A stretch of 64,000 nt of DNA from Butyrivibrio fibrisolvens (GTDB lineage: Bacteria; Bacillota; Clostridia; Lachnospirales; Lachnospiraceae), in NCBI RefSeq assembly GCF_023206215.1, contig NZ_CP065800.1, positions 372,001 through 436,000 of the forward strand. Reading direction: 5' to 3'. Shown in pieces: positions 1 to 64,000 of this stretch (its first letter is position 1; the number at the start of each line of letters is the position of its first letter). A program made the translations under genes and the position numbers. The notes below the pieces were generated by a model, which saw nothing but the letters and a program-made list of their open reading frames with translations, was not told where the DNA came from and made no database searches.

Positions 1-1423
1 CCTGGTTATTAAATACCATCTGAAGAGTATTATCAGCTCCAAGAGACAGTCTGGGTCTGTCAGTCTTCATGAAGTTCTTAAGGGCAGCATCTTTCATACC
101 GCCAAGAAAGCGATCGAACCCGTCAACTACAGCTTTGATATCCTCAGGGATCGGCTTATCAAGTTTCCTTGCTGCTACAGGTTTTGGAGCTTCTAATGAT
201 GCGCCGGAAGACGCAGCATTTGTCACAGCAATCTGTCCATTCCTGATCCTGTCTATGATATCAGCAGATTCTCTTGCTTTATTCTCAAGAGCTCTTACAC
301 GCTGAGCCAGTCCCTCATCTGTTGTGCCTTCCATCTGAGGGCGACAGATCCTTATAAGCGCCATCTCAATCAGAATACGCTTTTGCGCAGCAAAACGCAA
401 ACTTGCTTCAAGCTCTGAAAATACGCTTATAAAATGCATTATAGTATCTATGTCAGTAGCTTGGGCCTGATCCTTTAATACCTCAAGATTATCAGATGAT
501 ATATCAACAACATCTTCTACATTATCAGAAGTTGTGACCAGCATCAAATTCCTAAGATACCATACAAAATCCGCAACGAACTGTGAAAGCTCTCTTCCCT
601 GTATAACTACATCTGCAAGGATGCTAAGTGCTTCCTTGGCATCTGACTGTGTCAGAGCTTTAAACATCTGACCAAAGACTGCTGTATCAACTGCTCCCAG
701 CACTCCCAGTACCTTATCATAGGTCAGCTCCTGCCCGTAGTTAAAGGCAACACACTGATCCAGAAGGCTTAAGGAATCTCTCATGGATCCGTCAGCAGCT
801 CTTGCGATATATCTAAGTGCCTTCTCCTGTGCTTTGATACCCTCTCTTTCAGTAACTTCCTTAAGTCTGTCTTCTATAGTATCTATAGTGATACGATGAA
901 AATCATACCTTTGGCATCTTGATAAAATAGTGATCGGTATCTTCTGAACTTCAGTAGTAGCCAGAATGAAAAGCACATATTCCGGAGGCTCTTCAAGTGT
1001 CTTTAGAAGTGCATTGAAAGCTCCTGTAGAGAGCATGTGTACCTCATCGATGATGTACACTTTCTTCTTGCCCATTGTAGGAGAATAGGACACTTCATCT
1101 ATGATGGTTCTGATATTATCAACACCATTGTTGGATGCAGCATCGATCTCGACAACGTCAACGCATCTGCCTTCTGCTATGGCTCTGCAGGTCTCGCACT
1201 CACCGCAAGGATTGCCATCTACGGGATGCTCGCAGTTAACAGCCCTTGAAAGTATCTTGGCTACAGACGTCTTACCTGTTCCACGGGTTCCGCAGAACAG
1301 ATATGCATGTCCCACACGGTCTGATATTATCTGATTTTTAAGTGTTGTTACTATATGATCCTGGCCTTTGACATCTTCAAATGTCGGAGGACGGAACTTT
1401 CTATATAATGCTACGTATGGCAT
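1..1423 (-). CDS. dnaX: DNA polymerase III gamma/tau subunit, 3' end outside window
   Basis: Clamp-loader ATPase of the replicative polymerase. The protein starts MPYVALYRKFRP, the usual DnaX N-terminus. Next come Walker A (GTRGTGKTS), a four-cysteine zinc-binding segment (NCEHP..NPCGECETC), Walker B with the IIDEVHML box, and the sensor stretch LFILATTE. About 474 codons are visible before the window edge, so the C-terminal part that binds DnaE and DnaB is missing. No slippery A-run for gamma formation is visible in this part. It is the last gene of a minus-strand series after pfk; the 157-bp gap holds a weak TATAAT-like box. The ribosome binding site is poor, so the start rests on family conservation. 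Confidence 0.95.
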   Translation of the reverse strand, partial: MPYVALYRKFRPPTFEDVKGQDHIVTTLKNQIISDRVGHAYLFCGTRGTGKTSVAKILSRAVNCEHPVDGNPCGECETCRAIAEGRCVDVVEIDAASNNGVDNIRTIIDEVSYSPTMGKKKVYIIDEVHMLSTGAFNALLKTLEEPPEYVLFILATTEVQKIPITILSRCQRYDFHRITIDTIEDRLKEVTEREGIKAQEKALRYIARAADGSMRDSLSLLDQCVAFNYGQELTYDKVLGVLGAVDTAVFGQMFKALTQSDAKEALSILADVVIQGRELSQFVADFVWYLRNLMLVTTSDNVEDVVDISSDNLEVLKDQAQATDIDTIMHFISVFSELEASLRFAAQKRILIEMALIRICRPQMEGTTDEGLAQRVRALENKARESADIIDRIRNGQIAVTNAASSGASLEAPKPVAARKLDKPIPEDIKAVVDGFDRFLGGMKDAALKNFMKTDRPRLSLGADNTLQMVFNNQ

Positions 1424-1580
1424 CTCTAATACTCTTTTCGCAATATCCTATTTTTTATAAATAATAATGTTACACTGCCAAAACTATAAGCATAGGCTAA
1501 TAAAATCTATGATAGGCGCTCTTGGCCATGAGCTTTGACACCTACAACATTATAACACAAGAAAGGAATCTCTCTTACCA

Positions 1581-2654
1581 TTAATCTCCAAAGCAGATAC
1601 CAAGCATCTTGGCTTCCTTGATAATACTTGCATCCTTTGGAAGGGACTTGAGCTTGCCGGCAACCTCTTTAAGAGGGACCTTGACCATCTCACGATTCTT
1701 GTATGCGATCATATATCCGTATTCTTTGTTAAGAATAAGCTGTCCTGCCTCTACTCCGACACGGCTTGCAAATACTCTGTCATAAGGATCAGGCACTCCG
1801 CCTCTTTGCATATGCCCGGGAACTGTAACTCTGACTTCGCGACCCGTCTTTTTCTGAATCTGATCTGCGATCTCGTATGATACAGAAGGGAATGCATAAC
1901 TTGAAAGTTTCTTCTTATACTCTTTCTTGGTAAGCTTGGCATCCTCTTTGGAGATAGCACCCTCTGCAACTGCAAGGATGGTGAATCTCGAACCATTTGT
2001 AGCACGTCTTTCGATAGCTTCTATAACCTTGTCTATATCATAGGGAATCTCAGGGATCAGGATGATATCAGCGCCTCCTGCAATACCTGCATTAAGGGTA
2101 AGCCAGCCGACTTTATGCCCCATAACTTCTACTATAAATACGCGGCCATGAGAATCTGCTGTTGTATGGATGCAGTCGATTGCATTAGTAGCAACATCAA
2201 CTGCGCTCTGGAAACCAAAAGTCATATCAGTCCCCCAGAGATCGTTATCTATTGTCTTAGGAAGAGATATGATATTAAGCCCTTCTTCTCTAAGGAGATT
2301 GGCTGTCTTCTGAGAACCATTGCCGCCAAGAACTACAAGGACATCCAGCTGAAGCTTGTAATAGGTCTGTTTCATGCATGCAACCTTGTCTTTGCCCTCT
2401 TCATCGGGTTCGTGGATAGTCTTAAAAGGAACTCTGGATGAACCAAGAATCGTCCCACCTCTTGTAAGAAGTCCTGAGAAATCTCGAGGCGTAAGCATCT
2501 TAAAATCGCCGTTAATAAGGCCTTTATAACCATTAAGAAATCCATAGATCTCCATCTGCGTGCCGCTAGCATCAAGGCACTTAACCACGCCTCTCATAGC
2601 TGCATTTAAAGCCTGACAGTCACCACCACTTGTAAGCATACCTATTCTAATCAT
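1581..2654 (-). CDS. pfkA: 6-phosphofructokinase (mixed-signature type)
   Basis: Glycolytic phosphorylation of fructose 6-phosphate. The chosen start gives MIRIGMLTSGGDC; a GAGG box lies 6 nt upstream, and the ATG 12 nt further upstream overlaps that box, so it is unlikely. Visible motifs are the nucleotide-binding SGGDCQALNAAMRG, GGNGS (about residues 110-114), PKTIDND (about 132-138) and the sugar-phosphate segment EVMGHKVGWLT. The Gly in GGNGS fits ATP-dependent enzymes, while the Lys in PKTIDND is typical of pyrophosphate-dependent enzymes. That combination occurs in a mixed clade usually found to use ATP, so the phosphoryl donor is uncertain. The usual Asp of GGDGS is Asn here. Length (357 aa) is normal. 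The upstream region has strong inverted repeats. Confidence 0.93.
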   Translation of the reverse strand: MIRIGMLTSGGDCQALNAAMRGVVKCLDASGTQMEIYGFLNGYKGLINGDFKMLTPRDFSGLLTRGGTILGSSRVPFKTIHEPDEEGKDKVACMKQTYYKLQLDVLVVLGGNGSQKTANLLREEGLNIISLPKTIDNDLWGTDMTFGFQSAVDVATNAIDCIHTTADSHGRVFIVEVMGHKVGWLTLNAGIAGGADIILIPEIPYDIDKVIEAIERRATNGSRFTILAVAEGAISKEDAKLTKKEYKKKLSSYAFPSVSYEIADQIQKKTGREVRVTVPGHMQRGGVPDPYDRVFASRVGVEAGQLILNKEYGYMIAYKNREMVKVPLKEVAGKLKSLPKDASIIKEAKMLGICFGD

Positions 2655-2663
2655 AAATAACCT

Positions 2664-2751
2664 CATGTCGCGAGTGAAACGAGCGGCTAATGGTTCGAAT
2701 TGATGGAGCTCGCGACATCAATTCGGGTTTGAAAATGGAACATTTTCAAAC
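2664..2751 (-). promoter_or_regulatory. Inverted-repeat leader of pfkA
   Basis: Two nested structures lie just upstream of the pfkA start. The first pairs CATGTCGCGAG (2664-2674) with CTCGCGACATC (2709-2719). The second is a perfect hairpin, GTTTGAAAATG-GAA-CATTTTCAAAC (2727-2751). The first arm runs into the pfkA ribosome-binding region, so folding could mask initiation. No known riboswitch consensus was recognised. A hairpin like the second one occurs between jetC and jetB (25458-25478). Confidence 0.4.
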
Positions 2752-2802
2752 TCATCCCTCCTTACCTCAAAAAACACTACCACTAATTCTAACATATTAT
2801 AA

Positions 2803-2834
2803 AGCGCTATAAGTAACCAAATACTTATAGCGCT
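2803..2834 (-). terminator. Hairpin terminator after purF
   Basis: A perfect 13-bp stem (AGCGCTATAAGTA paired with TACTTATAGCGCT) with a six-base loop sits 15 nt past the purF stop. The following tract is only moderately T-rich, so it may be a processing or weak termination site. Confidence 0.6.
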
Positions 2835-2849
2835 CTCTTAATAAAAATA

Positions 2850-4277
2850 TTATGCTTCAAATTCACCGCGGATGTCGCTTACAGGCGGCTCTTCAGGATA
2901 TCTTCCTGTAAAGCAGCCTTCGCAGATAGACATCTTGTTATCTACAAGGTCCCCAAGTCTATTAAGCTTAAGATAACCAAGAGAATCTGCCCCTATTATC
3001 TTTCGTATATCTTCTATACTTTTGTTATAGGCAATAAGCTGCTCTCTTGCAGGGATATCTGTGCCAAAATAGCATGGCCAGAGAAATGGAGGCGATGATA
3101 TCCTCATATGTACCTCTTTGGCTCCAGCTTCTCGCAGCATCCTGATGATCCTGTCTGAAGTCGTACCACGTACTATAGAGTCATCTATGATGACAACTCT
3201 CTTACCATTTACTGCATGGTTTAAAGCATTGAGTTTGACCTTGACGCTGCTCTCACGGTTCTTCTGTCCGGGCTTTATAAAGGTTCTTCCTATATAAGAG
3301 TTCTTGACAAAGACCTGACCATAAGGAATACCTGACTCCATGGAATAACCAAGTGCTGCAACATTGCCGGATTCTGGTACACCTGCTACGATATCAGCAT
3401 CTATCGGATCATCCTTGTATAAGAATCTTCCGGCTCTTATTCTTGCATCATATACGCTCTGACCATCCAGAACAGAATCAGGTCTTGCAAAATAGATATA
3501 TTCAAAGATGCAGTGTCCGTGCTCTTTTTCAGGAATGCATCTTGTTTTATTAGAAAGGATCTGTCCATCAGAAGTGATAGTTACTATCTCTCCGGGCTCA
3601 ACATCTCTTATATATTCGGCATCTATAGTATCAAGAGCGCAGGTCTCTGATGCAAAGATGTATGCGTTGTCTCTTTTGCCAAGGACAAGTGGTCTGAATC
3701 CGTGAGGGTCTCTTGCTCCTATAAGTTTACGAGGGGACATGATAACAAGGCTGTAAGCTCCCTTGATCTGAGGCATAGCAAGAGCAACAGCATCCTCAAC
3801 GCTGGCTGTACGAAGTCTCTGCCTTGCAATAAGATAAGCGATAAGCTCAGAGTCGATTGTAGTCTGGAAGATTGCTCCGGTATATGCAAGCTCATCTCTA
3901 AGTTCTGGAGCATTGGTCAGGTTGCCATTGTGTGCAAGGGCAAGGGTTCCCTTAACATAGTTAAGAACAAGGGGCTGGGCATTTTCTCTTACTGAGGATC
4001 CTGCAGTTGAGTATCTGACATGGCCAACGCCTATATTGCCCACAAGCTTGTCTATGTCTTCACCTGTAAATACTTCATTCACAAGTCCCATATCCTTGCG
4101 GGAAAGGACTTTTCCTTTGGGGCCGTTTGTATCGCTTACTGCAATACCGCAGCTCTCCTGACCTCTGTGCTGAAGTGACTCAAGTCCATAATATATGGAT
4201 CTTGCAACATCACCTCCCGAAAGGTCATACATACCAAAAACACCACACTCTTCGCCAATTCGATCTTCCGACAACAT
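2850..4277 (-). CDS. purF: Amidophosphoribosyltransferase
   Basis: First committed step of purine synthesis: transfers the amide of glutamine to PRPP. The N-terminus MLSEDRIGEECGVFG has a short propeptide before Cys11, the N-terminal nucleophile of the class II glutaminase. The PRPP-binding loop is VVIIDDSIVRGTT. C-terminal cysteines, including CEGCFTGRYP, match the Bacillus-type enzyme that carries a [4Fe-4S] cluster. Length 475 aa is typical. A GGAGAAG box precedes the start. It stands alone, not within a pur operon, and a large palindrome begins 37 bp upstream of its start codon, so that element would lie in its promoter or 5' leader. Confidence 0.97.
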   Translation of the reverse strand: MLSEDRIGEECGVFGMYDLSGGDVARSIYYGLESLQHRGQESCGIAVSDTNGPKGKVLSRKDMGLVNEVFTGEDIDKLVGNIGVGHVRYSTAGSSVRENAQPLVLNYVKGTLALAHNGNLTNAPELRDELAYTGAIFQTTIDSELIAYLIARQRLRTASVEDAVALAMPQIKGAYSLVIMSPRKLIGARDPHGFRPLVLGKRDNAYIFASETCALDTIDAEYIRDVEPGEIVTITSDGQILSNKTRCIPEKEHGHCIFEYIYFARPDSVLDGQSVYDARIRAGRFLYKDDPIDADIVAGVPESGNVAALGYSMESGIPYGQVFVKNSYIGRTFIKPGQKNRESSVKVKLNALNHAVNGKRVVIIDDSIVRGTTSDRIIRMLREAGAKEVHMRISSPPFLWPCYFGTDIPAREQLIAYNKSIEDIRKIIGADSLGYLKLNRLGDLVDNKMSICEGCFTGRYPEEPPVSDIRGEFEA

Positions 4278-4313
4278 ACGCTTCTCCTATTTCTAAATGA
4301 TGAGATCAAGATT

Positions 4314-4649
4314 CCCACTTGGTCGGAGGCATGTCCGGAAAAATCTCGCCAAGGCAGGCGGAATATAAATCTTTGCCACGTTGTTAATTGTTTTATGAAT
4401 TCTAGGACATATAAATACATCCATGTATTTCTATACATGTCCAGTTACATCCTGTAACATGGCATGATATCTGGAGCTTTTTATTCTGGGGTCCAAACTC
4501 GCTTCGCTCAGACATGTGGACCCCTGGCAGAATAAAAATCTCCATCTATCACGCTCATGAATTTTATAAAACAATTAAAAAACGTGGCAAAGATTTATAT
4601 TCCGCCTGCCTTGGCGAGGTTTTTCCGGACATGCCCCCGGCCAAGTGGG
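4314..4649. repeat. Large palindromic element, copy 1
   Basis: Near-perfect inverted repeat of about 336 bp. The outer arms pair CCCACTTGG (4314) with CCAAGTGGG (ends 4649), continuing through GCATGTCCGG/CCGGACATGC and GCCAAGGCAGGCGGAATATAAAT on the left with its complement on the right. Inside lie ATAAAACAATT-type arms and a central hairpin (GGGGTCCA..TGGACCCC) around CTCGCTTCGCTC. The same core recurs at 39221-39540 and, inverted, at 43741-44015. Compared with copy 2, this copy carries a 56-bp insertion at 4403-4458. No open reading frame or transposase is present. It could be a MITE-like element or a long structured RNA. Confidence 0.85.
4405..4460. repeat. Short double-hairpin repeat inserted in palindrome copy 1
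   Basis: A 38-nt hairpin (GGACAT..ATGTCC, with the inner stem AAATACATCCATGTATTT) is followed by a small hairpin, TTACATCCTGTAA. The 38-nt unit has the same length and loop sequence as units at 21509 and 55003/55061. It interrupts the palindrome between AATTC and ATGGCATGAT, which are adjacent in copy 2. Confidence 0.7.
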
Positions 4650-4669
4650 TAGTTTGAGTTATTGATAAT

Positions 4670-4730
4670 AAAAAAGCTGACAAAAGGGTACAGGAACTAA
4701 TGAAAATCCCTAACGCCTTCGTCAGCTTTT
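4670..4730 (-). terminator. Long-loop terminator-like hairpin upstream of purF
   Basis: On the minus strand an AAAAGCTGAC/GTCAGCTTTT stem encloses about 40 nt with an inner AGGG/CCCT pairing, and is followed by a T-run. It may end transcription from the broken transporter gene, or act as an attenuator in a long purF leader. No PRPP, purine or ZTP riboswitch core was recognised. Confidence 0.45.
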
Positions 4731-4956
4731 CTTTAAAAATCAACTTATTATAATTCGAAGTAATAGTAAAAGTGAATTTTTATTTAAATTCATATATGCA
4801 AATTTCTTTATAAATATAACTTTATGTTTTCAAATAAAACTCGTATAACACCGAATTATTATTTCGCCATTCTTATCTTTTGTCAACAGTTAAGAAACTC
4901 TTTTTATACTTATCTGTTAACACCAAGAATTGTAAGGTCGTCTGCCAATTATGGAA

Positions 4957-5343
4957 TCAGCCGTTTCTACGCTTTCTGAGTACTTCTATGTTATCTTCAA
5001 CCTTCTTCTTTGAAAGAGGATAGAAGAAAATAAGTGAGAGTGAAAGAAGAACCATTCCTATAGCCGGAATGAGGGTAGCAACGTTATAGATGCCGTTGAC
5101 TACGCCTGTATCAAATGCTGTCTCAGCTGTGTATCCTGTGATAGAAAGAAGAAGTCCTGTAAGACCTGATGCACCGGCCTGGCCGAGCTTTCTTGCAAAT
5201 GAATATACAGCGTATACAGTACCATCTGAACGGTAGTTATTGTGTACTTCAATATCATCAATTACATCGATGATCATAGCCCAGCATACAAGAGCGAAAA
5301 TACCAAGTCCTACAATATTCCTTGGATATACAGCTGTCTGCAT
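4957..5343 (-). pseudogene. C-terminal fragment of a GPH/MFS sugar transporter
   Basis: Only about 128 residues remain of a carrier that normally has about 450. The visible segment (AVYPRNIVGLGIF, YAVYSFARKLGQA, then two hydrophobic helices and a Lys-rich tail) matches the last third of glycoside-pentoside-hexuronide cation symporters. Upstream of about 5343 the reading frame runs into unrelated sequence that encodes an esterase fragment on the other strand, with an in-frame stop just beyond the junction. No plausible start or ribosome binding site exists, so it is treated as a remnant. An intact homologue elsewhere in the genome cannot be excluded. Confidence 0.75.
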
Positions 5344-5710
5344 GAACGAGTTCTATAAGGCATATACTTCTCTTCCTGTAGGCAATCCTATGAGAGAAGG
5401 CATCGCGCCATTTCTGCGACGCCTTGCAGGTCCTGATGTTGATAGTAAGCTTGTGTCATCCTATGACCTTCCATCACACATAGACAGCTCCTATCCAAAG
5501 ACATACATCGTTGCCAATGAAGATGACGGCACAGTTCCTGTAGCCAATAGTAAGGCAATGGACGCAGTTCTTACTAAGCTTGGCGTAGAACATATCACCA
5601 GGATTGGCTCAAAAGGGGGTCACAGCTTTGGACTTGGAAACGGACTTGAAGTATCCGGATGGCTTGAAGAAGCTGTAGACTTTTGGAGAGGCACTACTAA
5701 AAACATTTAA
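5344..5710 (+). pseudogene. C-terminal fragment of an alpha/beta-hydrolase (esterase-like)
   Basis: From the junction at about 5340 the plus strand encodes about 120 residues of an alpha/beta-hydrolase. IVANEDDGTVPV supplies the catalytic Asp region and GGHSFGLG the catalytic His, followed by GWLEEAVDFW as in acetyl-esterase-like enzymes. The nucleophile elbow (GxSxG) and N-terminal half are absent, and the frame upstream is only the antisense of the transporter fragment. It ends 310 bp before the xylanase, so the original gene may have been a xylan acetyl esterase; that is inference. Confidence 0.7.
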
Positions 5711-5721
5711 ATGACACGAAA

Positions 5722-5750
5722 GGCGCAGAACCAACATCTTGGTCTGCGCC
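5722..5750 (+). terminator. Hairpin after esterase fragment
   Basis: The stem GGCGCAGA/TCTGCGCC has an inner CCAA/TTGG pair and lies 12 nt past the esterase stop. It lacks a long T-run, so it is a weak terminator candidate. Confidence 0.4.
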
Positions 5751-5858
5751 ATATATCACTCTATTCTTAGCAGCTATTCTTTTTCCATCTTTCTATTCCT
5801 GCTATTATGTATGTGCATTTGTGAGCCTGATTCATCGTACTTTTCTTTGATTCATTCT

Positions 5859-5896
5859 GTGAACTACTCCGACTTATAGAAGTCGGAGTAGTTCAC
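5859..5896. promoter_or_regulatory. Perfect 17-bp-arm palindrome upstream of xylanase
   Basis: GTGAACTACTCCGACTT is followed by ATAG and its exact reverse complement. It lies about 125 bp before the xylanase start and has no T-run. It could be an operator or mRNA stabiliser for the xylanase, or a relic of the deleted region. A direct test would be promoter mapping. Confidence 0.45.
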
Positions 5897-6020
5897 CCAT
5901 TATCGCTTCAACTTAGCAATCATCCACAAGTGAATAACAACAGATGATAAGCACGGCGAGACGTCATGACGTATATTTTTAATATCAAAAACTATATCAA
6001 TACAATATATGGGAGGCGTT

Positions 6021-7343
6021 ATGAAGGTAAGAAAACTATTATCGGGGGCACTAATAATCGCTCTGCTATCAGGATGCAGCGCGGCAGCATCTAATGAGGA
6101 CGGAGCCAAAGATGGAACAGATGCATCTTCCGGGCAAGCTGCATCTGTAGAAGGATCTGCCGATGCAGCGGAGAGAGGCGCGTCAGATGGGGATACAGCA
6201 AGTGAAGGCAGTTCTGATTCCGAAAACCTTGTTACAGGTGATGAGACAAGCGCTTATGAAGATCAGGAAGTTGTTCCTCTTAAGGATCTGTGCGAAGATT
6301 ACTTCCTGCTTGGGGTTGGTATCAATGGAAGTACTCTTGAGAATCAGACACTTAATATCCCACAGTATATGGAACTTAGCAAAGAGCAGTTTAATAGTTG
6401 TACTATGACCAATCTTATGAAGAGCTGCTATATCCTCGATCAGTTCGGATCACAGGATAATCTTAAAAATGGTAACGAAGAGCCTGCACTTAACTTTGCA
6501 TCCATCGATCCTACTCTGCAGTGGTGCAAAGACAATGGAATGAAGATGCGTGGGCATACTCTTGTATGGCATACCCAGGCTCCGGGATGGTTCTTCAGAG
6601 AAGGCTACACTGATGACGGTGAATATGTAGATAAGGATACAATGCTCCTTAGAATGGAAAGCTATATAAGACAGCTTGTAACTCATGTTCAGGACGAATA
6701 CCCCGGAGTTATATACTGCTGGGATGTTGTCAACGAAGCTGTAGAACCCGGCGCTTATGATCCTGACAGCTACTTCATGTGCAGGACTATGACAGGCGAA
6801 GACCCTAACCCATGGTATGACACCATCGGCGAAGATTATGTAGAGATGGCATTTACCTATGCAAGAAAATATGTCGATGAAGACGTCAAGCTCTTCTACA
6901 ACGACTACAACACCTACCAGACTCCAAAAACTCAGGCCATCTATGACCTGTGCTCACACCTTAAGGACGAGGGACTTATAGACGGTATCGGAATGCAGGG
7001 ATACTGGGGCATCGACTATCCCAATGATGAAGCCATCAAGACTGCTATCACCAAATTCGCAGAACTTGGCCTTGAGATTCAGGTAACAGAGCTTTCTATC
7101 GGCGTAGAATCCGAAACTCCTGAACAGTTCGAAAAGCAGGCAACCAGATACGGACAAGTATTTAAGCTCCTTCACGACATGGACACAGAAGCAGGCGGCC
7201 CTGCTAACATCACCTGCGTAACACTGTTCGGACTTGTAGATCACTACCGCGAAGGCGACACCACCAATACCCGTATCTTCGACCAGAACTACGAACCAAA
7301 ACCAGCATATTTCGCAATCAAAAACGAAATGGAACAATACTAA
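6021..7343 (+). CDS. Endo-1,4-beta-xylanase, GH10 lipoprotein
   Basis: Secreted xylanase that cuts internal beta-1,4 bonds of xylan, anchored to the outer face of the membrane. The start at 6021 has GGGAGG four bases upstream; the earlier ATG at 6009 precedes that box. The signal peptide ends in lipobox LLSGC (Cys19), followed by a Ser/Ala/Gly/Asp-rich linker to about residue 85 and a GH10 barrel. Catalytic residues are Glu239 in WDVVNEA and the nucleophile Glu357 in QVTELSIG. HTLVWH and NDYN are also present. The usual NEMKW motif of the -2 subsite reads TNLMKS, so the common -2 Glu is missing and substrate positioning may differ. No carbohydrate-binding module is seen. Confidence 0.95.
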   Translation: MKVRKLLSGALIIALLSGCSAAASNEDGAKDGTDASSGQAASVEGSADAAERGASDGDTASEGSSDSENLVTGDETSAYEDQEVVPLKDLCEDYFLLGVGINGSTLENQTLNIPQYMELSKEQFNSCTMTNLMKSCYILDQFGSQDNLKNGNEEPALNFASIDPTLQWCKDNGMKMRGHTLVWHTQAPGWFFREGYTDDGEYVDKDTMLLRMESYIRQLVTHVQDEYPGVIYCWDVVNEAVEPGAYDPDSYFMCRTMTGEDPNPWYDTIGEDYVEMAFTYARKYVDEDVKLFYNDYNTYQTPKTQAIYDLCSHLKDEGLIDGIGMQGYWGIDYPNDEAIKTAITKFAELGLEIQVTELSIGVESETPEQFEKQATRYGQVFKLLHDMDTEAGGPANITCVTLFGLVDHYREGDTTNTRIFDQNYEPKPAYFAIKNEMEQY

Positions 7344-7360
7344 GCATTCATGCTACTATA

Positions 7361-7399
7361 AAAATCCCAAGCCAGATACTAATTCCAGCTTGGGATTTA
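7361..7399. terminator. Bidirectional terminator between xylanase and asnB
   Basis: AAAATCCCAAGC pairs with GCTTGGGATTT across a 15-nt loop. It is A-rich on one side and T-rich on the other, and it sits between two converging genes. Confidence 0.85.
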
Positions 7400-7408
7400 T
7401 ATTACTTG

Positions 7409-8995
7409 TTATACGCCACTGTTGCCGTAATTAGCCAGGACTCTTGCAGACGGATCGTCTACATCGCAGCCTTCCCACTCTTTATTGGGCATCCAGAAAT
7501 CTACTACCATCTGAGCGTTATCGCCATAATACTTCTCGAATATATCCCTGTACAGAAGTGACTCTTTGGTGAAAGGTTTTGCAAAAGTATACTTCTCACA
7601 TCCTTCTTCAAACTCTTCATCTGTGTACAGACTCTCTGCATACTCTACAAGATCATCTCGAAGTGAATGACCTACTGCATCCGAGAATGCTGCCTTTTCA
7701 CGCATCAGGATGTTTTCAGGTATGACCTTATCATCTTCAAAGGCATGACGAAGGAGATATTTTCCCATACCGTAGGTATTCATCTTAAGCTTTGGATCTA
7801 TACTCATTACATAGTTTACAAAGTCAAGATCACCAAAAGGGACCCTTGCTTCTAAGGAGTTAACAGAGATGCATCTGTCTGCTCTAAGTACGTCATACAT
7901 ATGAAGCTCTCTGATACGCTTGGCTGACTCTTCCTGAAAAGCCTCAGCACTTGGAGCAAAGTCAGTATATTTATATCCAAAAAGTTCATCTGATATCTCA
8001 CCTGTCAAGATAACCCTAATATCAGTATTCTCATGGATCCATTTGCATACAAGATACATACCTATAGATGCCCTTATCGTAGTGATATCATAGGTTCCAA
8101 GAGTCTTAATAACAGTATCAAGAGCTCCTATTACATCATCTCTTGATATGATGACTTCGTGATGATTACTTCCTATATAGTCCGCAACTTCTCTTGCATA
8201 CTTAAGATCGATGGCATCTATATCCATACCTATAGAGAATGTCTCAAGAGGCTTGTCCGTCTTTCTTGCAGCAACGCCGCATACAAGTGAAGAGTCAAGA
8301 CCGCCAGATAGAAGGAACCCAACCTTGGCATCTGCATCAAGCCTTTTGTCTATTCCTGTTACCAGCCTATCATGTATACCTTTGCAGATATCTTCCAGAC
8401 TTCCATCTATATAAGGGCCGCTTACCTGAGAAGGATCTGCATATCTTATGAACTTGCCATATTCGTAGTAGTATCCGGGAGGGAATGGACTTATCTTATC
8501 GCATACATCTACCAGCATCTTGGGCTCAGATGCAAATACTATATGACCATTCTTGTCATATCCATAATAAAGGGGTCTTATTCCGATTGGATCTCTTGCT
8601 GCTACAAATGTTCTCTTTCTATGGTCATAGATTATAAGAGCAAATTCTGCATCAAGGAGCGAGAACATCGCTGCTCCAAGTCTGTCATATAAGGGGAGAA
8701 GAATCTCACAGTCACTGTCAGATTCAAAGCTGTATCCTATACCAATAAGATAATCTTTTAACTTTCTAAAACCGTATATCTCTCCGTTACATACAAGCGT
8801 ATTACCTTTATGATTAAAGGGCTGCATTCCCTTATCTGTAAGTCCCATGATAGAGAGTCTTCCAAATCCAAGAATCCCTTCTTCAACCCTCTGCACTCTG
8901 GTCATATCAGGGCCTCTGGAAGCACATTTTAAAAGCATGTCTTCGCAGACTTCTTCTTTTGCTCCTCTAGAGCAAAATCCGAGTATTGTACACAT
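7409..8995 (-). CDS. asnB: Asparagine synthase (glutamine-hydrolysing)
   Basis: Makes asparagine from aspartate, ATP and glutamine. Cys2 (MCTILGF) is the class II glutaminase nucleophile, with CNGEIYG and DCEILL in that domain. The synthetase domain carries the pyrophosphate-binding loop SGGLDSS at about residues 230-236. ARDPIGIRPLYYG joins the two. At 528 aa the length matches AsnB of enterics. The start has GGAGG eight bases upstream. It heads a nitrogen block in this window (gltD and gltB upstream on the same strand, glnN and amt beyond), which suggests co-ordinated ammonia assimilation, although a gap of 83 bp separates it from gltD. Confidence 0.95.
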   Translation of the reverse strand: MCTILGFCSRGAKEEVCEDMLLKCASRGPDMTRVQRVEEGILGFGRLSIMGLTDKGMQPFNHKGNTLVCNGEIYGFRKLKDYLIGIGYSFESDSDCEILLPLYDRLGAAMFSLLDAEFALIIYDHRKRTFVAARDPIGIRPLYYGYDKNGHIVFASEPKMLVDVCDKISPFPPGYYYEYGKFIRYADPSQVSGPYIDGSLEDICKGIHDRLVTGIDKRLDADAKVGFLLSGGLDSSLVCGVAARKTDKPLETFSIGMDIDAIDLKYAREVADYIGSNHHEVIISRDDVIGALDTVIKTLGTYDITTIRASIGMYLVCKWIHENTDIRVILTGEISDELFGYKYTDFAPSAEAFQEESAKRIRELHMYDVLRADRCISVNSLEARVPFGDLDFVNYVMSIDPKLKMNTYGMGKYLLRHAFEDDKVIPENILMREKAAFSDAVGHSLRDDLVEYAESLYTDEEFEEGCEKYTFAKPFTKESLLYRDIFEKYYGDNAQMVVDFWMPNKEWEGCDVDDPSARVLANYGNSGV

Positions 8996-9078
8996 CTATA
9001 CATCCTCCAAACATCCTATATTATTTCAATTTTGACACCTACCTCATCATATTTGATAGGTCATTACGATCCTGTATA

Positions 9079-10581
9079 TTACATATTGCTATATCCCATC
9101 AGATACTCATCAACTTCCCTTGCACAGGCTCTTCCTTCTGCAATAGCCCATACTACAAGGGACTGACCTCTGTGCATATCTCCTGCTGTGAATACCTTTT
9201 TGACACCTGTTGTATATACATCAGGATCAGTAGTTGCTACAGTATTTCTCTTAGAAAGGGCTACGCCGAAATCCTTGGCTACATATTCCTGACAACCGAT
9301 AAAACCTGCCGCTATAAGGAGAAGGTCGCATTTTAGTGTACTTTCTGTTCCGGGGACTTCTACAAGTTTTCCATTGTCGAACTTAACTTTTACAGTCTTA
9401 ACTGCAAGTATTTTGCCATTCTTGGATATAACTTCTTTTACTGTAGTCTCATAGATCCTTGGATCATGACCATATACTCCTATAGCTTCTTCCTGACCAT
9501 AATCTGTCTTTAAGACTTTGGGCCATTCGGGCCATGGATTGGAAGCTGCTCTTTCTACAGGAGGGCATGGCATCATCTCTATCTGAGTTACAGACCTTGC
9601 TCCGTGCCTTATGCATGTTCCAACGCAGTCATTACCTGTATCTCCGCCGCCTACGATCACAACATTTTTGTCCTTGGCGCTTATATATGAACCTTCCTTG
9701 GCAGATGTAAGTGTAACCTTGTCCTGAAGGAGGGCGCCGCTGGCAATTATGGCTTTGGTGGTAGACTTAAGAAAGTCAACGGCATAGTATATACCTTTTG
9801 TATTATCAATATCAGCTGCTGCAAGTGGTCTTGGGTTCTTAGCTCCGCAGCTAAGGACTACAGCATCATATTCTTTAAGAAGATCTGCTGCCTTTATATC
9901 TACGCCCACATCAACTGATGTTCTGAATACAACTCCCTCTGCTTCCATGAGCTTTTGCCTTCGTATGATAACTTCCTTTTGAAGCTTCATATTGGGGATT
10001 CCATACATAAGTAATCCGCCTATACGGTCGTCTCTTTCATATACAGTTACGCTATGTCCTCTTCTGTTGAGCTGATCAGCGGCTGCAAGGCCGGATGGAC
10101 CGCTTCCTACGACTGCAACCTTCTTGCCACTTCTGATCGCAGGGATCCTGGGCTTCATGTAACCTTCTTCAAAGCCTTTTTCTATTAGGAAAAGTTCATT
10201 GTTGTGTATAGTTACAGCATCTTCTACAGTTCCGCAGATGCAGGCTTTCTCACATAATGCAGGACATACTCTTCCTGTGAATTCCGGAAAGTTACTGGTC
10301 TTTAAAAGTCTTGAAAGCGCATGCTCATAGTGGCCCTGATATATCTCATCATTCCATTCAGGTATGAGGTTATGAAGAGGACATCCTGTTACCATACCTT
10401 TTAATCTAATAGCTGACTGGCACATAGGAACGCCGCAGTCCATGCATCTTGCGGCCTGTTTTATCCTGTCATCTTCATTTAGATGCTTATGAAATTCATT
10501 AAAATTTTTGATCCTGTCTTTGACAGCTCCGGAGTTTTCATCAACTCTTTTATATTCCATAAATCCTGTAGACTTGCCCAT
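9079..10581 (-). CDS. gltD: Glutamate synthase, small subunit (NADPH)
   Basis: Supplies electrons from NAD(P)H to the large subunit for glutamate formation. The N-terminal cysteine clusters (RCMDCGVPMC, then CPLHN, and PALCEKACICG) bind Fe-S centres. GSGPSGLAAA is the FAD-binding Rossmann loop, VVGGGDTGND the NADPH-binding loop, and TAGDMHRGQSLVVWAI the conserved C-terminal FAD contact. AAGGAG lies 7 nt before the ATG at 10581; the ATG at 10587 is only 1 nt from that box, so 10581 is preferred. The gap to the gltB stop is 2 nt, showing co-translation in a gltBD operon. Confidence 0.96.
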   Translation of the reverse strand: MGKSTGFMEYKRVDENSGAVKDRIKNFNEFHKHLNEDDRIKQAARCMDCGVPMCQSAIRLKGMVTGCPLHNLIPEWNDEIYQGHYEHALSRLLKTSNFPEFTGRVCPALCEKACICGTVEDAVTIHNNELFLIEKGFEEGYMKPRIPAIRSGKKVAVVGSGPSGLAAADQLNRRGHSVTVYERDDRIGGLLMYGIPNMKLQKEVIIRRQKLMEAEGVVFRTSVDVGVDIKAADLLKEYDAVVLSCGAKNPRPLAAADIDNTKGIYYAVDFLKSTTKAIIASGALLQDKVTLTSAKEGSYISAKDKNVVIVGGGDTGNDCVGTCIRHGARSVTQIEMMPCPPVERAASNPWPEWPKVLKTDYGQEEAIGVYGHDPRIYETTVKEVISKNGKILAVKTVKVKFDNGKLVEVPGTESTLKCDLLLIAAGFIGCQEYVAKDFGVALSKRNTVATTDPDVYTTGVKKVFTAGDMHRGQSLVVWAIAEGRACAREVDEYLMGYSNM

Positions 10582-10583
10582 GA

Positions 10584-13500
10584 TCATGCTCCTTTATGTG
10601 TGATTTCATTAAAGGCTTCAAGAACAGCATTACTTCTTTTAAGGCCCTGCTCTTCGTACTTACTGATAGCTGCAAGGACCCTTTGATAGTCATTTGGAAC
10701 TATCTTCTTAAAGTGAGGAAGATAAGCTTCGAAATTATCAAGGATCTTCCTGCCATGTTCTGATCCTGTCTCTTTGACATAATCTATGAGAACATTTCTA
10801 AGTTCTTCTATGTCATACTTCTCAGTCACTTCATTGAGCGAAGCCATGCTCTTATTCATCCTCTTGTATAGATCATGCTGCTCATCAAGAACATAAGCTA
10901 TACCACCGCTCATACCTGCTGCGAAGTTCTTGCCTGTTGTTCCAAGTATTACAGCAAGTCCTCCTGTCATGTATTCAAGGCCGTGATCGCCGCAACCTTC
11001 TGCAACAGCAACAGCACCTGAATTACGTACACAGAACCTCTCACCTGCAACGCCTGCTATATAAGCCTTACCCTTGGTAGCTCCGTAGAGTGCCACGTTA
11101 CCTATGATGATATTTTTGGAAGTATCAAATACCGATCCCTTTGGAGGAACTACTACAAGCTTACCTCCTGATAATCCCTTACCAAATCCGTCATTGGCAT
11201 CTCCTGAAAGTCTGAGTGTTACACCCTTTGGAAGGAATGCACCAAAAGACTGGCCACCGCCTCCTTCACAATTAACAGTGAAGGTATCATCCAAAAGAGT
11301 ATCTCCAAACTTCTGCGTAACTTCAGAACCGAAGATTGTTCCTACAGTTCTGTTAGTGCTGCTTACTTTGATATCTACACTGGTAGGCTCTCCTGTACGA
11401 AGTGCTTCTTTGAATTTAGAAAGAAGGATTGCTTCATCAACAGTTTTTTCCAAATGGAAGTCATATGCCTTGGACGGATTAAAATGCCTCTCGGGTACCT
11501 TGGCATATGATGAATCGATGACCATCTTAAGGTCTACGGTCTCAGCTCTTTCTGTTATCTGATGATCCTTCATCTTAAGGCAGTCTGACCTTCCGACCAT
11601 CTCATCTACAGTCCTAAATCCAAGCTCTGCCATGATCTCACGAAGTTCCTGTGCTATGAAATTCATGAAGTTCATGACATATTCGGGCTTACCTTTAAAG
11701 TTCTTCCTGAGCTTCTCATTCTGAGTTGCTATACCAAAAGGACATGTATCCTTGTTGCAGACTCTCATCATCATGCATCCCATAGTTACAAGGGGAGCTG
11801 TTGCAAATCCAAACTCCTCTGCTCCAAGAAGGGCTGCGATAGCTACATCTCTTCCGCTCATGAGCTTACCATCTGTTTCGATGATTACTTTGTCACGAAG
11901 GCCGCTTTCTATAAGTGAATGATGCGCTTCTGAAAGACCTAGTTCCCATGGAAGTCCTGCATGATGTATAGAGCTTCCGGGAGCAGCACCTGTACCGCCA
12001 TCATAACCAGATATAAGGATGACCTGAGCTCCTGCCTTGGCAACACCTGATGCTATAGTACCTACGCCTGCTTCTGATACAAGCTTGACTGATATCCTGG
12101 CCTTCCTGTTGGCATTCTTGAGATCATAGATAAGCTGGGCAAGGTCTTCTATAGAATAGATATCATGGTGCGGAGGAGGTGATATAAGTGCAACTCCGGG
12201 AGTTGAATATCTCCTTTCTGCAATCCAGGGATATACCTTACCTCCTGGAAGGTGTCCGCCTTCTCCGGGTTTTGCGCCCTGTGCCATCTTGATCTGTATC
12301 TCCTTGGAATTAACAAGATACTCACTTGTAACACCAAATCTTCCTGATGCTACCTGCTTTATAGCACTGCACTTCTCTGTTCCAAAGCGGTTTGGATCTT
12401 CACCGCCTTCACCTGTATTTGATTTTCCGCCGAGTCTGTTCATGGCTATAGCCAGTGTCTCATGAGCTTCTTTTGAGATAGAACCATAAGACATAGCACC
12501 TGTCTTAAATCTCTTTACTATCTCAGATACCGGCTCTACCTCTTCAATCGGTATAGATTCATTTACATGCTCAAATGTAAGAAGACCTCGAAGTGTATGG
12601 GGCTTTTCATTGTCTACAAGAGCTGTATACTCTTTGAATCTTGCATAGTCTCCTGTCCTTGTTGCCTGCTGAAGTGCGATGATAGTCTGAGGATTATAGA
12701 GATGATCCTCTTTCTCTTCGCCGCTTCTAAGCTTATGGAATCCTATACTGTCAAGGCTTGTATCTGTTGTAAGTCCCATAGGATCAAAGGCATGATCATG
12801 ACGGGCTGCAACTTCATTGCCTATCTCTTTAAGACCTATTCCTCCTACTCTTGACACTGTTCCTGTAAAATACTTGTCAATAAGCTCTTTCGAAAGGCCT
12901 ATTGCCTCGAATATCCTTGCAGACTGATAAGACTGAAGTGTAGATATACCCATCTTGGCAGCGATCTTGACTATTCCGTGAAGGATAGCACTGTTATAAT
13001 CTGCAATCGCTGTATGATAGTCCTTATCAAGTATCCCTATGTCTATGAGCTCAGAGATACACTCATGAGCAAGATATGGATTAATAGCTCTTGCACCAAA
13101 TCCAAGAAGTGTTGCCATCTGGTGTACATCACGAGGCTCGCCGCTTTCAAGGATTATGGATACCGCAGTCCTCTTCTTAGTAGCTACAAGGTGCTGCTCT
13201 ACAGCTGATACTGCAAGAAGTGACGGGATAGGTACATGGTTTTCGTCAACTCCTCTATCTGACAGGATCACGATGTTGTAGCCCTTGGCATATGCTCTGT
13301 CTACTGATACAAGGAGCTGATCGATAGCCTTCTCTATCTGTGTATTCTTATAGTATAGAAGTGATATAACCTTGGAACGAAGTCCCTGCTGGTCCAGGTG
13401 CTTGATCTTCATGATATCGACACCTGTAAGGATAGGATTGTCGATCTCAAGGACTCTGCAGTTATCTGCGCTTGCATTTAAGAGGTTACCGTCAGATCCC

Positions 13501-15131
13501 ACATATACTGTTGTATCTGTAACTATCTGCTCACGAAGCGAGTCAATAGGCGGATTAGTAACCTGTGCAAAGAGCTGCTTGAAGTAGTTAAAAAAGGGCT
13601 GACTATTCTCAGACAATACTGCAAGAGGTACGTCATGTCCCATGGACTGAGTTGCCTCTATGCCATTAGTAGCCATAGGAAGGATCCCTGTCTTGACATC
13701 TTCATAGCTATAGCCAAACACCTTATAGAGCTTGTCACGCATCTGCTGAGTGTGAGTCGGAATCTTTTTATTAGGAATAGAAAGGTGCTTTAAGTGCAGA
13801 AGGTTTCTGTCAAGCCACTCACCATACGGGTTCTGACCTGCATAGTAGCGCTTACACTCTTCGTCTGATATGATCCTCTTTTTCTTAGTATCTACAAGTA
13901 GTATCTTGCCGGGCTGAAGCCTTGACTTAACAGTTATATGCTCAGGCTCTATGTCAAGAACTCCAACTTCAGATGACAGGATAAGTCTGTTATCATCTGT
14001 GATGTAATAGCGGCTTGGTCTAAGACCGTTTCTATCAAGGGTAGCTCCTACTATCTCTCCGTCTGTAAACAGGATCGCTGCAGGACCATCCCATGGCTCC
14101 ATCATAGTCGCATAGTAGTGATAGAAGTCCTTCTTGTCTTCATCCATGAAGTTATTGTGCTTCCAGGGCTCAGGGATAGTCATCATAACTGCAAGTGGAA
14201 GATCTATACCATTCATATACATAAACTCAAGAGTGTTATCCAGCATAGCAGAGTCTGAACCCTGGGCTGATACTACAGGGAATACCTTATCAAGGTCACT
14301 TCCAAGAGGAGATGATGTGATAGTCTCTTCTCTTGCAAGCATCCTGTCCTTGTTACCTCTTATAGTATTGATCTCGCCGTTATGAGCTATGAATCTATAA
14401 GGATGCGCTCTCTCCCAGCTTGGAGTAGTATTGGTAGAAAACCTTGAATGAACGATAGCTATAGCTGTCTCGAAGCTGGGATCCTTAAGGTCTTCATAGA
14501 ACTTTCTAAGCTGAGCTACAAGGAACATTCCTTTATATACGATGGTCCTTGATGAAAGAGATGTAATGTAGGTATCGTCTGAACTTTGCTCGAACTCGCG
14601 GCGAAGAACATAGAGCTTTTTGTCGAACTCTATGCCTCTGGAGACATCCGAAGGCCTTTCGATGAAACACTGCATGATATAAGGCATACAGTCTCTTGCT
14701 ACATCTCCAAGGATCTGAGGATTAACAGAAGGCTTCCTCCATCCAAGGAATTTAAGACCGTTCTTTTCAGTTATCACTTCGAACATACGCATAGCGAAGG
14801 TTCTCTTAAGATCATCCTGTGGGAAAAAGAACATACCAACGCCGTAGTCTCTGGCATGACCGATATTAATACCGAGCTTTTTAGCCTCTTTTTTGAAAAA
14901 GCTGTGTGAGATCTGTGTAAGGATACCAACGCCGTCACCGACCTTGCCGCTTGCATCCTTACCTGCCCTATGCTCAAGCTTCTCTACTATGGTAAGAGCA
15001 TCATCCAAAACTTTGTTGTCAGCATGACCGTCAATATTGACGACAGCGCCGATACCACATGCGTCATGCTCCATTTGCCAGAATTCTTTACTTCTTTGAT
15101 CACTGCAACTTTGCTGGTTTTCCTGTGACAT
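10584..15131 (-). CDS. gltB: Glutamate synthase, large subunit
   Basis: Transfers the glutamine amide to 2-oxoglutarate. Residues 1-24 form a propeptide before Cys25 (EHDACGIG), the N-terminal glutaminase nucleophile. A central domain is followed by the FMN-binding synthase barrel, with a three-Cys [3Fe-4S] loop (CMMMRVCNKDTCPFG) and the GGxGAAPxxSxHHAG segment. The C-terminus is the GXGXG beta-helix (glutamate synthase alpha-3). Length 1515 aa is standard. The leader contains a promoter followed directly by an alternative hairpin/terminator pair at 15228-15281, so expression is probably set by attenuation. It is divergent from glnN. Confidence 0.97.
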   Translation of the reverse strand: MSQENQQSCSDQRSKEFWQMEHDACGIGAVVNIDGHADNKVLDDALTIVEKLEHRAGKDASGKVGDGVGILTQISHSFFKKEAKKLGINIGHARDYGVGMFFFPQDDLKRTFAMRMFEVITEKNGLKFLGWRKPSVNPQILGDVARDCMPYIMQCFIERPSDVSRGIEFDKKLYVLRREFEQSSDDTYITSLSSRTIVYKGMFLVAQLRKFYEDLKDPSFETAIAIVHSRFSTNTTPSWERAHPYRFIAHNGEINTIRGNKDRMLAREETITSSPLGSDLDKVFPVVSAQGSDSAMLDNTLEFMYMNGIDLPLAVMMTIPEPWKHNNFMDEDKKDFYHYYATMMEPWDGPAAILFTDGEIVGATLDRNGLRPSRYYITDDNRLILSSEVGVLDIEPEHITVKSRLQPGKILLVDTKKKRIISDEECKRYYAGQNPYGEWLDRNLLHLKHLSIPNKKIPTHTQQMRDKLYKVFGYSYEDVKTGILPMATNGIEATQSMGHDVPLAVLSENSQPFFNYFKQLFAQVTNPPIDSLREQIVTDTTVYVGSDGNLLNASADNCRVLEIDNPILTGVDIMKIKHLDQQGLRSKVISLLYYKNTQIEKAIDQLLVSVDRAYAKGYNIVILSDRGVDENHVPIPSLLAVSAVEQHLVATKKRTAVSIILESGEPRDVHQMATLLGFGARAINPYLAHECISELIDIGILDKDYHTAIADYNSAILHGIVKIAAKMGISTLQSYQSARIFEAIGLSKELIDKYFTGTVSRVGGIGLKEIGNEVAARHDHAFDPMGLTTDTSLDSIGFHKLRSGEEKEDHLYNPQTIIALQQATRTGDYARFKEYTALVDNEKPHTLRGLLTFEHVNESIPIEEVEPVSEIVKRFKTGAMSYGSISKEAHETLAIAMNRLGGKSNTGEGGEDPNRFGTEKCSAIKQVASGRFGVTSEYLVNSKEIQIKMAQGAKPGEGGHLPGGKVYPWIAERRYSTPGVALISPPPHHDIYSIEDLAQLIYDLKNANRKARISVKLVSEAGVGTIASGVAKAGAQVILISGYDGGTGAAPGSSIHHAGLPWELGLSEAHHSLIESGLRDKVIIETDGKLMSGRDVAIAALLGAEEFGFATAPLVTMGCMMMRVCNKDTCPFGIATQNEKLRKNFKGKPEYVMNFMNFIAQELREIMAELGFRTVDEMVGRSDCLKMKDHQITERAETVDLKMVIDSSYAKVPERHFNPSKAYDFHLEKTVDEAILLSKFKEALRTGEPTSVDIKVSSTNRTVGTIFGSEVTQKFGDTLLDDTFTVNCEGGGGQSFGAFLPKGVTLRLSGDANDGFGKGLSGGKLVVVPPKGSVFDTSKNIIIGNVALYGATKGKAYIAGVAGERFCVRNSGAVAVAEGCGDHGLEYMTGGLAVILGTTGKNFAAGMSGGIAYVLDEQHDLYKRMNKSMASLNEVTEKYDIEELRNVLIDYVKETGSEHGRKILDNFEAYLPHFKKIVPNDYQRVLAAISKYEEQGLKRSNAVLEAFNEITHKGA

Positions 15132-15227
15132 AATCTGATCCCTTTTCCTTTACTAAAATCTGCCTACTAGAGAATTTCATCTGCTTCCCACATATTTTGA
15201 GAAGTCTGAACAACTTACTATAGATAT

Positions 15228-15313
15228 AAAAAAAGACGCAGCCCGAACTTATTAATAAGTTCAAGGCAACGTCTTCGTTGCGTTTTATATTAGTGTATAG
15301 TATCTAAATGCAA
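15228..15313 (-). promoter_or_regulatory. gltB promoter and attenuator
   Basis: On the minus strand, TTGCAT (15308-15313) and TATAAA (15284-15289) are 18 bp apart, so transcripts should start near the ACGCAACG tract. The RNA can form GCAACG-AAGA-CGTTGC (15266-15281) or an overlapping terminator that uses AAGACG, the perfect GAACTTATTAATAAGTTC hairpin and CGTCTT plus a T-run (15228-15276). The two share bases, so they exclude each other, as in attenuators. The effector is unknown. Confidence 0.6.
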
Positions 15314-15566
15314 ATAAAAGTATATCGCTTGTATTAGTGTATACAATTTTGTTTTTTGTAATTATGCAGCAATTATATTATTTTTGTCAACTACGATTAT
15401 AAAGATGTTAAAAACGCTCCATTCCGTTTTTATAACCAGATTAATATCACCTTCATTTTTATATGCGAAGTGCACCATTCCTTCCATATCTACCCTCTTG
15501 AACTCATCAACTCCCAATTGGGAAGTCCGCGCTACAAATTAGCGTGACATTTTTTTAAATTGCCTG

Positions 15567-15735
15567 TTGACAAATTATTTTTCTGGGATTATTATCTGTC
15601 TATCAATTGTTTCGACAATGGAGCCGGGCAGTGGGACATATCCCAACTGCCCTTTTTGTTGCAATAAAATAACCAGTCAATAATAGGCAAAGGCGCCAAT
15701 TGTATTCGCACAGCGATACACTTGGCGCCTTTTTC
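15567..15735 (+). promoter_or_regulatory. glnN promoter and leader with two intrinsic terminators
   Basis: TTGACA (15567-15572), a 17-bp spacer and TATTAT (15590-15595) form a near-consensus sigma-A promoter. Two full terminators follow before the gene: GGGCAGT/ACTGCCC with inner GGGA/TCCC and five Ts (15626-15657), and AAGGCGCCAA/TTGGCGCCTT with inner TGTAT/ATACA and a T-run (15689-15735). No plus-strand gene lies upstream to be terminated, so these must act on the glnN transcript itself. ANTAR-type antitermination is one known possibility for nitrogen genes in Clostridia, but no clear hexaloop pair was found. Confidence 0.7.
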
Positions 15736-15786
15736 ATTTGTAACAAAACTAATGTTTTAGTATATCAAGTACGGAGGTGGATCATA

Positions 15787-17874
15787 ATGATCGAGGAAAA
15801 AGGATTGCCGGAATTATTCGGAAGCAATGTTTTTAATGAAGAGACCATGAAAGAGCGTCTGTCTGCAGCATCCTATAATGCATGGAAGACATGCATCACT
15901 AATGCTCAGCCGCTTGATCTTGCAACTGCTAATGAGATAGCTCAGGCTATGAAGCAGTGGGCTGTAGAAAAGGGTGCTACACACTATACACACTGGTTCC
16001 AGCCTATGACAGGTGTAACTGCTGAAAAGCATGACAGCTTCATTCAGCCTGCTGGTGGTGGCAAGATCGTAATGGACTTTTCAGGTAAGGAGCTTGTAAG
16101 AGGCGAGCCTGATGCTTCTTCCTTCCCTTCAGGTGGCCTTCGTGCAACATTTGAAGCAAGAGGATATACAGCATGGGATCCTACATCTTTTGCTTTCATC
16201 AAAGACGGATCACTTTGCATTCCTACAATCTTCTGCTCTTACTCAGGTCAGGCACTTGATAAGAAGACTCCTCTTCTTCGTTCTATGGATGAGGTATCAA
16301 GACAGTCTATCAGAATCTTAAGACTTTTTGGTGATACAGAAAGTAACAGAGTTCTTGCACAGGTTGGTCCTGAGCAGGAATACTTCCTTGTAGACAAGGA
16401 ACTTTACAACCAGCGTGAAGACTTAAAGCTTACAGGTCGTACACTTTTTGGTATCAAGCCACCACGCGGACAGGAACTTGAAGATCACTACTTCGGACAG
16501 CTCAAGCCAAGAGTTGCCGCTTATATGAAGGATCTTGATGAAGAGCTCTGGAAAGTTGGTGTTCTTTCAAAGACCAAGCATAACGAAGTTGCTCCATCCC
16601 AGCATGAGATGGCTCCTGTATATTCAGGTGCTAACGCAGCCTGCGATCAGAACCAGCTTGCTATGGAGATCATGAAGAAAGTTGCTGACAGACACGGCTT
16701 TGTATGTCTTCTTCATGAGAAGCCTTTTGCAGGTGTTAACGGATCTGGTAAGCATGATAACTGGTCACTTTCTACAGATACAGGTGTTAACCTCTTCAAA
16801 CCAGGTTCAACTCCAGGTGAAAATGCACAGTTCCTTCTCTTCCTTGCAGCATTCGTTAAAGGCGTAGATGAATATCAGGAAGCTCTTAGATGTACTGTAG
16901 CATCTGCCGGTAATGACCACAGACTTGGAGCTCAGGAAGCACCGCCAGCTATCATCTCCATCTTCCTTGGTGATGAGCTTGATGCAGTAGTTAGAAGCAT
17001 CATCGAAGGCAAGTCCTACAAGGGATCAGGCAAGCATTCAATCCAGATCGGTATCGATGTACTTCCTTCTATCCCTCAGGACAATACTGACAGAAACCGT
17101 ACATCACCTATGGCATTTACAGGTAACAAATTCGAGTTCCGTATGCTTGGATCAGGACAGTCAATCTCAGGTCCAAACATTGCCCTTAACACTATCATGG
17201 CACAGGAGCTCAAAGAATTTGCAGATACACTTGAAAAGAGCAAGAACTTCCAGTCAGATCTTCAGAAGCTTATCAAGAAGACTTTCACAGATCATCAGAG
17301 GATCATCTTCAACGGCAACGGTTATGATGAATCCTGGATCAAGGAAGCCAAGAAGAGAGGTCTTGCAAACCTTGTATCTACAGCAGATGCTCTTCCTGAA
17401 TATGTATCCAAGAAGAATATCGCCCTGTATGTAGATAACAATGTATACACAGAGGAAGAGGTTCGTGCAAGAGGTGCTATCCACGTAGAGACCTACAATG
17501 CAACAATCGAGATCGAAGCTCGTACTATGATCGACATGATCCATCGCCAGATCCTTCCTGCAGCATCAGCTTATACTGCTGAGCTGTGTCAGAGAGCTGC
17601 TGCACTTAAAGCTGCCGGCGTAGTAGTTGAGTATGAGAAAAATACTGCTACAAATACTGCTATACTTACAGATACTCTTGCAGCTGCCTGCAGCAAGCTT
17701 GAAGCAGATTTTGCCAAGGTTCCTGCTGATCCTGACAAAGCTATGAAGTATCTTCATAAGACTATTATCAAGGATATGGACGACGCAAGAAGTGCTTCAG
17801 ATGCTCTTGAAGCTGTAGTAGATGAGCAGTACTGGCCATTCCCTGTATACGCTGATCTTCTGTTTTCAGAATAA
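15787..17874 (+). CDS. glnN: Glutamine synthetase type III
   Basis: ATP-dependent amidation of glutamate with ammonia. The start MIEEKGLPELFG has GGAGGTG 7 nt upstream; an upstream in-frame extension would read through the leader terminator and is rejected. At 695 aa it is far longer than type I enzymes. It shows GSIII blocks such as GPEQEYFLVD (metal-binding Glu), FAGVNGSGKHDNWS, and APPAIISIFLGDEL. This class is known from Bacteroides and Butyrivibrio. It lies between divergent gltBD and amt-PII and so forms the GS-GOGAT ammonia-assimilation pathway in one place. Expression is probably gated by the two terminators in its leader. Confidence 0.97.
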   Translation: MIEEKGLPELFGSNVFNEETMKERLSAASYNAWKTCITNAQPLDLATANEIAQAMKQWAVEKGATHYTHWFQPMTGVTAEKHDSFIQPAGGGKIVMDFSGKELVRGEPDASSFPSGGLRATFEARGYTAWDPTSFAFIKDGSLCIPTIFCSYSGQALDKKTPLLRSMDEVSRQSIRILRLFGDTESNRVLAQVGPEQEYFLVDKELYNQREDLKLTGRTLFGIKPPRGQELEDHYFGQLKPRVAAYMKDLDEELWKVGVLSKTKHNEVAPSQHEMAPVYSGANAACDQNQLAMEIMKKVADRHGFVCLLHEKPFAGVNGSGKHDNWSLSTDTGVNLFKPGSTPGENAQFLLFLAAFVKGVDEYQEALRCTVASAGNDHRLGAQEAPPAIISIFLGDELDAVVRSIIEGKSYKGSGKHSIQIGIDVLPSIPQDNTDRNRTSPMAFTGNKFEFRMLGSGQSISGPNIALNTIMAQELKEFADTLEKSKNFQSDLQKLIKKTFTDHQRIIFNGNGYDESWIKEAKKRGLANLVSTADALPEYVSKKNIALYVDNNVYTEEEVRARGAIHVETYNATIEIEARTMIDMIHRQILPAASAYTAELCQRAAALKAAGVVVEYEKNTATNTAILTDTLAAACSKLEADFAKVPADPDKAMKYLHKTIIKDMDDARSASDALEAVVDEQYWPFPVYADLLFSE

Positions 17875-17875
17875 A

Positions 17876-18035
17876 GGAGATTAATCTTCATAAATGAAGA
17901 TTAACTCCAGAAGTCGATTTGCAAAGGCAAATCGACTTCCATAGTTTTTGAAGTAGATTTGATAGAGCCAGATCGACTTCAATACAAACAGCAAAGGCGC
18001 TGATAGAGTGAGACGTCCACTCTACCGGCGCTTTT
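17876..18035 (+). promoter_or_regulatory. Four successive hairpins between glnN and amt, the last a terminator
   Basis: Hairpin 1 (17876-17907) pairs TTAATCTTCA with its complement. Hairpin 2 (17910-17939) is GAAGTCGATTTGC/GCAAATCGACTTC. Hairpin 3 (17950-17980) repeats most of hairpin 2's sequence (GAAGTAGATTTG/CAGATCGACTTC) with loop ATAGAGC. Hairpin 4 (17993-18035) is TAGAGTG/CACTCTA within an outer CGC/GCG stem, followed by T-rich sequence. The last can end glnN messages; the duplicated pair 2/3 looks like a dual-hairpin antiterminator target for amt. Confidence 0.55.
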
Positions 18036-18116
18036 ATTATATAAATTATTTGGATGAGTTCAAAACTCACCATGGGAGGAATGAGTAAATATATATTTAC
18101 CCAAAGGAGGCTTATT

Positions 18117-19892
18117 ATGAGTGAAGAAATGCTATCTTATGTTGACTCACTGGTATTCGGAGTCTGGTTCCTTGCAGGAGCCGCACTGGTCTTTTGGATG
18201 CAGGCAGGATTTGCAATGGTTGAAACAGGATTTACCAGAGCCAAGAATGCCGGAAATATCATTATGAAGAACCTTATGGACTTCTGTATCGGAACTGTAA
18301 TGTTCATCCTGATAGGATTTGGTCTTTTTCTTGGAGAAGATACACTTTTTGGTCTTGTGGGAATGCCCAACTTCGACATCTTCTCACACTATGCGGACTT
18401 TGACTGGTCAGGATTTGTATTTAACCTTGTATTTTGTGCAACAACAGCAACTATCGTATCAGGAGCTATGGCTGAAAGAACCAAGTTCATATCTTACTGT
18501 GTATACTCAGCTGTTATCTCAGGTGTTATCTATCCTGTAGAAGCTCACTGGACATGGGGCGGCGGCTGGCTTGCTCAGATGGGATTCCACGATTTTGCAG
18601 GTTCTAACTGTATCCATATGGTTGGTGGTATCTGCGCACTTATCGGCGCTTGGATGCTGGGGCCTCGTATTGGTAAGTTCACTAAGGATTCTGATGGTAA
18701 GATCACTAAGGTCAATGCATTCCCAGGACACAATATTCCGATCGGTGCTCTTGGCGTATTCATTCTCTGGCTTGGCTGGTATGGATTCAACGGAGCTGCA
18801 GCAACATCTCTTGAACAGCTTGGTGATATCTTCGTAACAACAACTATCGCTCCTGCTGTAGCAACTGTAGTATGCATGATCTTCACATGGATAAAATATG
18901 GCAAGCCTGATGTATCTATGTGTCTTAACGCTTCACTTGCAGGTCTTGTAGCTATCACAGCTCCTTGCGACAGCGTTGATGCATTTGGTTCTATCATGAT
19001 TGGTGTTGTAGCAGGACTTCTTGTAGTATTTGGTGTATGGCTTCTTGATAATGTTCTTAGGATTGATGATCCCGTTGGTGCTGTAGCAGTTCATATGATG
19101 AATGGTATATGGGGAACTATCGCTGTAGGTCTCTTTTCTACTAACACTGTTCCGGGATATTCACTTGCTGATGCTAATGGCAACGAACTTGTAGGCCTTT
19201 TCTACGGCGGCGGCTTAAAACTTCTTGGAATACAGCTTGTAGGAATGTTTGCAACAATCCTCTGGACAGTAGTAACTATTGTTATCACATTCGCTGTCAT
19301 CAAGGCAACTCTTGGGCTTAGGGCTTCTGAAGAAGAGGAGCTTTCTGGTCTTGATATTACTGAGCACGGTCTTTCATCTGCATATGCAGGATTCTCCATT
19401 ATGGATATCACAGGCATGGAGATGGAGGAAAATGAAAATACAGATCTTGGAATCGGGGAATACGATAAGGCTTCTGAAGCTCTTAAAAATGCATCCGTCA
19501 AGGTTATCAAAGCTCCTACTTATCCCGAAGCTGATTCCGGTATACATAAGGTTGTTATCATAGCTAAGCTTTCTCGCTATGATAAGCTCAGAAAAGCAAT
19601 GAATGATCTGGGCGTAACCGGAATGACAGTAACTCAGGTTATGGGATGCGGTATTCAGAAGGGTGCGGGCGAAAAATACCGCGGCGTAGAAATGGATGCA
19701 ACGCTTCTTCCTAAGGTTAAGCTTGAGATCGTAGTTGCCAAGATCCCTGTAGAAAAAGTAATTGAAACTGCAAAGCGCGCTCTCTTCACCGGCCACATCG
19801 GAGATGGTAAGATCTTTGTTTACAATGTAGGCAAGGTTGTAAAGATCCGTACAGGCGAAGAAGATGTGGCAGCTCTGGCAGACGTAGAATAA
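18117..19892 (+). CDS. amt: Ammonium transporter with C-terminal PII domain
   Basis: Ammonium channel of the Amt/Rh family fused to its own PII regulator. AAAGGAGG six bases before ATG 18117 fixes the start; upstream in-frame ATGs lack such a site. Residues 1 to about 410 form the eleven-helix channel (WMQAGFAMVETG; pore histidines within SNCIHMVGG and AVHMMNG). The Amt cytosolic tail with EEEELSGLDITEHG follows. From about residue 477 a complete PII domain runs to the C-terminus, with T-loop region GEKYRGVEM and signature TGHIGDGKIFV, ending KIRTGEEDVAAL. Covalent linkage should make gating depend on ATP/ADP/2-oxoglutarate within one chain; that is inferred from free GlnK-AmtB. Confidence 0.95.
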   Translation: MSEEMLSYVDSLVFGVWFLAGAALVFWMQAGFAMVETGFTRAKNAGNIIMKNLMDFCIGTVMFILIGFGLFLGEDTLFGLVGMPNFDIFSHYADFDWSGFVFNLVFCATTATIVSGAMAERTKFISYCVYSAVISGVIYPVEAHWTWGGGWLAQMGFHDFAGSNCIHMVGGICALIGAWMLGPRIGKFTKDSDGKITKVNAFPGHNIPIGALGVFILWLGWYGFNGAAATSLEQLGDIFVTTTIAPAVATVVCMIFTWIKYGKPDVSMCLNASLAGLVAITAPCDSVDAFGSIMIGVVAGLLVVFGVWLLDNVLRIDDPVGAVAVHMMNGIWGTIAVGLFSTNTVPGYSLADANGNELVGLFYGGGLKLLGIQLVGMFATILWTVVTIVITFAVIKATLGLRASEEEELSGLDITEHGLSSAYAGFSIMDITGMEMEENENTDLGIGEYDKASEALKNASVKVIKAPTYPEADSGIHKVVIIAKLSRYDKLRKAMNDLGVTGMTVTQVMGCGIQKGAGEKYRGVEMDATLLPKVKLEIVVAKIPVEKVIETAKRALFTGHIGDGKIFVYNVGKVVKIRTGEEDVAALADVE

Positions 19893-19988
19893 GTTCAGAA
19901 ACTTACGAATAATAATTTCAAAACAATACTTCAGATCTAAATTTAAAAACTATATTTTAAAACTATAGTCAAAAAATAGTTCCAAACG

Positions 19989-20071
19989 AAAATCCGGTAT
20001 TAGTAAGAACCCTCTCAGCTCTCCCTCGATTAAGAGCTTTGGTGTAGGAATCTTATCTAATACCGGATTTT
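19989..20071. terminator. Bidirectional long hairpin between amt and the secreted protein gene
   Basis: AAAATCCGGTATTAG pairs perfectly with CTAATACCGGATTTT around a 50-nt loop that itself contains AGCTCT/AGAGCT and other pairings. It lies between converging genes. The branched loop is more elaborate than needed for termination. Confidence 0.75.
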
Positions 20072-20108
20072 CTCAGGCATAGATTGCCTTTATAGATATG
20101 ACTTACTA

Positions 20109-20984
20109 TTAATTAATTGTAAGAGAAATATCTTCATTATAGATATCAGGAGCTGACCAGTCATCTGAATCATATACGCTGAAATAGAACTCTAAATCTT
20201 CTATTTCGTCTTCTTCTGTAATATCTATCTTTTCAAGATCATCAAGGTAGAAGGTGATCTCGCCAAGGGCACTGGTCTGCGCCATAAGATAATCTGCCCA
20301 GTATACGTCTACCATGTATCCATTAATTGATGCATCATCAATTGTGAATACTACGTTCTTATCAGTATTATTGACCATATATACTGAAAGCTCATAGCCC
20401 CAGGTATCATCCCACTCTATGCCGGTAAGAATAAATCTTACATCGTCATTTTCAGATAATACTACATCTTCATCATCATCTTCTCTTATTACATCCTCAG
20501 CATTCTCTTCTCCCTTAGGATAAATATGGAAGTCTTCATCGAAGATATTGTCAGCAGACCAGTCATCAGAATCATAAGCATACATAAGGATATGGATATC
20601 CGTAACTTCGCCGATAAGTTCCTTTTCTTCATCTGTCATATAGAACTCTATCTCTTCGTTTAATTTCTTGCCGGGCTTAACTTCTGCAGAGAAGTAAGGA
20701 TCAACACATACTCCATTAAGAGATGCATTATCAATTGTATACATGTAAGTGATATCTTCGGACTTGTTCTCAATAGTAACCTTAAGTGTATAGCCCCATG
20801 TTCCATCCTCATCAATGTCTGTGATCGTAACAGTTGTCTCATCAATGTCAACAACAGTTATTTCTTCAAAATCCGAATCTTTGGATTTTGCTGCAGTTAC
20901 TTTTATAAGCGGAATAACAGCTATGATCATAGCCAAAAGAACTGCGGTGAGAGTTTTTGCGATAGTCTTTGTCTTAAAATACAT
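20109..20984 (-). CDS. Secreted protein with two homologous beta-rich domains, function unknown
   Basis: Not recognised as a named family. A signal peptide (hydrophobic LTAVLLAMIIAVIPLI) is followed by two tandem copies of a domain of about 110 residues. Copy 1 has TWGYTLKVTIENKS, TIDNASLNGVCVD and YAYDSDDWSADNIF. Copy 2 has TWGYELSVYMVNNT, TIDDASINGYMVD and VYDSDDWSAPDIY. The acidic, strand-rich pattern suggests an immunoglobulin-like extracellular domain. A third, more divergent copy is in the lipoprotein at 34874-36274 (LSLDAMSVNGYDVDG). AAGGAGGT precedes the start. It is a single gene between the amt terminator and tRNA-Ser. A role in surface binding is only a guess. Confidence 0.8.
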   Translation of the reverse strand: MYFKTKTIAKTLTAVLLAMIIAVIPLIKVTAAKSKDSDFEEITVVDIDETTVTITDIDEDGTWGYTLKVTIENKSEDITYMYTIDNASLNGVCVDPYFSAEVKPGKKLNEEIEFYMTDEEKELIGEVTDIHILMYAYDSDDWSADNIFDEDFHIYPKGEENAEDVIREDDDEDVVLSENDDVRFILTGIEWDDTWGYELSVYMVNNTDKNVVFTIDDASINGYMVDVYWADYLMAQTSALGEITFYLDDLEKIDITEEDEIEDLEFYFSVYDSDDWSAPDIYNEDISLTIN

Positions 20985-21229
20985 ACTGTACCTCCTTAAT
21001 TAAAAGTAAAACAAAAGGTGGTAAGACTCCTCTCCCGCGACCATCATTATACGATATTTCGTTAATTGTATCTACCAAAAATACCTACAACAATCAAGTA
21101 TTTTTTTGTAATATATTAACAAAAAAACGTCCATCTTCAAGAAAATCGTTATACATTTTTTAAATATGATGACGTGATCTGTTCTTTATATCTATTCTTA
21201 TTCAGAAAGAAGCATGCCACCATCATCAT

Positions 21230-21270
21230 AAAAAAGAGCCATAATTGTCAACCATAACAACTATAGCTCT
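21230..21270 (-). terminator. Terminator of tRNA-Ser
   Basis: On the minus strand, AGAGCTATAGTTGT pairs with ACAATTATGGCTCT (two G-T wobbles) and a T-run follows. It starts 6 nt after the tRNA 3' end. Confidence 0.85.
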
Positions 21271-21276
21271 AATCAG

Positions 21277-21362
21277 CGGAGACGGCGGGATTCGAACCCG
21301 CGTGCCCTTGCGGACAAACGCATTTCGAGTGCGCCTCATTACGACCACTTTGATACGTCTCC
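21277..21362 (-). tRNA. tRNA-Ser (anticodon CGA)
   Basis: Acceptor GGAGACG pairs with CGTCTCC with discriminator G. The anticodon loop is CTCGAAA, giving CGA, which reads UCG. There is a long variable arm (TTGTCCGCAAGGGCA) as in type II tRNAs, and the T-loop is GTTCGAA within CGCGG/CCGCG-like pairing. CCA is not encoded. No flanking direct repeat suggests an integrated element here. Confidence 0.95.
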
Positions 21363-21405
21363 AAACATATGATAGAATGTACACTTTAATGCACAACCCA
21401 ATAAT

Positions 21406-21430
21406 AAAAGGCGCCTGTACAGCGCCTTTT
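21406..21430. terminator. Terminator downstream of the 90-residue protein gene
   Basis: AAAAGGCGC and GCGCCTTTT pair around a short loop. On the minus strand it lies between the small gene ending at 21578 and the tRNA, so the tRNA probably has its own promoter. Confidence 0.75.
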
Positions 21431-21508
21431 AATTATATAGCCACACAAAATGTGCGTCAAGATGCATTTATCCACGCCAAAGGTAAATCCAGCGTCCCAA
21501 ATAAAGAC

Positions 21509-21569
21509 GGGAATAGAAGTGCATCCATGTACTTCTGGACATTCCCTTTTACGTCCTGTAATGTCGGGA
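21509..21569. repeat. Short double-hairpin repeat
   Basis: A 38-nt hairpin (GGGAAT..ATTCCC enclosing AGAAGTGCATCCATGTACTTCT-type pairing) is followed by TTACGTCCTGTAA. It shares length and the CATCCATG loop with units at 4405 and 55003/55061, but its stem bases differ and remain paired. It lies just past the stop of the 90-residue gene. Confidence 0.65.
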
Positions 21570-21577
21570 ACTCTACA

Positions 21578-21850
21578 TCACATCATCTGTGCGATAGCAG
21601 TAAGGGCATCAAACTCTGCCTCATATACTCCGCCCTTGTTCTCCATCTCTTCCCAGGTGTACCACTGACCATTGAGCTGGATAGAACCAACTCCTATATC
21701 AGTTACTACTACCTTGAGCGCTCTTCCACCGGTGATCATATATACATACTGATTCACCTCAAAAGGCATATTGTAAACGTGCCCTCTGGATACGACATCT
21801 TTGGTCTCCTCCGGAGATAAGTTCTTATCAACCGCTTCTGTTCTGGTCAT
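21578..21850 (-). CDS. Small conserved-looking protein of unknown function (90 aa)
   Basis: Starts MTRTEAVDKNLSPEE with AGGAGG five bases upstream; a GTG six bases earlier falls inside the ribosome-binding region. The sequence is soluble and mixed alpha/beta, with GHVYNMPFEVNQYVYMI and QLNGQWYTWEEMENKGG. No family was recognised. It follows jetC on the same strand after 212 bp, in the place where jetD would be expected, but it is far too short for JetD and has no Toprim-like motif. It has its own ribosome binding site and is followed by the hairpin repeat and a terminator. Confidence 0.65.
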   Translation of the reverse strand: MTRTEAVDKNLSPEETKDVVSRGHVYNMPFEVNQYVYMITGGRALKVVVTDIGVGSIQLNGQWYTWEEMENKGGVYEAEFDALTAIAQMM

Positions 21851-22062
21851 ATCCACCTCCTAAAACTAATAAATATAGTTACAGCTTTGTAATTTATAAC
21901 AAACGCAGCAGCAATGTAAGCTTGGTATCAAAACAGGTAATAATTTTGGTCCATCTCACATGCATATAAGTTATCGGCGACTATACCATCAAGTTTTAGT
22001 TCAAAATCATTAACTAAAGTTTCTAACCTGGACAGACCAAAATCTCCAAATTCTTTACAAAT

Positions 22063-25000
22063 TCAGGCAGTTTCCACTATGCGTGTAAGCGCTTCGTTAT
22101 CAAGGAAGTGCTCTACATAACTACTCTTATCGGTATACATCATTACGATATTGGTTATATCAGCTTTAGGAGCTATAACCTTAACCTTCTCAGGTACGCA
22201 GCAGAATATCGGCTGCAGGTCAAAACTCTTTAGAAGCTCAATTGATGCTGCTATCTTACTTTCATCCATCTTGTTAAATGCTTCGTCAAGGATTACGACT
22301 CTTAAAGTATTCTCACCCTGAGCCGCACGGACCTTCTGAGCTATAGCAGCGAACATTACTATATAGTAAGGAGTCTGAATACCTGATCCTGACTCATCTC
22401 TTATGACATCAGACATATACTTGCTGGATCCGGAATGGTCTATGGAGCACAGGTCAAGGCGCAGGTATGTTCTGTAATCTGTGTACATCTCAAGCTTCTT
22501 CTCTCTGCTAAGCCTTTGTTCTGTTGTCAGATTCTTCTCATCCATTATAAGCTGCAACAGCTCATCAAGCTCATCTTTGTGAGCTTCTTCAAAGAAACCT
22601 GAGAAGATAGATATTCCGCCGTATCCCGGAAGATCAGGATCGACCTTAACAAGATTTGGATCCATGAACATATCATAAAAGCGCTCGTATCCTTTGGCCT
22701 TCTCATGGATAAGCTTGTATTTGACATTACCAAACCACTTGGAAGCCAGCACTTCATTAACAGCATCTATCTGTTCCTGAGCCTTCTGGATATTGGATTT
22801 AAGCTTACCTATAAATTCAACCTTGAACTCATTGGTCGCTTTCTGGGCAGCCTTGTCTATTTCATCTTCAAATGTTGTGAAGCCGCTCTCAGACAGTCTC
22901 TTGTATTCTGTCTCATACTCTTCATTATCGAAGGTTCTCTCAGGATCAAAGCCTGCGATCTCTTCCTGGTTGTAAGCTGTCCTAAGCCTTCTTACAAGTG
23001 CAAAGTGCCTTGTAGAAGCATCCAAAGTCTCCTGCCTCATTCTGTTATGAGCATCACGGATCTTCTTAAGGCTTCCGCGTCTGTTCTGTCCGGAATCTTC
23101 TCTGATCCATGGATCGCCTACATTCATGCGCCAGTCCATAGAGAATCTTGATCCGTCAACAGCCTGACTTTCAAGAGTAGCGATCTCATCCTTGGCTATA
23201 GCAAGCTTTCGCTGTTCACTTTCTATCTTGTTCTCAGCACGTCCGCATTCGATACTGCTAAGCCTGATCTGCTCTGTTACCTCTTCAAGGCGGGCGGACA
23301 AGCCTCTAAGCTCATTGTGAAGCTCTTCATCACGAGTAGTATCAACGCTTCCTATCTGTCTTAGAAGTTCAAGTGATTCCTCTTCAAGAGCATTTATATC
23401 ATCTGCATGACTTACAGCATTGTCAAAAAAGTCTCTGTCTACAAGGCACTTCTCAACTTTATCAGTTCTTGTAACTGACATGCTGGCCATAAGAGCATCT
23501 TTCTCTTCGGCAAGTCTTGCAAGCTCATCCGCAGCTTCTTTGGCCTGCTGCTCTATGGCGCTCTTACCTATATAGAAGGTCTGACTGGTCTGCTTACCTC
23601 TTGTTACGAATCCTTTATATATAAGAAGGTCCTTGGTAATAGAACACTTGTGCTTATACAGATCCTCTGTATTATCTACCTTGATGATAAATCCAAGCTT
23701 ATAATCTGCATAGAGCCTTGCATCATCGTTGTCCGTCAGAAGTTCCTGTGCAAGAGAACCCTCTTCAGCACTTCCTGTCCAGTTCTCCCTTATCCTTCTG
23801 GTATCGACAAGACCTGACTTATAGGCACGAAGAGCATCTTTACTGGCTCTATATATCTTAAGAGCCTCATCATAATACTCCTCCGGAACCAATAAATCGA
23901 ATCTCTGATTATCAAGATATCCCTCTATTGCTGCCTGCCAGCTTGCATCCTTGACTTCAAGAAGATCTGCAAAGATCGGGATTTCAACATCTTTTCCGAA
24001 TTTCTTCGAAAGCTCTTTTTCCAAAAGCTCTTTAAGTTTAAGAGTCTCCTTGGGATACTGCTTCTGATTACTTTTAAGAGCCTCTATCTTATCTTCCTGC
24101 TCCTTCACCTTATTTCGAACTTCCAGGCTCCTTGCCTTAAGTCCTGCATGAAAAGCGGACAGTTCCTGATAGAGGCTGCCTATCTTGTCATCAACCTCTT
24201 TCTCCGGGTAAGAAGAAAGGTCCTCTATTTTAATATTCTGAGCATTCTTAAGTATCTCTTTGTACTCATCATCGCAGTTAAAGCCTGCATTCTCAGCTTC
24301 CATAAGGAGCATGAGCCAGCTGCCTGCCCTGCTTGTAATGGCCTGATGTACACTCTGAAGGTTATCAAGATAGCCTTTTCGCTTCTCATCTACAGCCTGC
24401 CTTTTGCTTTCAAGGTTCTTTTTGATCTGCTCTGTATCAGACTTACCAAGCTCTTCATGTACATGACCTATCTTGTCCTGAAGGCGGTTCTGCTTGTCCT
24501 TCCTGGTCTCATTCATGGCTTTGGCCTGACTTATATCCATGGTGAGCTGCTCGATGAGATTCTGGGAATCTTCACAGCTTTTTTCAAGAATCTTCTGTTC
24601 ATCACGAAGTATCGCATAGTCAAGGGTCTTAACAAGTACTGCATCCTCGTGATATACGTTATAAGCTTCACTTATCTTCTCAAGCTTCTCAAGCTTCCTG
24701 CGGCTGGACTGAGCCTTGTCACGAAGATCATAGTAGTCATGTATGGTACTTCTTATGGAAGTAAGATCGACACTTTCATTTACAGAACATATAGAGTCTG
24801 TTATAAAGCTTCCTATATTGAGGTTCTCACCGATACTACAGGATACTGCTGCCTTTAGAAGTGATATATATTCACTTCTTATCTGGCCATAGGCTGCCAT
24901 TATATACTTACTGTATTCGGTATCTGTATAGAAATGGTAATTCTCTTCGCCTACATAGGTTGCAAGAAACCTCTTGAGCTCACTAATATTAAGAGCCATA

Positions 25001-25431
25001 TCATCAAGTACAAAGAGGTTCTCAGGGATTCCCTTACCGGCAAAAGACATCCAGCGCTCTGCATGTCTTGTGTGATCCTGAGGACAGTCTGCTACAAAAC
25101 CATCGCAGAAATACGTATCCTTGACATCATTATAGAATTCAAGCACTACATAGCTTGTAAAAAAGCCGTCATGACGAAGGAACTTCTCCTGGTTGTTGGA
25201 GGCCCAGTAGCCATACAGATACTTCTCTACATTTCTTGCAGAATGCTTGTCTGCAGCCTTATTGAAGATTCCTTTCTTCTTGCCTGTAAGGACCATCATA
25301 ACTGCATCTATGATCTGGGATTTACCGGCCTGATTGGCTCCTGACAAAAGGGTCACATCACCTATCGGAAGGAGCGTAGGCTCATCGAACTTACCCCAGT
25401 TATATACATAAACCTTATTAAGTCTTATCAT
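22063..25431 (-). CDS. jetC: SMC-like ATPase JetC (MukB/MksB type)
   Basis: Large DNA-loading ATPase of a MukBEF-like complex. Walker A GANQAGKS is at residues 31-38. Long Glu/Lys/Gln-rich coiled coils flank a central hinge region with a non-coiled part around residues 480-600. Near the C-terminus come a signature-like SGSGIQTP and Walker B/D-loop VVILDEAFNKMD. At 1122 aa it matches JetC of Wadjet systems. The gene order jetA-jetB-jetC on one strand, with 74 bp between jetB and jetC, indicates one complex. In Wadjet, JetABC extrudes DNA and JetD cuts plasmids; JetD was not found here, so the role could be chromosome handling instead. Confidence 0.9.
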   Translation of the reverse strand: MIRLNKVYVYNWGKFDEPTLLPIGDVTLLSGANQAGKSQIIDAVMMVLTGKKKGIFNKAADKHSARNVEKYLYGYWASNNQEKFLRHDGFFTSYVVLEFYNDVKDTYFCDGFVADCPQDHTRHAERWMSFAGKGIPENLFVLDDMALNISELKRFLATYVGEENYHFYTDTEYSKYIMAAYGQIRSEYISLLKAAVSCSIGENLNIGSFITDSICSVNESVDLTSIRSTIHDYYDLRDKAQSSRRKLEKLEKISEAYNVYHEDAVLVKTLDYAILRDEQKILEKSCEDSQNLIEQLTMDISQAKAMNETRKDKQNRLQDKIGHVHEELGKSDTEQIKKNLESKRQAVDEKRKGYLDNLQSVHQAITSRAGSWLMLLMEAENAGFNCDDEYKEILKNAQNIKIEDLSSYPEKEVDDKIGSLYQELSAFHAGLKARSLEVRNKVKEQEDKIEALKSNQKQYPKETLKLKELLEKELSKKFGKDVEIPIFADLLEVKDASWQAAIEGYLDNQRFDLLVPEEYYDEALKIYRASKDALRAYKSGLVDTRRIRENWTGSAEEGSLAQELLTDNDDARLYADYKLGFIIKVDNTEDLYKHKCSITKDLLIYKGFVTRGKQTSQTFYIGKSAIEQQAKEAADELARLAEEKDALMASMSVTRTDKVEKCLVDRDFFDNAVSHADDINALEEESLELLRQIGSVDTTRDEELHNELRGLSARLEEVTEQIRLSSIECGRAENKIESEQRKLAIAKDEIATLESQAVDGSRFSMDWRMNVGDPWIREDSGQNRRGSLKKIRDAHNRMRQETLDASTRHFALVRRLRTAYNQEEIAGFDPERTFDNEEYETEYKRLSESGFTTFEDEIDKAAQKATNEFKVEFIGKLKSNIQKAQEQIDAVNEVLASKWFGNVKYKLIHEKAKGYERFYDMFMDPNLVKVDPDLPGYGGISIFSGFFEEAHKDELDELLQLIMDEKNLTTEQRLSREKKLEMYTDYRTYLRLDLCSIDHSGSSKYMSDVIRDESGSGIQTPYYIVMFAAIAQKVRAAQGENTLRVVILDEAFNKMDESKIAASIELLKSFDLQPIFCCVPEKVKVIAPKADITNIVMMYTDKSSYVEHFLDNEALTRIVETA

Positions 25432-25457
25432 TAAAATCTCCCATCATAATTAGCTTT

Positions 25458-25478
25458 TTGAAAATGTCCCATTTTCAA
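25458..25478. promoter_or_regulatory. Small hairpin in jetB-jetC gap
   Basis: TTGAAAATG-TCC-CATTTTCAA is a perfect 9-bp-arm hairpin between the two genes. It resembles the hairpin upstream of pfkA (2727-2751). It could adjust the jetC:jetB ratio by mRNA stability; this is inference. Confidence 0.35.
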
Positions 25479-25515
25479 TTCATTGCTATAGCTAAGTATT
25501 ATCGTATGTACCATG

Positions 25516-26241
25516 TTATGCTTCCTTGTCTTCTTCCATCTCATCCCTAAGCTCCAAGAGTTCTGTAACCTTGGCTGCAGATACCAGATGGAGTATAGCA
25601 GGAGTTATACGGAACATGGTCTGTGGGTCTCTCCATTCGCCCTTGCCTTTTTCAATGATATGAAAATTAACAAATGTCTTGAAGTCATTGGCCATCTGCT
25701 GTTTGTTGGAGGTTATGTCAACTTTGACATTGTCCTTTAGAAACTGAACCACTTCGCCAACATCAGATGTGATCTGATCTCCCGTAGACGGATCGCTGTA
25801 TTTCTTCTGATATATACATCTAAGAGCAAGAGCTATCCTTGTAGTATTGAGATTAAAATGAAACCTTGCTGTGTCAGACTCACTCTGAAGTGCAAAAAGG
25901 CCATTGTCCTTGTCATGCACAAGTTCAAAACCGCCCATTTCAAAATACAGATATAACAGGTCGAAATTGGACTCGATAAAGATATAATCGCCGTTTCTGG
26001 ATAAGAGTCCTGTCTCTGTGTCATAATCCATCTGAAGGATATATGTTCCTGACAAAAGAAGTCTTACTACCCTCTTAAAATAGTCCTGATCATATCTTCT
26101 GAGTCTGTTATAAAGGCCTGTAACCGTGCGATCTGCATTGTCTTCAAAATCGCTCTCTCTTGTACCCTGACGACTTTGAGGTACGTCGAATTCTAACTGG
26201 TCATCATTTTCATATAAATCATTGTTATAATAGTCACTCAT
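25516..26241 (-). CDS. jetB: MukE-like subunit JetB (DUF4194 type)
   Basis: A 241-residue winged-helix protein whose place, size and sequence fit the KITE-type subunit of Wadjet/MksBEF. The acidic N-terminus is followed by LYNRLRRYDQDYFKRVVRLLL, a segment with FIESNFDLLYLYFEMGG, then LNTTRIALALRCIYQKK and a C-terminal helix ending LELRDEMEEDKEA. Its ATG overlaps the jetA stop by one base, so the two are translationally coupled. Function is inferred from neighbours: it would bind the JetA kleisin and DNA. Confidence 0.85.
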   Translation of the reverse strand: MSDYYNNDLYENDDQLEFDVPQSRQGTRESDFEDNADRTVTGLYNRLRRYDQDYFKRVVRLLLSGTYILQMDYDTETGLLSRNGDYIFIESNFDLLYLYFEMGGFELVHDKDNGLFALQSESDTARFHFNLNTTRIALALRCIYQKKYSDPSTGDQITSDVGEVVQFLKDNVKVDITSNKQQMANDFKTFVNFHIIEKGKGEWRDPQTMFRITPAILHLVSAAKVTELLELRDEMEEDKEA

Positions 26242-27698
26242 TAAGAATCAGCTCCGCTTTCTTTAATCGTAAATGTCATATCAGGTACACTGTATGATCC
26301 GGCTTCAATGTGTCTTCCTGACTTTTGTACCTTGTATTCACCATTGGAGAATCCATACAGTGAAGCCATGATAAGAAGTGTATAATCATCCTCCGTAAAG
26401 TTATCTGTCTCCCTGATGATCTCACTTGTCTCCATTCGCTTTCTGCCATGCATTTTGTCTTTGACATAGCTTCTTGCATCAGCCATGGTATAACCACCAA
26501 AGCTCCTTTTAAGGAAGTCTCTGGTTCTCTTCTCATCCTTTTCATGGTGAGGGCGTAGTAGCATCTTGGTTTCTTCATTTTTCTCAGGTCTGTATGTATC
26601 GGTTCTAAGAGACTTCTCATCGATAAAGGTGGACTGAACCGCACCAAGACCCGACTGTACCTTCATGGAATATGCCTTGTTCTCTTCCATTCCCTTCATG
26701 ATACGGACAATCTTATTAACAATAGAATTGTCACTTCTAAGGTTGTGGATGACAGCCTGTGTAAAACGCCTGTTATAATCAGCATTCCTGTCAGTGATCA
26801 TATCAATCTTGTTATCTGCTTCCGAGAAGGTTCTATAGATGATATCGATACGCCTTCTGATCTCGAGGATCCTCTCATCTTCATCAAGTCCTGACATCTC
26901 AGCCGAGGTATCAGTCTGCGCCATCTGACGGATAAGGTCAGGATCTTTGTCCAGTTCTCTTACGAACCTTAAGATATCGCCTCCGTAGAGGGCTATGGAA
27001 TCACTGGTCTTCAAGGGATGATAATAAGCATCTATGACGCTCTGCTCACCGCCTTCCTTGAATCTCTTCTCAAGCATATCTCTGACATTCTCATCATCAG
27101 CATGCTCTCTGTAATACTTACCGATGTAATAGTATAGGTTCCTGAAAGTCTTGGACAGATCTCCGGCATTGTCTGATGCCACCTTTAATGCTCTGGACAT
27201 AGTACGGGCGCGCCTTGTACCACTTTCTTCACCTGCCATACTAAGAACAGCATAGGTTGAGAATACATCACAGTCTGCAAGTTCTGCCCTGGGTCTTGTC
27301 TCTCTATAGAGATATTCCAGCATATCCGATGCATAATCAGGCATAACTATGTCACGCTCAAATCCCTGTTTGGAATCTTCTTCGCACAGCCAGCCCTTTC
27401 GTATGAGCTTGCCTAAAAGGAAAGAGGCTTTACCGGGCAAAGTTTTAAAAAGTTCCGCATCTATGACTTCTCCCTCTTCTACATCTTCTGACAGATCAGC
27501 ACTTGCGATACTGTTCTCAAGCGATATAAGTATCTGTTCTCTAAGATCCTTTTTGCTGATGGCAAGTTCATCTTCAAATGCATCACGCACAACAAAAAGA
27601 GCTGCAAGATACAGCTCTCTGTTAGGTGATGATAATATACTGAAAAAATCCCCGGGAACAGTTGCAAAAAATGCTCCCGATAACCCTTTATAATCCAT
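26241..27698 (-). CDS. jetA: Kleisin-like subunit JetA (DUF5716 type)
   Basis: The N-terminus GAFFATVPGDFFSILSSPNRELYLAAL and the winged-helix-like region to about residue 150 are typical of the Wadjet JetA family of Firmicutes. The middle is helical (RRRIDIIYRTFSEADNKIDMI) and the C-terminus carries a second compact domain. At 485 aa the length fits. It would bridge the JetC heads, like MukF. AGAGG precedes the start. It is first in the jetABC series and begins 33 bp after the stop of the secreted transglutaminase-like protein, which is probably an unrelated neighbour read in the same direction. Confidence 0.85.
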   Translation of the reverse strand: MDYKGLSGAFFATVPGDFFSILSSPNRELYLAALFVVRDAFEDELAISKKDLREQILISLENSIASADLSEDVEEGEVIDAELFKTLPGKASFLLGKLIRKGWLCEEDSKQGFERDIVMPDYASDMLEYLYRETRPRAELADCDVFSTYAVLSMAGEESGTRRARTMSRALKVASDNAGDLSKTFRNLYYYIGKYYREHADDENVRDMLEKRFKEGGEQSVIDAYYHPLKTSDSIALYGGDILRFVRELDKDPDLIRQMAQTDTSAEMSGLDEDERILEIRRRIDIIYRTFSEADNKIDMITDRNADYNRRFTQAVIHNLRSDNSIVNKIVRIMKGMEENKAYSMKVQSGLGAVQSTFIDEKSLRTDTYRPEKNEETKMLLRPHHEKDEKRTRDFLKRSFGGYTMADARSYVKDKMHGRKRMETSEIIRETDNFTEDDYTLLIMASLYGFSNGEYKVQKSGRHIEAGSYSVPDMTFTIKESGADS

Positions 27699-27730
27699 TC
27701 AAAACCTCTTATTAAACTACCTGTCAAATA

Positions 27731-28591
27731 TCATCTGTGAATATAAATATATTTGTAGGCTACGTAATAGTCATCTTCCCAATGATCTGCAGACATCTGC
27801 TGTGGTGTTATAAGGAAATAGTTGTAGCGGACAGGAATGCCATATTCTCCCATATCATCCCATGTGACATCAATTGCATATGTCACTCCGCCTATAATAA
27901 CTTCATTCCAGGCATGCAGTCCTGATTGCAGACCGTTAGTGCCGTATCCTGTAACAATCTTGGATTCTATTCCCACAATATGCATGAACAGGTCAAAAAG
28001 CTCTGCATATCCCTGGCATACTGCGGTCCCTTCAGATATTGCATTAAGATAGCTATACTTAGAGTAAGTGTAGTCGTATGTAAGATTGTAACACATCCAG
28101 TCATGTATAGCCAGAACCTTATCCATCTCGCTCATGGAGCTGTTTGTAATACTATCTGCTACGTTGCAGGCATCAAGAACACCCTGGATCCTGACGTCTG
28201 TAGAGTATACCTGACGTCCTTCAAGATATCCGTTGTTCTTGTAATGCATAAGGAGTGCATATGGATCTGTTCCTACTGCTGCAGCAACATCAGGGTTCTC
28301 TGCTGCATAACGGGCTGCATCAAAGTTCTCAACTGTAAGAATAGAACGTCTGTCCACCATTGCAAGGCGGCCTTCCCCAAAGCCGTTGTTGACATAATGG
28401 GACCAGAGCTTGTTTTTATCATAACCATAAGCCTGATACAGATCTGGATACATATCTGCATAGGAATAATATCCGAATCCTTCGGGATTCTCAAACAGGA
28501 TGTACTCACCTGCATGAGAAGTAAATGATGCAAAGCTGCTGCAAATAACTACTGCCGCAAGCGCTGCTGCTACTTTTCTGAAAATCTTCAT
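27731..28591 (-). CDS. Secreted transglutaminase-like protein with two short repeats
   Basis: Signal peptide MKIFRKVAAALAAVVICSSFA is cleaved near SHAG. Residues 40-130 hold two repeats ending HYVNNGFGEGR and HYKNNGYLEGR, a pattern seen in extracellular proteins of Lachnospiraceae. A transglutaminase/protease-like core follows, with Cys in GTAVCQGYAELF, His in GLHAWNEV and Asp in AIDVTWDD, so the catalytic triad is complete. It probably acts on peptides or peptidoglycan outside the cell; the substrate is unknown. GAGGTG precedes the start. Nothing in it suggests a link to the jet genes downstream. Confidence 0.85.
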   Translation of the reverse strand: MKIFRKVAAALAAVVICSSFASFTSHAGEYILFENPEGFGYYSYADMYPDLYQAYGYDKNKLWSHYVNNGFGEGRLAMVDRRSILTVENFDAARYAAENPDVAAAVGTDPYALLMHYKNNGYLEGRQVYSTDVRIQGVLDACNVADSITNSSMSEMDKVLAIHDWMCYNLTYDYTYSKYSYLNAISEGTAVCQGYAELFDLFMHIVGIESKIVTGYGTNGLQSGLHAWNEVIIGGVTYAIDVTWDDMGEYGIPVRYNYFLITPQQMSADHWEDDYYVAYKYIYIHR

Positions 28592-28741
28592 ACAAAATTC
28601 ACCTCATAAAACTTTATTACACCAAAAATCTATTTGGCACTACTACATTATATCGGATTATTTTTTATTTTTCGAACATTTTTGTAATGACATTTTTGGT
28701 GCCTATGTAGTATACCATATAGAAGCGAATCTGCAATTTAT

Positions 28742-29020
28742 TCAATTTTCGATGTCGAGTACATGCTCCATGTACTTTAGTTTTTTTCTGATTTCTTCTT
28801 TTTTTACTTCTTTATTGCCTATGCCGGAACACAGGCCATTACTGCTCTGCAGCGAGGAAGTTTGGGCTTTCGTAAGATTGTTTTGCTCTGCAGGAGTTTT
28901 GCTTTTCGTATAGTTGTTTTGCCCTGCAGGATTTTCTGCTTGGTCAGTTTCAGGATTAAAGGTCTGTGTTTCGTCACTATCTATGCTGAATGTTTCAGTT
29001 CTATCATTATCAGAAATCAT
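28742..29020 (-). CDS. Small low-complexity protein (92 aa)
   Basis: Starts MISDNDRTETFS with GGAGG six bases upstream; in-frame codons further up lie inside a hairpin. The product is Asn/Thr/Gln-rich with an imperfect duplication (AGQNNYTKSKTP then AEQNNLTKAQTS) and a basic C-terminal helix (KKEEIRKKLKYMEHVLDI). No family was recognised, and it is probably mostly disordered. It follows the kinase cluster on the same strand, separated by the palindrome at 29041-29114. It could be a kinase substrate because it is Thr/Ser-rich, but that is only inference. Confidence 0.5.
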   Translation of the reverse strand: MISDNDRTETFSIDSDETQTFNPETDQAENPAGQNNYTKSKTPAEQNNLTKAQTSSLQSSNGLCSGIGNKEVKKEEIRKKLKYMEHVLDIEN

Positions 29021-29040
29021 ATCCATCCTCCACGCCTTTG

Positions 29041-29114
29041 GACTTCCCACTTGGACAATGCAGTATCACCACAGCAAAACCCGTGGTGATACTGCATCAT
29101 CCAAGTGGGAAGTC
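29041..29114. repeat. Long hairpin with CTTCCCACTTGG ends
   Basis: GACTTCCCACTTGGA and TGCAGTATCACCAC on the left pair with GTGGTGATACTGCA and TCCAAGTGGGAAGTC on the right, interrupted only by a small bulge. There is no T-run. The same CTTCCCAC..GTGGGAAG ends occur at 47038-47083 and similar ones bound the palindrome at 4314. It lies between two small genes of the kinase cluster. Confidence 0.65.
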
Positions 29115-29123
29115 TGCAAATTA

Positions 29124-29282
29124 TTAGCTAAAGTCATATTTTTTCATAAGCTGCTTTTTTATAATTCTGCGTCTTATAGAAAAATAGGTGATACCGATCA
29201 TAAGTGCTATAGCAGCTATCGCCATGATAGCTATCCCTCCGTAAAAAAAGAGTTCACCATTTGTCATATCACTAAGGTTCAT
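29124..29282 (-). CDS. Single-span small membrane protein (52 aa)
   Basis: A short gene reading MNLSDMTNGELFFYGG, then one hydrophobic helix (IAIMAIAAIALMIGITYF) and a basic tail (RRRIIKKQLMKKYDFS), so the tail should face the cytosol. AAGGAG lies 10 bases before the ATG. It starts 57 bp after the kinase stop on the same strand, so it is probably the last member of that transcript. No family is known to me; it could be a membrane anchor or modulator of the kinase. Confidence 0.6.
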   Translation of the reverse strand: MNLSDMTNGELFFYGGIAIMAIAAIALMIGITYFSIRRRIIKKQLMKKYDFS

Positions 29283-29339
29283 AATCTTATTACTCCTTCA
29301 CCAAAAGCTCCAACCAGACTTATTTCCATATATAGAATC

Positions 29340-31253
29340 TCATTGTAACCAGCCAAGCGCATACAGCTCTTCGATATCATCCTCAAGGCGCTGCATTTCG
29401 TCATCACTGTCGCCTGATACTTTGACTTTGTCATATATGGTTTTGGCCTTTTCGTAGTATTCAAGGACTTTAGAATAGTCTCTTTCGTCTTCTAAAAGCG
29501 AACCTTGAATGATCATGCAGTACTCAGCCTGTCTCATGGGGATTCTGTAATCTTCAGGATACAGGTCTGCTGCCAGAGTCATTATTTCCAGAGCTTTATC
29601 AGTTTCTCCGTTCATGTTTTTTATATAAGACAGGTTTATATAATCAGAAACGATAGCCTGTGAATGATCCATAAGATATGTATAACATTCATCGGCTTTT
29701 GAGAGCCACTTAGCAGAGTCTTCCACACTGCTTTTTTCCAGATACTTAAGACATATCTGTGCGTTCTCTCTCATAACTCTTATGGTCCATTTGCCGGTCA
29801 CACGCTTAAATACATCAGTCAGTATAAGGTCTGCATTGTCATAATCATCAAGCTCTGCATATGCTCTTGCACATAATATTCCTGCCCTTGCAATTATATC
29901 TTCATCACTTGATAGCTTTAGCACCTTAAGGTAATCATCTATTGCGTCATTGTAGTTTTGATCAGCGCCTGCAATCTCGCCTCTTACAAGGTACAGGCCG
30001 GCGTCATCGAGGCCTTTGTTTATCGCCTCTTCCAGAACCTTCCTAGCCTTATCGGTATCTCCTGATCTTGCATATGCTATTGCAAGATCCCTGTAATTAT
30101 CAGGATCCGATCCATCTGTTTCTATCGCCTCTTCATAGAGCTTTATTGCACTTTCATAGTCTTCCAGATCAAAATATGAACTTGCCGCAAGATACAGAAT
30201 AGTTCCCTTTTCCTGGCTATTATTCTCTAAAATCCTGGTATAGCTTGTATTATTAAGTAAAGAAAATGCACCTTCTATTATCTCATCTTCAGACATGGTT
30301 TCTGCATTATCTATAAGCATGTCATATTCTCGTCCAAATGCCTCTTCACGCCTTATAAGTCCGCCTTTTACAGTCATATATACACCGGATGCAAATATTA
30401 TCAGGCAAATGAGTGTATATACTGTCTGCAATCTTCCAAGCCTTTTGTATCTTCTGTCACGAAACTTCATGGTATCAAGACTTTTGTACATATCAGAAGC
30501 AGACTGGAATCTTTTTGAAGGATCTTTTTCCAGAGCCTTGTCTATGATATCTGTAAGAAGTCCGGAATAAGGAGTACTCTCATCCCATAGAGGAAGTCCT
30601 GATTCCATCTGTTTTAGGGCATTCTTACGGCTCATCAGCTGATAGAAGCTTGCACCTAGACTGAATATATCGGTTCTTACATCTGCAACTGCTCCCAAAA
30701 CCTTTCCGGATGATATGCCGCCGAGCTGCTCCGGTGCCGCATAGTTTCTTGAATATCCTGTTGTCATCTGATGATCAGGATCATTAAGTGATATATTGAA
30801 ATCTATCAGGCATATATTTCCATCAGCACTAATCATGATATTGGAAGGTTTTATATCACTATGAATGATTGTAGGATTTTGTGAATGGAGATAATGGAGA
30901 GCCAAGCATAAATCTTTGAGCCACTTGATCGTCTGAGGCTCGTCAAATCGTACCCCTGCCTTTATGTACTCCATCATGGTATTACCATCGATATAGTCCA
31001 TGACAGTATACACTTCTGTGTCCATCTGAATGAAATCATATACCTGAGGCAGATTTGAATGTTTGATATTTTTAAGGATATCGGCTTCTTTACGTTCATT
31101 GATCCTGCCGACATAGTTGTCCTTTATGCGCTTTATTACAACGTGTTTACGGAGATTTTTGTGCCAGGCTTTGAAGACCTGACCGGAGCCGCCCTCACCT
31201 ATCGGCTCTTCAACTTCATACACACCGTTTATTATCTGCCCGATCTTCAGCAT
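29340..31253 (-). CDS. Membrane Ser/Thr protein kinase with C-terminal TPR repeats
   Basis: Residues 10-265 form a PknB-like kinase: glycine loop GEGGSGQVF, Lys41 in VVIKRI, and a catalytic loop HSDIKPSN in which Asp133 is present but the Arg of HRD is Ser. The metal-binding DFG reads DFN (151-153). APEQ ends the activation segment. One transmembrane helix (about 276-297) leads to a TPR region (repeats such as YYLAAS.FDLEDYESAIKLYEEAI and DPDNYRDLAIAYARSGDTDKA), which would be extracellular. It is followed by the small membrane protein and preceded by an FHA gene that could read its phosphothreonine output. Non-RD status suggests no activation-loop control. Confidence 0.92.
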   Translation of the reverse strand: MLKIGQIINGVYEVEEPIGEGGSGQVFKAWHKNLRKHVVIKRIKDNYVGRINERKEADILKNIKHSNLPQVYDFIQMDTEVYTVMDYIDGNTMMEYIKAGVRFDEPQTIKWLKDLCLALHYLHSQNPTIIHSDIKPSNIMISADGNICLIDFNISLNDPDHQMTTGYSRNYAAPEQLGGISSGKVLGAVADVRTDIFSLGASFYQLMSRKNALKQMESGLPLWDESTPYSGLLTDIIDKALEKDPSKRFQSASDMYKSLDTMKFRDRRYKRLGRLQTVYTLICLIIFASGVYMTVKGGLIRREEAFGREYDMLIDNAETMSEDEIIEGAFSLLNNTSYTRILENNSQEKGTILYLAASSYFDLEDYESAIKLYEEAIETDGSDPDNYRDLAIAYARSGDTDKARKVLEEAINKGLDDAGLYLVRGEIAGADQNYNDAIDDYLKVLKLSSDEDIIARAGILCARAYAELDDYDNADLILTDVFKRVTGKWTIRVMRENAQICLKYLEKSSVEDSAKWLSKADECYTYLMDHSQAIVSDYINLSYIKNMNGETDKALEIMTLAADLYPEDYRIPMRQAEYCMIIQGSLLEDERDYSKVLEYYEKAKTIYDKVKVSGDSDDEMQRLEDDIEELYALGWLQ

Positions 31254-31282
31254 ACTTAACCTCGTATCGAATACATAATTAC

Positions 31283-31774
31283 TTAAATCATATATTCAAT
31301 GATATAACTATAGTCTCCCATAACCACAGTCAGGCCATCGTCTGATTTAATGACTGTTCCTGCATCAGCTTCATTATACTGCTTTGTATCAACCTTTTTT
31401 ATAGAACTGTCTATTCTATGTGTACAAAAAACGGCAAGTGCTGTCTTATCACATACAACGCCTTTTTCACCACCGCCAAAAACAAGTACATCTCCATCTT
31501 TAAGCATAACAGGCTTGGTTCTTCCGCCTATTCCGGTTCCGACTTTCCTGCCTCTGCAAGTGGTTCCATTCTTGCCGTTTCTGTCAATATAGAACCAGTT
31601 GCCATCCATATTCTGAAAGCTCCCATGTCTGCGGCTTACTGTATGTACATTAAGGCATATATCAGGAACTACGTCTCCTGACTGTCTGCCAACTTCCCAT
31701 ATAGGACGTTCATCCAGCGTATATATGGATGTCTTTCCTTGTTCTATTACAAGGAGCTGATTATCTTCACTCAT
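31283..31774 (-). CDS. FHA-domain protein
   Basis: Phosphothreonine-binding adaptor. The FHA core spans about residues 20-105: WEVGRQSG (strand with the binding Arg), VSRRHGSF (conserved Ser-Arg-Arg-His), then RNGKNGT and LKDGDVLVFGG. The rest of the 163-residue protein is a short beta-rich extension with no known domain. It overlaps the upstream HTH gene by 8 bp and sits 29 bp before the kinase, so the three are co-translated or co-transcribed. Start at 31774 leaves six bases to GGAGG; the ATG three bases earlier is too close. Confidence 0.88.
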   Translation of the reverse strand: MSEDNQLLVIEQGKTSIYTLDERPIWEVGRQSGDVVPDICLNVHTVSRRHGSFQNMDGNWFYIDRNGKNGTTCRGRKVGTGIGGRTKPVMLKDGDVLVFGGGEKGVVCDKTALAVFCTHRIDSSIKKVDTKQYNEADAGTVIKSDDGLTVVMGDYSYIIEYMI

Positions 31775-32780
31775 CATTGTCCTCCGGTAATTCTGAAATA
31801 AAAGCTTCCACTTCCGGAATATTCAGCTTTCCAAGTATATTTCTTGCATATCTGCATAGTTCATCAGGATCATAAGTATCAAGGCTACTGTCCAGCATGT
31901 CATTAAGAAGTGCGTCATCCAATATGAACATCACAACGCTTTCAAATATGTTCTTGGCACACAATGGTTCCATGTGGGCAAGTTCAAGCATTTCATCTAT
32001 CTGATCATGATCCATGGACAGATGAAGGCCAAGAGATATTATCTTATTTCTGGTAGGATACCATTTGCCCTGTCTTATTGCTGAAACGCAGTGCCTTAGA
32101 GATGATGACCAGTTCTGACCTTCGGCAAGTTCGAATACGCTGTCAGCATATCCGCCGTAGTTCTGCTTGATACACATTTTCACATATGCATAAAACTTAT
32201 TATATGATTTGGAAAAAACAGATATGTTATCTGAAATAAACTTCTCAAACTCATCATCCGTTTCGATCTGAGAAACTCTCTGATCAAATAACACTGTTTC
32301 AGGATCATCGTCATCATCATTTGAACTGTTCGTGATATTATTCCTGATCCTGTCAAGAATATAAAGATATGCATTCAAAGCTTCTATTCCACGTTTTCTG
32401 GATAAAACATAGATACAGATGCAATCTTCGAGACTCTTTGAATATAATGCCGGATATCTTCCGTACCTTTGCAGAAGCTGATTCATCCTTTCAATATCAT
32501 ATCCTGCCACAAGCCCGATTCTCAAAAACGTCTCACGGTTTTTGGGTAGAGATCCCTTACACCATTTATCGACAGATACCCTGCTGACACCGACTGCTTC
32601 AGCAAGACCTTTCTTGGTTAGATTATTATCACCTATAATGGAAATAATCTTCGCAGCCCACATGTCCTGCTGAGTTTTGATCAATGGGAAAATACTTTTC
32701 CTCAGCTCATCTATATCTTCGCATCTGGCGATTTCATCTTTTATAAATATGGTTTCGTATTCTCTGTCTGAATCAGGCAT
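31767..32780 (-). CDS. HTH (XRE-like) protein of the kinase cluster
   Basis: A helix-turn-helix lies at about residues 50-80 (LTKKGLAEAVGVSRVSVDKWCKG), as in Cro/CI-type proteins. The rest is helical, with LLQRYGRYPALYSKSLEDC and a long C-terminal region of unknown fold, possibly a sensor or dimerisation part. AGAGG precedes the start. Overlap with the FHA gene points to a functional unit: the HTH protein may be the transcriptional output or a kinase substrate. A similar architecture (HTH plus large helical region) is common in Lachnospiraceae kinase loci, but I cannot name the family. Confidence 0.75.
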   Translation of the reverse strand: MPDSDREYETIFIKDEIARCEDIDELRKSIFPLIKTQQDMWAAKIISIIGDNNLTKKGLAEAVGVSRVSVDKWCKGSLPKNRETFLRIGLVAGYDIERMNQLLQRYGRYPALYSKSLEDCICIYVLSRKRGIEALNAYLYILDRIRNNITNSSNDDDDDPETVLFDQRVSQIETDDEFEKFISDNISVFSKSYNKFYAYVKMCIKQNYGGYADSVFELAEGQNWSSSLRHCVSAIRQGKWYPTRNKIISLGLHLSMDHDQIDEMLELAHMEPLCAKNIFESVVMFILDDALLNDMLDSSLDTYDPDELCRYARNILGKLNIPEVEAFISELPEDNDE

Positions 32781-32829
32781 TTAAATTATCATCCTCTGAA
32801 TTCTTAAGTTTCTGTGTTTAGTACATTTA

Positions 32830-34116
32830 TCAGGAAACGAACTCTGAACGAATAGATATAACTTCATTTGCTGCATTTATACCAATCTCTAAATAACTTG
32901 GTACTAAACCATTAGTAAAATCCTCGTAAAACTGCTCAAGTGTAATTTCTCGTTTTGTGTCAGTCCACATTCCATTCTCATCATATTGAACCTTAACATA
33001 ACAATTACTGTTTACTGTAAATGATTCTACAGAGTAACTCGTTCTGGCCATCTGACCATGCCCTCCGATTTCATCATCATCTGATGCCCAATATAGAGTT
33101 ATATCACTACCATAAGTGTTTTTGGGATCCAGATAGTAATACCCACCCATGCTAAGCTCGAGTTCGTAAAATTCATCAATTGATGAAAATGTCTTACCTT
33201 CGTCACTCAAATATTTGACACCATCCTCAATAAAATAACATTGTAGTAAGACATTTGATGAGTTGCCTCCAAAATCAAAAGTCATTACATCGCCGATATT
33301 CATATTTTGGTAATCATCATAAGACACCGTCACTGGGTCTTTTCTACTTACATTTCCTTTCAGGGTATACGTTCCATCATTTCCTACTGAAAGATCTATA
33401 TCGAAAATATCTAAAGTTTCCTGAACAAGGTCTTTATCAGATGCATCTTCTGTATCATTACTGCTTTCTTTTGCCAAAGCATCTGCTTCACTTACAGCAT
33501 CAGTTTTATTATCTGAAGAGTTTTTACTTTCATCAGCTTTTGGCTGCTCGCTTGCACTTTGCATAACATCAGCGATCTGGTTTACTAACTGTCCCGGCAT
33601 CAGATCATTGCCCTTTTCAAGCACTTCAAGCGCTTCCTGGTAGTTTCCCTCCGATACCAATACATCTGCATACTGATCGTATACACCCACTGCAAATTCA
33701 GTGAAGGCAGCTATGTAATCCTGCCCTTCAACTGCTTCAAAGCCGTCATTTATTACAGAAAGCGCACTTTCATAATCGCCTTTTGCTATATAAATACTTA
33801 CTTTTCCTTCATAAGCATCAGGGCGCTTGGGATCTATCTTGATTGCTTCGTCGAAAGCGACTATTCCATCTTCATATTGCATCTGATCAAGATAGTTATT
33901 ACCTTTATCGATAAGACGATTATATCTGTAAGCAGAAATATTAGTTAATATCAGAACAGCCACAGAAGCCAAAATCAGAACTGCCAGAACCGTAGCTACT
34001 ATCCCAATTATCTTTTTTGAACCTTTGTTATCGTTTGTTCTTCTCAGGGATCTACCACAATTAGGACAAAATTCCGCATTATTTTTAACTTCTTTACCGC
34101 AACCAGGACAGACCAT
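32830..34116 (-). CDS. Zinc-ribbon, single-span membrane protein with TPR repeats
   Basis: The N-terminus has a zinc ribbon (CPGCGKEV and CPNCGRSL, two CxxC pairs), a basic linker, then one transmembrane helix (IIGIVATVLAVLILASVAVLIL). Extracellular TPRs follow (DQMQYEDGIVAFDEAIKIDPKRPDAYEG; GNYQEALEVLEKGNDLMP), then a Ser/Asp/Glu-rich linker and an unrecognised beta-rich C-terminal domain of about 190 residues. This cytosolic zinc-ribbon plus outside TPR design parallels the kinase. AAGGAGC precedes the start. It lies 49 bp upstream of the HTH gene and is probably in the same transcript. Confidence 0.8.
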   Translation of the reverse strand: MVCPGCGKEVKNNAEFCPNCGRSLRRTNDNKGSKKIIGIVATVLAVLILASVAVLILTNISAYRYNRLIDKGNNYLDQMQYEDGIVAFDEAIKIDPKRPDAYEGKVSIYIAKGDYESALSVINDGFEAVEGQDYIAAFTEFAVGVYDQYADVLVSEGNYQEALEVLEKGNDLMPGQLVNQIADVMQSASEQPKADESKNSSDNKTDAVSEADALAKESSNDTEDASDKDLVQETLDIFDIDLSVGNDGTYTLKGNVSRKDPVTVSYDDYQNMNIGDVMTFDFGGNSSNVLLQCYFIEDGVKYLSDEGKTFSSIDEFYELELSMGGYYYLDPKNTYGSDITLYWASDDDEIGGHGQMARTSYSVESFTVNSNCYVKVQYDENGMWTDTKREITLEQFYEDFTNGLVPSYLEIGINAANEVISIRSEFVS

Positions 34117-34153
34117 AAAATGCTCCTTTCGACTTTTTAAGCTATTACTTGTA

Positions 34154-34585
34154 TTATATCATACTGCTTTTTGTTTCTTTCTGAATTCTAAGCCAGCCGA
34201 TAACTGCAAATACTATCGGGAATGCTGCAAACAAGAACAGTGCAAGTAAAAATGTTGCAATTCCTGTTACTATATCAATCGGAAACGGAAGTATGATCCA
34301 TCCGAAAAATGCTATCTTTTTGGCGATTCCAAAAACCATATCTAGTCCGCCTGTTAATGTATAAGCTGTTATAGAGCTTGCGATCATAATGATAAAGAAT
34401 ACATTTGTGCCCAAACCAGAACTTACTTTACTCAAAAGAAAATCGATCAGCATAGCAGGGATCCAATAAAATGCTGCTATAAGCACTCCAATAAGTGCCT
34501 TTTTCTTCTTATCCCCTGCCCTGTCAAAGGCATTTGTTACCTTTTGGTTGTTACCTGCTGCCATAGTGTTTTCATTGTTCATCAT
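34154..34585 (-). CDS. Four-helix membrane protein of unknown function
   Basis: 143 residues: a hydrophilic N-terminus (NNENTMAAGNNQKVTNAFDRAG), then about four hydrophobic helices (ALIGVLIAAFYWIPAMLIDFLL, NVFFIIMIASSITAYTL, IAFFGWIILPFPIDIVTGI, FLLALFLFAAFPIVFAVIGWL). AGGAGG eight bases upstream supports the first of two consecutive ATGs. It is 37 bp upstream of the zinc-ribbon protein and appears to head the kinase-cluster transcript. No family was recognised. Confidence 0.7.
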   Translation of the reverse strand: MMNNENTMAAGNNQKVTNAFDRAGDKKKKALIGVLIAAFYWIPAMLIDFLLSKVSSGLGTNVFFIIMIASSITAYTLTGGLDMVFGIAKKIAFFGWIILPFPIDIVTGIATFLLALFLFAAFPIVFAVIGWLRIQKETKSSMI

Positions 34586-34703
34586 TTCTTTTTCCTCCTT
34601 CAGGAACTCATATTATTAGTGTTTAGTTTTTTCGTGTATCTCTTGCTGTTGAGATCATATTACATGAATCCATGAAGGCATTTTTCACCCAAAGTTTACA
34701 CAC

Positions 34704-34746
34704 TAAAAAGCCCCGCTCGGCATATAACCAAAGCAGGGCTTAGTTT
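34704..34746. terminator. Terminator between lipoprotein gene and kinase cluster
   Basis: AAGCCC.GCT pairs with AGC.GGGCTT around a 17-nt loop, with A- and T-rich flanks. It lies in the 288-bp gap, so it would end the lipoprotein transcript on the minus strand. Confidence 0.65.
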
Positions 34747-34873
34747 TATAACATAAAAAATTGTTTCATCTTGGTCAGTCCCACAGTATCAAGCTCATAC
34801 TGTTCCAAAAGTCTTCCATTATAAAAAGCTGATATTCATGTTAAAATCATCTACACGACGCTTAGGAAAACTG

Positions 34874-36274
34874 TTACAGATCCACAGAATAGGTGTCTGT
34901 ACTATAACGGGATCCGTTTGAATCTTTTATCGAAAAAGATATCATCATAGTCATTCCGGATTCTACCTCGACATCGTCTATAGCCATCATACACATATTT
35001 CCGGGATATACTGTAGCTGAAGACATATTGTCCTTATATTCGCCGTCAATAGATACTTTGCTGCCGCTTACATCAAAGCGTTCATTGGTAAGGCTTTGTA
35101 CCATAAAGCATGCGGTACCATCCTTGACACCTTCGTATGTGATGATCATCTTGTCATCTTCATATACTACATCATCAGAAGGTTCATATGATACATAGTC
35201 TTCTTGTTTATAATCATCTACTGTGTCAAGCAAGAGATAATCGCTTCTAAAGCGGGTCTTATAATCCGGTCCGTAATAATTGAACATGACCCCGACTCTG
35301 CCAAGCTCTTTGATATTGTAAGTGTCAAGGTCACTTGCCGTCAGATAGATCTCATCTTCACTACCTGCATCCACTGTATATAATGAACTATCAAACTCGT
35401 ATCCATCAAAATCATAAATCCAGGTTCCATCTACGTCATAGCCGTTAACAGACATCGCATCCAGACTCAGGTTAAGCTCTCCGTCCGTCTTATTGGCAAT
35501 ACTTACAGTAAGTCTGTCCTCCACTACGCCTGTAACTGTCAGTGTCATCTCATCATTGTCTAAAAGTGTTACAGGAAGAGTTCCAAGATCTTGTATCCCC
35601 AGATCTTTACTATCTTCCGGAACAGATTCATCATCTACTTCCATAGTTGAGATTGCCATCTCAAGACATGATCTGTCGCTTTTATTGTCAACATCGTTTG
35701 CATGCATGAACAAGGCTTCCACAATACCATAGTCACCTACAGGATAGTAGTACATAAGAGCCTGATAAGGATCCTCTTCAATATACAGAGTACCTATTGC
35801 CTTAAATACAATATTTGAGCCATTCACGGCAGGTACACCTTTTTGGGTTCCTTGTCTCATATAACCTCTGTCTATAAGCGCATTTCCAAAAAGGACTGCA
35901 TCCTCTCTTTGCTCCTTACTAATATCCGGATCATTATAATATGCAAGGACTATACAGTCGGGACTCTGCGTATCCTGATACCTCACCATATCCGCATCTT
36001 CGTAATCTACAAGTTCCCATTCTGAAGGTATATATAAAGATATACCATTATAAGCTATCTCTATCCAATCAAGCTCATAAGCACTGGTACCCTCTTTAGG
36101 CCCTGCCATATTATCATCTTCTTCATAGTCTGCACTATTGAAGGAATCACTGGATGCTTGGCCGGATGCAGCACTTATTGCATCATCTACTTCTACGGGC
36201 GTTTTTTTGTCAGTGCATCCGGTAAGGACCAATATCATTATAAAAAAAGAGATTAATAGCTTTTTATTGTTCAT
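34874..36274 (-). CDS. Lipoprotein with an Ig-like repeat domain
   Basis: Lipobox LVLTGC follows a hydrophobic stretch after MNNKKLLISFF; the ATG at 36274 is used, and an in-frame TTG 12 nt upstream is the alternative. Neither has a good ribosome binding site. Residues about 55-205 form a domain with GISLYIPSEWELVDYED, like PsbP/DUF1795-type lipoproteins. Residues about 225-345 resemble the tandem domain of the secreted protein at 20109-20984 (VSIANKTDGELNLSLDAMSVNGYDVDG). A third beta-rich segment ends the protein. Function is unknown. It is separated from the kinase genes by a terminator, so co-function is not implied. Confidence 0.8.
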   Translation of the reverse strand: MNNKKLLISFFIMILVLTGCTDKKTPVEVDDAISAASGQASSDSFNSADYEEDDNMAGPKEGTSAYELDWIEIAYNGISLYIPSEWELVDYEDADMVRYQDTQSPDCIVLAYYNDPDISKEQREDAVLFGNALIDRGYMRQGTQKGVPAVNGSNIVFKAIGTLYIEEDPYQALMYYYPVGDYGIVEALFMHANDVDNKSDRSCLEMAISTMEVDDESVPEDSKDLGIQDLGTLPVTLLDNDEMTLTVTGVVEDRLTVSIANKTDGELNLSLDAMSVNGYDVDGTWIYDFDGYEFDSSLYTVDAGSEDEIYLTASDLDTYNIKELGRVGVMFNYYGPDYKTRFRSDYLLLDTVDDYKQEDYVSYEPSDDVVYEDDKMIITYEGVKDGTACFMVQSLTNERFDVSGSKVSIDGEYKDNMSSATVYPGNMCMMAIDDVEVESGMTMMISFSIKDSNGSRYSTDTYSVDL

Positions 36275-36307
36275 GCTTTTATACAATGTACTCGATCTCT
36301 TATCGTA

Positions 36308-37603
36308 TTAGAAGTCAAGATCCTTGTGATGAAAAGATCTAAGGCCTCCGGCATAGTCTCCGACTATATGACCGCTTCCGATAAGTTTATATTTATAAGT
36401 AACAAGTCCTTCAAGTCCGACAGGACCTCTTGCATGGAGTTTGCCGGTGCTGATACCGACTTCTGCTCCAAATCCGTATCTGTATCCGTCAGCAAAACGT
36501 GTCGAGCAGTTAACATATACTCCGGCGCTATCCACCATCTTGGTAAAGTATTCAGAAGCACTATCATCTGTTGTAAGAATACTATCTGTATGGTGCGATC
36601 CAAATCGGTTGATATGATCAGCAGCTTCTACCACATCATCTACTAATTTGATAGAAACTATATAATCATTATACTCAGTAGCAAAGTCGTCATCTTCCAT
36701 AACTTCGACTTCAAAGGAGCCTTTAAGCATGTTGCAGACCTCACTGCTTCCTCTCATTTTGACATTATTGTCTTTAAAAGCATTGGCAAGCTTTGGAAGG
36801 AAGCTATCAGCTATCTTTCTATTAACAAGGATAGTCTCTACAGCATTGCAAGCAGCAGGATACTGAGTCTTAGCATCTATTATAACAGGGATTGCCGCAT
36901 CTGTGTCTGCCTTGTCATCAACATATATATGACAGATACCGCTGGAATGCCCCATTACAGGTATCTTGGTATGCTCCATGATATATCTTACAAACTTGTT
37001 AGACCCGCGTGGTATCAGAAGATCTACATCCTTGTCACAAGCAAGAAGCTCATCAATCTCGTTATGAAGCTGTGCCTGAAGAAGGCACTCTTTAGGAAGT
37101 CCAGCCTCTATGACACTGGATTTTATTATATCAAAAAGAACTCTATTGGTCTTTGCTGTCTCCTTGCCTCCCTTTAAAATAGCGCAGTTACCGCTCTTGA
37201 TGCACAAAGATGCGATCTGAACAAGGGCATCGGGACGAGCTTCAAAGATAACACCTATAACGCCTATGGGCACACTGACTCTTGTAAGTACAAGTCCTTC
37301 GTCAAGCTCTCTTTTTAATAAAACTCTTCCTGTAGGATCAGGAAGATCTACAAGCTGCTTGATACCGGATATAGCATCAGCGAGCTTGGCCTCATTAAAT
37401 TTAAGCCTTTTTTGAATAGACATGGCAAGGCCTTCACCTGCTGCAGCCTCCATATCTTCATCATTGGCTGCAAATATCTTGTCTTTACTGTTCTCAAGGG
37501 CATCAGCGATCATAAGGAGAGCCTTATTGCGCTGCTCTATTGATGTATTTGCAAGCTTTGGAGCTGCAAGCTTCATGTTACGTGCTTCTATCTGTATATT
37601 CAT
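36308..37603 (-). CDS. proA: Gamma-glutamyl phosphate reductase
   Basis: Second step of proline synthesis: NADPH reduction of glutamyl-5-phosphate to the semialdehyde. The start MNIQIEARNMKLAAP at 37603 has GGAGA nine bases upstream; the longer in-frame reading has no site. FEARPDALVQIASLCIKSGNCAILKGGKE is the family's cofactor region, and TQYPAACNAVETILV holds the catalytic Cys. GAEVGISTGKLHARGPVGLEGL is the C-terminal signature. 431 aa is normal. proB is not adjacent, so proA is separated from its usual partner. Confidence 0.96.
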   Translation of the reverse strand: MNIQIEARNMKLAAPKLANTSIEQRNKALLMIADALENSKDKIFAANDEDMEAAAGEGLAMSIQKRLKFNEAKLADAISGIKQLVDLPDPTGRVLLKRELDEGLVLTRVSVPIGVIGVIFEARPDALVQIASLCIKSGNCAILKGGKETAKTNRVLFDIIKSSVIEAGLPKECLLQAQLHNEIDELLACDKDVDLLIPRGSNKFVRYIMEHTKIPVMGHSSGICHIYVDDKADTDAAIPVIIDAKTQYPAACNAVETILVNRKIADSFLPKLANAFKDNNVKMRGSSEVCNMLKGSFEVEVMEDDDFATEYNDYIVSIKLVDDVVEAADHINRFGSHHTDSILTTDDSASEYFTKMVDSAGVYVNCSTRFADGYRYGFGAEVGISTGKLHARGPVGLEGLVTYKYKLIGSGHIVGDYAGGLRSFHHKDLDF

Positions 37604-37682
37604 AACGGATTCTCCATTTGTAATAATAATAGTATATAGTGTATACGAAATATGATAAGCCATATCATATATAGACAGGATA

Positions 37683-39191
37683 TCATGCTTCCATAAGCTT
37701 TACTGCCGCTTCTCTGTCATATTGTACACTCGCCACTTTACTTGTCTCTATTAGATACAGTGCATGAGCTGCCATATGTTCTGCTGCCTGCTCTAAGTCT
37801 CTTACGCCGGATACGTTCTTGTAGTGATCTACAACTACATCAGCAGCCTCATCTGTCACAACACACTCTTTGTCACTTAAACCAAGTCTTCTTAAGACCC
37901 TTGGAAGAGAATACTTTAGGAAAATAGTCTTCTTCTCATCATGTGTATAATCAGGAAGCTCGATAACAGCAAATCTGGTAAGAAGAGGGTCAGAGATCCT
38001 GCTCCTGTCATTGGCGGTAGCTACGGGATATACACCTGTAGTCGGGATCATGCATTCCATATAGTTGTCTGTATAGCCAAGGTTATCAAGAAGCGTAAGC
38101 AGTGCATCTGCAGGATTGCCTGATGTAGACTCGCTGTCAGCCTTGTCCAGCTCGTTTATTATAAATACAAGGTTGGACTGACCTGCTCTTGAGAAAGCCT
38201 CCATGATAGACCCTGGCTTAGCATTGGCATATATTCTGGAACTTCCTGTAAGCTGTTCAGGGTCATGAACTGCGCTCATATCAAGAGCTGCCCAGGGAAG
38301 CTTTAGTATTCTGGCTATCGCATATGCAATCTGGGATTTGCCGGTTCCGGCAGGTCCTATCAGAAGGATTCCATATGCAGGAAGCTTGTGAGTTCTGTTG
38401 ATCTGGATTATGGTCTCTATGATCCGCTGCTTGACCTTCTCCATACCATAGAGCTCTTCATCGAGTATACGCCTTGCTTCTACAGGGTCTATGGATTCAA
38501 AATACGAATCTTTCCACTGAATATTCATCATAGTAGAAAGAGCCCTCTGGGCATGGCGCCTTTCTTCGGAACTGACTTCATCAGATGCAGCAACAGCAAG
38601 GTTACGCCTTGCCCAGCTTCTGATATTGGATGGGAAAGTTCCTCCTGCGCACTTAAGAAAGTCCGTAATAGACTGAAGGGATGTAAGCTTCATATTATCA
38701 TCATCTACTTCATCATCTTCACTACTTCCTGCCTCAAAATCCTCTTCTGATATATGGCTTGATAGAAGCCTTGTGATCATATACTGAAGGAATCCATCCT
38801 GAGCAGAGAGCTGTGAGGATATCCCGGACTCAACTTCACGGATCTTGTATATGGCAAAGCCGCCTCTTACACTTTTGCCGGATAGTCTGACGCTTATGCG
38901 GTTAGCTCCAAGCCACTTCACGAACTCTACGAATCTTGCATCGATCTTAAGTATATCTGCCTTGGCATTGGGATCATCAGAATTAAAAGATGTACGCTTG
39001 GCAGGATCCATGAAATGTCCGCTTATATGATGTTCAAAGGCGCCTTCGGGGTTCGAAAGGACCATGATAGGCTCTCTTGGAGTTGGAAGAGATACATCCT
39101 GAAAAAAGACTTTATAAGTAACCGGATTCTTGTCCGCTACCTTCTTGTCATCATCTTCATCACTACTAAAATCAAAAACTCTCCTTGCCAT
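37683..39191 (-). CDS. Lon-like AAA+ ATPase without protease domain
   Basis: Residues about 235-475 match the Lon ATPase module: DEELYGMEKVKQRIIE, Walker A GPAGTGKS (279-286), NPADALLTLLD as in Lon's ASALLEVLD, sensor VATAN, arginine finger LLTRFAVIELPDYT, and sensor-2 NVSGVRDLEQ. The chain stops 27 residues later, so the S16 Ser-Lys protease is absent. Walker B reads FIINELDK, with Asn where Lon has the metal-binding Asp. The first 230 residues are not a Lon N-domain and are unrecognised. It may be a remodelling ATPase rather than a protease. GGAGG precedes the start, and the palindrome copy 2 lies 30 bp upstream. Confidence 0.85.
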   Translation of the reverse strand: MARRVFDFSSDEDDDKKVADKNPVTYKVFFQDVSLPTPREPIMVLSNPEGAFEHHISGHFMDPAKRTSFNSDDPNAKADILKIDARFVEFVKWLGANRISVRLSGKSVRGGFAIYKIREVESGISSQLSAQDGFLQYMITRLLSSHISEEDFEAGSSEDDEVDDDNMKLTSLQSITDFLKCAGGTFPSNIRSWARRNLAVAASDEVSSEERRHAQRALSTMMNIQWKDSYFESIDPVEARRILDEELYGMEKVKQRIIETIIQINRTHKLPAYGILLIGPAGTGKSQIAYAIARILKLPWAALDMSAVHDPEQLTGSSRIYANAKPGSIMEAFSRAGQSNLVFIINELDKADSESTSGNPADALLTLLDNLGYTDNYMECMIPTTGVYPVATANDRSRISDPLLTRFAVIELPDYTHDEKKTIFLKYSLPRVLRRLGLSDKECVVTDEAADVVVDHYKNVSGVRDLEQAAEHMAAHALYLIETSKVASVQYDREAAVKLMEA

Positions 39192-39220
39192 ATGTACCTC
39201 CAGTTTGGTTTATGGTATCG

Positions 39221-39540
39221 CCTGTTCGGATTTGATGGTTCGCTAGCCTTGAAGTCTTTGCAGGAGTCCGGGAACCCTTGGCAGGCAGAATATAAATTGT
39301 TGCCACGCTGTAATTGTTTTATAAATTCATGGCATGATATCTGGCGCTTTTTTATTCTTGGGGTCCAAACTCGCTTCGCTCACACATGTGGACCCCAGAC
39401 AGAATAAAAACCTCCAGCTATCACGCTCATGAATTTTATAAAACAATTAAAAGCGTGGCAACAATTTATATTCTGCCTGCCAAGGGTTCCCGGACTCCTG
39501 CAAATCCTACAAGACTACCGAACCACCAAATCCGAACGGG
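39221..39540. repeat. Large palindromic element, copy 2
   Basis: About 320 bp. The outer 60-base arms (GTTCGGATTTGATGGTTCG left; CGAACCACCAAATCCGAAC right) are nearly exact complements, continuing through TTTGCAGGAGTCCGGGAACCC and GGCAGGCAGAATATAAAT. The core is shared with copies 1 and 3: TAATTGTTTTATAAATTCATG, GGCATGATATCTGGCGC, and the GGGGTCCA/TGGACCCC hairpin around CTCGCTTCGCTC. This copy lacks the 56-bp insertion of copy 1 and so shows the ancestral core. It sits in the leader of the AAA+ gene. Confidence 0.85.
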
Positions 39541-39761
39541 AATGTAAACATAAGTATGCGAGATGTATTAATTCTTATTATCGCAATATGCTTGTAATTC
39601 GTAAATACATAATACAACATAAATGTATTTTTATACATAGTTTTTATAAAAAGAGACTACAAATGCATTTTAGCACTTGCAGCCTGATAACTTGTTACTT
39701 GGTTTTGGCAGTTCCAAAAACTTTTGGAGATGCTGCACCGCCCAGTCGAAAGTTTGAATTA

Positions 39762-40604
39762 TTAGTTGATAGTAAGTATTTTTTTGTCTATGCATACCTG
39801 TGCGGCGAAGGTCTTTTCTACCGAATCTTCAAAGAGGACGTCAATCTTACCTTCGATGATAGACTTAACTTTGCCATTGCCGTATTTCTTGTGTGATACG
39901 GATGCGCCTTCAGGGATGACATTTCTGATCTCTTCGTCGGACAGTTTCTTAACTGGAGCTGAGCCTGCGCTGGCGCCCGGTTTCATGTATGACAGAGCAC
40001 TTGCAACGCCGTAAGAAGTTGCCCCCGACTTTGCATCTCCATACATAGGGACCTTACGTCTGTACTTCTGGCTATTCATCATTCTTGTCTGAGCAGCTGC
40101 AAGAGCCTTAAGCTCCTCAGATGCTCTAAGCTTTTCTTCATATGCCTTTTTCTGTCTTAATTTCTCGTTATAGAGTGCATTCTCTAAAAGACAGTCAAGG
40201 ACGAAGTTAAGATTATCATTAGTAAAGAAGTAGATTACGTGATAGAGCTTCTTCTCATCAGGGTTCTGAAGAAGGCCCTTGTTACCATTTCTAACAAAAA
40301 GGATTGCTTTACTTGCAACGCCCTCATACTGGGAAACCATAAGTTCGATTATGTCTTTCTTAGATTCCTTTATAGGCAGTGCCAGCTTGGCCTCCTCAGC
40401 CTTTTTATGGATCAGGTTATAGTCTTTCTCTGTAGCATAGAGTACATAATGACTTCTTGATATTGTATTAACGTGAAGTGAAGATCCACTTTCTGAAAAT
40501 CTCCTGATAAACTTATCTTCATCATTTTCCTTTTTGTAATGATCAAGACCTTTTTCATTAATAAGATCACAAACTTCTTCGTAGATGTATAACTGGTTAT
40601 TCAT
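39762..40604 (-). CDS. Helical protein with C-terminal Tudor-like (UvrD/PcrA-type) module
   Basis: The start MNNQLYIYEEVCDLI has GAGGT five bases upstream; a longer in-frame reading has no site. The N-terminal 150 residues are helical (DKFIRRFSESG, YVLYATEKDYNLIH). A charged coiled coil follows (NEKLRQKKAYEEKLRASEEL), then a Gly/Ala/Tyr-rich linker. The last 50 residues (ASVSHKKYGNGKVKSIIEGKIDVLF) match the small SH3/Tudor fold at the C-terminus of PcrA/UvrD helicases, which binds RNA polymerase. No helicase motifs are present. Possibly it binds a nucleoprotein partner; function is unknown. Confidence 0.7.
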   Translation of the reverse strand: MNNQLYIYEEVCDLINEKGLDHYKKENDEDKFIRRFSESGSSLHVNTISRSHYVLYATEKDYNLIHKKAEEAKLALPIKESKKDIIELMVSQYEGVASKAILFVRNGNKGLLQNPDEKKLYHVIYFFTNDNLNFVLDCLLENALYNEKLRQKKAYEEKLRASEELKALAAAQTRMMNSQKYRRKVPMYGDAKSGATSYGVASALSYMKPGASAGSAPVKKLSDEEIRNVIPEGASVSHKKYGNGKVKSIIEGKIDVLFEDSVEKTFAAQVCIDKKILTIN

Positions 40605-40916
40605 GGGATACCTCGTAATTATTTGTAGTATACGACTTAGTATAAATGTGCTTAATAAGTCACCAAACGCCATAAATATCAGCGATAGACAACTGATACA
40701 AGGCATTTTCCAAATCGTTTACTATAGAACTCAAGAATCCAATTATACACTTTTTGGCCATATATTCCACTCCGCATTTTTTCCAAAAAAGGACTTAGAT
40801 GTGAAAATATGTAGTAGCAAAATGTACAGCAGCGCATGAATGCTGGTTGTTGCTTAATGTGATATTATAAGTAGATGATTCGCGGATATGAGAATTCATA
40901 ATTATAATTGAAACTT

Positions 40917-41001
40917 CTCTATAAGTGTCTATTTTTCATACTTATAAAGGGATTTCGATTTCTTTTTCCTCTATAAGTGTTTATTTTTGTACTTATAGAG
41001 G
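40917..41001. repeat. Two tandem near-identical hairpins
   Basis: CTCTATAAGTGTCTATTTTTCATACTTATAAAG (40917-40949, given here only as unit 1: CTCTATAAGTG..CACTTATA-like arms) is repeated with changes at 40968-41001, where CCTCTATAAGT pairs perfectly with ACTTATAGAGG. Spacing is 51 bp. They lie just past the radical SAM gene stop. They could be a double terminator or binding sites; T-runs are weak. The rest of the 420-bp gap (40605-40916) shows nothing clear. Confidence 0.55.
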
Positions 41002-41025
41002 AATTTTATTGAGCCCATAAAATCT

Positions 41026-41904
41026 TTATACATCAAACAAACTCATCTGCTTATACTTCTCCGGAAACTCATTCATGTACCTAAAACAGTCATCCGGTTT
41101 GTACATCATATTATTTTCCATGCATATTTCTTTTAGTATACCTGTGAGTTTACCTGAATCAGGGCTTGGAAGGTCGTATGCATTACCGTAGGTTTCGATA
41201 TATCTTTTTTTCATACCCGGGAAATGCTTATCAAGAGCTGCATAGAAGTACTCTCTGTCACCTTCACGGAGAGTAAGTCCCATACCAAAGTCAATGATTC
41301 CTTTTACACCCACTTTGGCGCATGCTTCAAGAATCTGCCTTACGTTCTCTTCTGTATCATTGATAAAAGGAAGGATCGGTGTGATCCAGACGATTGTTGG
41401 AATGCCCCTTTCCTGCATCATCTTGAGAACTTCAAGGCGTCTTTTAGTATTGCAGACATTTGGTTCTAAAATGCTGCATAGCTCGTCATCGTATGTTGTA
41501 AGGGTCATTTGTACAACGCATTTGGTATCTTTATTGATATCGTGAAGGAGGTCTATATCCCGGAGAATCCGGTCAGATTTGGTCTGAATTGCAAGCCCGA
41601 ATCCATATCTGTGTATGATCTCAATGCACTTCCTCGTCAGCTCAAGTTCGGTTTCGCAGTGCATGTACGGATCTGACATGGAACCTGTTCCGATCATGCA
41701 CTTCTTACGCTTTGACTTAAGGGCCGCCTCAAGCAGCATTGGTGCGTTCTGCTTAACCTCAATGTCTTCAAAAGGATGCGTAAACTGATAGCACTTACTC
41801 CTGCTGTCACAGTAAATACAGCCATGGGAACAACCACGATATATATTCATACCGCATCGTCCGCCGTTTGTGGTCAAAATACCTTTTGCCTCAACAAAAT
41901 GCAT
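41026..41904 (-). CDS. Radical SAM protein, SPL-like family
   Basis: The cluster motif CSHGCIYC (C-x3-C-x2-C) near residue 25 binds the [4Fe-4S]-SAM centre; the x3/x2 spacing is that of spore photoproduct lyase-like and related enzymes. GTGSMSDPY and QTKSDRILRDIDLL follow, as in the COG1533 group, with TLTTYDDEL and ITPILPFINDTEENV. A C-terminal extension ends MNEFPEKYKQMSLFDV. 292 aa is typical. The substrate is unknown; some COG1533 proteins act in DNA repair, which would fit the nearby exonuclease III, but that is inference. The start has GGTGAG upstream. Confidence 0.85.
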   Translation of the reverse strand: MHFVEAKGILTTNGGRCGMNIYRGCSHGCIYCDSRSKCYQFTHPFEDIEVKQNAPMLLEAALKSKRKKCMIGTGSMSDPYMHCETELELTRKCIEIIHRYGFGLAIQTKSDRILRDIDLLHDINKDTKCVVQMTLTTYDDELCSILEPNVCNTKRRLEVLKMMQERGIPTIVWITPILPFINDTEENVRQILEACAKVGVKGIIDFGMGLTLREGDREYFYAALDKHFPGMKKRYIETYGNAYDLPSPDSGKLTGILKEICMENNMMYKPDDCFRYMNEFPEKYKQMSLFDV

Positions 41905-42139
41905 ATCTACTCACCCTTTTTCTGATACAACAGATAAGCTTTACTTTTGTACAACAGAAACTCCTTTCATTATACAGGAAAAGGATTTTTTCCGATATAT
42001 ACCGAGTTTTATGGTGCCTGGTAACAAGTTTTAAAATATATAAATCTGACGTTACTGAAGAATCACATCATTCTACTGCTTTTACTATACACTGTATGCT
42101 ATTATTAAGTGTGAAAACACATTCAAAAAGGAGTCCCCT

Positions 42140-42967
42140 ATGAAATTCATCTCATGGAATATAGATTCAATTAACGCAGCACTTACAGGTACAAGCCCAC
42201 GTTCAGAGCTTAGCCGCAAGGTGCTTGATACAATCGCAGCAGAAGACGCTGATATCATCGCCATTCAGGAGACCAAGCTTCCAGCGGCAGGCATGAATGC
42301 AAAGCAGGAAGAGGCTCTTAAGTCTTATTTTCCTGAATATGACTATGTATATGTAAGCTCACATGAGCCTGCAAGAAAGGGCTATGCAGGAACTATGGCT
42401 CTTTATAAGAAGGGGATCAAAGTAGATGCATCTTTCCCGGAAATCGGTGCTCCTGACACTATGGATAGCGAAGGAAGGATGATCACTCTTGAGCATGAGA
42501 AGTTCTTCTTCAATCTTGTATACACACCTAATGCAGGTGATGGATTAAAACGCCTTAAAGAGCGTCAGGAATGGGACAAGAAGTATACTGATTATATAAA
42601 AACTCTTGATTCTAAAAAGCCTGTTATCTCCTGCGGTGACTATAACGTAGCTCACGAAGAGATCGACCTTGCCAACCCTGACAGCAATCACATGTCAGCA
42701 GGCTTCACAGATGAAGAACGTGAAGGCTTTACTAACCTTCTTAATGCCGGATTTGTAGATACCTTCAGACACGTCAATGGCAATATACCAAATGTATACT
42801 CCTGGTGGGCCCAGCGCATCAAGACCAGCAAGATCAACAACTCAGGCTGGAGGATCGACTACTTCCTCGTAAGTGATAGGATCAAGGACAAGGTCACAAA
42901 ATCTGAAATGCTTGATTCAGGCGAGCGCCAGGACCATACTCCGATCCTGCTTGAGATCGACATTTAA
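42140..42967 (+). CDS. xth: Exodeoxyribonuclease III / AP endonuclease
   Basis: Base-excision repair nuclease. MKFISWNIDSINA carries the metal-binding Asn, and IIAIQETKL the metal-binding Glu. GDYNVAHEEIDLANP has the catalytic Asp-Asn, WRIDYFLVS the family block, and DHTPILLEI the catalytic Asp-His. 275 aa is normal. AAAAGGAG lies 6-7 bases before ATG. It converges with the phosphoesterase gene, whose stop is one base away, so the two share any terminator; none is visible. Confidence 0.95.
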   Translation: MKFISWNIDSINAALTGTSPRSELSRKVLDTIAAEDADIIAIQETKLPAAGMNAKQEEALKSYFPEYDYVYVSSHEPARKGYAGTMALYKKGIKVDASFPEIGAPDTMDSEGRMITLEHEKFFFNLVYTPNAGDGLKRLKERQEWDKKYTDYIKTLDSKKPVISCGDYNVAHEEIDLANPDSNHMSAGFTDEEREGFTNLLNAGFVDTFRHVNGNIPNVYSWWAQRIKTSKINNSGWRIDYFLVSDRIKDKVTKSEMLDSGERQDHTPILLEIDI

Positions 42968-42968
42968 A

Positions 42969-43601
42969 TTACGAATAGATCGCCAACCTTTTGTCATTGA
43001 TGACTTTCCATTCATCAAGGGGAAGGGGCTTGTAATCTGAATACATGCAGAAACAGTTGATGATCTCGCATGGTATGGGGAGGGTGATATTTTCACCATC
43101 TTTGGTTGTCACCGTGCGAGTTCTCTTCCTGTTATCAAGTACAAATCTGTCTACGAATTCCTGATCTGCTGTAGCATGAATATGCCCATGCAGCATATAG
43201 GAATGCGCCTTGCCATTAGTAATATCATACTGCCTGTTGTAACACATGACTGGATAGTGAGAACATATCACTCTTCTATTATTGTCATGAAGTTCCATAT
43301 AATCAGACATCTTCTTAAAAAGTGTTGTATCAAAAGTTGTCTTTCTAAGCACATGATCATGATTGCCAAGAACCATGAACTTCTTGCCGTTGAGTCTTAA
43401 GATTATCTCCTTGGCCCTTTTTACATCCTTGGACATAATAAAGTCCCCAAGAATGACAACTTCATCGCGCTTTTGAACCACGCTGTTCCACTGAGCTATC
43501 ATATACTCATTCATATCTTCTATATTTTCAAAGCCTCGCTTATCCATAAGCTTATTTACCGCATCATCATCAAAATGCAGATCTGCAATATATCGTCTCA
43601 A
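42969..43601 (-). CDS. Calcineurin-like metallophosphoesterase
   Basis: Motifs in order are ADLHFDDD, VILGDFIMSKD, VLGNHDHVL, ICSHYPVM and HGHIH, giving the full binuclear metal site of the small bacterial phosphoesterase family (compare YmdB/YvnB-like enzymes). The start is TTG (MRRYIADLHF), with GGGAG ten bases upstream; no ATG fits, because the first motif starts at residue 7. 210 aa. The substrate is unknown. No coupling to neighbours except the abutting convergent exonuclease gene. Confidence 0.85.
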   Translation of the reverse strand: MRRYIADLHFDDDAVNKLMDKRGFENIEDMNEYMIAQWNSVVQKRDEVVILGDFIMSKDVKRAKEIILRLNGKKFMVLGNHDHVLRKTTFDTTLFKKMSDYMELHDNNRRVICSHYPVMCYNRQYDITNGKAHSYMLHGHIHATADQEFVDRFVLDNRKRTRTVTTKDGENITLPIPCEIINCFCMYSDYKPLPLDEWKVINDKRLAIYS

Positions 43602-43740
43602 TCGTTATTCGCTCCCTTATTATACATTTACTATGATTCATTACTATTATTTCTATTTTTCTTATTTTATCACGAATGCAAAATATTCTTTCAATATATA
43701 CCAGTAACTGCTTATAATAAATTTATCTGATTCTTTTCAA

Positions 43741-44015
43741 GTATCCTCAAAGGATTTGCAGGGGTGGGGCTCCTCCGTGCAGGCAGAATATAAATCATTG
43801 TCTCGCTTTTAATTGTTTTAAAAATTCATGAGCGTGATAGATGGAGATTTTCATTCTGCATGGGGTTCACCTGTTTGAGCGTAGCGAGTTTGAACCCTAG
43901 AATGAAAAGCGCCAGATATCATGCCATGAATTTTATAAAACAATTATAGCGAGGCAATGATTTATATTCTGCCTGCGCGGAGGAGCCCCACCCCTGCAAA
44001 TCCTTTGAGGATGCT
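43741..44015. repeat. Large palindromic element, copy 3 (opposite orientation)
   Basis: About 275 bp. Outer arms pair GTATCCTCAAAGGATTTGCA with GCAAATCCTTTGAGGATGC, continuing through GGGGTGGGGCTCCTCC and CAGGCAGAATATAAAT. The core is the reverse complement of copies 1 and 2: ATGAGCGTGATAG first, then the hairpin around GAGCGTAGCGAG, then CCAGATATCATGCC. The hairpin is the most decayed, yet paired GGGTTCA/TGAACCC remains. It precedes the DUF975-RR-HK operon by about 165 bp. Confidence 0.85.
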
Positions 44016-44049
44016 ACACCACCTAAGTATAGAATTAATTATGCAAGTG

Positions 44050-44078
44050 TTAAGGTTATGTTAAGGTTCTTTAGGTTT
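44050..44078 (+). promoter_or_regulatory. Direct-repeat operator, OmpR/PhoB type
   Basis: TTAAGGTT occurs at 44050 and 44061, and TTTAGGTTT at 44070: three half-sites with 10-11-bp spacing, the pattern bound by OmpR/PhoB-family dimers. They lie about 105-130 bp before the DUF975 gene. The response regulator two genes downstream is of that family, so autoregulation is likely. A plausible -10 lies near ATAAGATAAC. Confidence 0.6.
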
Positions 44079-44179
44079 ACCGGAAAGGTTCGGATGATAT
44101 CCTTTGTTCATAAGATAACAACACCGATTGAACAAAACGCAAATTCATTCGGCACTCACATAAACGGAGGATAAAAATC

Positions 44180-45067
44180 ATGTGGACAAGAAAAGAACTT
44201 AAAGAAAAGGCAAAGAAATCGTTATCTGTAAACTACTGGAAGACCGTGCTTGTAAGTCTGATACTTGCATTCATACTCGGTTCAACAGGAAGCTCTATTG
44301 CAGGAAAGAGTCTTACAGAAAAGAAAGACACTGATAATACTGTTAGTACAGAATATCAGACAGAAAACGTTACAGATAATAATTCAATGAATTTCCCCTT
44401 TAGAACTACAGAAGATGGTAAATTAGAATTTTCTGATGGAAATTCCAGCTATGAACTTAGCAATTCACCTGAAAGCATTCCTGGTAGAATCGAACATGTT
44501 TCTAACATGATCGATAGTGGTAAATTCGGCGCAGGAATGATAATTGTACTAATCCTCGTACTTATAACAGTAGTACTTATTTTAATTGGTACAGCTATCG
44601 CCATTGATATCCTTATACTCAACCCTATGGAAGTTGGTTGCAAGAGATTCTTCACAAGAAACCTCAACCAGAAAGCTAACGTAAGTGAAGTTGCATATGC
44701 ATTTGATAACAATTACAAGACTGTTGTAAAAACTGTTTTCTTCAGAGATCTGTACACAGCTCTTTGGAGTTTGCTCCTCATCATTCCTGGTATTGTAAAG
44801 ATGTATGAATATCGTATGATCCCTTACATCCTTGCTGATCACCCAGAGCTTACAAGCAAAGAAGTATTCGCTAAGAGTAAAGAAATGATGAAAGGCCAGA
44901 AGTGGCACGCATTCGTACTTGACCTCTCTTTCATCGGATGGGGAATCCTCTCACTGTTTACACTTGGACTCCTTGGAACATTCTATGTAACACCTTATAG
45001 AAACATGACAAACGCAGCTCTTTATGAGAAGCTCGAGTATGGAAGACTTGCTATCGAAGAAAACTAA
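44180..45067 (+). CDS. DUF975 family membrane protein
   Basis: Starts MWTRKELKEKAKKSLSVNYWK, the usual opening of this family, followed by a hydrophobic helix, a Thr/Ser/Asn-rich outside loop, and further helices (MIIVLILVLITVVLILIGTAI; WSLLLIIPGIVKMYEY). The block IPYILADHPELTSKEVFAKSKEMMKGQKW is the DUF975 signature. GGAGG precedes the start. It is first in an operon with an OmpR-type response regulator and histidine kinase (84 and 115 bp gaps). Role unknown; a link to envelope stress sensing is inferred from the neighbours only. Confidence 0.85.
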   Translation: MWTRKELKEKAKKSLSVNYWKTVLVSLILAFILGSTGSSIAGKSLTEKKDTDNTVSTEYQTENVTDNNSMNFPFRTTEDGKLEFSDGNSSYELSNSPESIPGRIEHVSNMIDSGKFGAGMIIVLILVLITVVLILIGTAIAIDILILNPMEVGCKRFFTRNLNQKANVSEVAYAFDNNYKTVVKTVFFRDLYTALWSLLLIIPGIVKMYEYRMIPYILADHPELTSKEVFAKSKEMMKGQKWHAFVLDLSFIGWGILSLFTLGLLGTFYVTPYRNMTNAALYEKLEYGRLAIEEN

Positions 45068-45151
45068 AAAATAACATTCACGCTACAAAAAAAGACATTA
45101 TGCTTTTGGCATAGAAACATAAAAAGATTCACTTTAAGAAGGAGTCACCTG

Positions 45152-45841
45152 ATGGACAAGATCCTCATAGCAGATGATGAAGCTGAAATCAGAAGTTTAC
45201 TAAAACTATATCTCGAAAATGAAGGTTATGCTGTAGCAGAAGCAGGCGATGGCAAAGAAGCTCTTAAAGTTCTTGCAGGCGGAGACGTAAGTCTCTGCCT
45301 GCTTGATGTCATGATGCCGGAAATGGACGGTTTTCATGTGCTAAAAGAGCTCAGGAAAAACAATAACATTCCTGTTATCATCATATCCGCCAAGGATACC
45401 GATCCTGACAAGATCATAGGTCTCGACCTTGGAGCAGATGACTATATGGTAAAGCCCTTCAACCCTCTTGAAGCTGTTGCAAGAGTCCGTTCTAACCTGC
45501 GCCGTTACCACTCTTTAAAAGGAGATATGGAAGTAAAGAAAGAAGGACTTCTTTCTCTCAGAGATCTTAAACTCGACAGAGATGCCTGCATTCTCTATCG
45601 CGGTGAAAATAAGATAGAGCTTACCTCAACAGAACTTAAGATGATGGAACTCTTCATGGAAAACCCGGGTAAAGTTTTTACCAAGGAAAAAATCTATGAA
45701 TATGCCTGGGGAGATAATTACGTAGTCGCAGATAATAACATAATGGTAGCTATAAGTAAGCTAAGATCAAAGCTTGACGATAACCCATCAGCCTATATCA
45801 AAACTGTACGAGGACTTGGTTATCGTATTGAAAAAGAATAA
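45152..45841 (+). CDS. OmpR/PhoB-family response regulator
   Basis: Two-component output regulator. The receiver domain has acidic residues at DDE (8-10), phospho-acceptor Asp52 in LLDVMMPEMDG and KPF after LGADDYMV. The C-terminal winged helix has ELTSTELKMMELFMENPGKVFTKEKIYEYAWG and ends VRGLGYRIEK, like VanR/PhoB. AAGGAG precedes ATG. The direct repeats at 44050-44078 are the likely binding site. 229 aa. Linked to the following kinase in one transcript. Confidence 0.95.
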   Translation: MDKILIADDEAEIRSLLKLYLENEGYAVAEAGDGKEALKVLAGGDVSLCLLDVMMPEMDGFHVLKELRKNNNIPVIIISAKDTDPDKIIGLDLGADDYMVKPFNPLEAVARVRSNLRRYHSLKGDMEVKKEGLLSLRDLKLDRDACILYRGENKIELTSTELKMMELFMENPGKVFTKEKIYEYAWGDNYVVADNNIMVAISKLRSKLDDNPSAYIKTVRGLGYRIEKE

Positions 45842-45956
45842 AACGATATTTTTAACCATTGCAGCTTTAATTCAAAAGCCCTCACCTACTACGGATTTCA
45901 TATACAAATCCATGACTTTGAGAATAAAGAGACATTAGTTCAAATATGAGGTTATC

Positions 45957-47006
45957 ATGGACAAACTCAAAAGCTTTTTAATAAAACGACTGATCCTGAT
46001 TCTTATAATAGTTGTCACGATAGAATTAATTCTAAACGCAATAGTTAACTTTGCATTTTTTCCTTTAATACAGATGCTTATGGGAGTCTCCGGATCATCC
46101 GCCTTATCAATCACTAACATTCCATATTTAATCTGGGGAATTTTAACCGGCAACAACGCATTTATATTCGGTTCATTTAGAACATCCGCAGCCGTATTCC
46201 TCATTCTTTTATCAATTTTCCTTCTGGCTCTGCCTGTCATAATAGGCATACTTACATATGCAACGATAGTCACCAAACAGGTAGAAATCTTGGAAAAAGA
46301 ACGTGATCAGGAACGAAAAGATTTTGAAGCCCAGCGTAACCTTATGCTCTCAGATTTCGCCCACGACCTGCGTACTCCAATAATGACAATAGGCGGCTAT
46401 GCTACAGCCATAAATGATGGCATGGTCAAAGACGATGCTCAGAAAAAAGAGTATCTTACCGCAATAGCTTCAAAGTCAAAGAGAATGACCGAACTCATAA
46501 CTTTACTATTTGAATACGTCAGAGTCGGAAGTGCCGGATTCACCTTAGACAGAAAAAAAATAGATCTCCATGCTTTCCTTACCGAAATAATCGCAAACAG
46601 CTATACCGACCTTGAAGACGCCGGAATGGAAGTAGATATAAACATCCCTGAAGATACCTTTTATATAAGCGCCGACGAACTACACCTAAAAAGAGTAATA
46701 GAAAACCTGATAATCAACATCATCCGTCATAACCCCTCCGGAATTAAAGTCGGATTTGAAATCACAAAACTTGCCGGCGTCGAATTCCTCGCCGTAGCTG
46801 ACAGCGGCGATGCAATAACAAAATCCGAAGAAGAACTTTTTGAACCCTTCGTCAAAGGCGAAGACTCCCGCTCCCAAACTAAAGGTAGCGGCCTCGGCCT
46901 ATCCGTTGCCAAGCAGGTCATGGATATGCATGGTTATGAAATACATCTAATACAGCCCTACAGAGAATACACAAAAGCATTCATACTTAAATTCACAGAA
47001 TTATAA
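45957..47006 (+). CDS. Membrane sensor histidine kinase
   Basis: Partner of the response regulator. Two transmembrane helices (LILILIIVVTIELILNAIV; AAVFLILLSIFLLALPVIIGIL) enclose a short outside loop, so sensing is probably intramembrane or via a partner such as the DUF975 protein. The H box is LSDFAHDLRTPIM with His136. N box VIENLIINIIRHNPSG, G1 ADSGDAI and G2 GSGLGLSVAKQ complete the ATP-binding domain. There is no HAMP or PAS domain. GAGG precedes ATG. 349 aa, close to VanS-type kinases. Confidence 0.94.
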   Translation: MDKLKSFLIKRLILILIIVVTIELILNAIVNFAFFPLIQMLMGVSGSSALSITNIPYLIWGILTGNNAFIFGSFRTSAAVFLILLSIFLLALPVIIGILTYATIVTKQVEILEKERDQERKDFEAQRNLMLSDFAHDLRTPIMTIGGYATAINDGMVKDDAQKKEYLTAIASKSKRMTELITLLFEYVRVGSAGFTLDRKKIDLHAFLTEIIANSYTDLEDAGMEVDINIPEDTFYISADELHLKRVIENLIINIIRHNPSGIKVGFEITKLAGVEFLAVADSGDAITKSEEELFEPFVKGEDSRSQTKGSGLGLSVAKQVMDMHGYEIHLIQPYREYTKAFILKFTEL

Positions 47007-47037
47007 TATTTTCATAGAAATACAATATATTTGCAAA

Positions 47038-47083
47038 CTTCCCACATGATACATGTTTGCCCATCCAGGTATCATGTGGGAAG
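47038..47083. terminator. Hairpin between histidine kinase and ABC transporter genes
   Basis: CTTCCCACATGATAC pairs perfectly with GTATCATGTGGGAAG across a 16-nt loop. It lies between converging genes but lacks a T-run. Its CTTCCCAC/GTGGGAAG ends resemble those at 29041-29114, so it may be a member of a hairpin repeat family as well as a transcript end. Confidence 0.5.
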
Positions 47084-47090
47084 CGACTGA

Positions 47091-47840
47091 TCATAATACC
47101 CTGGACAGAAATTCCTTAAGTCTGTCGCTCTTAGGAGTTTCGAAGATCTCTTCGGGAGTTCCCTGTTCTTTGATACCCTTTTCATCGAAGAACAGGACTC
47201 TGTCTGCAACTTCTCTGGCAAATCTCATCTCGTGAGTTACGACAACCATTGTCATGCCTTCATCTGCAAGTTCCTTCATAAGAGACAGAACCTCTCCAAC
47301 CATCTCAGGATCAAGAGCTGATGTAGGCTCATCGAAGAGCATCACTTCAGGGTTCATGACAAGCGCCCTTGCGATTGCGATTCTCTGCTTCTGTCCGCCT
47401 GAAAGGCTATCAGGATATGAATCTTTTTTGTCATAAAGTCCTACTCTTTTTAAGAGTTGGGAAGCCTTGTCTTGCGCCTCTTTCTGAGACATAATCTTAA
47501 GCTTCACAGGAGCAAGTGTGAGATTCTGAAGGATCGTAAGGTGAGGGAAAAGGTTAAAATGCTGGAATACCATTCCTACTCTCCTTCTGATCTGGTTGAT
47601 ATCAGCTGACTTTGAAGTGATATCCTCGCCGTCAAGAAGTATATTGCCGCCTGTGACCTTTTCAAGCTGATTAAGAGTTCTGATAAAAGTTGACTTGCCG
47701 CATCCGGAAGGTCCGATGATAGCTACAACTTCGCCCTTCCTGATCTGCAGGTCTACATTTTCAAGAACACTTACATCATCAAAAGCTTTAGAAAGATTCT
47801 TTACATCTATTAAAATCTGATCATTTATATTTCCGCTCAA
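47091..47840 (-). CDS. Amino-acid ABC transporter ATPase (polar amino acid type)
   Basis: Walker [11 protein letters not shown]-loop [12 protein letters not shown], signature [15 protein letters not shown], Walker [15 protein letters not shown], and switch His in VVVTHEM; the whole is very like GlnQ/HisP. The TTG start (coding MSGNINDQ) has AGAGG eight bases upstream. 249 aa. It follows the fused binding-protein/permease gene on the same strand after 99 bp, and together they form a complete uptake system. The substrate is unknown; the family takes up polar amino acids or cystine. Confidence 0.95.
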
Positions 47841-47939
47841 AATATTTACCTCTATATCTTATGCTATAAGTCTCAAAACAGCCTTAGAGACTATATGTCT
47901 TTTTCTTAATCTAAATTATGAAAATATTCCATTTTCCAA

Positions 47940-49439
47940 TTATCTGTCGGATTTGCGAAGACTCTTCTCCCATCTGCCTACAAGCACTGTAAGGATCTCT
48001 ACGATCACAAGATAGATAAGAGCTACAGCTATAAGAGGAAGGAACGGTTCATAAGTCTGGCTTCTGATAATATCTCCGCCTCTTGTAAGATCCATAAGGC
48101 CGATATAACCGCAGATAGAAGTCTCCTTAATAAGAGTGATGAACTCGTTGGCAAGTGAAGGAAGTACGTTCTTGACTGCCTGCGGAAGGATTATGTAGAT
48201 CATAGTCTGCCTGTAATTAAGGCCAAGGCTGCGTCCTGCTTCTGTCTGACCTTCATCAATAGACATGATACCGCCTCTTATGATCTCAGCTACGTATGCA
48301 CCAGAGTTAATGGCAAAAGCTATAACTGCAACCAGAATCTTGGATATATTAACTGACTGGAATACTACATAGTAGATGATAAGGAGCTGGATCATAGCCG
48401 GTGTTCCGCGGATGATCGTAAGATACAGCTTGCAGATAGCATTAAGTATAGGAAGTACACCGGTCTTATCATGAGCAACTCTTACGATACCTACAAGGAA
48501 ACCTATGAACACACCAAGGATTACAGCACACAGCGCTATGATAAGAGTGTTCTTAAGTCCAGAGAGTACATATGCCCATCTGTCATTTTGTACGAAGTTC
48601 TGATAGATTTTGTCTACAAAACCCATGTTGGAAAAAGATGCATTGTCACCGCGAACTATCATGACCTGTTTACTTGTAACATATGAATCGGAGAAGTTGA
48701 TGGACTTGGCTCTCTCCTGGGTCATAGTCATACCAGCGATACCAACATCAGCCTTGTGTGAGCTGACTGCACTTATGATAGCATCAAACTCAATATCCTC
48801 AATCTCGATATCCATATGAAGGATGTCACCTATAGCACGGATGATATCTATATCAATACCAACGACCTCATTGCCATCATAGTATTCATAAGGCTTAAAT
48901 GCAGCATTGGTAGCTACTACCAAAGTTCCGTTCTCATAAGTAGTTCCTTCAGGACTTACGTATGGAGTCTTACCTTTAGTATCATCGCCTATATAATTGG
49001 CTATGATGCTGTCAAGTGTACCATCATCCTTGAGCTGAACCAGAGCATCATTGATATTGGCAAGAAGCTCATTATTGTCCTTGGCAACAACCATTGCATA
49101 CTCTTCAAGAGCAAAAGGCTCATCTAAGATCACAAGACCGGGCTCTGTCTCTATAGAAGCAATAGCAGGCTGCTCATCTGCTATAACGCAGTCGATCTTG
49201 CTCTGCTTCAGAGCCTGAACAGCGTCTGTAATTTTATTAAATCTCTCTACAGTAGATCCATACTCCGGAGCTTCATAATCACTTGCATAGATATCGCCAG
49301 TCGTACCAAGCTGAACACCTATAGTAGCACCCGGAAGATCATCAACAGACTCGACGCTCTTACCCTTATCTTCTGCACTGCAGCCTGTTGCTGCCAGCAT
49401 CATAATAATAGCTTGTAAAATTAATAATTTCTTCTTCAT
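47940..49439 (-). CDS. Fused substrate-binding protein/permease of an amino-acid ABC transporter, binding lobes in swapped order
   Basis: Lipoprotein signal (MMLAATGC, Cys20) leads directly into residues 30-155 that match the second lobe of polar amino-acid binding proteins (SVDDLPGATIGVQLGTTGDI, DAVQALKQSKID, DGTLDSIIANYIG). Residues 168-263 then match the first lobe (NGTLVVATNAAFKPYEYYDG, GIDIDIIRAIG, GIAGMTMTQERAKSINFSDSY). The permease (about 285-495) follows, with EAGRSLGLNYRQTMIYIILPQA. Normal order is lobe 1 then lobe 2, so this is a circular permutation or a deletion from a tandem-binding-domain ancestor. Both lobe halves look intact. Confidence 0.9.
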   Translation of the reverse strand: MKKKLLILQAIIMMLAATGCSAEDKGKSVESVDDLPGATIGVQLGTTGDIYASDYEAPEYGSTVERFNKITDAVQALKQSKIDCVIADEQPAIASIETEPGLVILDEPFALEEYAMVVAKDNNELLANINDALVQLKDDGTLDSIIANYIGDDTKGKTPYVSPEGTTYENGTLVVATNAAFKPYEYYDGNEVVGIDIDIIRAIGDILHMDIEIEDIEFDAIISAVSSHKADVGIAGMTMTQERAKSINFSDSYVTSKQVMIVRGDNASFSNMGFVDKIYQNFVQNDRWAYVLSGLKNTLIIALCAVILGVFIGFLVGIVRVAHDKTGVLPILNAICKLYLTIIRGTPAMIQLLIIYYVVFQSVNISKILVAVIAFAINSGAYVAEIIRGGIMSIDEGQTEAGRSLGLNYRQTMIYIILPQAVKNVLPSLANEFITLIKETSICGYIGLMDLTRGGDIIRSQTYEPFLPLIAVALIYLVIVEILTVLVGRWEKSLRKSDR

Positions 49440-49574
49440 GTATATTTATTCCTATATAATTTATTTTTATGCAAAACAAACTATATCACAATTTTAACAT
49501 TATGAAAAGTATAAATATGCATTTTATATTAATTTTCATCAAATCAGCAGGAGAGCACTATCATAAAGATCATA

Positions 49575-49623
49575 GAAAAACAAATACCTACAGCTAAAGT
49601 TATGATCACTTGTAAGCTGTAGG
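49575..49623 (-). terminator. Terminator after mnmA
   Basis: On the minus strand CCTACAGCT pairs with AGCTGTAGG around a 19-nt loop, then a T-rich tract (TATTTGTTTTT). It lies directly past the mnmA stop. Confidence 0.8.
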
Positions 49624-49629
49624 CATATA

Positions 49630-50706
49630 TTATTTCCTAATTATCATTCCGCCACCTGCGATGAATTCACCATCGTAGATTACTGCTGCCTGGCCTGGTG
49701 TTGCGGCGCGGACTTTGCTTTCAAATTCAATTTTAATAGTGTTGTCATCAACATATTTTACGTGGCAAGGTACGCTGGTCTGAGAATATCTTACCTTCGC
49801 AGTATAAGTCTTATTCTCATCGAAGCGCTCCTCACCCATGTGATTGATGTCTGTTGCATATACAACATCGCTAAAAAGGTCATCATTAGAACCAAGGATA
49901 ACATCTCCTGTCTCTGCATCTATTCCGGTTACATATACAGGGTGACCGAGAGCTATTCCAAGGCCTTTGCGCTGGCCTATTGTGTACTGGACTGTTCCTG
50001 TATGCTTGCCGACAACCTCTCCGTCTACCAGTTTAAACACACCTTTTTTGCCAAGAGTACCTGTCTCTTCCTTGATAAAGCGGGCATAATCGCCATCTTC
50101 TACAAAGCATATATCCTGACTGTCCTTCTTGTGTGCAACCGGAAGGTTTAACTTCTCTGCTATCTCTCTTATCTGGGGCTTGGTATATTCGCCTACAGGC
50201 ATAAGGGTATGGGCGAGCTCTTCCTGAGTCAGGTTGTAAAGGACATAGGTCTGGTCCTTCTCAGCAGTCACAGACTTCTTTACAGAGAATCTTCCATTTG
50301 GGAGCTGTTCTACTCTTGCATAGTGGCCTGTTGCAAGGAAGTCTGCACCTATCTCGCTGGCGCGCTTTAGAAAAGCTCCCCACTTCACATATCTGTTGCA
50401 GGCAATACACGGGTTAGGTGTAAGTCCCTTAAGATATGAGCTTGTGAAGCGGTCGATAACATCCTTCCTGAACTCCTGCCTGAAGTTCATGACATAATAG
50501 GGGATATCCAGACACTCTGCTACTCTCCTTGCATCCTCTACAGCAGAGATTCCGCAGCAGCTTCCTTCTTTTTCTATCTTGCATTCATCAGACTGCCATA
50601 TCTGCATGGTAGCTCCGATGACTTCATATCCCTGTTCTTTTAACAGATAGGCACAAACTGATGAATCCACACCGCCTGACATACCTACTACAACTTTTTT
50701 ACTCAT
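49630..50706 (-). CDS. mnmA: tRNA-specific 2-thiouridylase
   Basis: Adds sulfur to U34 of Lys, Glu and Gln tRNAs. PP-loop GMSGGVDSSV adenylates the tRNA. TPNPCIACNRYVKWG has the catalytic Cys pair region, with SQDICFV carrying the second Cys. GQRKGLGIALGHPVYV is the family block. 358 aa is typical. It lies 82 bp after a cysteine desulfurase gene on the same strand, which is the usual sulfur donor, so the two probably work as a pair. Confidence 0.97.
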   Translation of the reverse strand: MSKKVVVGMSGGVDSSVCAYLLKEQGYEVIGATMQIWQSDECKIEKEGSCCGISAVEDARRVAECLDIPYYVMNFRQEFRKDVIDRFTSSYLKGLTPNPCIACNRYVKWGAFLKRASEIGADFLATGHYARVEQLPNGRFSVKKSVTAEKDQTYVLYNLTQEELAHTLMPVGEYTKPQIREIAEKLNLPVAHKKDSQDICFVEDGDYARFIKEETGTLGKKGVFKLVDGEVVGKHTGTVQYTIGQRKGLGIALGHPVYVTGIDAETGDVILGSNDDLFSDVVYATDINHMGEERFDENKTYTAKVRYSQTSVPCHVKYVDDNTIKIEFESKVRAATPGQAAVIYDGEFIAGGGMIIRK

Positions 50707-50787
50707 ATATTACCTTACCTAATCTGAATACAAAAATGATCAAAGTACAATAACGATAAAAACAAATCCAAGTACAAAAAAAATTCA

Positions 50788-51909
50788 TCAGGAAAAAAGC
50801 TCTGATAACACCTTCACAGTCTTATCTATATCATCCTGCGTATTCTCTCTTCCTATACTAAAGCGGATAGTCCTTCCGGCTTCATCCTCGCTCTTACCTA
50901 TCGCAGTTAATACATGCGAAGGCTCTAAGGCTCCTGCGCTGCAGGCACTTCCGGCTGATGCACATATACCGTTTAGATCAAGCCTTATAAGGATTGTTTC
51001 GGCGCTTACATCCGGAAATGTTACATTTAAAGTTCCCGGAAGATGCTCATTTTCATTTTCATTAATAATGGCGCCTCTTATATTATTAAGAATCCCACTT
51101 TTAAGACTATCTCTTAAAGCACTTATAATAGCTGTATCTGCATCCATCTTGCAAGCAGCTATCTCTACAGCCTTGTCAAAACCTATGATATCAGCTACAT
51201 TCTCAGTTCCGGGGCGAAGTCCAAGCTCCTGGCTTCCTCCAAATAAGAGTTTTGCAAACTTCTTCCTGTCTTTGATATATAAAAGGCCGATTCCTTTAGG
51301 CCCATACAGCTTATGTGCACTGGCGCTCAGAAGATCAATATTACACTCATTTACATCTATTTTCAAATGTCCAAAGGTCTGAACTGCATCTGTATGAAAC
51401 AATATACCATGATCATGGGCTATTCTTCCTATCTCCCTGATAGGCTGGATAGTTCCAAGCTCATTGTTGGCATGCATTATAGATATAAGAACTGTGTCCT
51501 TACGTATAGCGTTTTCAAAGCTTTCAAGATCTATACGTCCGGTGCTGTCCACATCAAGATATGTAACTTCATATCCCTGTTCCTGCATGAAGCGGGCTGT
51601 ATTAAGGACAGCCGGGTGCTCTATCCTGGTTGTTATAATATGTTTTCCCTTATCTTCACTTATCTTTACTCCCATGCGGATAGCCCAGTTATCAGACTCA
51701 GTACCGCCGCTTGTGAATATGATGCTGTCATATGGAGCATTTATAAACTGTGCGATATTCCTTCTGGCTCTCTCTACCTGCATTCTGGTTCTGACTGCAG
51801 GCTGGTAGAACGATGAAGGGTTCATATAATTATCAGTCAAAAAAGGAATCATAGCTTCTACTACAGCTGATTCCGGGCGGGTCGTAGCCGCGTGATCAAG
51901 ATATATCAT
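50788..51909 (-). CDS. Cysteine desulfurase (NifS/IscS-like)
   Basis: PLP enzyme that releases sulfur from cysteine. MIYLDHAATTRP opens the chain. Schiff-base Lys lies in SASAHKLYGPKGIGLLY, GGTESDN and HTDAVQTFGH contact PLP, and CASAGSACSAGALEPSHVL carries the catalytic Cys in a loop. Two ATGs are adjacent; the second leaves six bases to AGAGG and is preferred. Next to mnmA, so sulfur for tRNA thiolation is the likely job. No iscU or rrf2 gene is beside it. Confidence 0.93.
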   Translation of the reverse strand: MIYLDHAATTRPESAVVEAMIPFLTDNYMNPSSFYQPAVRTRMQVERARRNIAQFINAPYDSIIFTSGGTESDNWAIRMGVKISEDKGKHIITTRIEHPAVLNTARFMQEQGYEVTYLDVDSTGRIDLESFENAIRKDTVLISIMHANNELGTIQPIREIGRIAHDHGILFHTDAVQTFGHLKIDVNECNIDLLSASAHKLYGPKGIGLLYIKDRKKFAKLLFGGSQELGLRPGTENVADIIGFDKAVEIAACKMDADTAIISALRDSLKSGILNNIRGAIINENENEHLPGTLNVTFPDVSAETILIRLDLNGICASAGSACSAGALEPSHVLTAIGKSEDEAGRTIRFSIGRENTQDDIDKTVKVLSELFS

Positions 51910-52001
51910 CATAATCCTCTATTTGGTTATTTTCCTACTACTTCACTAGGTATTTTAAAAACAAACATATACTACTGTCAACATGCCCTTAATAAAACAT
52001 C

Positions 52002-52050
52002 AAGAAAGCCGCCCTCCGAATGACATTCGTCACCGGACAAGCGGCCCTCA
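52002..52050 (-). terminator. Hairpin in nifS/metY gap
   Basis: On the minus strand, GCCGC/GCGGC with inner TCCG/CGGA and TGAC/GTCA pairs is followed by TTTCTT. It is 210 bp past metY and 93 bp before the desulfurase, so it may terminate metY messages or act as an attenuator for the desulfurase. The rest of the 350-bp gap shows nothing I recognise. Confidence 0.5.
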
Positions 52051-52259
52051 GGTTATAAGGTATAGGAGATTTACAGACCAGAGTTTGAAAACTATTTCAA
52101 ACAAGTATCGGCAATTATACTTTTTGGTATGTAGTTGGCAATTTATTAAGGATTAAAATGGCAAATTTTGTTGTTACACTGTACTTTGTTTCTGACTTAC
52201 AAGTCAGATTTTATATAAGGTTTTGATACTATATCTTTGCTTTATATAGTTCGCAAAAC

Positions 52260-53582
52260 TTATACTGCTTTTTCTACGAGCTCAGGGCTAACCTCTGCTA
52301 CTGCCTTGAAGCCCTGCTCGAGATCCCAGAGAATGTCGTCGATGTGCTCTGTTCCAATTGAGAGACGGATTGTGTTCTGGTAGATACCAGCCGCCTCAAG
52401 CTGCTCAGGTGTCATCTCTGCATGTGTTGTGTCATAAGGATGGATTACAAGGCTCTTAACATCTGCTACGTTAGCAAGAAGTGAGAAGATCTTAAGTCCA
52501 TCGATGAATGCATATGCTTCCTTCTGGCCACCCTTGATGTTGAATGTGAAGATTGAAGCGCCTCCATTCGGGAAGTACTTGTTATAAAGCTCATGATCAG
52601 GATGATCAGGAAGAGATGGATGGTTAACCTTCTCTACAAGAGGGTGATTAGCAAGGAACTCTACAACCTTCTTGGTATTCTCAGCGTGTCTTTCAAGACG
52701 AAGTGAAAGTGTCTCAAGTCCCTGAAGGAGGATCCATGCGCTGATAGGTGCAAGTGTTGCTCCTGTATCTCTTAAAAGGATAGCTCTTATGTAAGTTACG
52801 AATGCTGCAGGGCCTGCTGCGTCTACGAAGGATACGCCATGATAGCTTGCATTGGGCTCTGTGAACTGAGGGAACTTACCTGAAGCCTTCCAGTCAAACT
52901 TACCGCTGTCTACAATGATTCCGCCGAGTGTTGTTCCATGTCCGCCTATGAACTTGGTCGCAGAGTGTACTACGACATCTGCGCCATGTTCGATAGGTCT
53001 GATAAGGTAAGGTGTTCCAAATGTATTATCGATCACAAGCGGTATGCCGTGCTTATGAGCAAGCTCTGCAAGTGCATCGATGTCCGGAATATCCGAATGA
53101 GGATTTCCAAGAGTTTCAATGAAGACTGCTTTAGTCTTATCGTTAATAGCTTTTTCAACTTCGTCAAGGTTATGTACATCTACAAATGTTGTGCTGATGC
53201 CATATCCGGGAAGTGTCTGATCAAGGAGGTTATAGCTTCCTCCGTAGATTGTCTTTTGTGCTACTACGTTGTCGCCTGCCTTAGCAAGTGCAAGTATTGC
53301 ATATGTTACAGCTGCTGCTCCTGCTGCAACTCCAAGTGCTGCTACGCCGCCTTCAAGAGCTGCTATTCTCTCTTCAAGTACGCCCTGAGTTGAGTTTGTA
53401 AGTCTTCCGTATATGTTACCTGCATCTCTTAAGTTAAATCTGTCTGCAGCATGCTGTGCACTGTGGAATACATATGATGTTGTCTGATAGATCGGTACTG
53501 CTCTTGAATCTGTAGTAGGATCCGCCTGTTCCTGACCTACATGTAACTGTAATGTTTCAAATTTGTAATTATGTTCGCTCAT
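52260..53582 (-). CDS. metY: O-acetylhomoserine aminocarboxypropyltransferase/sulfhydrylase
   Basis: Direct sulfhydrylation to homocysteine in methionine synthesis. PLP-type fold I enzyme of the Cys/Met metabolism family. FETLQLHVGQEQADPTT and IYGRLTNST are characteristic. VIDNTFGTPYL and the Schiff-base Lys in VHSATKFIGGHG are visible. 440 aa fits the longer MetY type rather than MetB. GGAGG precedes ATG. Divergent from a LysR-type regulator, which probably senses sulfur status. A canonical SAM-I riboswitch was sought in the leader and not seen. Confidence 0.94.
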   Translation of the reverse strand: MSEHNYKFETLQLHVGQEQADPTTDSRAVPIYQTTSYVFHSAQHAADRFNLRDAGNIYGRLTNSTQGVLEERIAALEGGVAALGVAAGAAAVTYAILALAKAGDNVVAQKTIYGGSYNLLDQTLPGYGISTTFVDVHNLDEVEKAINDKTKAVFIETLGNPHSDIPDIDALAELAHKHGIPLVIDNTFGTPYLIRPIEHGADVVVHSATKFIGGHGTTLGGIIVDSGKFDWKASGKFPQFTEPNASYHGVSFVDAAGPAAFVTYIRAILLRDTGATLAPISAWILLQGLETLSLRLERHAENTKKVVEFLANHPLVEKVNHPSLPDHPDHELYNKYFPNGGASIFTFNIKGGQKEAYAFIDGLKIFSLLANVADVKSLVIHPYDTTHAEMTPEQLEAAGIYQNTIRLSIGTEHIDDILWDLEQGFKAVAEVSPELVEKAV

Positions 53583-53762
53583 ACTCTCATCCTCCGCTTA
53601 CCTTATCATTTTTTGTTTGATGATTTTTTTGCAATGATCTTTATATTGATCATTTCGTTATTGTTATCTTTTGTGTTGTCCTATTCGAATTAGGTTTCTT
53701 GCTGTTGAAATAACAATACACTATAGAGATGAGCTTGTATAATTCCTAAATCCAAGAACTTG

Positions 53763-53781
53763 TTATAGCCTAAAGCTATAA
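53763..53781. promoter_or_regulatory. LysR-type operator in metY/lysR intergenic region
   Basis: TTATAGC-CTAAA-GCTATAA is a perfect 7+5+7 inverted repeat containing the T-N11-A core of LysR-type sites. A second dyad, CCTATTCGAATTAGG, lies at 53680-53694. Both are inside the 477-bp divergent gap. The rest of the gap has A/T-rich promoter-like segments but no other recognised signal. Confidence 0.6.
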
Positions 53782-54059
53782 CTACGTAGCTATTATTACC
53801 AGCTAATCAATGACATATTGTTTTAACCATGGGATTTACAATGTGGTCCATGAAACGCATATCAGTTTCCTATAACACCGGCTATATGTATATTGTTATT
53901 CTATATAGGTCCAAACAATGGTATATTTATGTAGGATACCAGTACTAATCTAGTATTAGATAAAGCCAACTATTCAATAAATATAGTAAAAGGGCCGATC
54001 AAATTCACTTTAGTTAAAGGCTCTATTACCCACAAATTCACCACATCACGAGGTTGACC

Positions 54060-54956
54060 ATGACACTACAGCAGATGAAATATGTAATAGAAATTGCAGA
54101 ACGCGGTTCCATCAATGAAGCTTCCAAAGCTCTCTACATATCACAGCCAAGCCTGTCAGGAGCTGTGCGAGAGATTGAGAAGGAACTTGGGATCAGCATC
54201 TTTTCAAGAAGTAACAGAGGCATAACACTTACTACAGAAGGCAGTGAATTCGTAGGCTATGCCCGCCAGATCTTAGAGCAGTACAAACTCATGGAAGACC
54301 ACTATCAGGGCAAGCCTGAAAACGAGAAGAAATTCTACGTATCTGCACAGCACTATACATTCGCTGTAGAAGCTTTCTCCAAGACTATATTAAAAGCAGG
54401 AATGGATGAATATGACTTCGCCATATACGAGACAAGAACAAGCGAGATAATCCAGGATGTCAAGAATATGCGAAGTGAACTTGGAATCCTGTATCTTAAC
54501 AACTTCAATGAAAAAGTACTAAGTGATGATTTTAAGGAGAACAATCTGGTGTTCACAGAGCTGTTCACCTGCAATACCTACGCATATCTAAGTTCAGATC
54601 ATCCTCTTGCCGGTGAAAAGAGTGTATCCATAAGCGACTTGGAAGAATACCCTTGCCTATCTTTCCATCAGGGAGAGAAAAATTCCTTCTATTATGCAGA
54701 GGAAGTTCTGAGCACATATCCTTATAAAAAAATAATCCATGTAAATGACAGAGCGACTGCCCTTAATATGATGACTCTCTTAGACGGTTTCACTCTGTGC
54801 AGCGGTGTCATCTGCAAAGAGCTCAACGGAGATGGATACACATCCATCCCTCTTCAAAGTGATGAGGTAATGCGCATAGGCTATATCAAGCGATCTGACA
54901 CCAAGCTATCTCCAATCGCCAAGCAGTTTATAAAAGAGATGAAAAAATATGGGTAA
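54060..54956 (+). CDS. LysR-family transcriptional regulator
   Basis: HTH at residues 1-60: MTLQQMKYVIEIAERGSINEASKALYISQPSLSGAVREIE. An effector-binding domain follows, with GILYLNNFNEKVLSDD and FTLCSGVICKELNGDG. GAGG six bases before ATG 54060 decides the start over the in-frame TTG at 54054. 298 aa. Divergent from metY, so a CysB/MetR-like role in sulfur assimilation is likely by position. The dyads at 53680 and 53763 are candidate sites. Confidence 0.9.
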   Translation: MTLQQMKYVIEIAERGSINEASKALYISQPSLSGAVREIEKELGISIFSRSNRGITLTTEGSEFVGYARQILEQYKLMEDHYQGKPENEKKFYVSAQHYTFAVEAFSKTILKAGMDEYDFAIYETRTSEIIQDVKNMRSELGILYLNNFNEKVLSDDFKENNLVFTELFTCNTYAYLSSDHPLAGEKSVSISDLEEYPCLSFHQGEKNSFYYAEEVLSTYPYKKIIHVNDRATALNMMTLLDGFTLCSGVICKELNGDGYTSIPLQSDEVMRIGYIKRSDTKLSPIAKQFIKEMKKYG

Positions 54957-55002
54957 AGAGAATAGACTCTTCACCCATATATGAAATACTAGCAAATATG
55001 CC

Positions 55003-55118
55003 GTACATAGAAATACATTCCTGTATTTCTGGGCATGTACTAGATACATCCTGTATCTCCGTACATAGAAATACATCCCTGTATTTCTAGGCATGTACTA
55101 GATACATCCTGTATCTAC
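55003..55118. repeat. Two tandem short double-hairpin units (58 bp each)
   Basis: Unit 1 is 55003-55060 and unit 2 is 55061-55118. Each has a 38-nt hairpin (GTACAT..ATGTAC with inner GAAATACA/TGTATTTC) followed by a small hairpin GATACATCCTGTATC. The units differ at only a few bases. Related single units are at 4405 and 21509. They lie between the lysR stop and a converging gene and lack T-runs. Confidence 0.8.
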
Positions 55119-55138
55119 CTACTGTGTGAGCTATCCTA

Positions 55139-55510
55139 TCATACCAAAAACTCACCGTAAGATCCCGGATAGCCCTTTTTAAGAGCTTTGTTGAACTGAC
55201 TGCGAAGGCGTCCATATGCAAGCCATGCAGAAACATATTCCATGATAAGGATCATGGCAAAAATAGGGATTATGAACATAAACAGATGTGTTTTGTCTTG
55301 CACTGCTGTGTTACTTAACATCGAAACTGTCATGAATACAAACAGTATAAGCATAATAGCAAATGAAACGATCACATTCTTCTTTTTAGAATTAACATGC
55401 TCTGTTATGCTTGCATTTATCTGTGTAAGCTGGTTCTTGTTTAGCTGTCCGGCCTCTATGGCACGTTTAGTATTGTCATCTAATGATTTGTACTGAATTC
55501 TAACTAACAT
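55139..55510 (-). CDS. Small two-helix membrane protein
   Basis: 123 residues. A charged N-terminus (LVRIQYKSLDDNTKRAIEAGQL) leads to two hydrophobic helices (VSFAIMLILFVFMTVSM; LFMFIIPIFAMILIMEYVSAWLAYG) and a basic tail (KALKKGYPGSYGEFLV). GGAGA precedes the start. No family was recognised. It is a single gene: upstream lies a 204-bp gap before the phosphorylase gene and downstream the tandem hairpin repeats. Confidence 0.65.
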   Translation of the reverse strand: MLVRIQYKSLDDNTKRAIEAGQLNKNQLTQINASITEHVNSKKKNVIVSFAIMLILFVFMTVSMLSNTAVQDKTHLFMFIIPIFAMILIMEYVSAWLAYGRLRSQFNKALKKGYPGSYGEFLV

Positions 55511-55714
55511 AAAGTATATCTCCTATTTCTTAACCCATTTGCAAAAACGGTTTTCATTTTTGCGTACAAATTCATATATTATCACGACAATAGAGGCTTG
55601 GCAAGCCAAAAGGACAAAATCCTCCTGTATCACACAAAGAAAATCCCACAGCTATGCGGCTGCCGTGTTGGAAATATCAACAATGCTCTTTTTATGAAAA
55701 ACATCATTGCTTTA

Positions 55715-56479
55715 TTAGAAGTTTCTTAGAATATCAAGTCCCAAGAGCAGCGCCTTTTCATGAGAATCTTTTCCGAAGTCTCTGGCGTCGTATTCGTGAA
55801 CGTTGGAAAGAGAATCGGCGGTAAAAAGGAACTGACCAAAGCTTGCACCTCTTTTCCTGCAGCAGGCTGCAAGAGCTGCGCATTCCATTTCAACTACCTG
55901 GCAGCCTTCCTCCAGGCGGTAACTAACCATGTCTTTGGTCTCTCTAAAGAACCCGTCTGTAGTCCAGGTGGTACAGGGGATGAATGGTAGGTTATGCTTT
56001 TTGAAGGTATCTTCTATTGCTGCGATAGGTTCCTTATCCAGTTCTATATATCTTGATGCAGGCATGTAGTGGTAAGATGTACCTTCATCTCTCAGAGCCT
56101 TTGTTGGCACAAGGAATGCATTCTCAGGAAGCTCTGCAAGTACGCCGCAGGAGCCTACTGCGATTACTTTCTTGCAGCCGCAGGATACCAGGGTATCCAT
56201 AAGTGATGTTGCTGCCGGTGCTCCTATAGTGGACTGCACAAGGCCGATATCCTCCTGGTCCTCATGGAGTATGTAGATGTTGACGTTGTGAGATACTGTT
56301 ATAAATTCTCTTGCTACCTTAGCATTATGCGCCTTGGCATATTCATCTACTACGTCTCCAAGGAAGGTAAAAAGGCACTTCTCAGGGAGTTTTGTATCCT
56401 CAAAGTCATGGTCAGGTGCAATGACTTCAAGCGATGTGTCGTCGTATTCTAAAACCGGGATTTCATTTTTGGTTATCAT
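55715..56479 (-). CDS. Nucleoside phosphorylase, PNP/UDP family
   Basis: Cleaves nucleosides with phosphate. GAPAATSLMDTLVSCGCKKVIAVGSCG is the phosphate/ribose-binding block. VEMECAALAACCRKRG holds the catalytic Glu-Met-Glu segment typical of uridine phosphorylase-like members. 254 aa is normal. It is the last of a three-gene run with two GNAT acetyltransferases (gap of 3 bp to the nearer one). Substrate specificity cannot be set from sequence alone; it resembles the group annotated as uridine phosphorylase. Confidence 0.88.
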   Translation of the reverse strand: MITKNEIPVLEYDDTSLEVIAPDHDFEDTKLPEKCLFTFLGDVVDEYAKAHNAKVAREFITVSHNVNIYILHEDQEDIGLVQSTIGAPAATSLMDTLVSCGCKKVIAVGSCGVLAELPENAFLVPTKALRDEGTSYHYMPASRYIELDKEPIAAIEDTFKKHNLPFIPCTTWTTDGFFRETKDMVSYRLEEGCQVVEMECAALAACCRKRGASFGQFLFTADSLSNVHEYDARDFGKDSHEKALLLGLDILRNF

Positions 56480-56482
56480 ATA

Positions 56483-57040
56483 TTATTCCTCGTCAAAAAT
56501 ATTCGCCATGATTATCTCATCAATGTAAGTGCCGTCTTTAAGTTTGAAGGCTCTTGGGTTTACGCCATATTCCTTAAAGCCGAATTTCTTGTAGAGATGT
56601 CTTGCTCTGTCGTTGTCTGCAAATACGCCAAGTTCTACCTGCTCAAAGCCGTTCTCTCTGGCCTGTTCAAGGGCTGTCTTCATCATGAAGCTTCCAAGAC
56701 CCATGCCGGTATACGTCTGGCGGATGGACATTCCAAGGTATCCGCGGTGGAGATATTTTACATGTGGTCTTACAAGGGTAACTCCAAGATCACCTACTAC
56801 CTTGCCATCAACATAGGCTGTTACCATGAAGTCTCTGTCGCTTTCCGAAACACCTTTCAGGATTTCGGTAATTCTTTCCAGATTCATCTGACCATCTTCT
56901 GGTTCTCTTGCCATGAAATGGGTCTCGGAAGAAGTCAACTCTCTATGAGTTTTGATCTGCATGGCATCTTCAGGGCCTGCACTTTTTATAATGGCTATTT
57001 CACCATTGGGGAGTTGGTATTGCTGTTCTTTGATTCTCAT
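56483..57040 (-). CDS. GNAT acetyltransferase
   Basis: Acetyl-CoA-dependent N-acetyltransferase. The start MRIKEQQYQLPNGEIAIIKSA has AGAGG seven bases upstream; a longer in-frame reading overlaps the neighbouring gene and lacks a site. GYLGMSIRQTYTGMGLGSFMMKTALEQARENGFEQVELGV is the acetyl-CoA region with Q/RxxGxG/A as RQTYTGMGLG. 185 aa. It lies between a second GNAT gene and the phosphorylase, with gaps of 13 and 3 bp. The substrate is unknown. Confidence 0.88.
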   Translation of the reverse strand: MRIKEQQYQLPNGEIAIIKSAGPEDAMQIKTHRELTSSETHFMAREPEDGQMNLERITEILKGVSESDRDFMVTAYVDGKVVGDLGVTLVRPHVKYLHRGYLGMSIRQTYTGMGLGSFMMKTALEQARENGFEQVELGVFADNDRARHLYKKFGFKEYGVNPRAFKLKDGTYIDEIIMANIFDEE

Positions 57041-57053
57041 GTTTTTTCCTCTT

Positions 57054-57578
57054 TTATAATGTGATCCAGTATCTCTGCAGAATTTCGCCGTCTTCATCTG
57101 TGACCTCATTTTCAAGGACTCCACCGTTATTCATTATGGACTTGGCAGAGCCTATATTGGTCTTATGGCAACTTATAAGGACATTTTCTATTCCAAGCTT
57201 CCTGCATTCTTCAAGCGCCATGCCAATCATCTTAGTAGCGTAACCTTTACGTCTTTCTGAAGGTCTTATGCCATCGCCTATATGTCCGCCTTCTCTAAGA
57301 AGGTGATCATTCAGGTAGTGTCTTATGTTGACTGCACCAAGGAGTCTGTTCCTGTCTTCATCCAGAAGGAAAAAAGTTGAGTCTGGAACAAGTCCGTCTC
57401 TTGCTTCCTTAAGTTCCAGATTCTCAAGATAGTAATCAAAATCGTGATAATCATTTTTAAAGATCGCATAAGGTGAGCGATCAGTATTATTTTTGACCTG
57501 GTCTTCTTTCCATTCATCGATCATCTCACCAAGCTGGTGTTCGTATTCTTTTGTTAGTTTGATCAGCTTAAGACTCAT
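57054..57578 (-). CDS. GNAT acetyltransferase
   Basis: 174 residues: MSLKLIKLTKEYEHQLGEMIDEW, then LLGAVNIRHYLNDHLLREGGHIGDGIRPSERRKGYATKMI, where RPSERRKGYA is the acetyl-CoA loop. The HxGxGIRPSERRKG pattern occurs in a family of Firmicutes GNAT proteins annotated by similarity only. AGGAGA precedes ATG. First gene of a three-gene set with another GNAT gene and a nucleoside phosphorylase, possibly a small detoxification or nucleoside-modification unit; that is inference. Confidence 0.88.
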   Translation of the reverse strand: MSLKLIKLTKEYEHQLGEMIDEWKEDQVKNNTDRSPYAIFKNDYHDFDYYLENLELKEARDGLVPDSTFFLLDEDRNRLLGAVNIRHYLNDHLLREGGHIGDGIRPSERRKGYATKMIGMALEECRKLGIENVLISCHKTNIGSAKSIMNNGGVLENEVTDEDGEILQRYWITL

Positions 57579-57618
57579 TTTTTCTTTTCTCCTATTCTGT
57601 ATTCGTATTTCTTTTGGT

Positions 57619-57656
57619 AAAAAAAATCCTCATCAAACTGAATTAGTATGATGAGG
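57619..57656 (-). terminator. Minus-strand terminator upstream of GNAT genes
   Basis: CCTCATCA pairs with TGATGAGG and an eight-base T-run follows on the minus strand. It would stop readthrough from further upstream before the GNAT promoter. Confidence 0.75.
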
Positions 57657-57729
57657 AATGAATTCATAGGTATATCTTTTGAATTGCTTGTTTTTATATA
57701 ATATACTGCAATTCTCTTATCCTCATCAG

Positions 57730-57960
57730 TTCAACACTTTTAAACCCCTGATTATTATTCACGGATTTGGTAGTGAGCATTGAATTGACGAGTCTAAGCA
57801 TTTTCATTTGTTAACCTCTTGGTTCAATATTGGTGAAGCTTTCGATACCAATTTGTGGAGTTAATATAAGGATAACTCATCACCTCACATTGTAGGTATA
57901 ATTGGTAATCGTTTGATTGAATTTCAGAAAAATATTAGTTGTAAGTATAACTGTCAGATT
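57730..57960 (+). pseudogene. Possible alpha/beta-hydrolase remnant
   Basis: In one plus-strand frame FNTFKPLIIIHGFGSEH resembles the N-terminal strand and oxyanion loop (HGFG) of alpha/beta-hydrolases. Stops occur at 57781 and again near 57855, and there is no start with a ribosome binding site. The stretch is AT-rich and the match is short, so this is only a weak suggestion. The gap 57657-57975 contains no other recognisable feature. Confidence 0.2.
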
Positions 57961-57975
57961 ATTTTTGTCAATAAT

Positions 57976-58014
57976 AAAAGGCATACAGTAGCTTTATTGC
58001 TACTATATGCCCTA
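57976..58014 (-). terminator. Terminator after decayed transporter gene
   Basis: GGGCATA and AGTAGC pair with GCTACT and TATGCC, and TTTTATTATT follows on the minus strand, just past the transporter stop. Confidence 0.75.
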
Positions 58015-58028
58015 TATTTATGCATGAA

Positions 58029-58863
58029 TTACTTTTTATGTTCTTTATCAGCAAAATACAATGGAATCAGCGTTACGAGTAGTACTATGAGCCCTGCGAT
58101 AAAAACAGCATTTGTAGGCAGATACTCAGTAAATCCGTACTCATCTACAAATTCGCCGCTATTCTTGATAACAGGATTGGATATAAACGGCGCGATCACC
58201 ATAGGTATCAGCACGTAAAAGACAATCCTAATCCCCTCAAACTGTCCTCTTGAATCCTCAGGGTAAAGACGCTTTGACCATACTGTGATGGTCTGTAGAA
58301 AGAGAATATATCCAACGCCAACAAACAGCATTCCTGCCATAAGATTTGGATTCCATATGGTACTCGGATCAACGTTTGTAGGTGATACGAAAAGCCCAAT
58401 AGCAAGAAGCCCAATAGAATTCAAAATTATCGCTACAAATATCAGAAGCGACGATCTGTCAGCCTTTATAAGCTTAATAGCAGGAATAGTCACAAACATA
58501 GCAACAATAAGACCCACGCCTTCTATAAGTCCCATAGTGTCTGCTGTAAATCCAAGATAATAAATCATGAAGTTCCCAAGATGTACAAACAAGAGTCTTT
58601 CTATTACCCTTTCTGTCGGAGACACATCCAAAAAGAAATGTAGAAACTGTGGTTGCTGCTGCAGATATTGCAAGCATCCATGAAATGATAGTCGGGTCCT
58701 TGGCTATCTTGGCATATACAAAGGTGTTAAACCACTGATTCTCCATATTCCAACATAGCTGCCCCGCAAGTCCAAGAAGCCAGATAAGTAGCCAAAAACC
58801 AATACCGCTTTTTGCATTATTTTTACCCATATTAAGCCTCCCGTTTATAGATTGTGATGGCAT
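58029..58863 (-). pseudogene. MFS sugar-transporter-like gene, internally deleted and frameshifted
   Basis: The N-terminal part (58863 to about 58610) encodes GFWLLIWLLGLAGQLCWNMENQWF, a helix and the cytosolic motif FGCVSDRKGNRKTL. The rest is in another frame and encodes RLLFVHLGNFMIYYLGFTADTMG and the last five helices, ending IPLYFADKEHKK. The two together span about 278 codons, whereas such carriers have about 450, so the middle helices are missing and the frame breaks at the junction near 58600. It sits 1 bp after the MATE gene on the same strand. Assembly error is the alternative. Confidence 0.8.
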
Positions 58864-58864
58864 G

Positions 58865-60223
58865 TTATAGCGACTGATCGATTGCCATCCTCTTTTTGAA
58901 GTACCTATACCTCATCCAGGCTGTGATTCCGCTTATCGCCCATACGATTCCGACAGACCACCATATTCCCCACAGGCCGATTGCAGGGATTGCTGTCAGC
59001 ATGAAGGGAACTGTAAATCTTCCAAAGACTTCTACTATTCCATTAAATAGGGCAAAAAAGGAATCTCCAAGACCGTTCAATACGCCTCTTACAACATAGA
59101 TCATTCCAAGCATCACATAAAAAAAGCTTGTTATCTTGAGGGCCTTCGCACCCATAACAATAACTGGTTCGTCTTCAACGAATAGCCTTATCATATACTC
59201 GCCGAAAAGCTGTATTATAGGCAGCATCAGTACTGAGAAGATGAACATAAGCAAAAGGCCTTTGTGGTAGCCTTCTGTAATCCTCTTTTTCTTGCCTGCT
59301 CCGTAGTTCTGGCCGGTAAAGGTTGAAAGGGCTGCACCAAGTGTCTGGTAGGGCTGGTGGATTATCTGCTCGATTCTGCTTGTAGCTGTGAATGCGGCAA
59401 CAGCTATTTTGCCATAAGAATTAACAACCTTCTGAAGGGCCATACATGATATTGCGATCAGGGAAAACTGGAGTGACAGTGGAATTCCTAGTTTGAGAAC
59501 TTTAATGGAAATCTGCGTGTCATACTTCATATCATCTCTTGTCATATGGAAGTATTCGTTTCTTGCTATCGCATATAAAAGGCAGCTGATGCCTGATATA
59601 AACTGAGAGATCACAGTTGCAATACCTGCGCCTGCTACACTCATATGCAGTCCGCATACGAAAAGTACGTCAAGACCAGTATTCAGAATACATGAAAAGA
59701 CAAGAAAATAAAGGGGAGTCTTGGAGTCTCCCAGTGCTCTAAGCATTGAAGATGCATAGTTATATAGTGATACAAAGATAAGACCAACACACATGATCTG
59801 CATGTAGAGAACTGCATCACCCATGATATCGTCCGGTGTTCCCAAAAGAGCTAATGTGGGTCCTGCCAGAAAGAAGGCACAGATTCCCACGATCAGAGGA
59901 AATACCAGCATTATATAACCTGTATTTACGATACAGGACTTTATTTCTTCTACATTTCCTTTTCCAAAAAACTGTGATGTTATGATTCCGCCGCCGCTGC
60001 CAATACCATTGCAGAGCGCGAAAAACAGAAACGTTACAGATCCTGTTGCACCTATCGCTGCCAGGGCATCTGCTCCTACGAATTGTCCCACGATAATAGA
60101 ATCCACCAGGTTGTAAAGCTGCTGGAACAGATTACCGATGAGCATGGGTATCGAAAATTGTATTATAAGTGCGACCGGATTACCCTCGGTCATGTTTAAG
60201 ATTGATGTTTTTTGATTTTTCAC
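58865..60223 (-). CDS. MATE-family multidrug exporter
   Basis: Twelve-helix Na+/H+ antiporter of the MatE type. MTEGNPVALIIQFSIPMLIGNLFQQLYNLVDSIIVGQFVG is the family opening. Both halves show the expected Gly/Pro-rich helices (ALGDSKTPLYF; GIVWAISGITAWMRYRYF). A GTG start at 60223 has GAGG six bases upstream and is preferred; an ATG 45 bases further up has no site. 452 aa is normal. The 3' end abuts the decayed transporter gene. Substrate unknown. Confidence 0.92.
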   Translation of the reverse strand: MKNQKTSILNMTEGNPVALIIQFSIPMLIGNLFQQLYNLVDSIIVGQFVGADALAAIGATGSVTFLFFALCNGIGSGGGIITSQFFGKGNVEEIKSCIVNTGYIMLVFPLIVGICAFFLAGPTLALLGTPDDIMGDAVLYMQIMCVGLIFVSLYNYASSMLRALGDSKTPLYFLVFSCILNTGLDVLFVCGLHMSVAGAGIATVISQFISGISCLLYAIARNEYFHMTRDDMKYDTQISIKVLKLGIPLSLQFSLIAISCMALQKVVNSYGKIAVAAFTATSRIEQIIHQPYQTLGAALSTFTGQNYGAGKKKRITEGYHKGLLLMFIFSVLMLPIIQLFGEYMIRLFVEDEPVIVMGAKALKITSFFYVMLGMIYVVRGVLNGLGDSFFALFNGIVEVFGRFTVPFMLTAIPAIGLWGIWWSVGIVWAISGITAWMRYRYFKKRMAIDQSL

Positions 60224-60270
60224 TTTAGACCTCGTTTCTTTCAATCTAAAGTTTATATGAGTGGGCAAAG

Positions 60271-60309
60271 AAAAACCAGCAACTTTTTATCATATGTTGC
60301 CGGTTTTTT
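60271..60309. terminator. Terminator between SEDS and MATE genes
   Basis: AAAACCAGCAAC pairs with GTTGCCGGTTTT around a 12-nt A/T loop, with T-runs on both strands. It lies in the 110-bp gap, so the SEDS gene and the MATE gene are separate transcripts. Confidence 0.8.
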
Positions 60310-60333
60310 ATCATTTTGGGTGAAGTTTGAGTT

Positions 60334-61749
60334 TTATAATAATCTATAGTCTACTGATACGTGTTTTGGATAGATACTCTTGTATTTGTATATGCTAAGA
60401 ACTATTCCTATTAGTATATACGTAACTATGATATAACTTCCGCCGGAAGACATAAGTGGCAGGAATGTTCTTGAAGGCGGGAACCATCCAAGATTTTGAA
60501 AGATGTTGATAAAAGTAGTTACAAGAAGCACCATTCCGCAGCCGCATCCCATGAGCATTCCAAGCTGATTCTTCTGCTTAAGTGATATTCCAAAGACTAT
60601 CGCAATAAGAGCTGCAAGTGCGCATGCAATAAGTATTCCTGCGATCAGCCCGTATGTAATTGATATATATGAAAGAACGTATGCTGAGTTATATTCAGGT
60701 ATTGTAATACTTGCATCTACTCCGTTACTTCCATAGAGTCTGCAGGATGCTGCTACATTTCTTAATACATTAGTAAGATAATTTGCTTCGCCGCTGCCTG
60801 TAAAAAAGGCTACGAGTCTTGCCTTCTGATAATCTGCTAATCCATTTCCAAAGAACATGACTATGGATCCGATCACCGGAAGTCCTACAAATACGCCCCA
60901 TATTGATGCTATTGCTATAGGATTTGAAACCTTGAACCAGCCTTTTGCTATTGCAATCGTAAGTAGTGTAAGCATTGATATCAGCATCATAAGAGCTGTT
61001 ACAAGTGCTGGCATCTGCATTACAAGAAAAACAGGGACGATCATCCAGAAAAGTATCTTAATAAAATCAAATACTGCGCTATGTTTTTTTATTGAAAACT
61101 TATTCCTTTTGATTGAAGAATCACTTTCATCAAGGCCATTGCCAGATATATCCTTACCTGCTTGAATGCTTACATTCCTGTATTTATAAAGTATACCTGC
61201 AAACACAGGTACATACAGCATCATCACCGCTTCAACATTAATATCTATAAAGAAAGCTCTGACCCATAACTGAGCTCCGTTAATGTATGTTCCAAACATT
61301 CTTGCATAGATACAAAGACCAATCAGACAAAGAGCAATCAATTTTGAAAATCTTGCAACATGCGTATAATCAACAAAATATATTGCAAGCATTACAAGAA
61401 AACCTGCTCCAAACATGATCATTGTTTTACTGGACTGGTTATAAACACTACCTTCAGCACCGCTTGCGATTGCAAAGTGTATAAGCGCTGCAGCAATACT
61501 TATAACAAATACAAGAGCTATCATCCCCCACGCAATACTAGGTCTGTGAACTCTATCTAGTGCAATTCCGGTTTCTATGGGATCTCCCATATCCTTTACT
61601 GCCGCCCTTACAGCTTCATCCTTATCCATTCCGCTTGCGATATTGTCATTAATCTGGTCTTCCAGGTGGTCACGCAGTTCTCTCTCAACATATGGTCTTA
61701 CGTTCTTACACCGGATCTGTTCTATTACTGCCTTTAAATATTCTTCCAT
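60334..61749 (-). CDS. SEDS (FtsW/RodA/SpoVE-like) protein with N-terminal HAAS-type domain
   Basis: Residues 1-70 form a cytosolic helical domain (YVERELRDHLEDQINDNIASGMDKDEAVRAAVKDMGDP) of the kind found before many membrane proteins controlled by PadR. About ten membrane helices follow, with YQKARLVAFF and LPLMSSGGSYIIVTYILIG as in FtsW/RodA. In the loop where active SEDS enzymes have PE-x3-D-FIF, this one reads PEYNSAYVLSYISITYG, with Ala where the catalytic Asp lies. So glycosyltransferase activity is doubtful. GGAGG precedes ATG. Its ATG lies 2 bp after the padR stop, so the two are co-transcribed. Confidence 0.85.
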   Translation of the reverse strand: MEEYLKAVIEQIRCKNVRPYVERELRDHLEDQINDNIASGMDKDEAVRAAVKDMGDPIETGIALDRVHRPSIAWGMIALVFVISIAAALIHFAIASGAEGSVYNQSSKTMIMFGAGFLVMLAIYFVDYTHVARFSKLIALCLIGLCIYARMFGTYINGAQLWVRAFFIDINVEAVMMLYVPVFAGILYKYRNVSIQAGKDISGNGLDESDSSIKRNKFSIKKHSAVFDFIKILFWMIVPVFLVMQMPALVTALMMLISMLTLLTIAIAKGWFKVSNPIAIASIWGVFVGLPVIGSIVMFFGNGLADYQKARLVAFFTGSGEANYLTNVLRNVAASCRLYGSNGVDASITIPEYNSAYVLSYISITYGLIAGILIACALAALIAIVFGISLKQKNQLGMLMGCGCGMVLLVTTFINIFQNLGWFPPSRTFLPLMSSGGSYIIVTYILIGIVLSIYKYKSIYPKHVSVDYRLL

Positions 61750-61750
61750 T

Positions 61751-62080
61751 TCAAGCCTCCATTACAAGTACGTTACAAACCGCTTTCTGATAGGTGTTCC
61801 ATTCCTGAGTCTTTTCTTCAAGCTTTTTTTTACCTTGTTTGGTAAGGCTGTAATACTTCCTGACTTTGCCAAGAGCTTCCTGCTCATATACCGTAACGAA
61901 ATTATTCTCTTCAAGGTTATGAAGAAGAGGGTAAAGAGTGCCTGCCTTAAGCTCAAATATATTCTGAGATTTCTTGCGAAGAGTGTCGATCATCTCGTAG
62001 CCGTACATGTCCTTCTCAGACAAGAGTTTTAAGATCAGCATAGTCATGCTTCCGGAAATTAAAGATTTATCAATAGCCAT
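61751..62080 (-). CDS. PadR-family transcriptional regulator
   Basis: 109-residue winged-helix repressor: MAIDKSLISGSMTMLILKLLSEKDMYGYEMIDTLRKKS, then FELKAGTLYPLLHNLEENNFVTVYEQEALGKVRKYYSLTKQGKKKL. This is the standard PadR core with a short C-terminal dimer helix. AAGGAGG precedes ATG. It is followed by the SEDS gene and preceded by a strong 59-bp dyad that is its probable operator, so it likely represses its own operon until an envelope-active compound binds. Confidence 0.93.
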   Translation of the reverse strand: MAIDKSLISGSMTMLILKLLSEKDMYGYEMIDTLRKKSQNIFELKAGTLYPLLHNLEENNFVTVYEQEALGKVRKYYSLTKQGKKKLEEKTQEWNTYQKAVCNVLVMEA

Positions 62081-62127
62081 AGTGTCCTCCTTGTTGTAGT
62101 TATCTGAAATGTTTAGTTTTTATAAAA

Positions 62128-62186
62128 TATATAGGCCGCCGATATAGTGTGTAGATTATCTATATACTATATCGGCAGCCTATATA
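62128..62186 (-). promoter_or_regulatory. Large dyad upstream of padR
   Basis: TATATAGGC.GCCGATATAGT on the left and ACTATATCGGC.GCCTATATA on the right pair across 17 bp. It overlaps the expected padR promoter, with the start codon 48 bp away. PadR proteins usually bind shorter dyads, so this could be two overlapping operators or the stem of a leader RNA. Confidence 0.65.
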
Positions 62187-62221
62187 TGTCAACTATTTTA
62201 TTCAGCATCAGATAAACATCT

Positions 62222-62484
62222 AAAAAACGAACAGGGTCCCAGGTATTTCTACCCGGGACCCTGCTGCTATCTTTATAGCAAAACTTCTGACTCGAGCATT
62301 TCCCCAAATGCTCATCCCCACTTTTTCCACACTTACGGATGTGAACTAATTCATCTGACTTTACTTAAGATAGTAAGTCTTTCAGTTTTCGGATTAGCCT
62401 CTTATGAAGGCTACTCCAATGAACCGTTAATAATAAATTTCTTGGGTGATTTACTATTACGTTTCACTTATTTGCAGCAGGCAC
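62222..62484 (-). ncRNA. Candidate structured RNA ending in a strong terminator
   Basis: On the minus strand an end-closing helix pairs CCTGCTGC (near 62481) with GCAGCAGG. Inside, several hairpins follow: GGA.TAGCC/GGCTA.TCC, GACTT.CT/AGTA.AAGTC, CACA/TGTG, and GAGCATTT/AAATGCTC. The 3' end is the terminator CAGGGTCCC/GGGACCCTG plus a T-run, which shares bases with the closing helix. No reading frame is present. CATTAT at 62491-62496 is a weak -10. It could be a 6S-like or other small RNA, or a riboswitch-like leader of padR, but neither consensus was confirmed. Confidence 0.4.
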
Positions 62485-62822
62485 AAAGCTATAATGTCAT
62501 TGCTTTTCGGTCCTTCTAAGCGCCGGCTACATGTTCACTATACAATGACTAAAAATGTCTATCTCAATTTTCTGACGAAATGCACGTTTCACCCGACGAA
62601 CTGCATAAAATGCGATATATCGTCATACTATTCGAAATATCATTTATGCGCAATCATCCAATCAAATCCTTATTAACTCTATGTTTATCACGTATTGTAT
62701 ATGTTTTAACGTTTTTTAAGCAAATATTTTGACGCTCTATTTACGTTATAACGTACGGTTTTTCCGATGAAATGCACCATAAATGTACTCAAATGCCCAA
62801 ATCAAAACTCAAACTGACATAT

Positions 62823-62841
62823 TGTATACACAAAGTATACA
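62823..62841. promoter_or_regulatory. Perfect palindromic operator before last gene
   Basis: TGTATAC-ACAAA-GTATACA is an exact 7+5+7 inverted repeat, 52 bp before the start codon, near A/T-rich promoter-like sequence (GATAAT at 62845-62850 region). The rest of the gap from 62497 to 62822 shows no recognised feature. Confidence 0.6.
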
Positions 62842-62892
62842 TGTGATAATTAATATCAATTAAATTGAATATATAGGAAGGAGATACTTTTT

Positions 62893-64000
62893 ATGGGGAA
62901 CTATCGTAACTTCACTCTGACTACGTACTTCGTAGCTCAGGCAACTGCTACTATCACAGAAGAAGATCTTGAGAAGCAGCTTTCTTTTATACTTAAGCAC
63001 ATAAGACTTGATAAAGTATACCTTGAGCCATGGCGCGGTCTTATGGCTTCGCATGAACAGGTAGAGATGTGCAAGAGAGTATTTGAAAGACACGGAATCA
63101 AAGTCTCAGGCGGGATCACTACTGTAATCCCAACTCCCGAAGGAGACAAAGAAAAGGCCAGGCTTTTTGACACTTTCTGTTATAACGATCCCAAGATGAG
63201 AGCAAAGCTCAGGGAAGTAACAAGCTTTTTAGGGGCTCATTTTGACGAATTTATAATAGATGATTTCTTCTTTACTAACTGCATGTGTCCGGAATGTGTT
63301 AAAGAAAAAAATGCCTTTAATAAGTCTCATGGCATAGAAAGCGGATGGCAGGAATACAGACTTGATCTTCTAAAGAGAATCAGCAAAGAAGATATAATAG
63401 CTCCTGCAAGAAAAGAAAATCCGAACATCAAGATCACTATCAAATATCCCAACTGGGCAGAAAGCTACCAGGAAACAGGCTATAACCCTAAAGAACAGCG
63501 CGAGCTTTTTGATAACATCTACACAGGAACAGAGACTAGAGATCCTGTATCAACTGATCAGCACCTGCCAAGGTACCTTAGCTACAGCCTCATGACCTAT
63601 TTTGAGAACATGTGGCCAGGTCATAACGGTGGCGGCTGGTTTGATACTTTTGATATGCATATCACAGAGCATTATCTTGAACAGGCTTACCTCACAGCCT
63701 TCTCACAGCCAAAAGAACTGATGCTCTTCTGTTTCCAGTCAATATATGACAATATGTTCACGCCGTCCCTTGGATTCCAGCTTGATAAGCTTGATGATGT
63801 TATGGACAAGGCCGGAAAACCTGTTGGAATCACCTGTTATCTTCCTGACAACTGCCAGGGCGAAGACAATATTCAGGACTTCCTTGGAATGGCGGGTCTT
63901 CCTATAGTATGCAGTCCATATTTTCCGGACAAAGAAGATCAGATCATGCTCACAAGATCGTCAGCATATGATCCCGATATTATTGAAAAGCTTGAAAAGT
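62893..64000 (+). CDS. Unidentified, probably TIM-barrel protein, 3' end outside window
   Basis: ATG at 62893 has AGGAAGGAG nine bases upstream. 369 codons are open to the window edge. The chain begins MGNYRNFTLTTYFVAQATAT with no signal peptide. Alternating strands and helices fit a (beta/alpha)8 barrel: KVYLEPWRG, IKVSGGITTVIPTP, DEFIIDDFFFTNCMCPECV, IKITIKYPNWAES, NGGGWFDTFD, ELMLFCFQ. The double Asp in IIDDFFF and the Glu in YLEPW could be catalytic or substrate contacts as in glycoside hydrolases, but no family can be named. The 7+5+7 dyad upstream suggests sugar- or ligand-responsive control. Confidence 0.75.
   Translation, partial: MGNYRNFTLTTYFVAQATATITEEDLEKQLSFILKHIRLDKVYLEPWRGLMASHEQVEMCKRVFERHGIKVSGGITTVIPTPEGDKEKARLFDTFCYNDPKMRAKLREVTSFLGAHFDEFIIDDFFFTNCMCPECVKEKNAFNKSHGIESGWQEYRLDLLKRISKEDIIAPARKENPNIKITIKYPNWAESYQETGYNPKEQRELFDNIYTGTETRDPVSTDQHLPRYLSYSLMTYFENMWPGHNGGGWFDTFDMHITEHYLEQAYLTAFSQPKELMLFCFQSIYDNMFTPSLGFQLDKLDDVMDKAGKPVGITCYLPDNCQGEDNIQDFLGMAGLPIVCSPYFPDKEDQIMLTRSSAYDPDIIEKLEK

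What the first reader, a model, noticed from the sequence alone, without database searches (positions are those of the whole stretch)
4314..4649. Family of large palindromes with a conserved core, three copies in 64 kb
The same ~200-bp core occurs at 4314-4649, 39221-39540 and (inverted) 43741-44015. It has GGCAGGCNGAATATAAAT ends, TAATTGTTTTATAAATTC arms, GATATCTGG and a CTCGCTTCGCTC-capped central hairpin. It has no coding capacity, all copies are intergenic, and two of the three lie directly upstream of genes (purF, AAA+). It fits no IS or riboswitch I know. It could be a MITE-like element, a structured RNA or a chromosomal protein-binding site.
Basis: seen in the sequence. Interest (0 to 1): 0.85.

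Follow-up and report, generated by a model that had tools for sequence, protein, structure and literature searches.

The report
Mobile long hairpins sharing one cap
The three palindromes are copies of a small gene-less jumping DNA element, present about 120 times in this Butyrivibrio genome, that folds into a very long hairpin whose tip is nearly letter-identical to the tips of long hairpins with unrelated stems in other bacteria, which suggests that something widespread recognises the tip.

Summary
Confirmed and extended. The three palindromes exist (4306-4657, 39221-39540, inverted 43740-44015). They belong to a family with 127 motif hits in this genome (control 3). Full copies are mostly 288-297-bp hairpins with ends YTCAAACTTCSCACTTG and 8-9-bp target duplications (17 of 58 pairs, 1.7 expected): gene-less, mobile, MITE-like. 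The inner arms stay 96% complementary within a copy although copies differ by 18-26%, yet certain irregularities are conserved.

The unexpected part is the tip. The cap TGTYTGAGCGNAGCGAGTTT tops long hairpins with unrelated stems in other bacteria: in 80 sampled loci, 73 of 87 caps sit on a self-complementary stem, against 1.6% for arms of different elements; record titles span about seven phyla, three of them only as MAGs. It is in 25 of 391 class-level genomes but only 6 viral stretches. In one distant genome such hairpins have other ends (GGGTGCAT), 9-bp duplications (7 of 11) and an ISKra4-family IS with matching ends. Different ends, one cap.

No Rfam family matched and my paper searches found nothing on it.

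The parts
4306..4657 (-). Copy 1, full hairpin element with both terminal repeats and a ~55-bp insert in the left arm; strand given is that of the cap
   Evidence: inverted repeat I3; ends TCAAGATTCCCACTTG 4306-4321 and its partner 4642-4657
4495..4514 (-). Cap of copy 1, exact TGTCTGAGCGAAGCGAGTTT
39221..39540 (-). Copy 2, full-length hairpin with degenerate ends
   Evidence: inverted repeat I1; folds
39367..39386 (-). Cap of copy 2, one mismatch (TGTGTGAGCGAAGCGAGTTT)
43740..44015 (+). Copy 3, inverted, ends degenerate
   Evidence: inverted repeat I2
43872..43891 (+). Cap of copy 3, exact TGTTTGAGCGTAGCGAGTTT
29038..29117 (.). Short palindrome with the same terminal repeats and no cap (internal-deletion derivative or solo-end form)
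   Evidence: I4, sequence, ends; same class elsewhere in the genome

Best explanation
A family of small, gene-less mobile elements (MITE-like) whose whole length is one imperfect palindrome of about 290 bp. SHOWN: many copies, almost all intergenic, terminal inverted repeats, 8-9-bp target duplications, one clean empty site in a related species, shorter derivatives with the same ends. INFERRED: a DDE-type transposase supplied in trans acts on the ends; in genome G792 the likely donor is an ISKra4-family IS with matching ends, in Butyrivibrio it is unknown or lost. The arms are kept complementary mainly by templated correction of one arm from the other (inferred from double changes, A-T/T-A swaps and few half-way states). 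SHOWN: some irregularities escape this and are conserved: a bulged base, a tandem mismatch (GA/AG on the cap strand) and above all the cap, an internal loop TGTYTGA/GAGTTT crowned by a mini-hairpin (GC-GNA-GC, or a longer helix in other Butyrivibrio). INFERRED: the cap strand works as a folded hairpin, rather as extruded or lagging-strand DNA than as RNA, and is read by a widespread factor that helps such elements persist or move, which would explain why one cap rides on different stems and different terminal repeats.
For: 127 hits against 3 in the control; 92 of 94 outside ORFs of 150 aa or more; duplications 17 of 58 against 1.7 expected and, in G792, 7 of 11 perfect 9-mers against 0 of 110; empty site at C1_1054498; IS with same ends and an ISKra4 transposase in G792. 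Arm identity 96% within against 74-82% between copies, columns 22-47; 12 double changes against 3 single and 4 broken in a shared site; covariation beyond 500 shuffles. Exact cap in 113 of 147 Butyrivibrio elements; apical helix replaced by longer complementary helices; cap on unrelated self-complementary stems, 73 of 87 against 1.6%.
Against: No autonomous partner found in Butyrivibrio. ISKra4 above its cut-off in only 2 of 17 genomes checked. 41 of 58 pairs show no good duplication, nor do the window's copies. Outer arms (columns 48-91) are only 88% complementary, 77% in subfamily C. Most Butyrivibrio genomes lack the cap: match in 15 of 79; the near-complete G005 has none. DNA against RNA is undecided: an excess of plus-strand A.C over G.T in the inner arms (69 against 32) would fit G.U pairs on a cap-strand RNA, the outer arms show the reverse (123 against 167). 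No reader of the cap is known.
Confidence: 0.66

Rival explanations
1. Structured RNA: the hairpin works after transcription (3' UTR, terminator, leader or free RNA) and the cap is an RNA internal-loop motif with tandem G.A pairs bound by an RNA-binding protein; mobility is secondary.
For: Conserved irregularities and strong covariation; many copies within 40 bp of gene ends, 34 of 48 gene 3' ends at the one end; inner-arm mismatch excess that fits G.U on the cap strand; outside Butyrivibrio tandem neighbours read opposite to the cap strand 34 against 14 times, a non-random orientation.
Against: No Rfam match; in Butyrivibrio orientation to tandem genes is balanced, 28 against 28; outside it the mRNA would carry the strand opposite to the cap; double A-T/T-A swaps with few intermediates point to DNA-level correction.
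Confidence: 0.25
2. Plain MITE: the cap has no function of its own; it is a relic of one ancestral element that spread by horizontal transfer, and similarity simply reflects descent.
For: Mobility and horizontal spread fit.
Against: Stems next to the cap are unrelated between elements (left-left match at background, 2.1%) while the cap is fixed and the stems stay self-complementary; the apical helix is replaced by other helices but TGTYTGA/GAGTTT stays. The cap searches asked for the exact motif, so diverged caps were not sampled, which softens this.
Confidence: 0.12
3. Palindrome protection: the cap and the bulges hinder hairpin nucleases such as SbcCD or cruciform extrusion, so that long palindromes survive.
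For: The conserved part is at the hairpin tip, where such nucleases act (recalled); about 120 long palindromes are tolerated in one genome.
Against: A steric role would not obviously need a fixed 20-nt sequence; not tested.
Confidence: 0.15

Closest known systems
MITEs (miniature inverted-repeat transposable elements)
   Same: Short, gene-less, terminal inverted repeats, target duplications, high copy number, partner IS with like ends in G792
   Different: The whole element is one co-evolving hairpin with conserved irregularities, and its tip is shared by elements with other stems and other terminal repeats
REP elements and RAYT transposases (PMC3733652, passages read)
   Same: Repeated intergenic palindromes spread over several phyla
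   Different: REPs are 20-40 bp with stems of 5-13 bp and GTAG or CGTC tags; here about 290 bp, other motif, and 8-9-bp duplications. Association with a Y1 transposase was not searched
ISKra4-family insertion sequences
   Same: In G792 the hairpins and the IS share GGGTGCAT ends, like subterminal letters and a 9-bp duplication
   Different: Hairpins carry no transposase; Butyrivibrio ends differ and ISKra4 has no match in G000 or G001
Integron attC sites (recalled)
   Same: Long imperfect hairpin with bulges kept on one strand; stem sequence free, structure fixed
   Different: No attC core boxes looked for and no integrase search run; insertion with target duplication argues against cassette exchange
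Long stem-loop families of single genomes (recalled)
   Same: Repeated stem-loops in one genome
   Different: One invariant tip on unrelated stems in many genomes

Membership tests
MITE | Terminal inverted repeats shared by many copies | tested here: met
   AACTTCSCACTTGS with up to 1 mismatch: 183 hits, control 4
MITE | Target-site duplication | tested here: met
   17 of 58 at 8-9 of 9 matches against 1.7 expected; G792 7 of 11 against 0 of 110
MITE | No coding capacity | tested here: met
   92 of 94 outside ORFs of 150 aa or more; ORFs over copies in the window are mechanical only
MITE | Autonomous partner with the same ends | tested here: inconclusive
   Met in G792. Not found in Butyrivibrio among 20 lone-end loci nor in nine long-spaced end pairs with ORFs checked; the whole genome was not covered
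ISKra4-derived elements (Butyrivibrio copies) | ISKra4 transposase in the genome | tested here: not met
   No match in G000 or G001
REP/RAYT | 20-40-bp repeat with GTAG or CGTC tag | tested here: not met
   Elements are mostly 288-297 bp with ends YTCAAACTTCSCACTTG
REP/RAYT | Linked Y1 transposase | not tested
   No Y1 family search was run; no recurrent neighbour protein in 110 loci windows
Known Rfam RNA | Score above a family's threshold | tested here: not met
   None over the elements; best sub-threshold E 0.17 to a plant microRNA
Integron attC | Integrase and cassette array | not tested
   No integrase search was run

The most novel reading that the evidence does not exclude
The cap (internal loop TGTYTGA/GAGTTT crowned by a variable mini-hairpin) is a bacteria-wide nucleic-acid module read by an undiscovered, widely conserved factor; gene-less hairpin elements of many phyla carry it whatever their stems and whatever transposase moves them.
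Probability: 0.36. Interest if true: 0.93.

Novelty: new variant of a known kind. Interest (0 to 1): 0.82.

Why it matters
A ~20-nt hairpin tip is conserved nearly letter for letter on long hairpins with unrelated stems in bacteria of about seven phyla (names from record titles, taxonomy recalled; three only as MAGs). Selection seems to read that structure, yet nothing found here names it. It turns into a direct question (what binds the cap, as DNA or as RNA?) and offers a natural system for how bacteria tolerate about a hundred long palindromes. Some draft assemblies stop right at the cap (G1050: 5 of 10 listed caps within 70 bp of a contig start; G581: 4 of 10), so such elements may be undercounted.

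Tried and rejected
Known RNA: no Rfam family. Phage origin: no match in the phage collection; the 20-nt cap in 6 viral stretches; of 36 stretches with the shorter motif 8 fold with 25 or more pairs. GIY-YIG partner (a recalled idea): none near the caps in 80 loci by a home-made regex, a weak test. Recurrent neighbour protein: none convincing. UPF0236 (ISLre2) in Butyrivibrio: none in G000; the weak hit in G001 is an ISL3-family transposase with other ends. Contig-end hits in G008 looked like relatives but are another repeat. Autonomous Butyrivibrio element: 20 lone-end loci show short derivatives or lone ends; of ten end pairs more than 400 bp apart, those examined (L061 and seven others, plus L205/L208) enclose ordinary genes or no long ORF; one short pair (L141) was not examined. 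Literature: cap strings and the peptide FERSEF, palindrome, MITE and ISKra4 terms: nothing on these elements in the listings; the library lacks most subscription journals, and one search found 563 papers of which 30 were listed. The backward-pattern control is unfair because the motif is nearly mirror-symmetric.

Rows dropped: six entries before (one contig-overlap duplicate, two copies of an unrelated segment, three not folding as a central hairpin) and eight without the right-hand motif. In one search, 98 of 101 passed a loose fold test; three have only 56 pairs and are, I infer, copies of one unrelated segment. One search failed by a division error and was rerun. Changes since: distances to start codons (28 and 29 bp), the ISL3 naming, more results against the reading, odds lowered slightly for the missing partner.

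Full report
CHECK OF THE OBSERVATION. The window holds three long inverted repeats, 4306-4657, 39221-39540 and 43740-44015, with arms of 89-100 nt and 88-89% complementarity; the next has 32-nt arms. Copy 2 folds to -212 and -230 kcal/mol on its two strands against shuffles at -80 and -87. The quoted motifs are present. Copies 1 and 2 lie 28 and 29 bp upstream of the start codons of an ORF with glutamine amidotransferase and phosphoribosyltransferase domains (consistent with purF) and of an AAA-domain ORF.

THE FAMILY IN THIS GENOME. The window is G000:C1:372001-436000 of a 4.45-Mb genome. A 17-mer of the core with up to 3 mismatches gives 127 hits on both replicons, control 3. A few are duplicates from overlapping contig ends or unrelated, so I write about 120. 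I fetched 101 places with flanks and studied 94 plus 18 elements of G001; 53 G001 elements were collected later. G001's second contig has the length of plasmid NZ_CP146964.1 of Butyrivibrio fibrisolvens. Full elements are mostly 288-297 bp, end in YTCAAACTTCSCACTTG, and 92 of 94 lie outside ORFs of 150 aa or more. Shorter palindromes share the ends, one of them in the window at 29038-29117.

MOBILITY. The 9-bp flanks of 58 end-paired elements match at 8 or 9 positions in 17 cases, 1.7 expected from shuffled pairs; 41 do not. At C1_1054498 both flanks align in G001 with two bases between them, an empty site. Other sites without the element align less cleanly. At C1_560043 both species carry an element. 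The window's own copies show no clear duplication.

ARMS EVOLVE TOGETHER. In stem columns 22-47 the two arms of one element are 96% identical (as complements), while the same arm compared between copies is 74-82% identical within a subfamily and 66-69% between subfamilies A, B and C; the outer columns 48-91 are looser, 88% within (77% in C) against 66-83% between. In the shared site C1_560043/L182, on the fold of the G000 copy, 12 base pairs changed on both sides, 3 on one side while still pairing, 4 broke; four of the 12 are A-T/T-A swaps. Alignment A1 (40 of 139 candidate elements, thinned for identity and one more left out) has 98.1% paired cells and 23 of 40 pairs with double changes; none of 500 shuffles reaches these values, and sliding the partner by one column gives 42-44%; the structure was derived from the same alignment. 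Symmetric swaps with few half-way states suggest templated correction between the arms rather than slow compensatory change; this is inference. Mismatch types do not settle RNA against DNA: plus-strand A.C and G.T are 16/3 (columns 0-15), 53/29 (22-47) and 123/167 (48-91), and related copies are not independent.

WHAT IS NOT CORRECTED AWAY. On the cap strand (minus in copies 1 and 2) there are a bulged base in GAGC/GCC, a tandem GA/AG mismatch in GATAGATGG/CCAGATATC, a ~4-nt bulge below the tip, and the cap (read). Of 147 Butyrivibrio elements in G000 and G001, 113 have the exact 20-nt cap TGTYTGAGCGNAGCGAGTTT. In G003, G004, G022 and G069 the GC-GNA-GC tip is replaced by a longer helix such as GCCCATTTATGGGC, and in G020, G035, G039 and G049 by other helices, between TGTYTGA and GAGTTT. 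So the apical helix is real and the fixed part is the internal loop TGTYTGA/GAGTTT.

BEYOND BUTYRIVIBRIO. Model R1 gave strong hits in seven of 38 genus genomes, two of them single and weak, and weak hits in five other genera among 397 family genomes; the three of these loci that I read show long palindromes with different stems and nearly the same tip. The motif YTGAGCGNAGCGAGTTT occurs in 25 of 391 class-level genomes, own included, 13 of them with two or more; by my arithmetic about one chance hit is expected in all 391. Of 30 such caps in 29 loci, 28 had at least 45 enclosing pairs (no random control there). The looser cap TGTYTGAGC-N-GCGAGTTT is in 15 of 79 genus genomes (controls 5 hits) and 25 of 398 phylum-level genomes, 13 with two or more (controls 3 hits; about six chance hits expected by arithmetic). 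Of 83 caps with enough flank 71 have at least 25 enclosing pairs within +-75 nt, against 97 of 400 random sites. Eight bases below the cap are at least 7/8 complementary in 73 of 87 caps, against 1.6% when arms of different elements are compared; left arms of different elements match each other in 2.1%. Records whose caps sit on a clear hairpin come from Bacillota, Pseudomonadota, Bacteroidota and Fusobacteriota, and only as MAGs, which can be misbinned, from Desulfobacterota, Gastranaerophilales and Magasanikbacteria (phylum assignment recalled). Some listed records, such as the Nitrospirales MAG, showed no hairpin. The viral collection holds 6 stretches with the same 20-mer. No neighbour gene recurs convincingly.

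A MOBILISER IN ONE LINEAGE. G792 (another family of the class) has 43 matches to one hairpin arm, 40 of 233 candidates scored, up to 100% identical. Its hairpins end in GGGTGCAT; 7 of 11 have a perfect 9-bp duplication, 0 of 110 mismatched controls reach 8. The same genome has a ~1.64-kb IS with GGGTGCAT at both ends, the duplication AAAAACATC and an end that goes on like the hairpin's (GTGAAGAA), read. Its 455-aa protein is an ISKra4-family transposase (300.7 bits, cut-off 205). ISKra4 passes its cut-off in 2 of 17 genomes checked, and has no match in G000 and G001; the Butyrivibrio ends are different. One cap thus rides on different terminal repeats.

POSITION. In Butyrivibrio the end that is left on the anti-cap strand hugs genes: 34 of 48 gene 3' ends and 25 of 46 gene 5' ends within 40 bp, against 21 of 48 and 2 of 46 at the other end; orientation to tandem genes is balanced, 28 against 28 (ORF starts taken mechanically). 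Among 82 caps of other genomes 4 lie inside ORFs over 250 aa; of 80 with neighbours on both sides, tandem neighbours read opposite to the cap strand in 34 and along it in 14.

READING. Most likely these are MITE-like elements moved in trans by a DDE-type transposase and carrying a folded module whose tip is under selection in many bacteria. Membership in the MITE kind is met on ends, duplication, copy number and lack of genes; the autonomous partner was found only in G792. That the cap is read by a widespread factor, and as DNA rather than RNA, is inference. The resemblance of GC-GNA-GC to unusually stable DNA mini-hairpins is recalled, not tested. The paper searches named above found no description; one paper (PMC3733652) was seen in passages only.

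Noticed in passing
window 29038-29117: Short 80-bp palindrome with the same terminal repeats but no cap; such short forms occur elsewhere in the genome.
   Followed up: partly
window 47033-47048 and 39742-39757: Further single matches to the terminal repeat (2 and 3 mismatches), possibly remnants of other copies.
   Followed up: no
G000 C1:2207087/2207676, 2262507/2263118, 1106731/1107320, 2860883/2861494 and others: Elements often come as inverted pairs about 480-610 bp apart; meaning unknown.
   Followed up: no
L061 and L139 (G000 C1 near 7.7 kb and 4112.5 kb): The same element with the same flanks lies near both ends of contig 1, so the contig probably overlaps itself at its ends.
   Followed up: no
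window 4397-4455 and L184 near 5548: The same ~55-bp insert sits at the same place of the left arm in copy 1 and in a G001 element, as if a second small hairpin module were nested there.
   Followed up: no
L394 809-828 and 1018-1037: Two nearly identical capped hairpins in direct tandem, 209 bp apart, in a Clostridiales MAG.
   Followed up: no
L504 853-2205 (G001, four copies): ISL3-family insertion sequence with ends GGCTCTT, near-identical in four places.
   Followed up: partly
G008 contig starts (L172-L178): Another repeat, with CATG-rich spaced units, ends many contigs of this draft.
   Followed up: no
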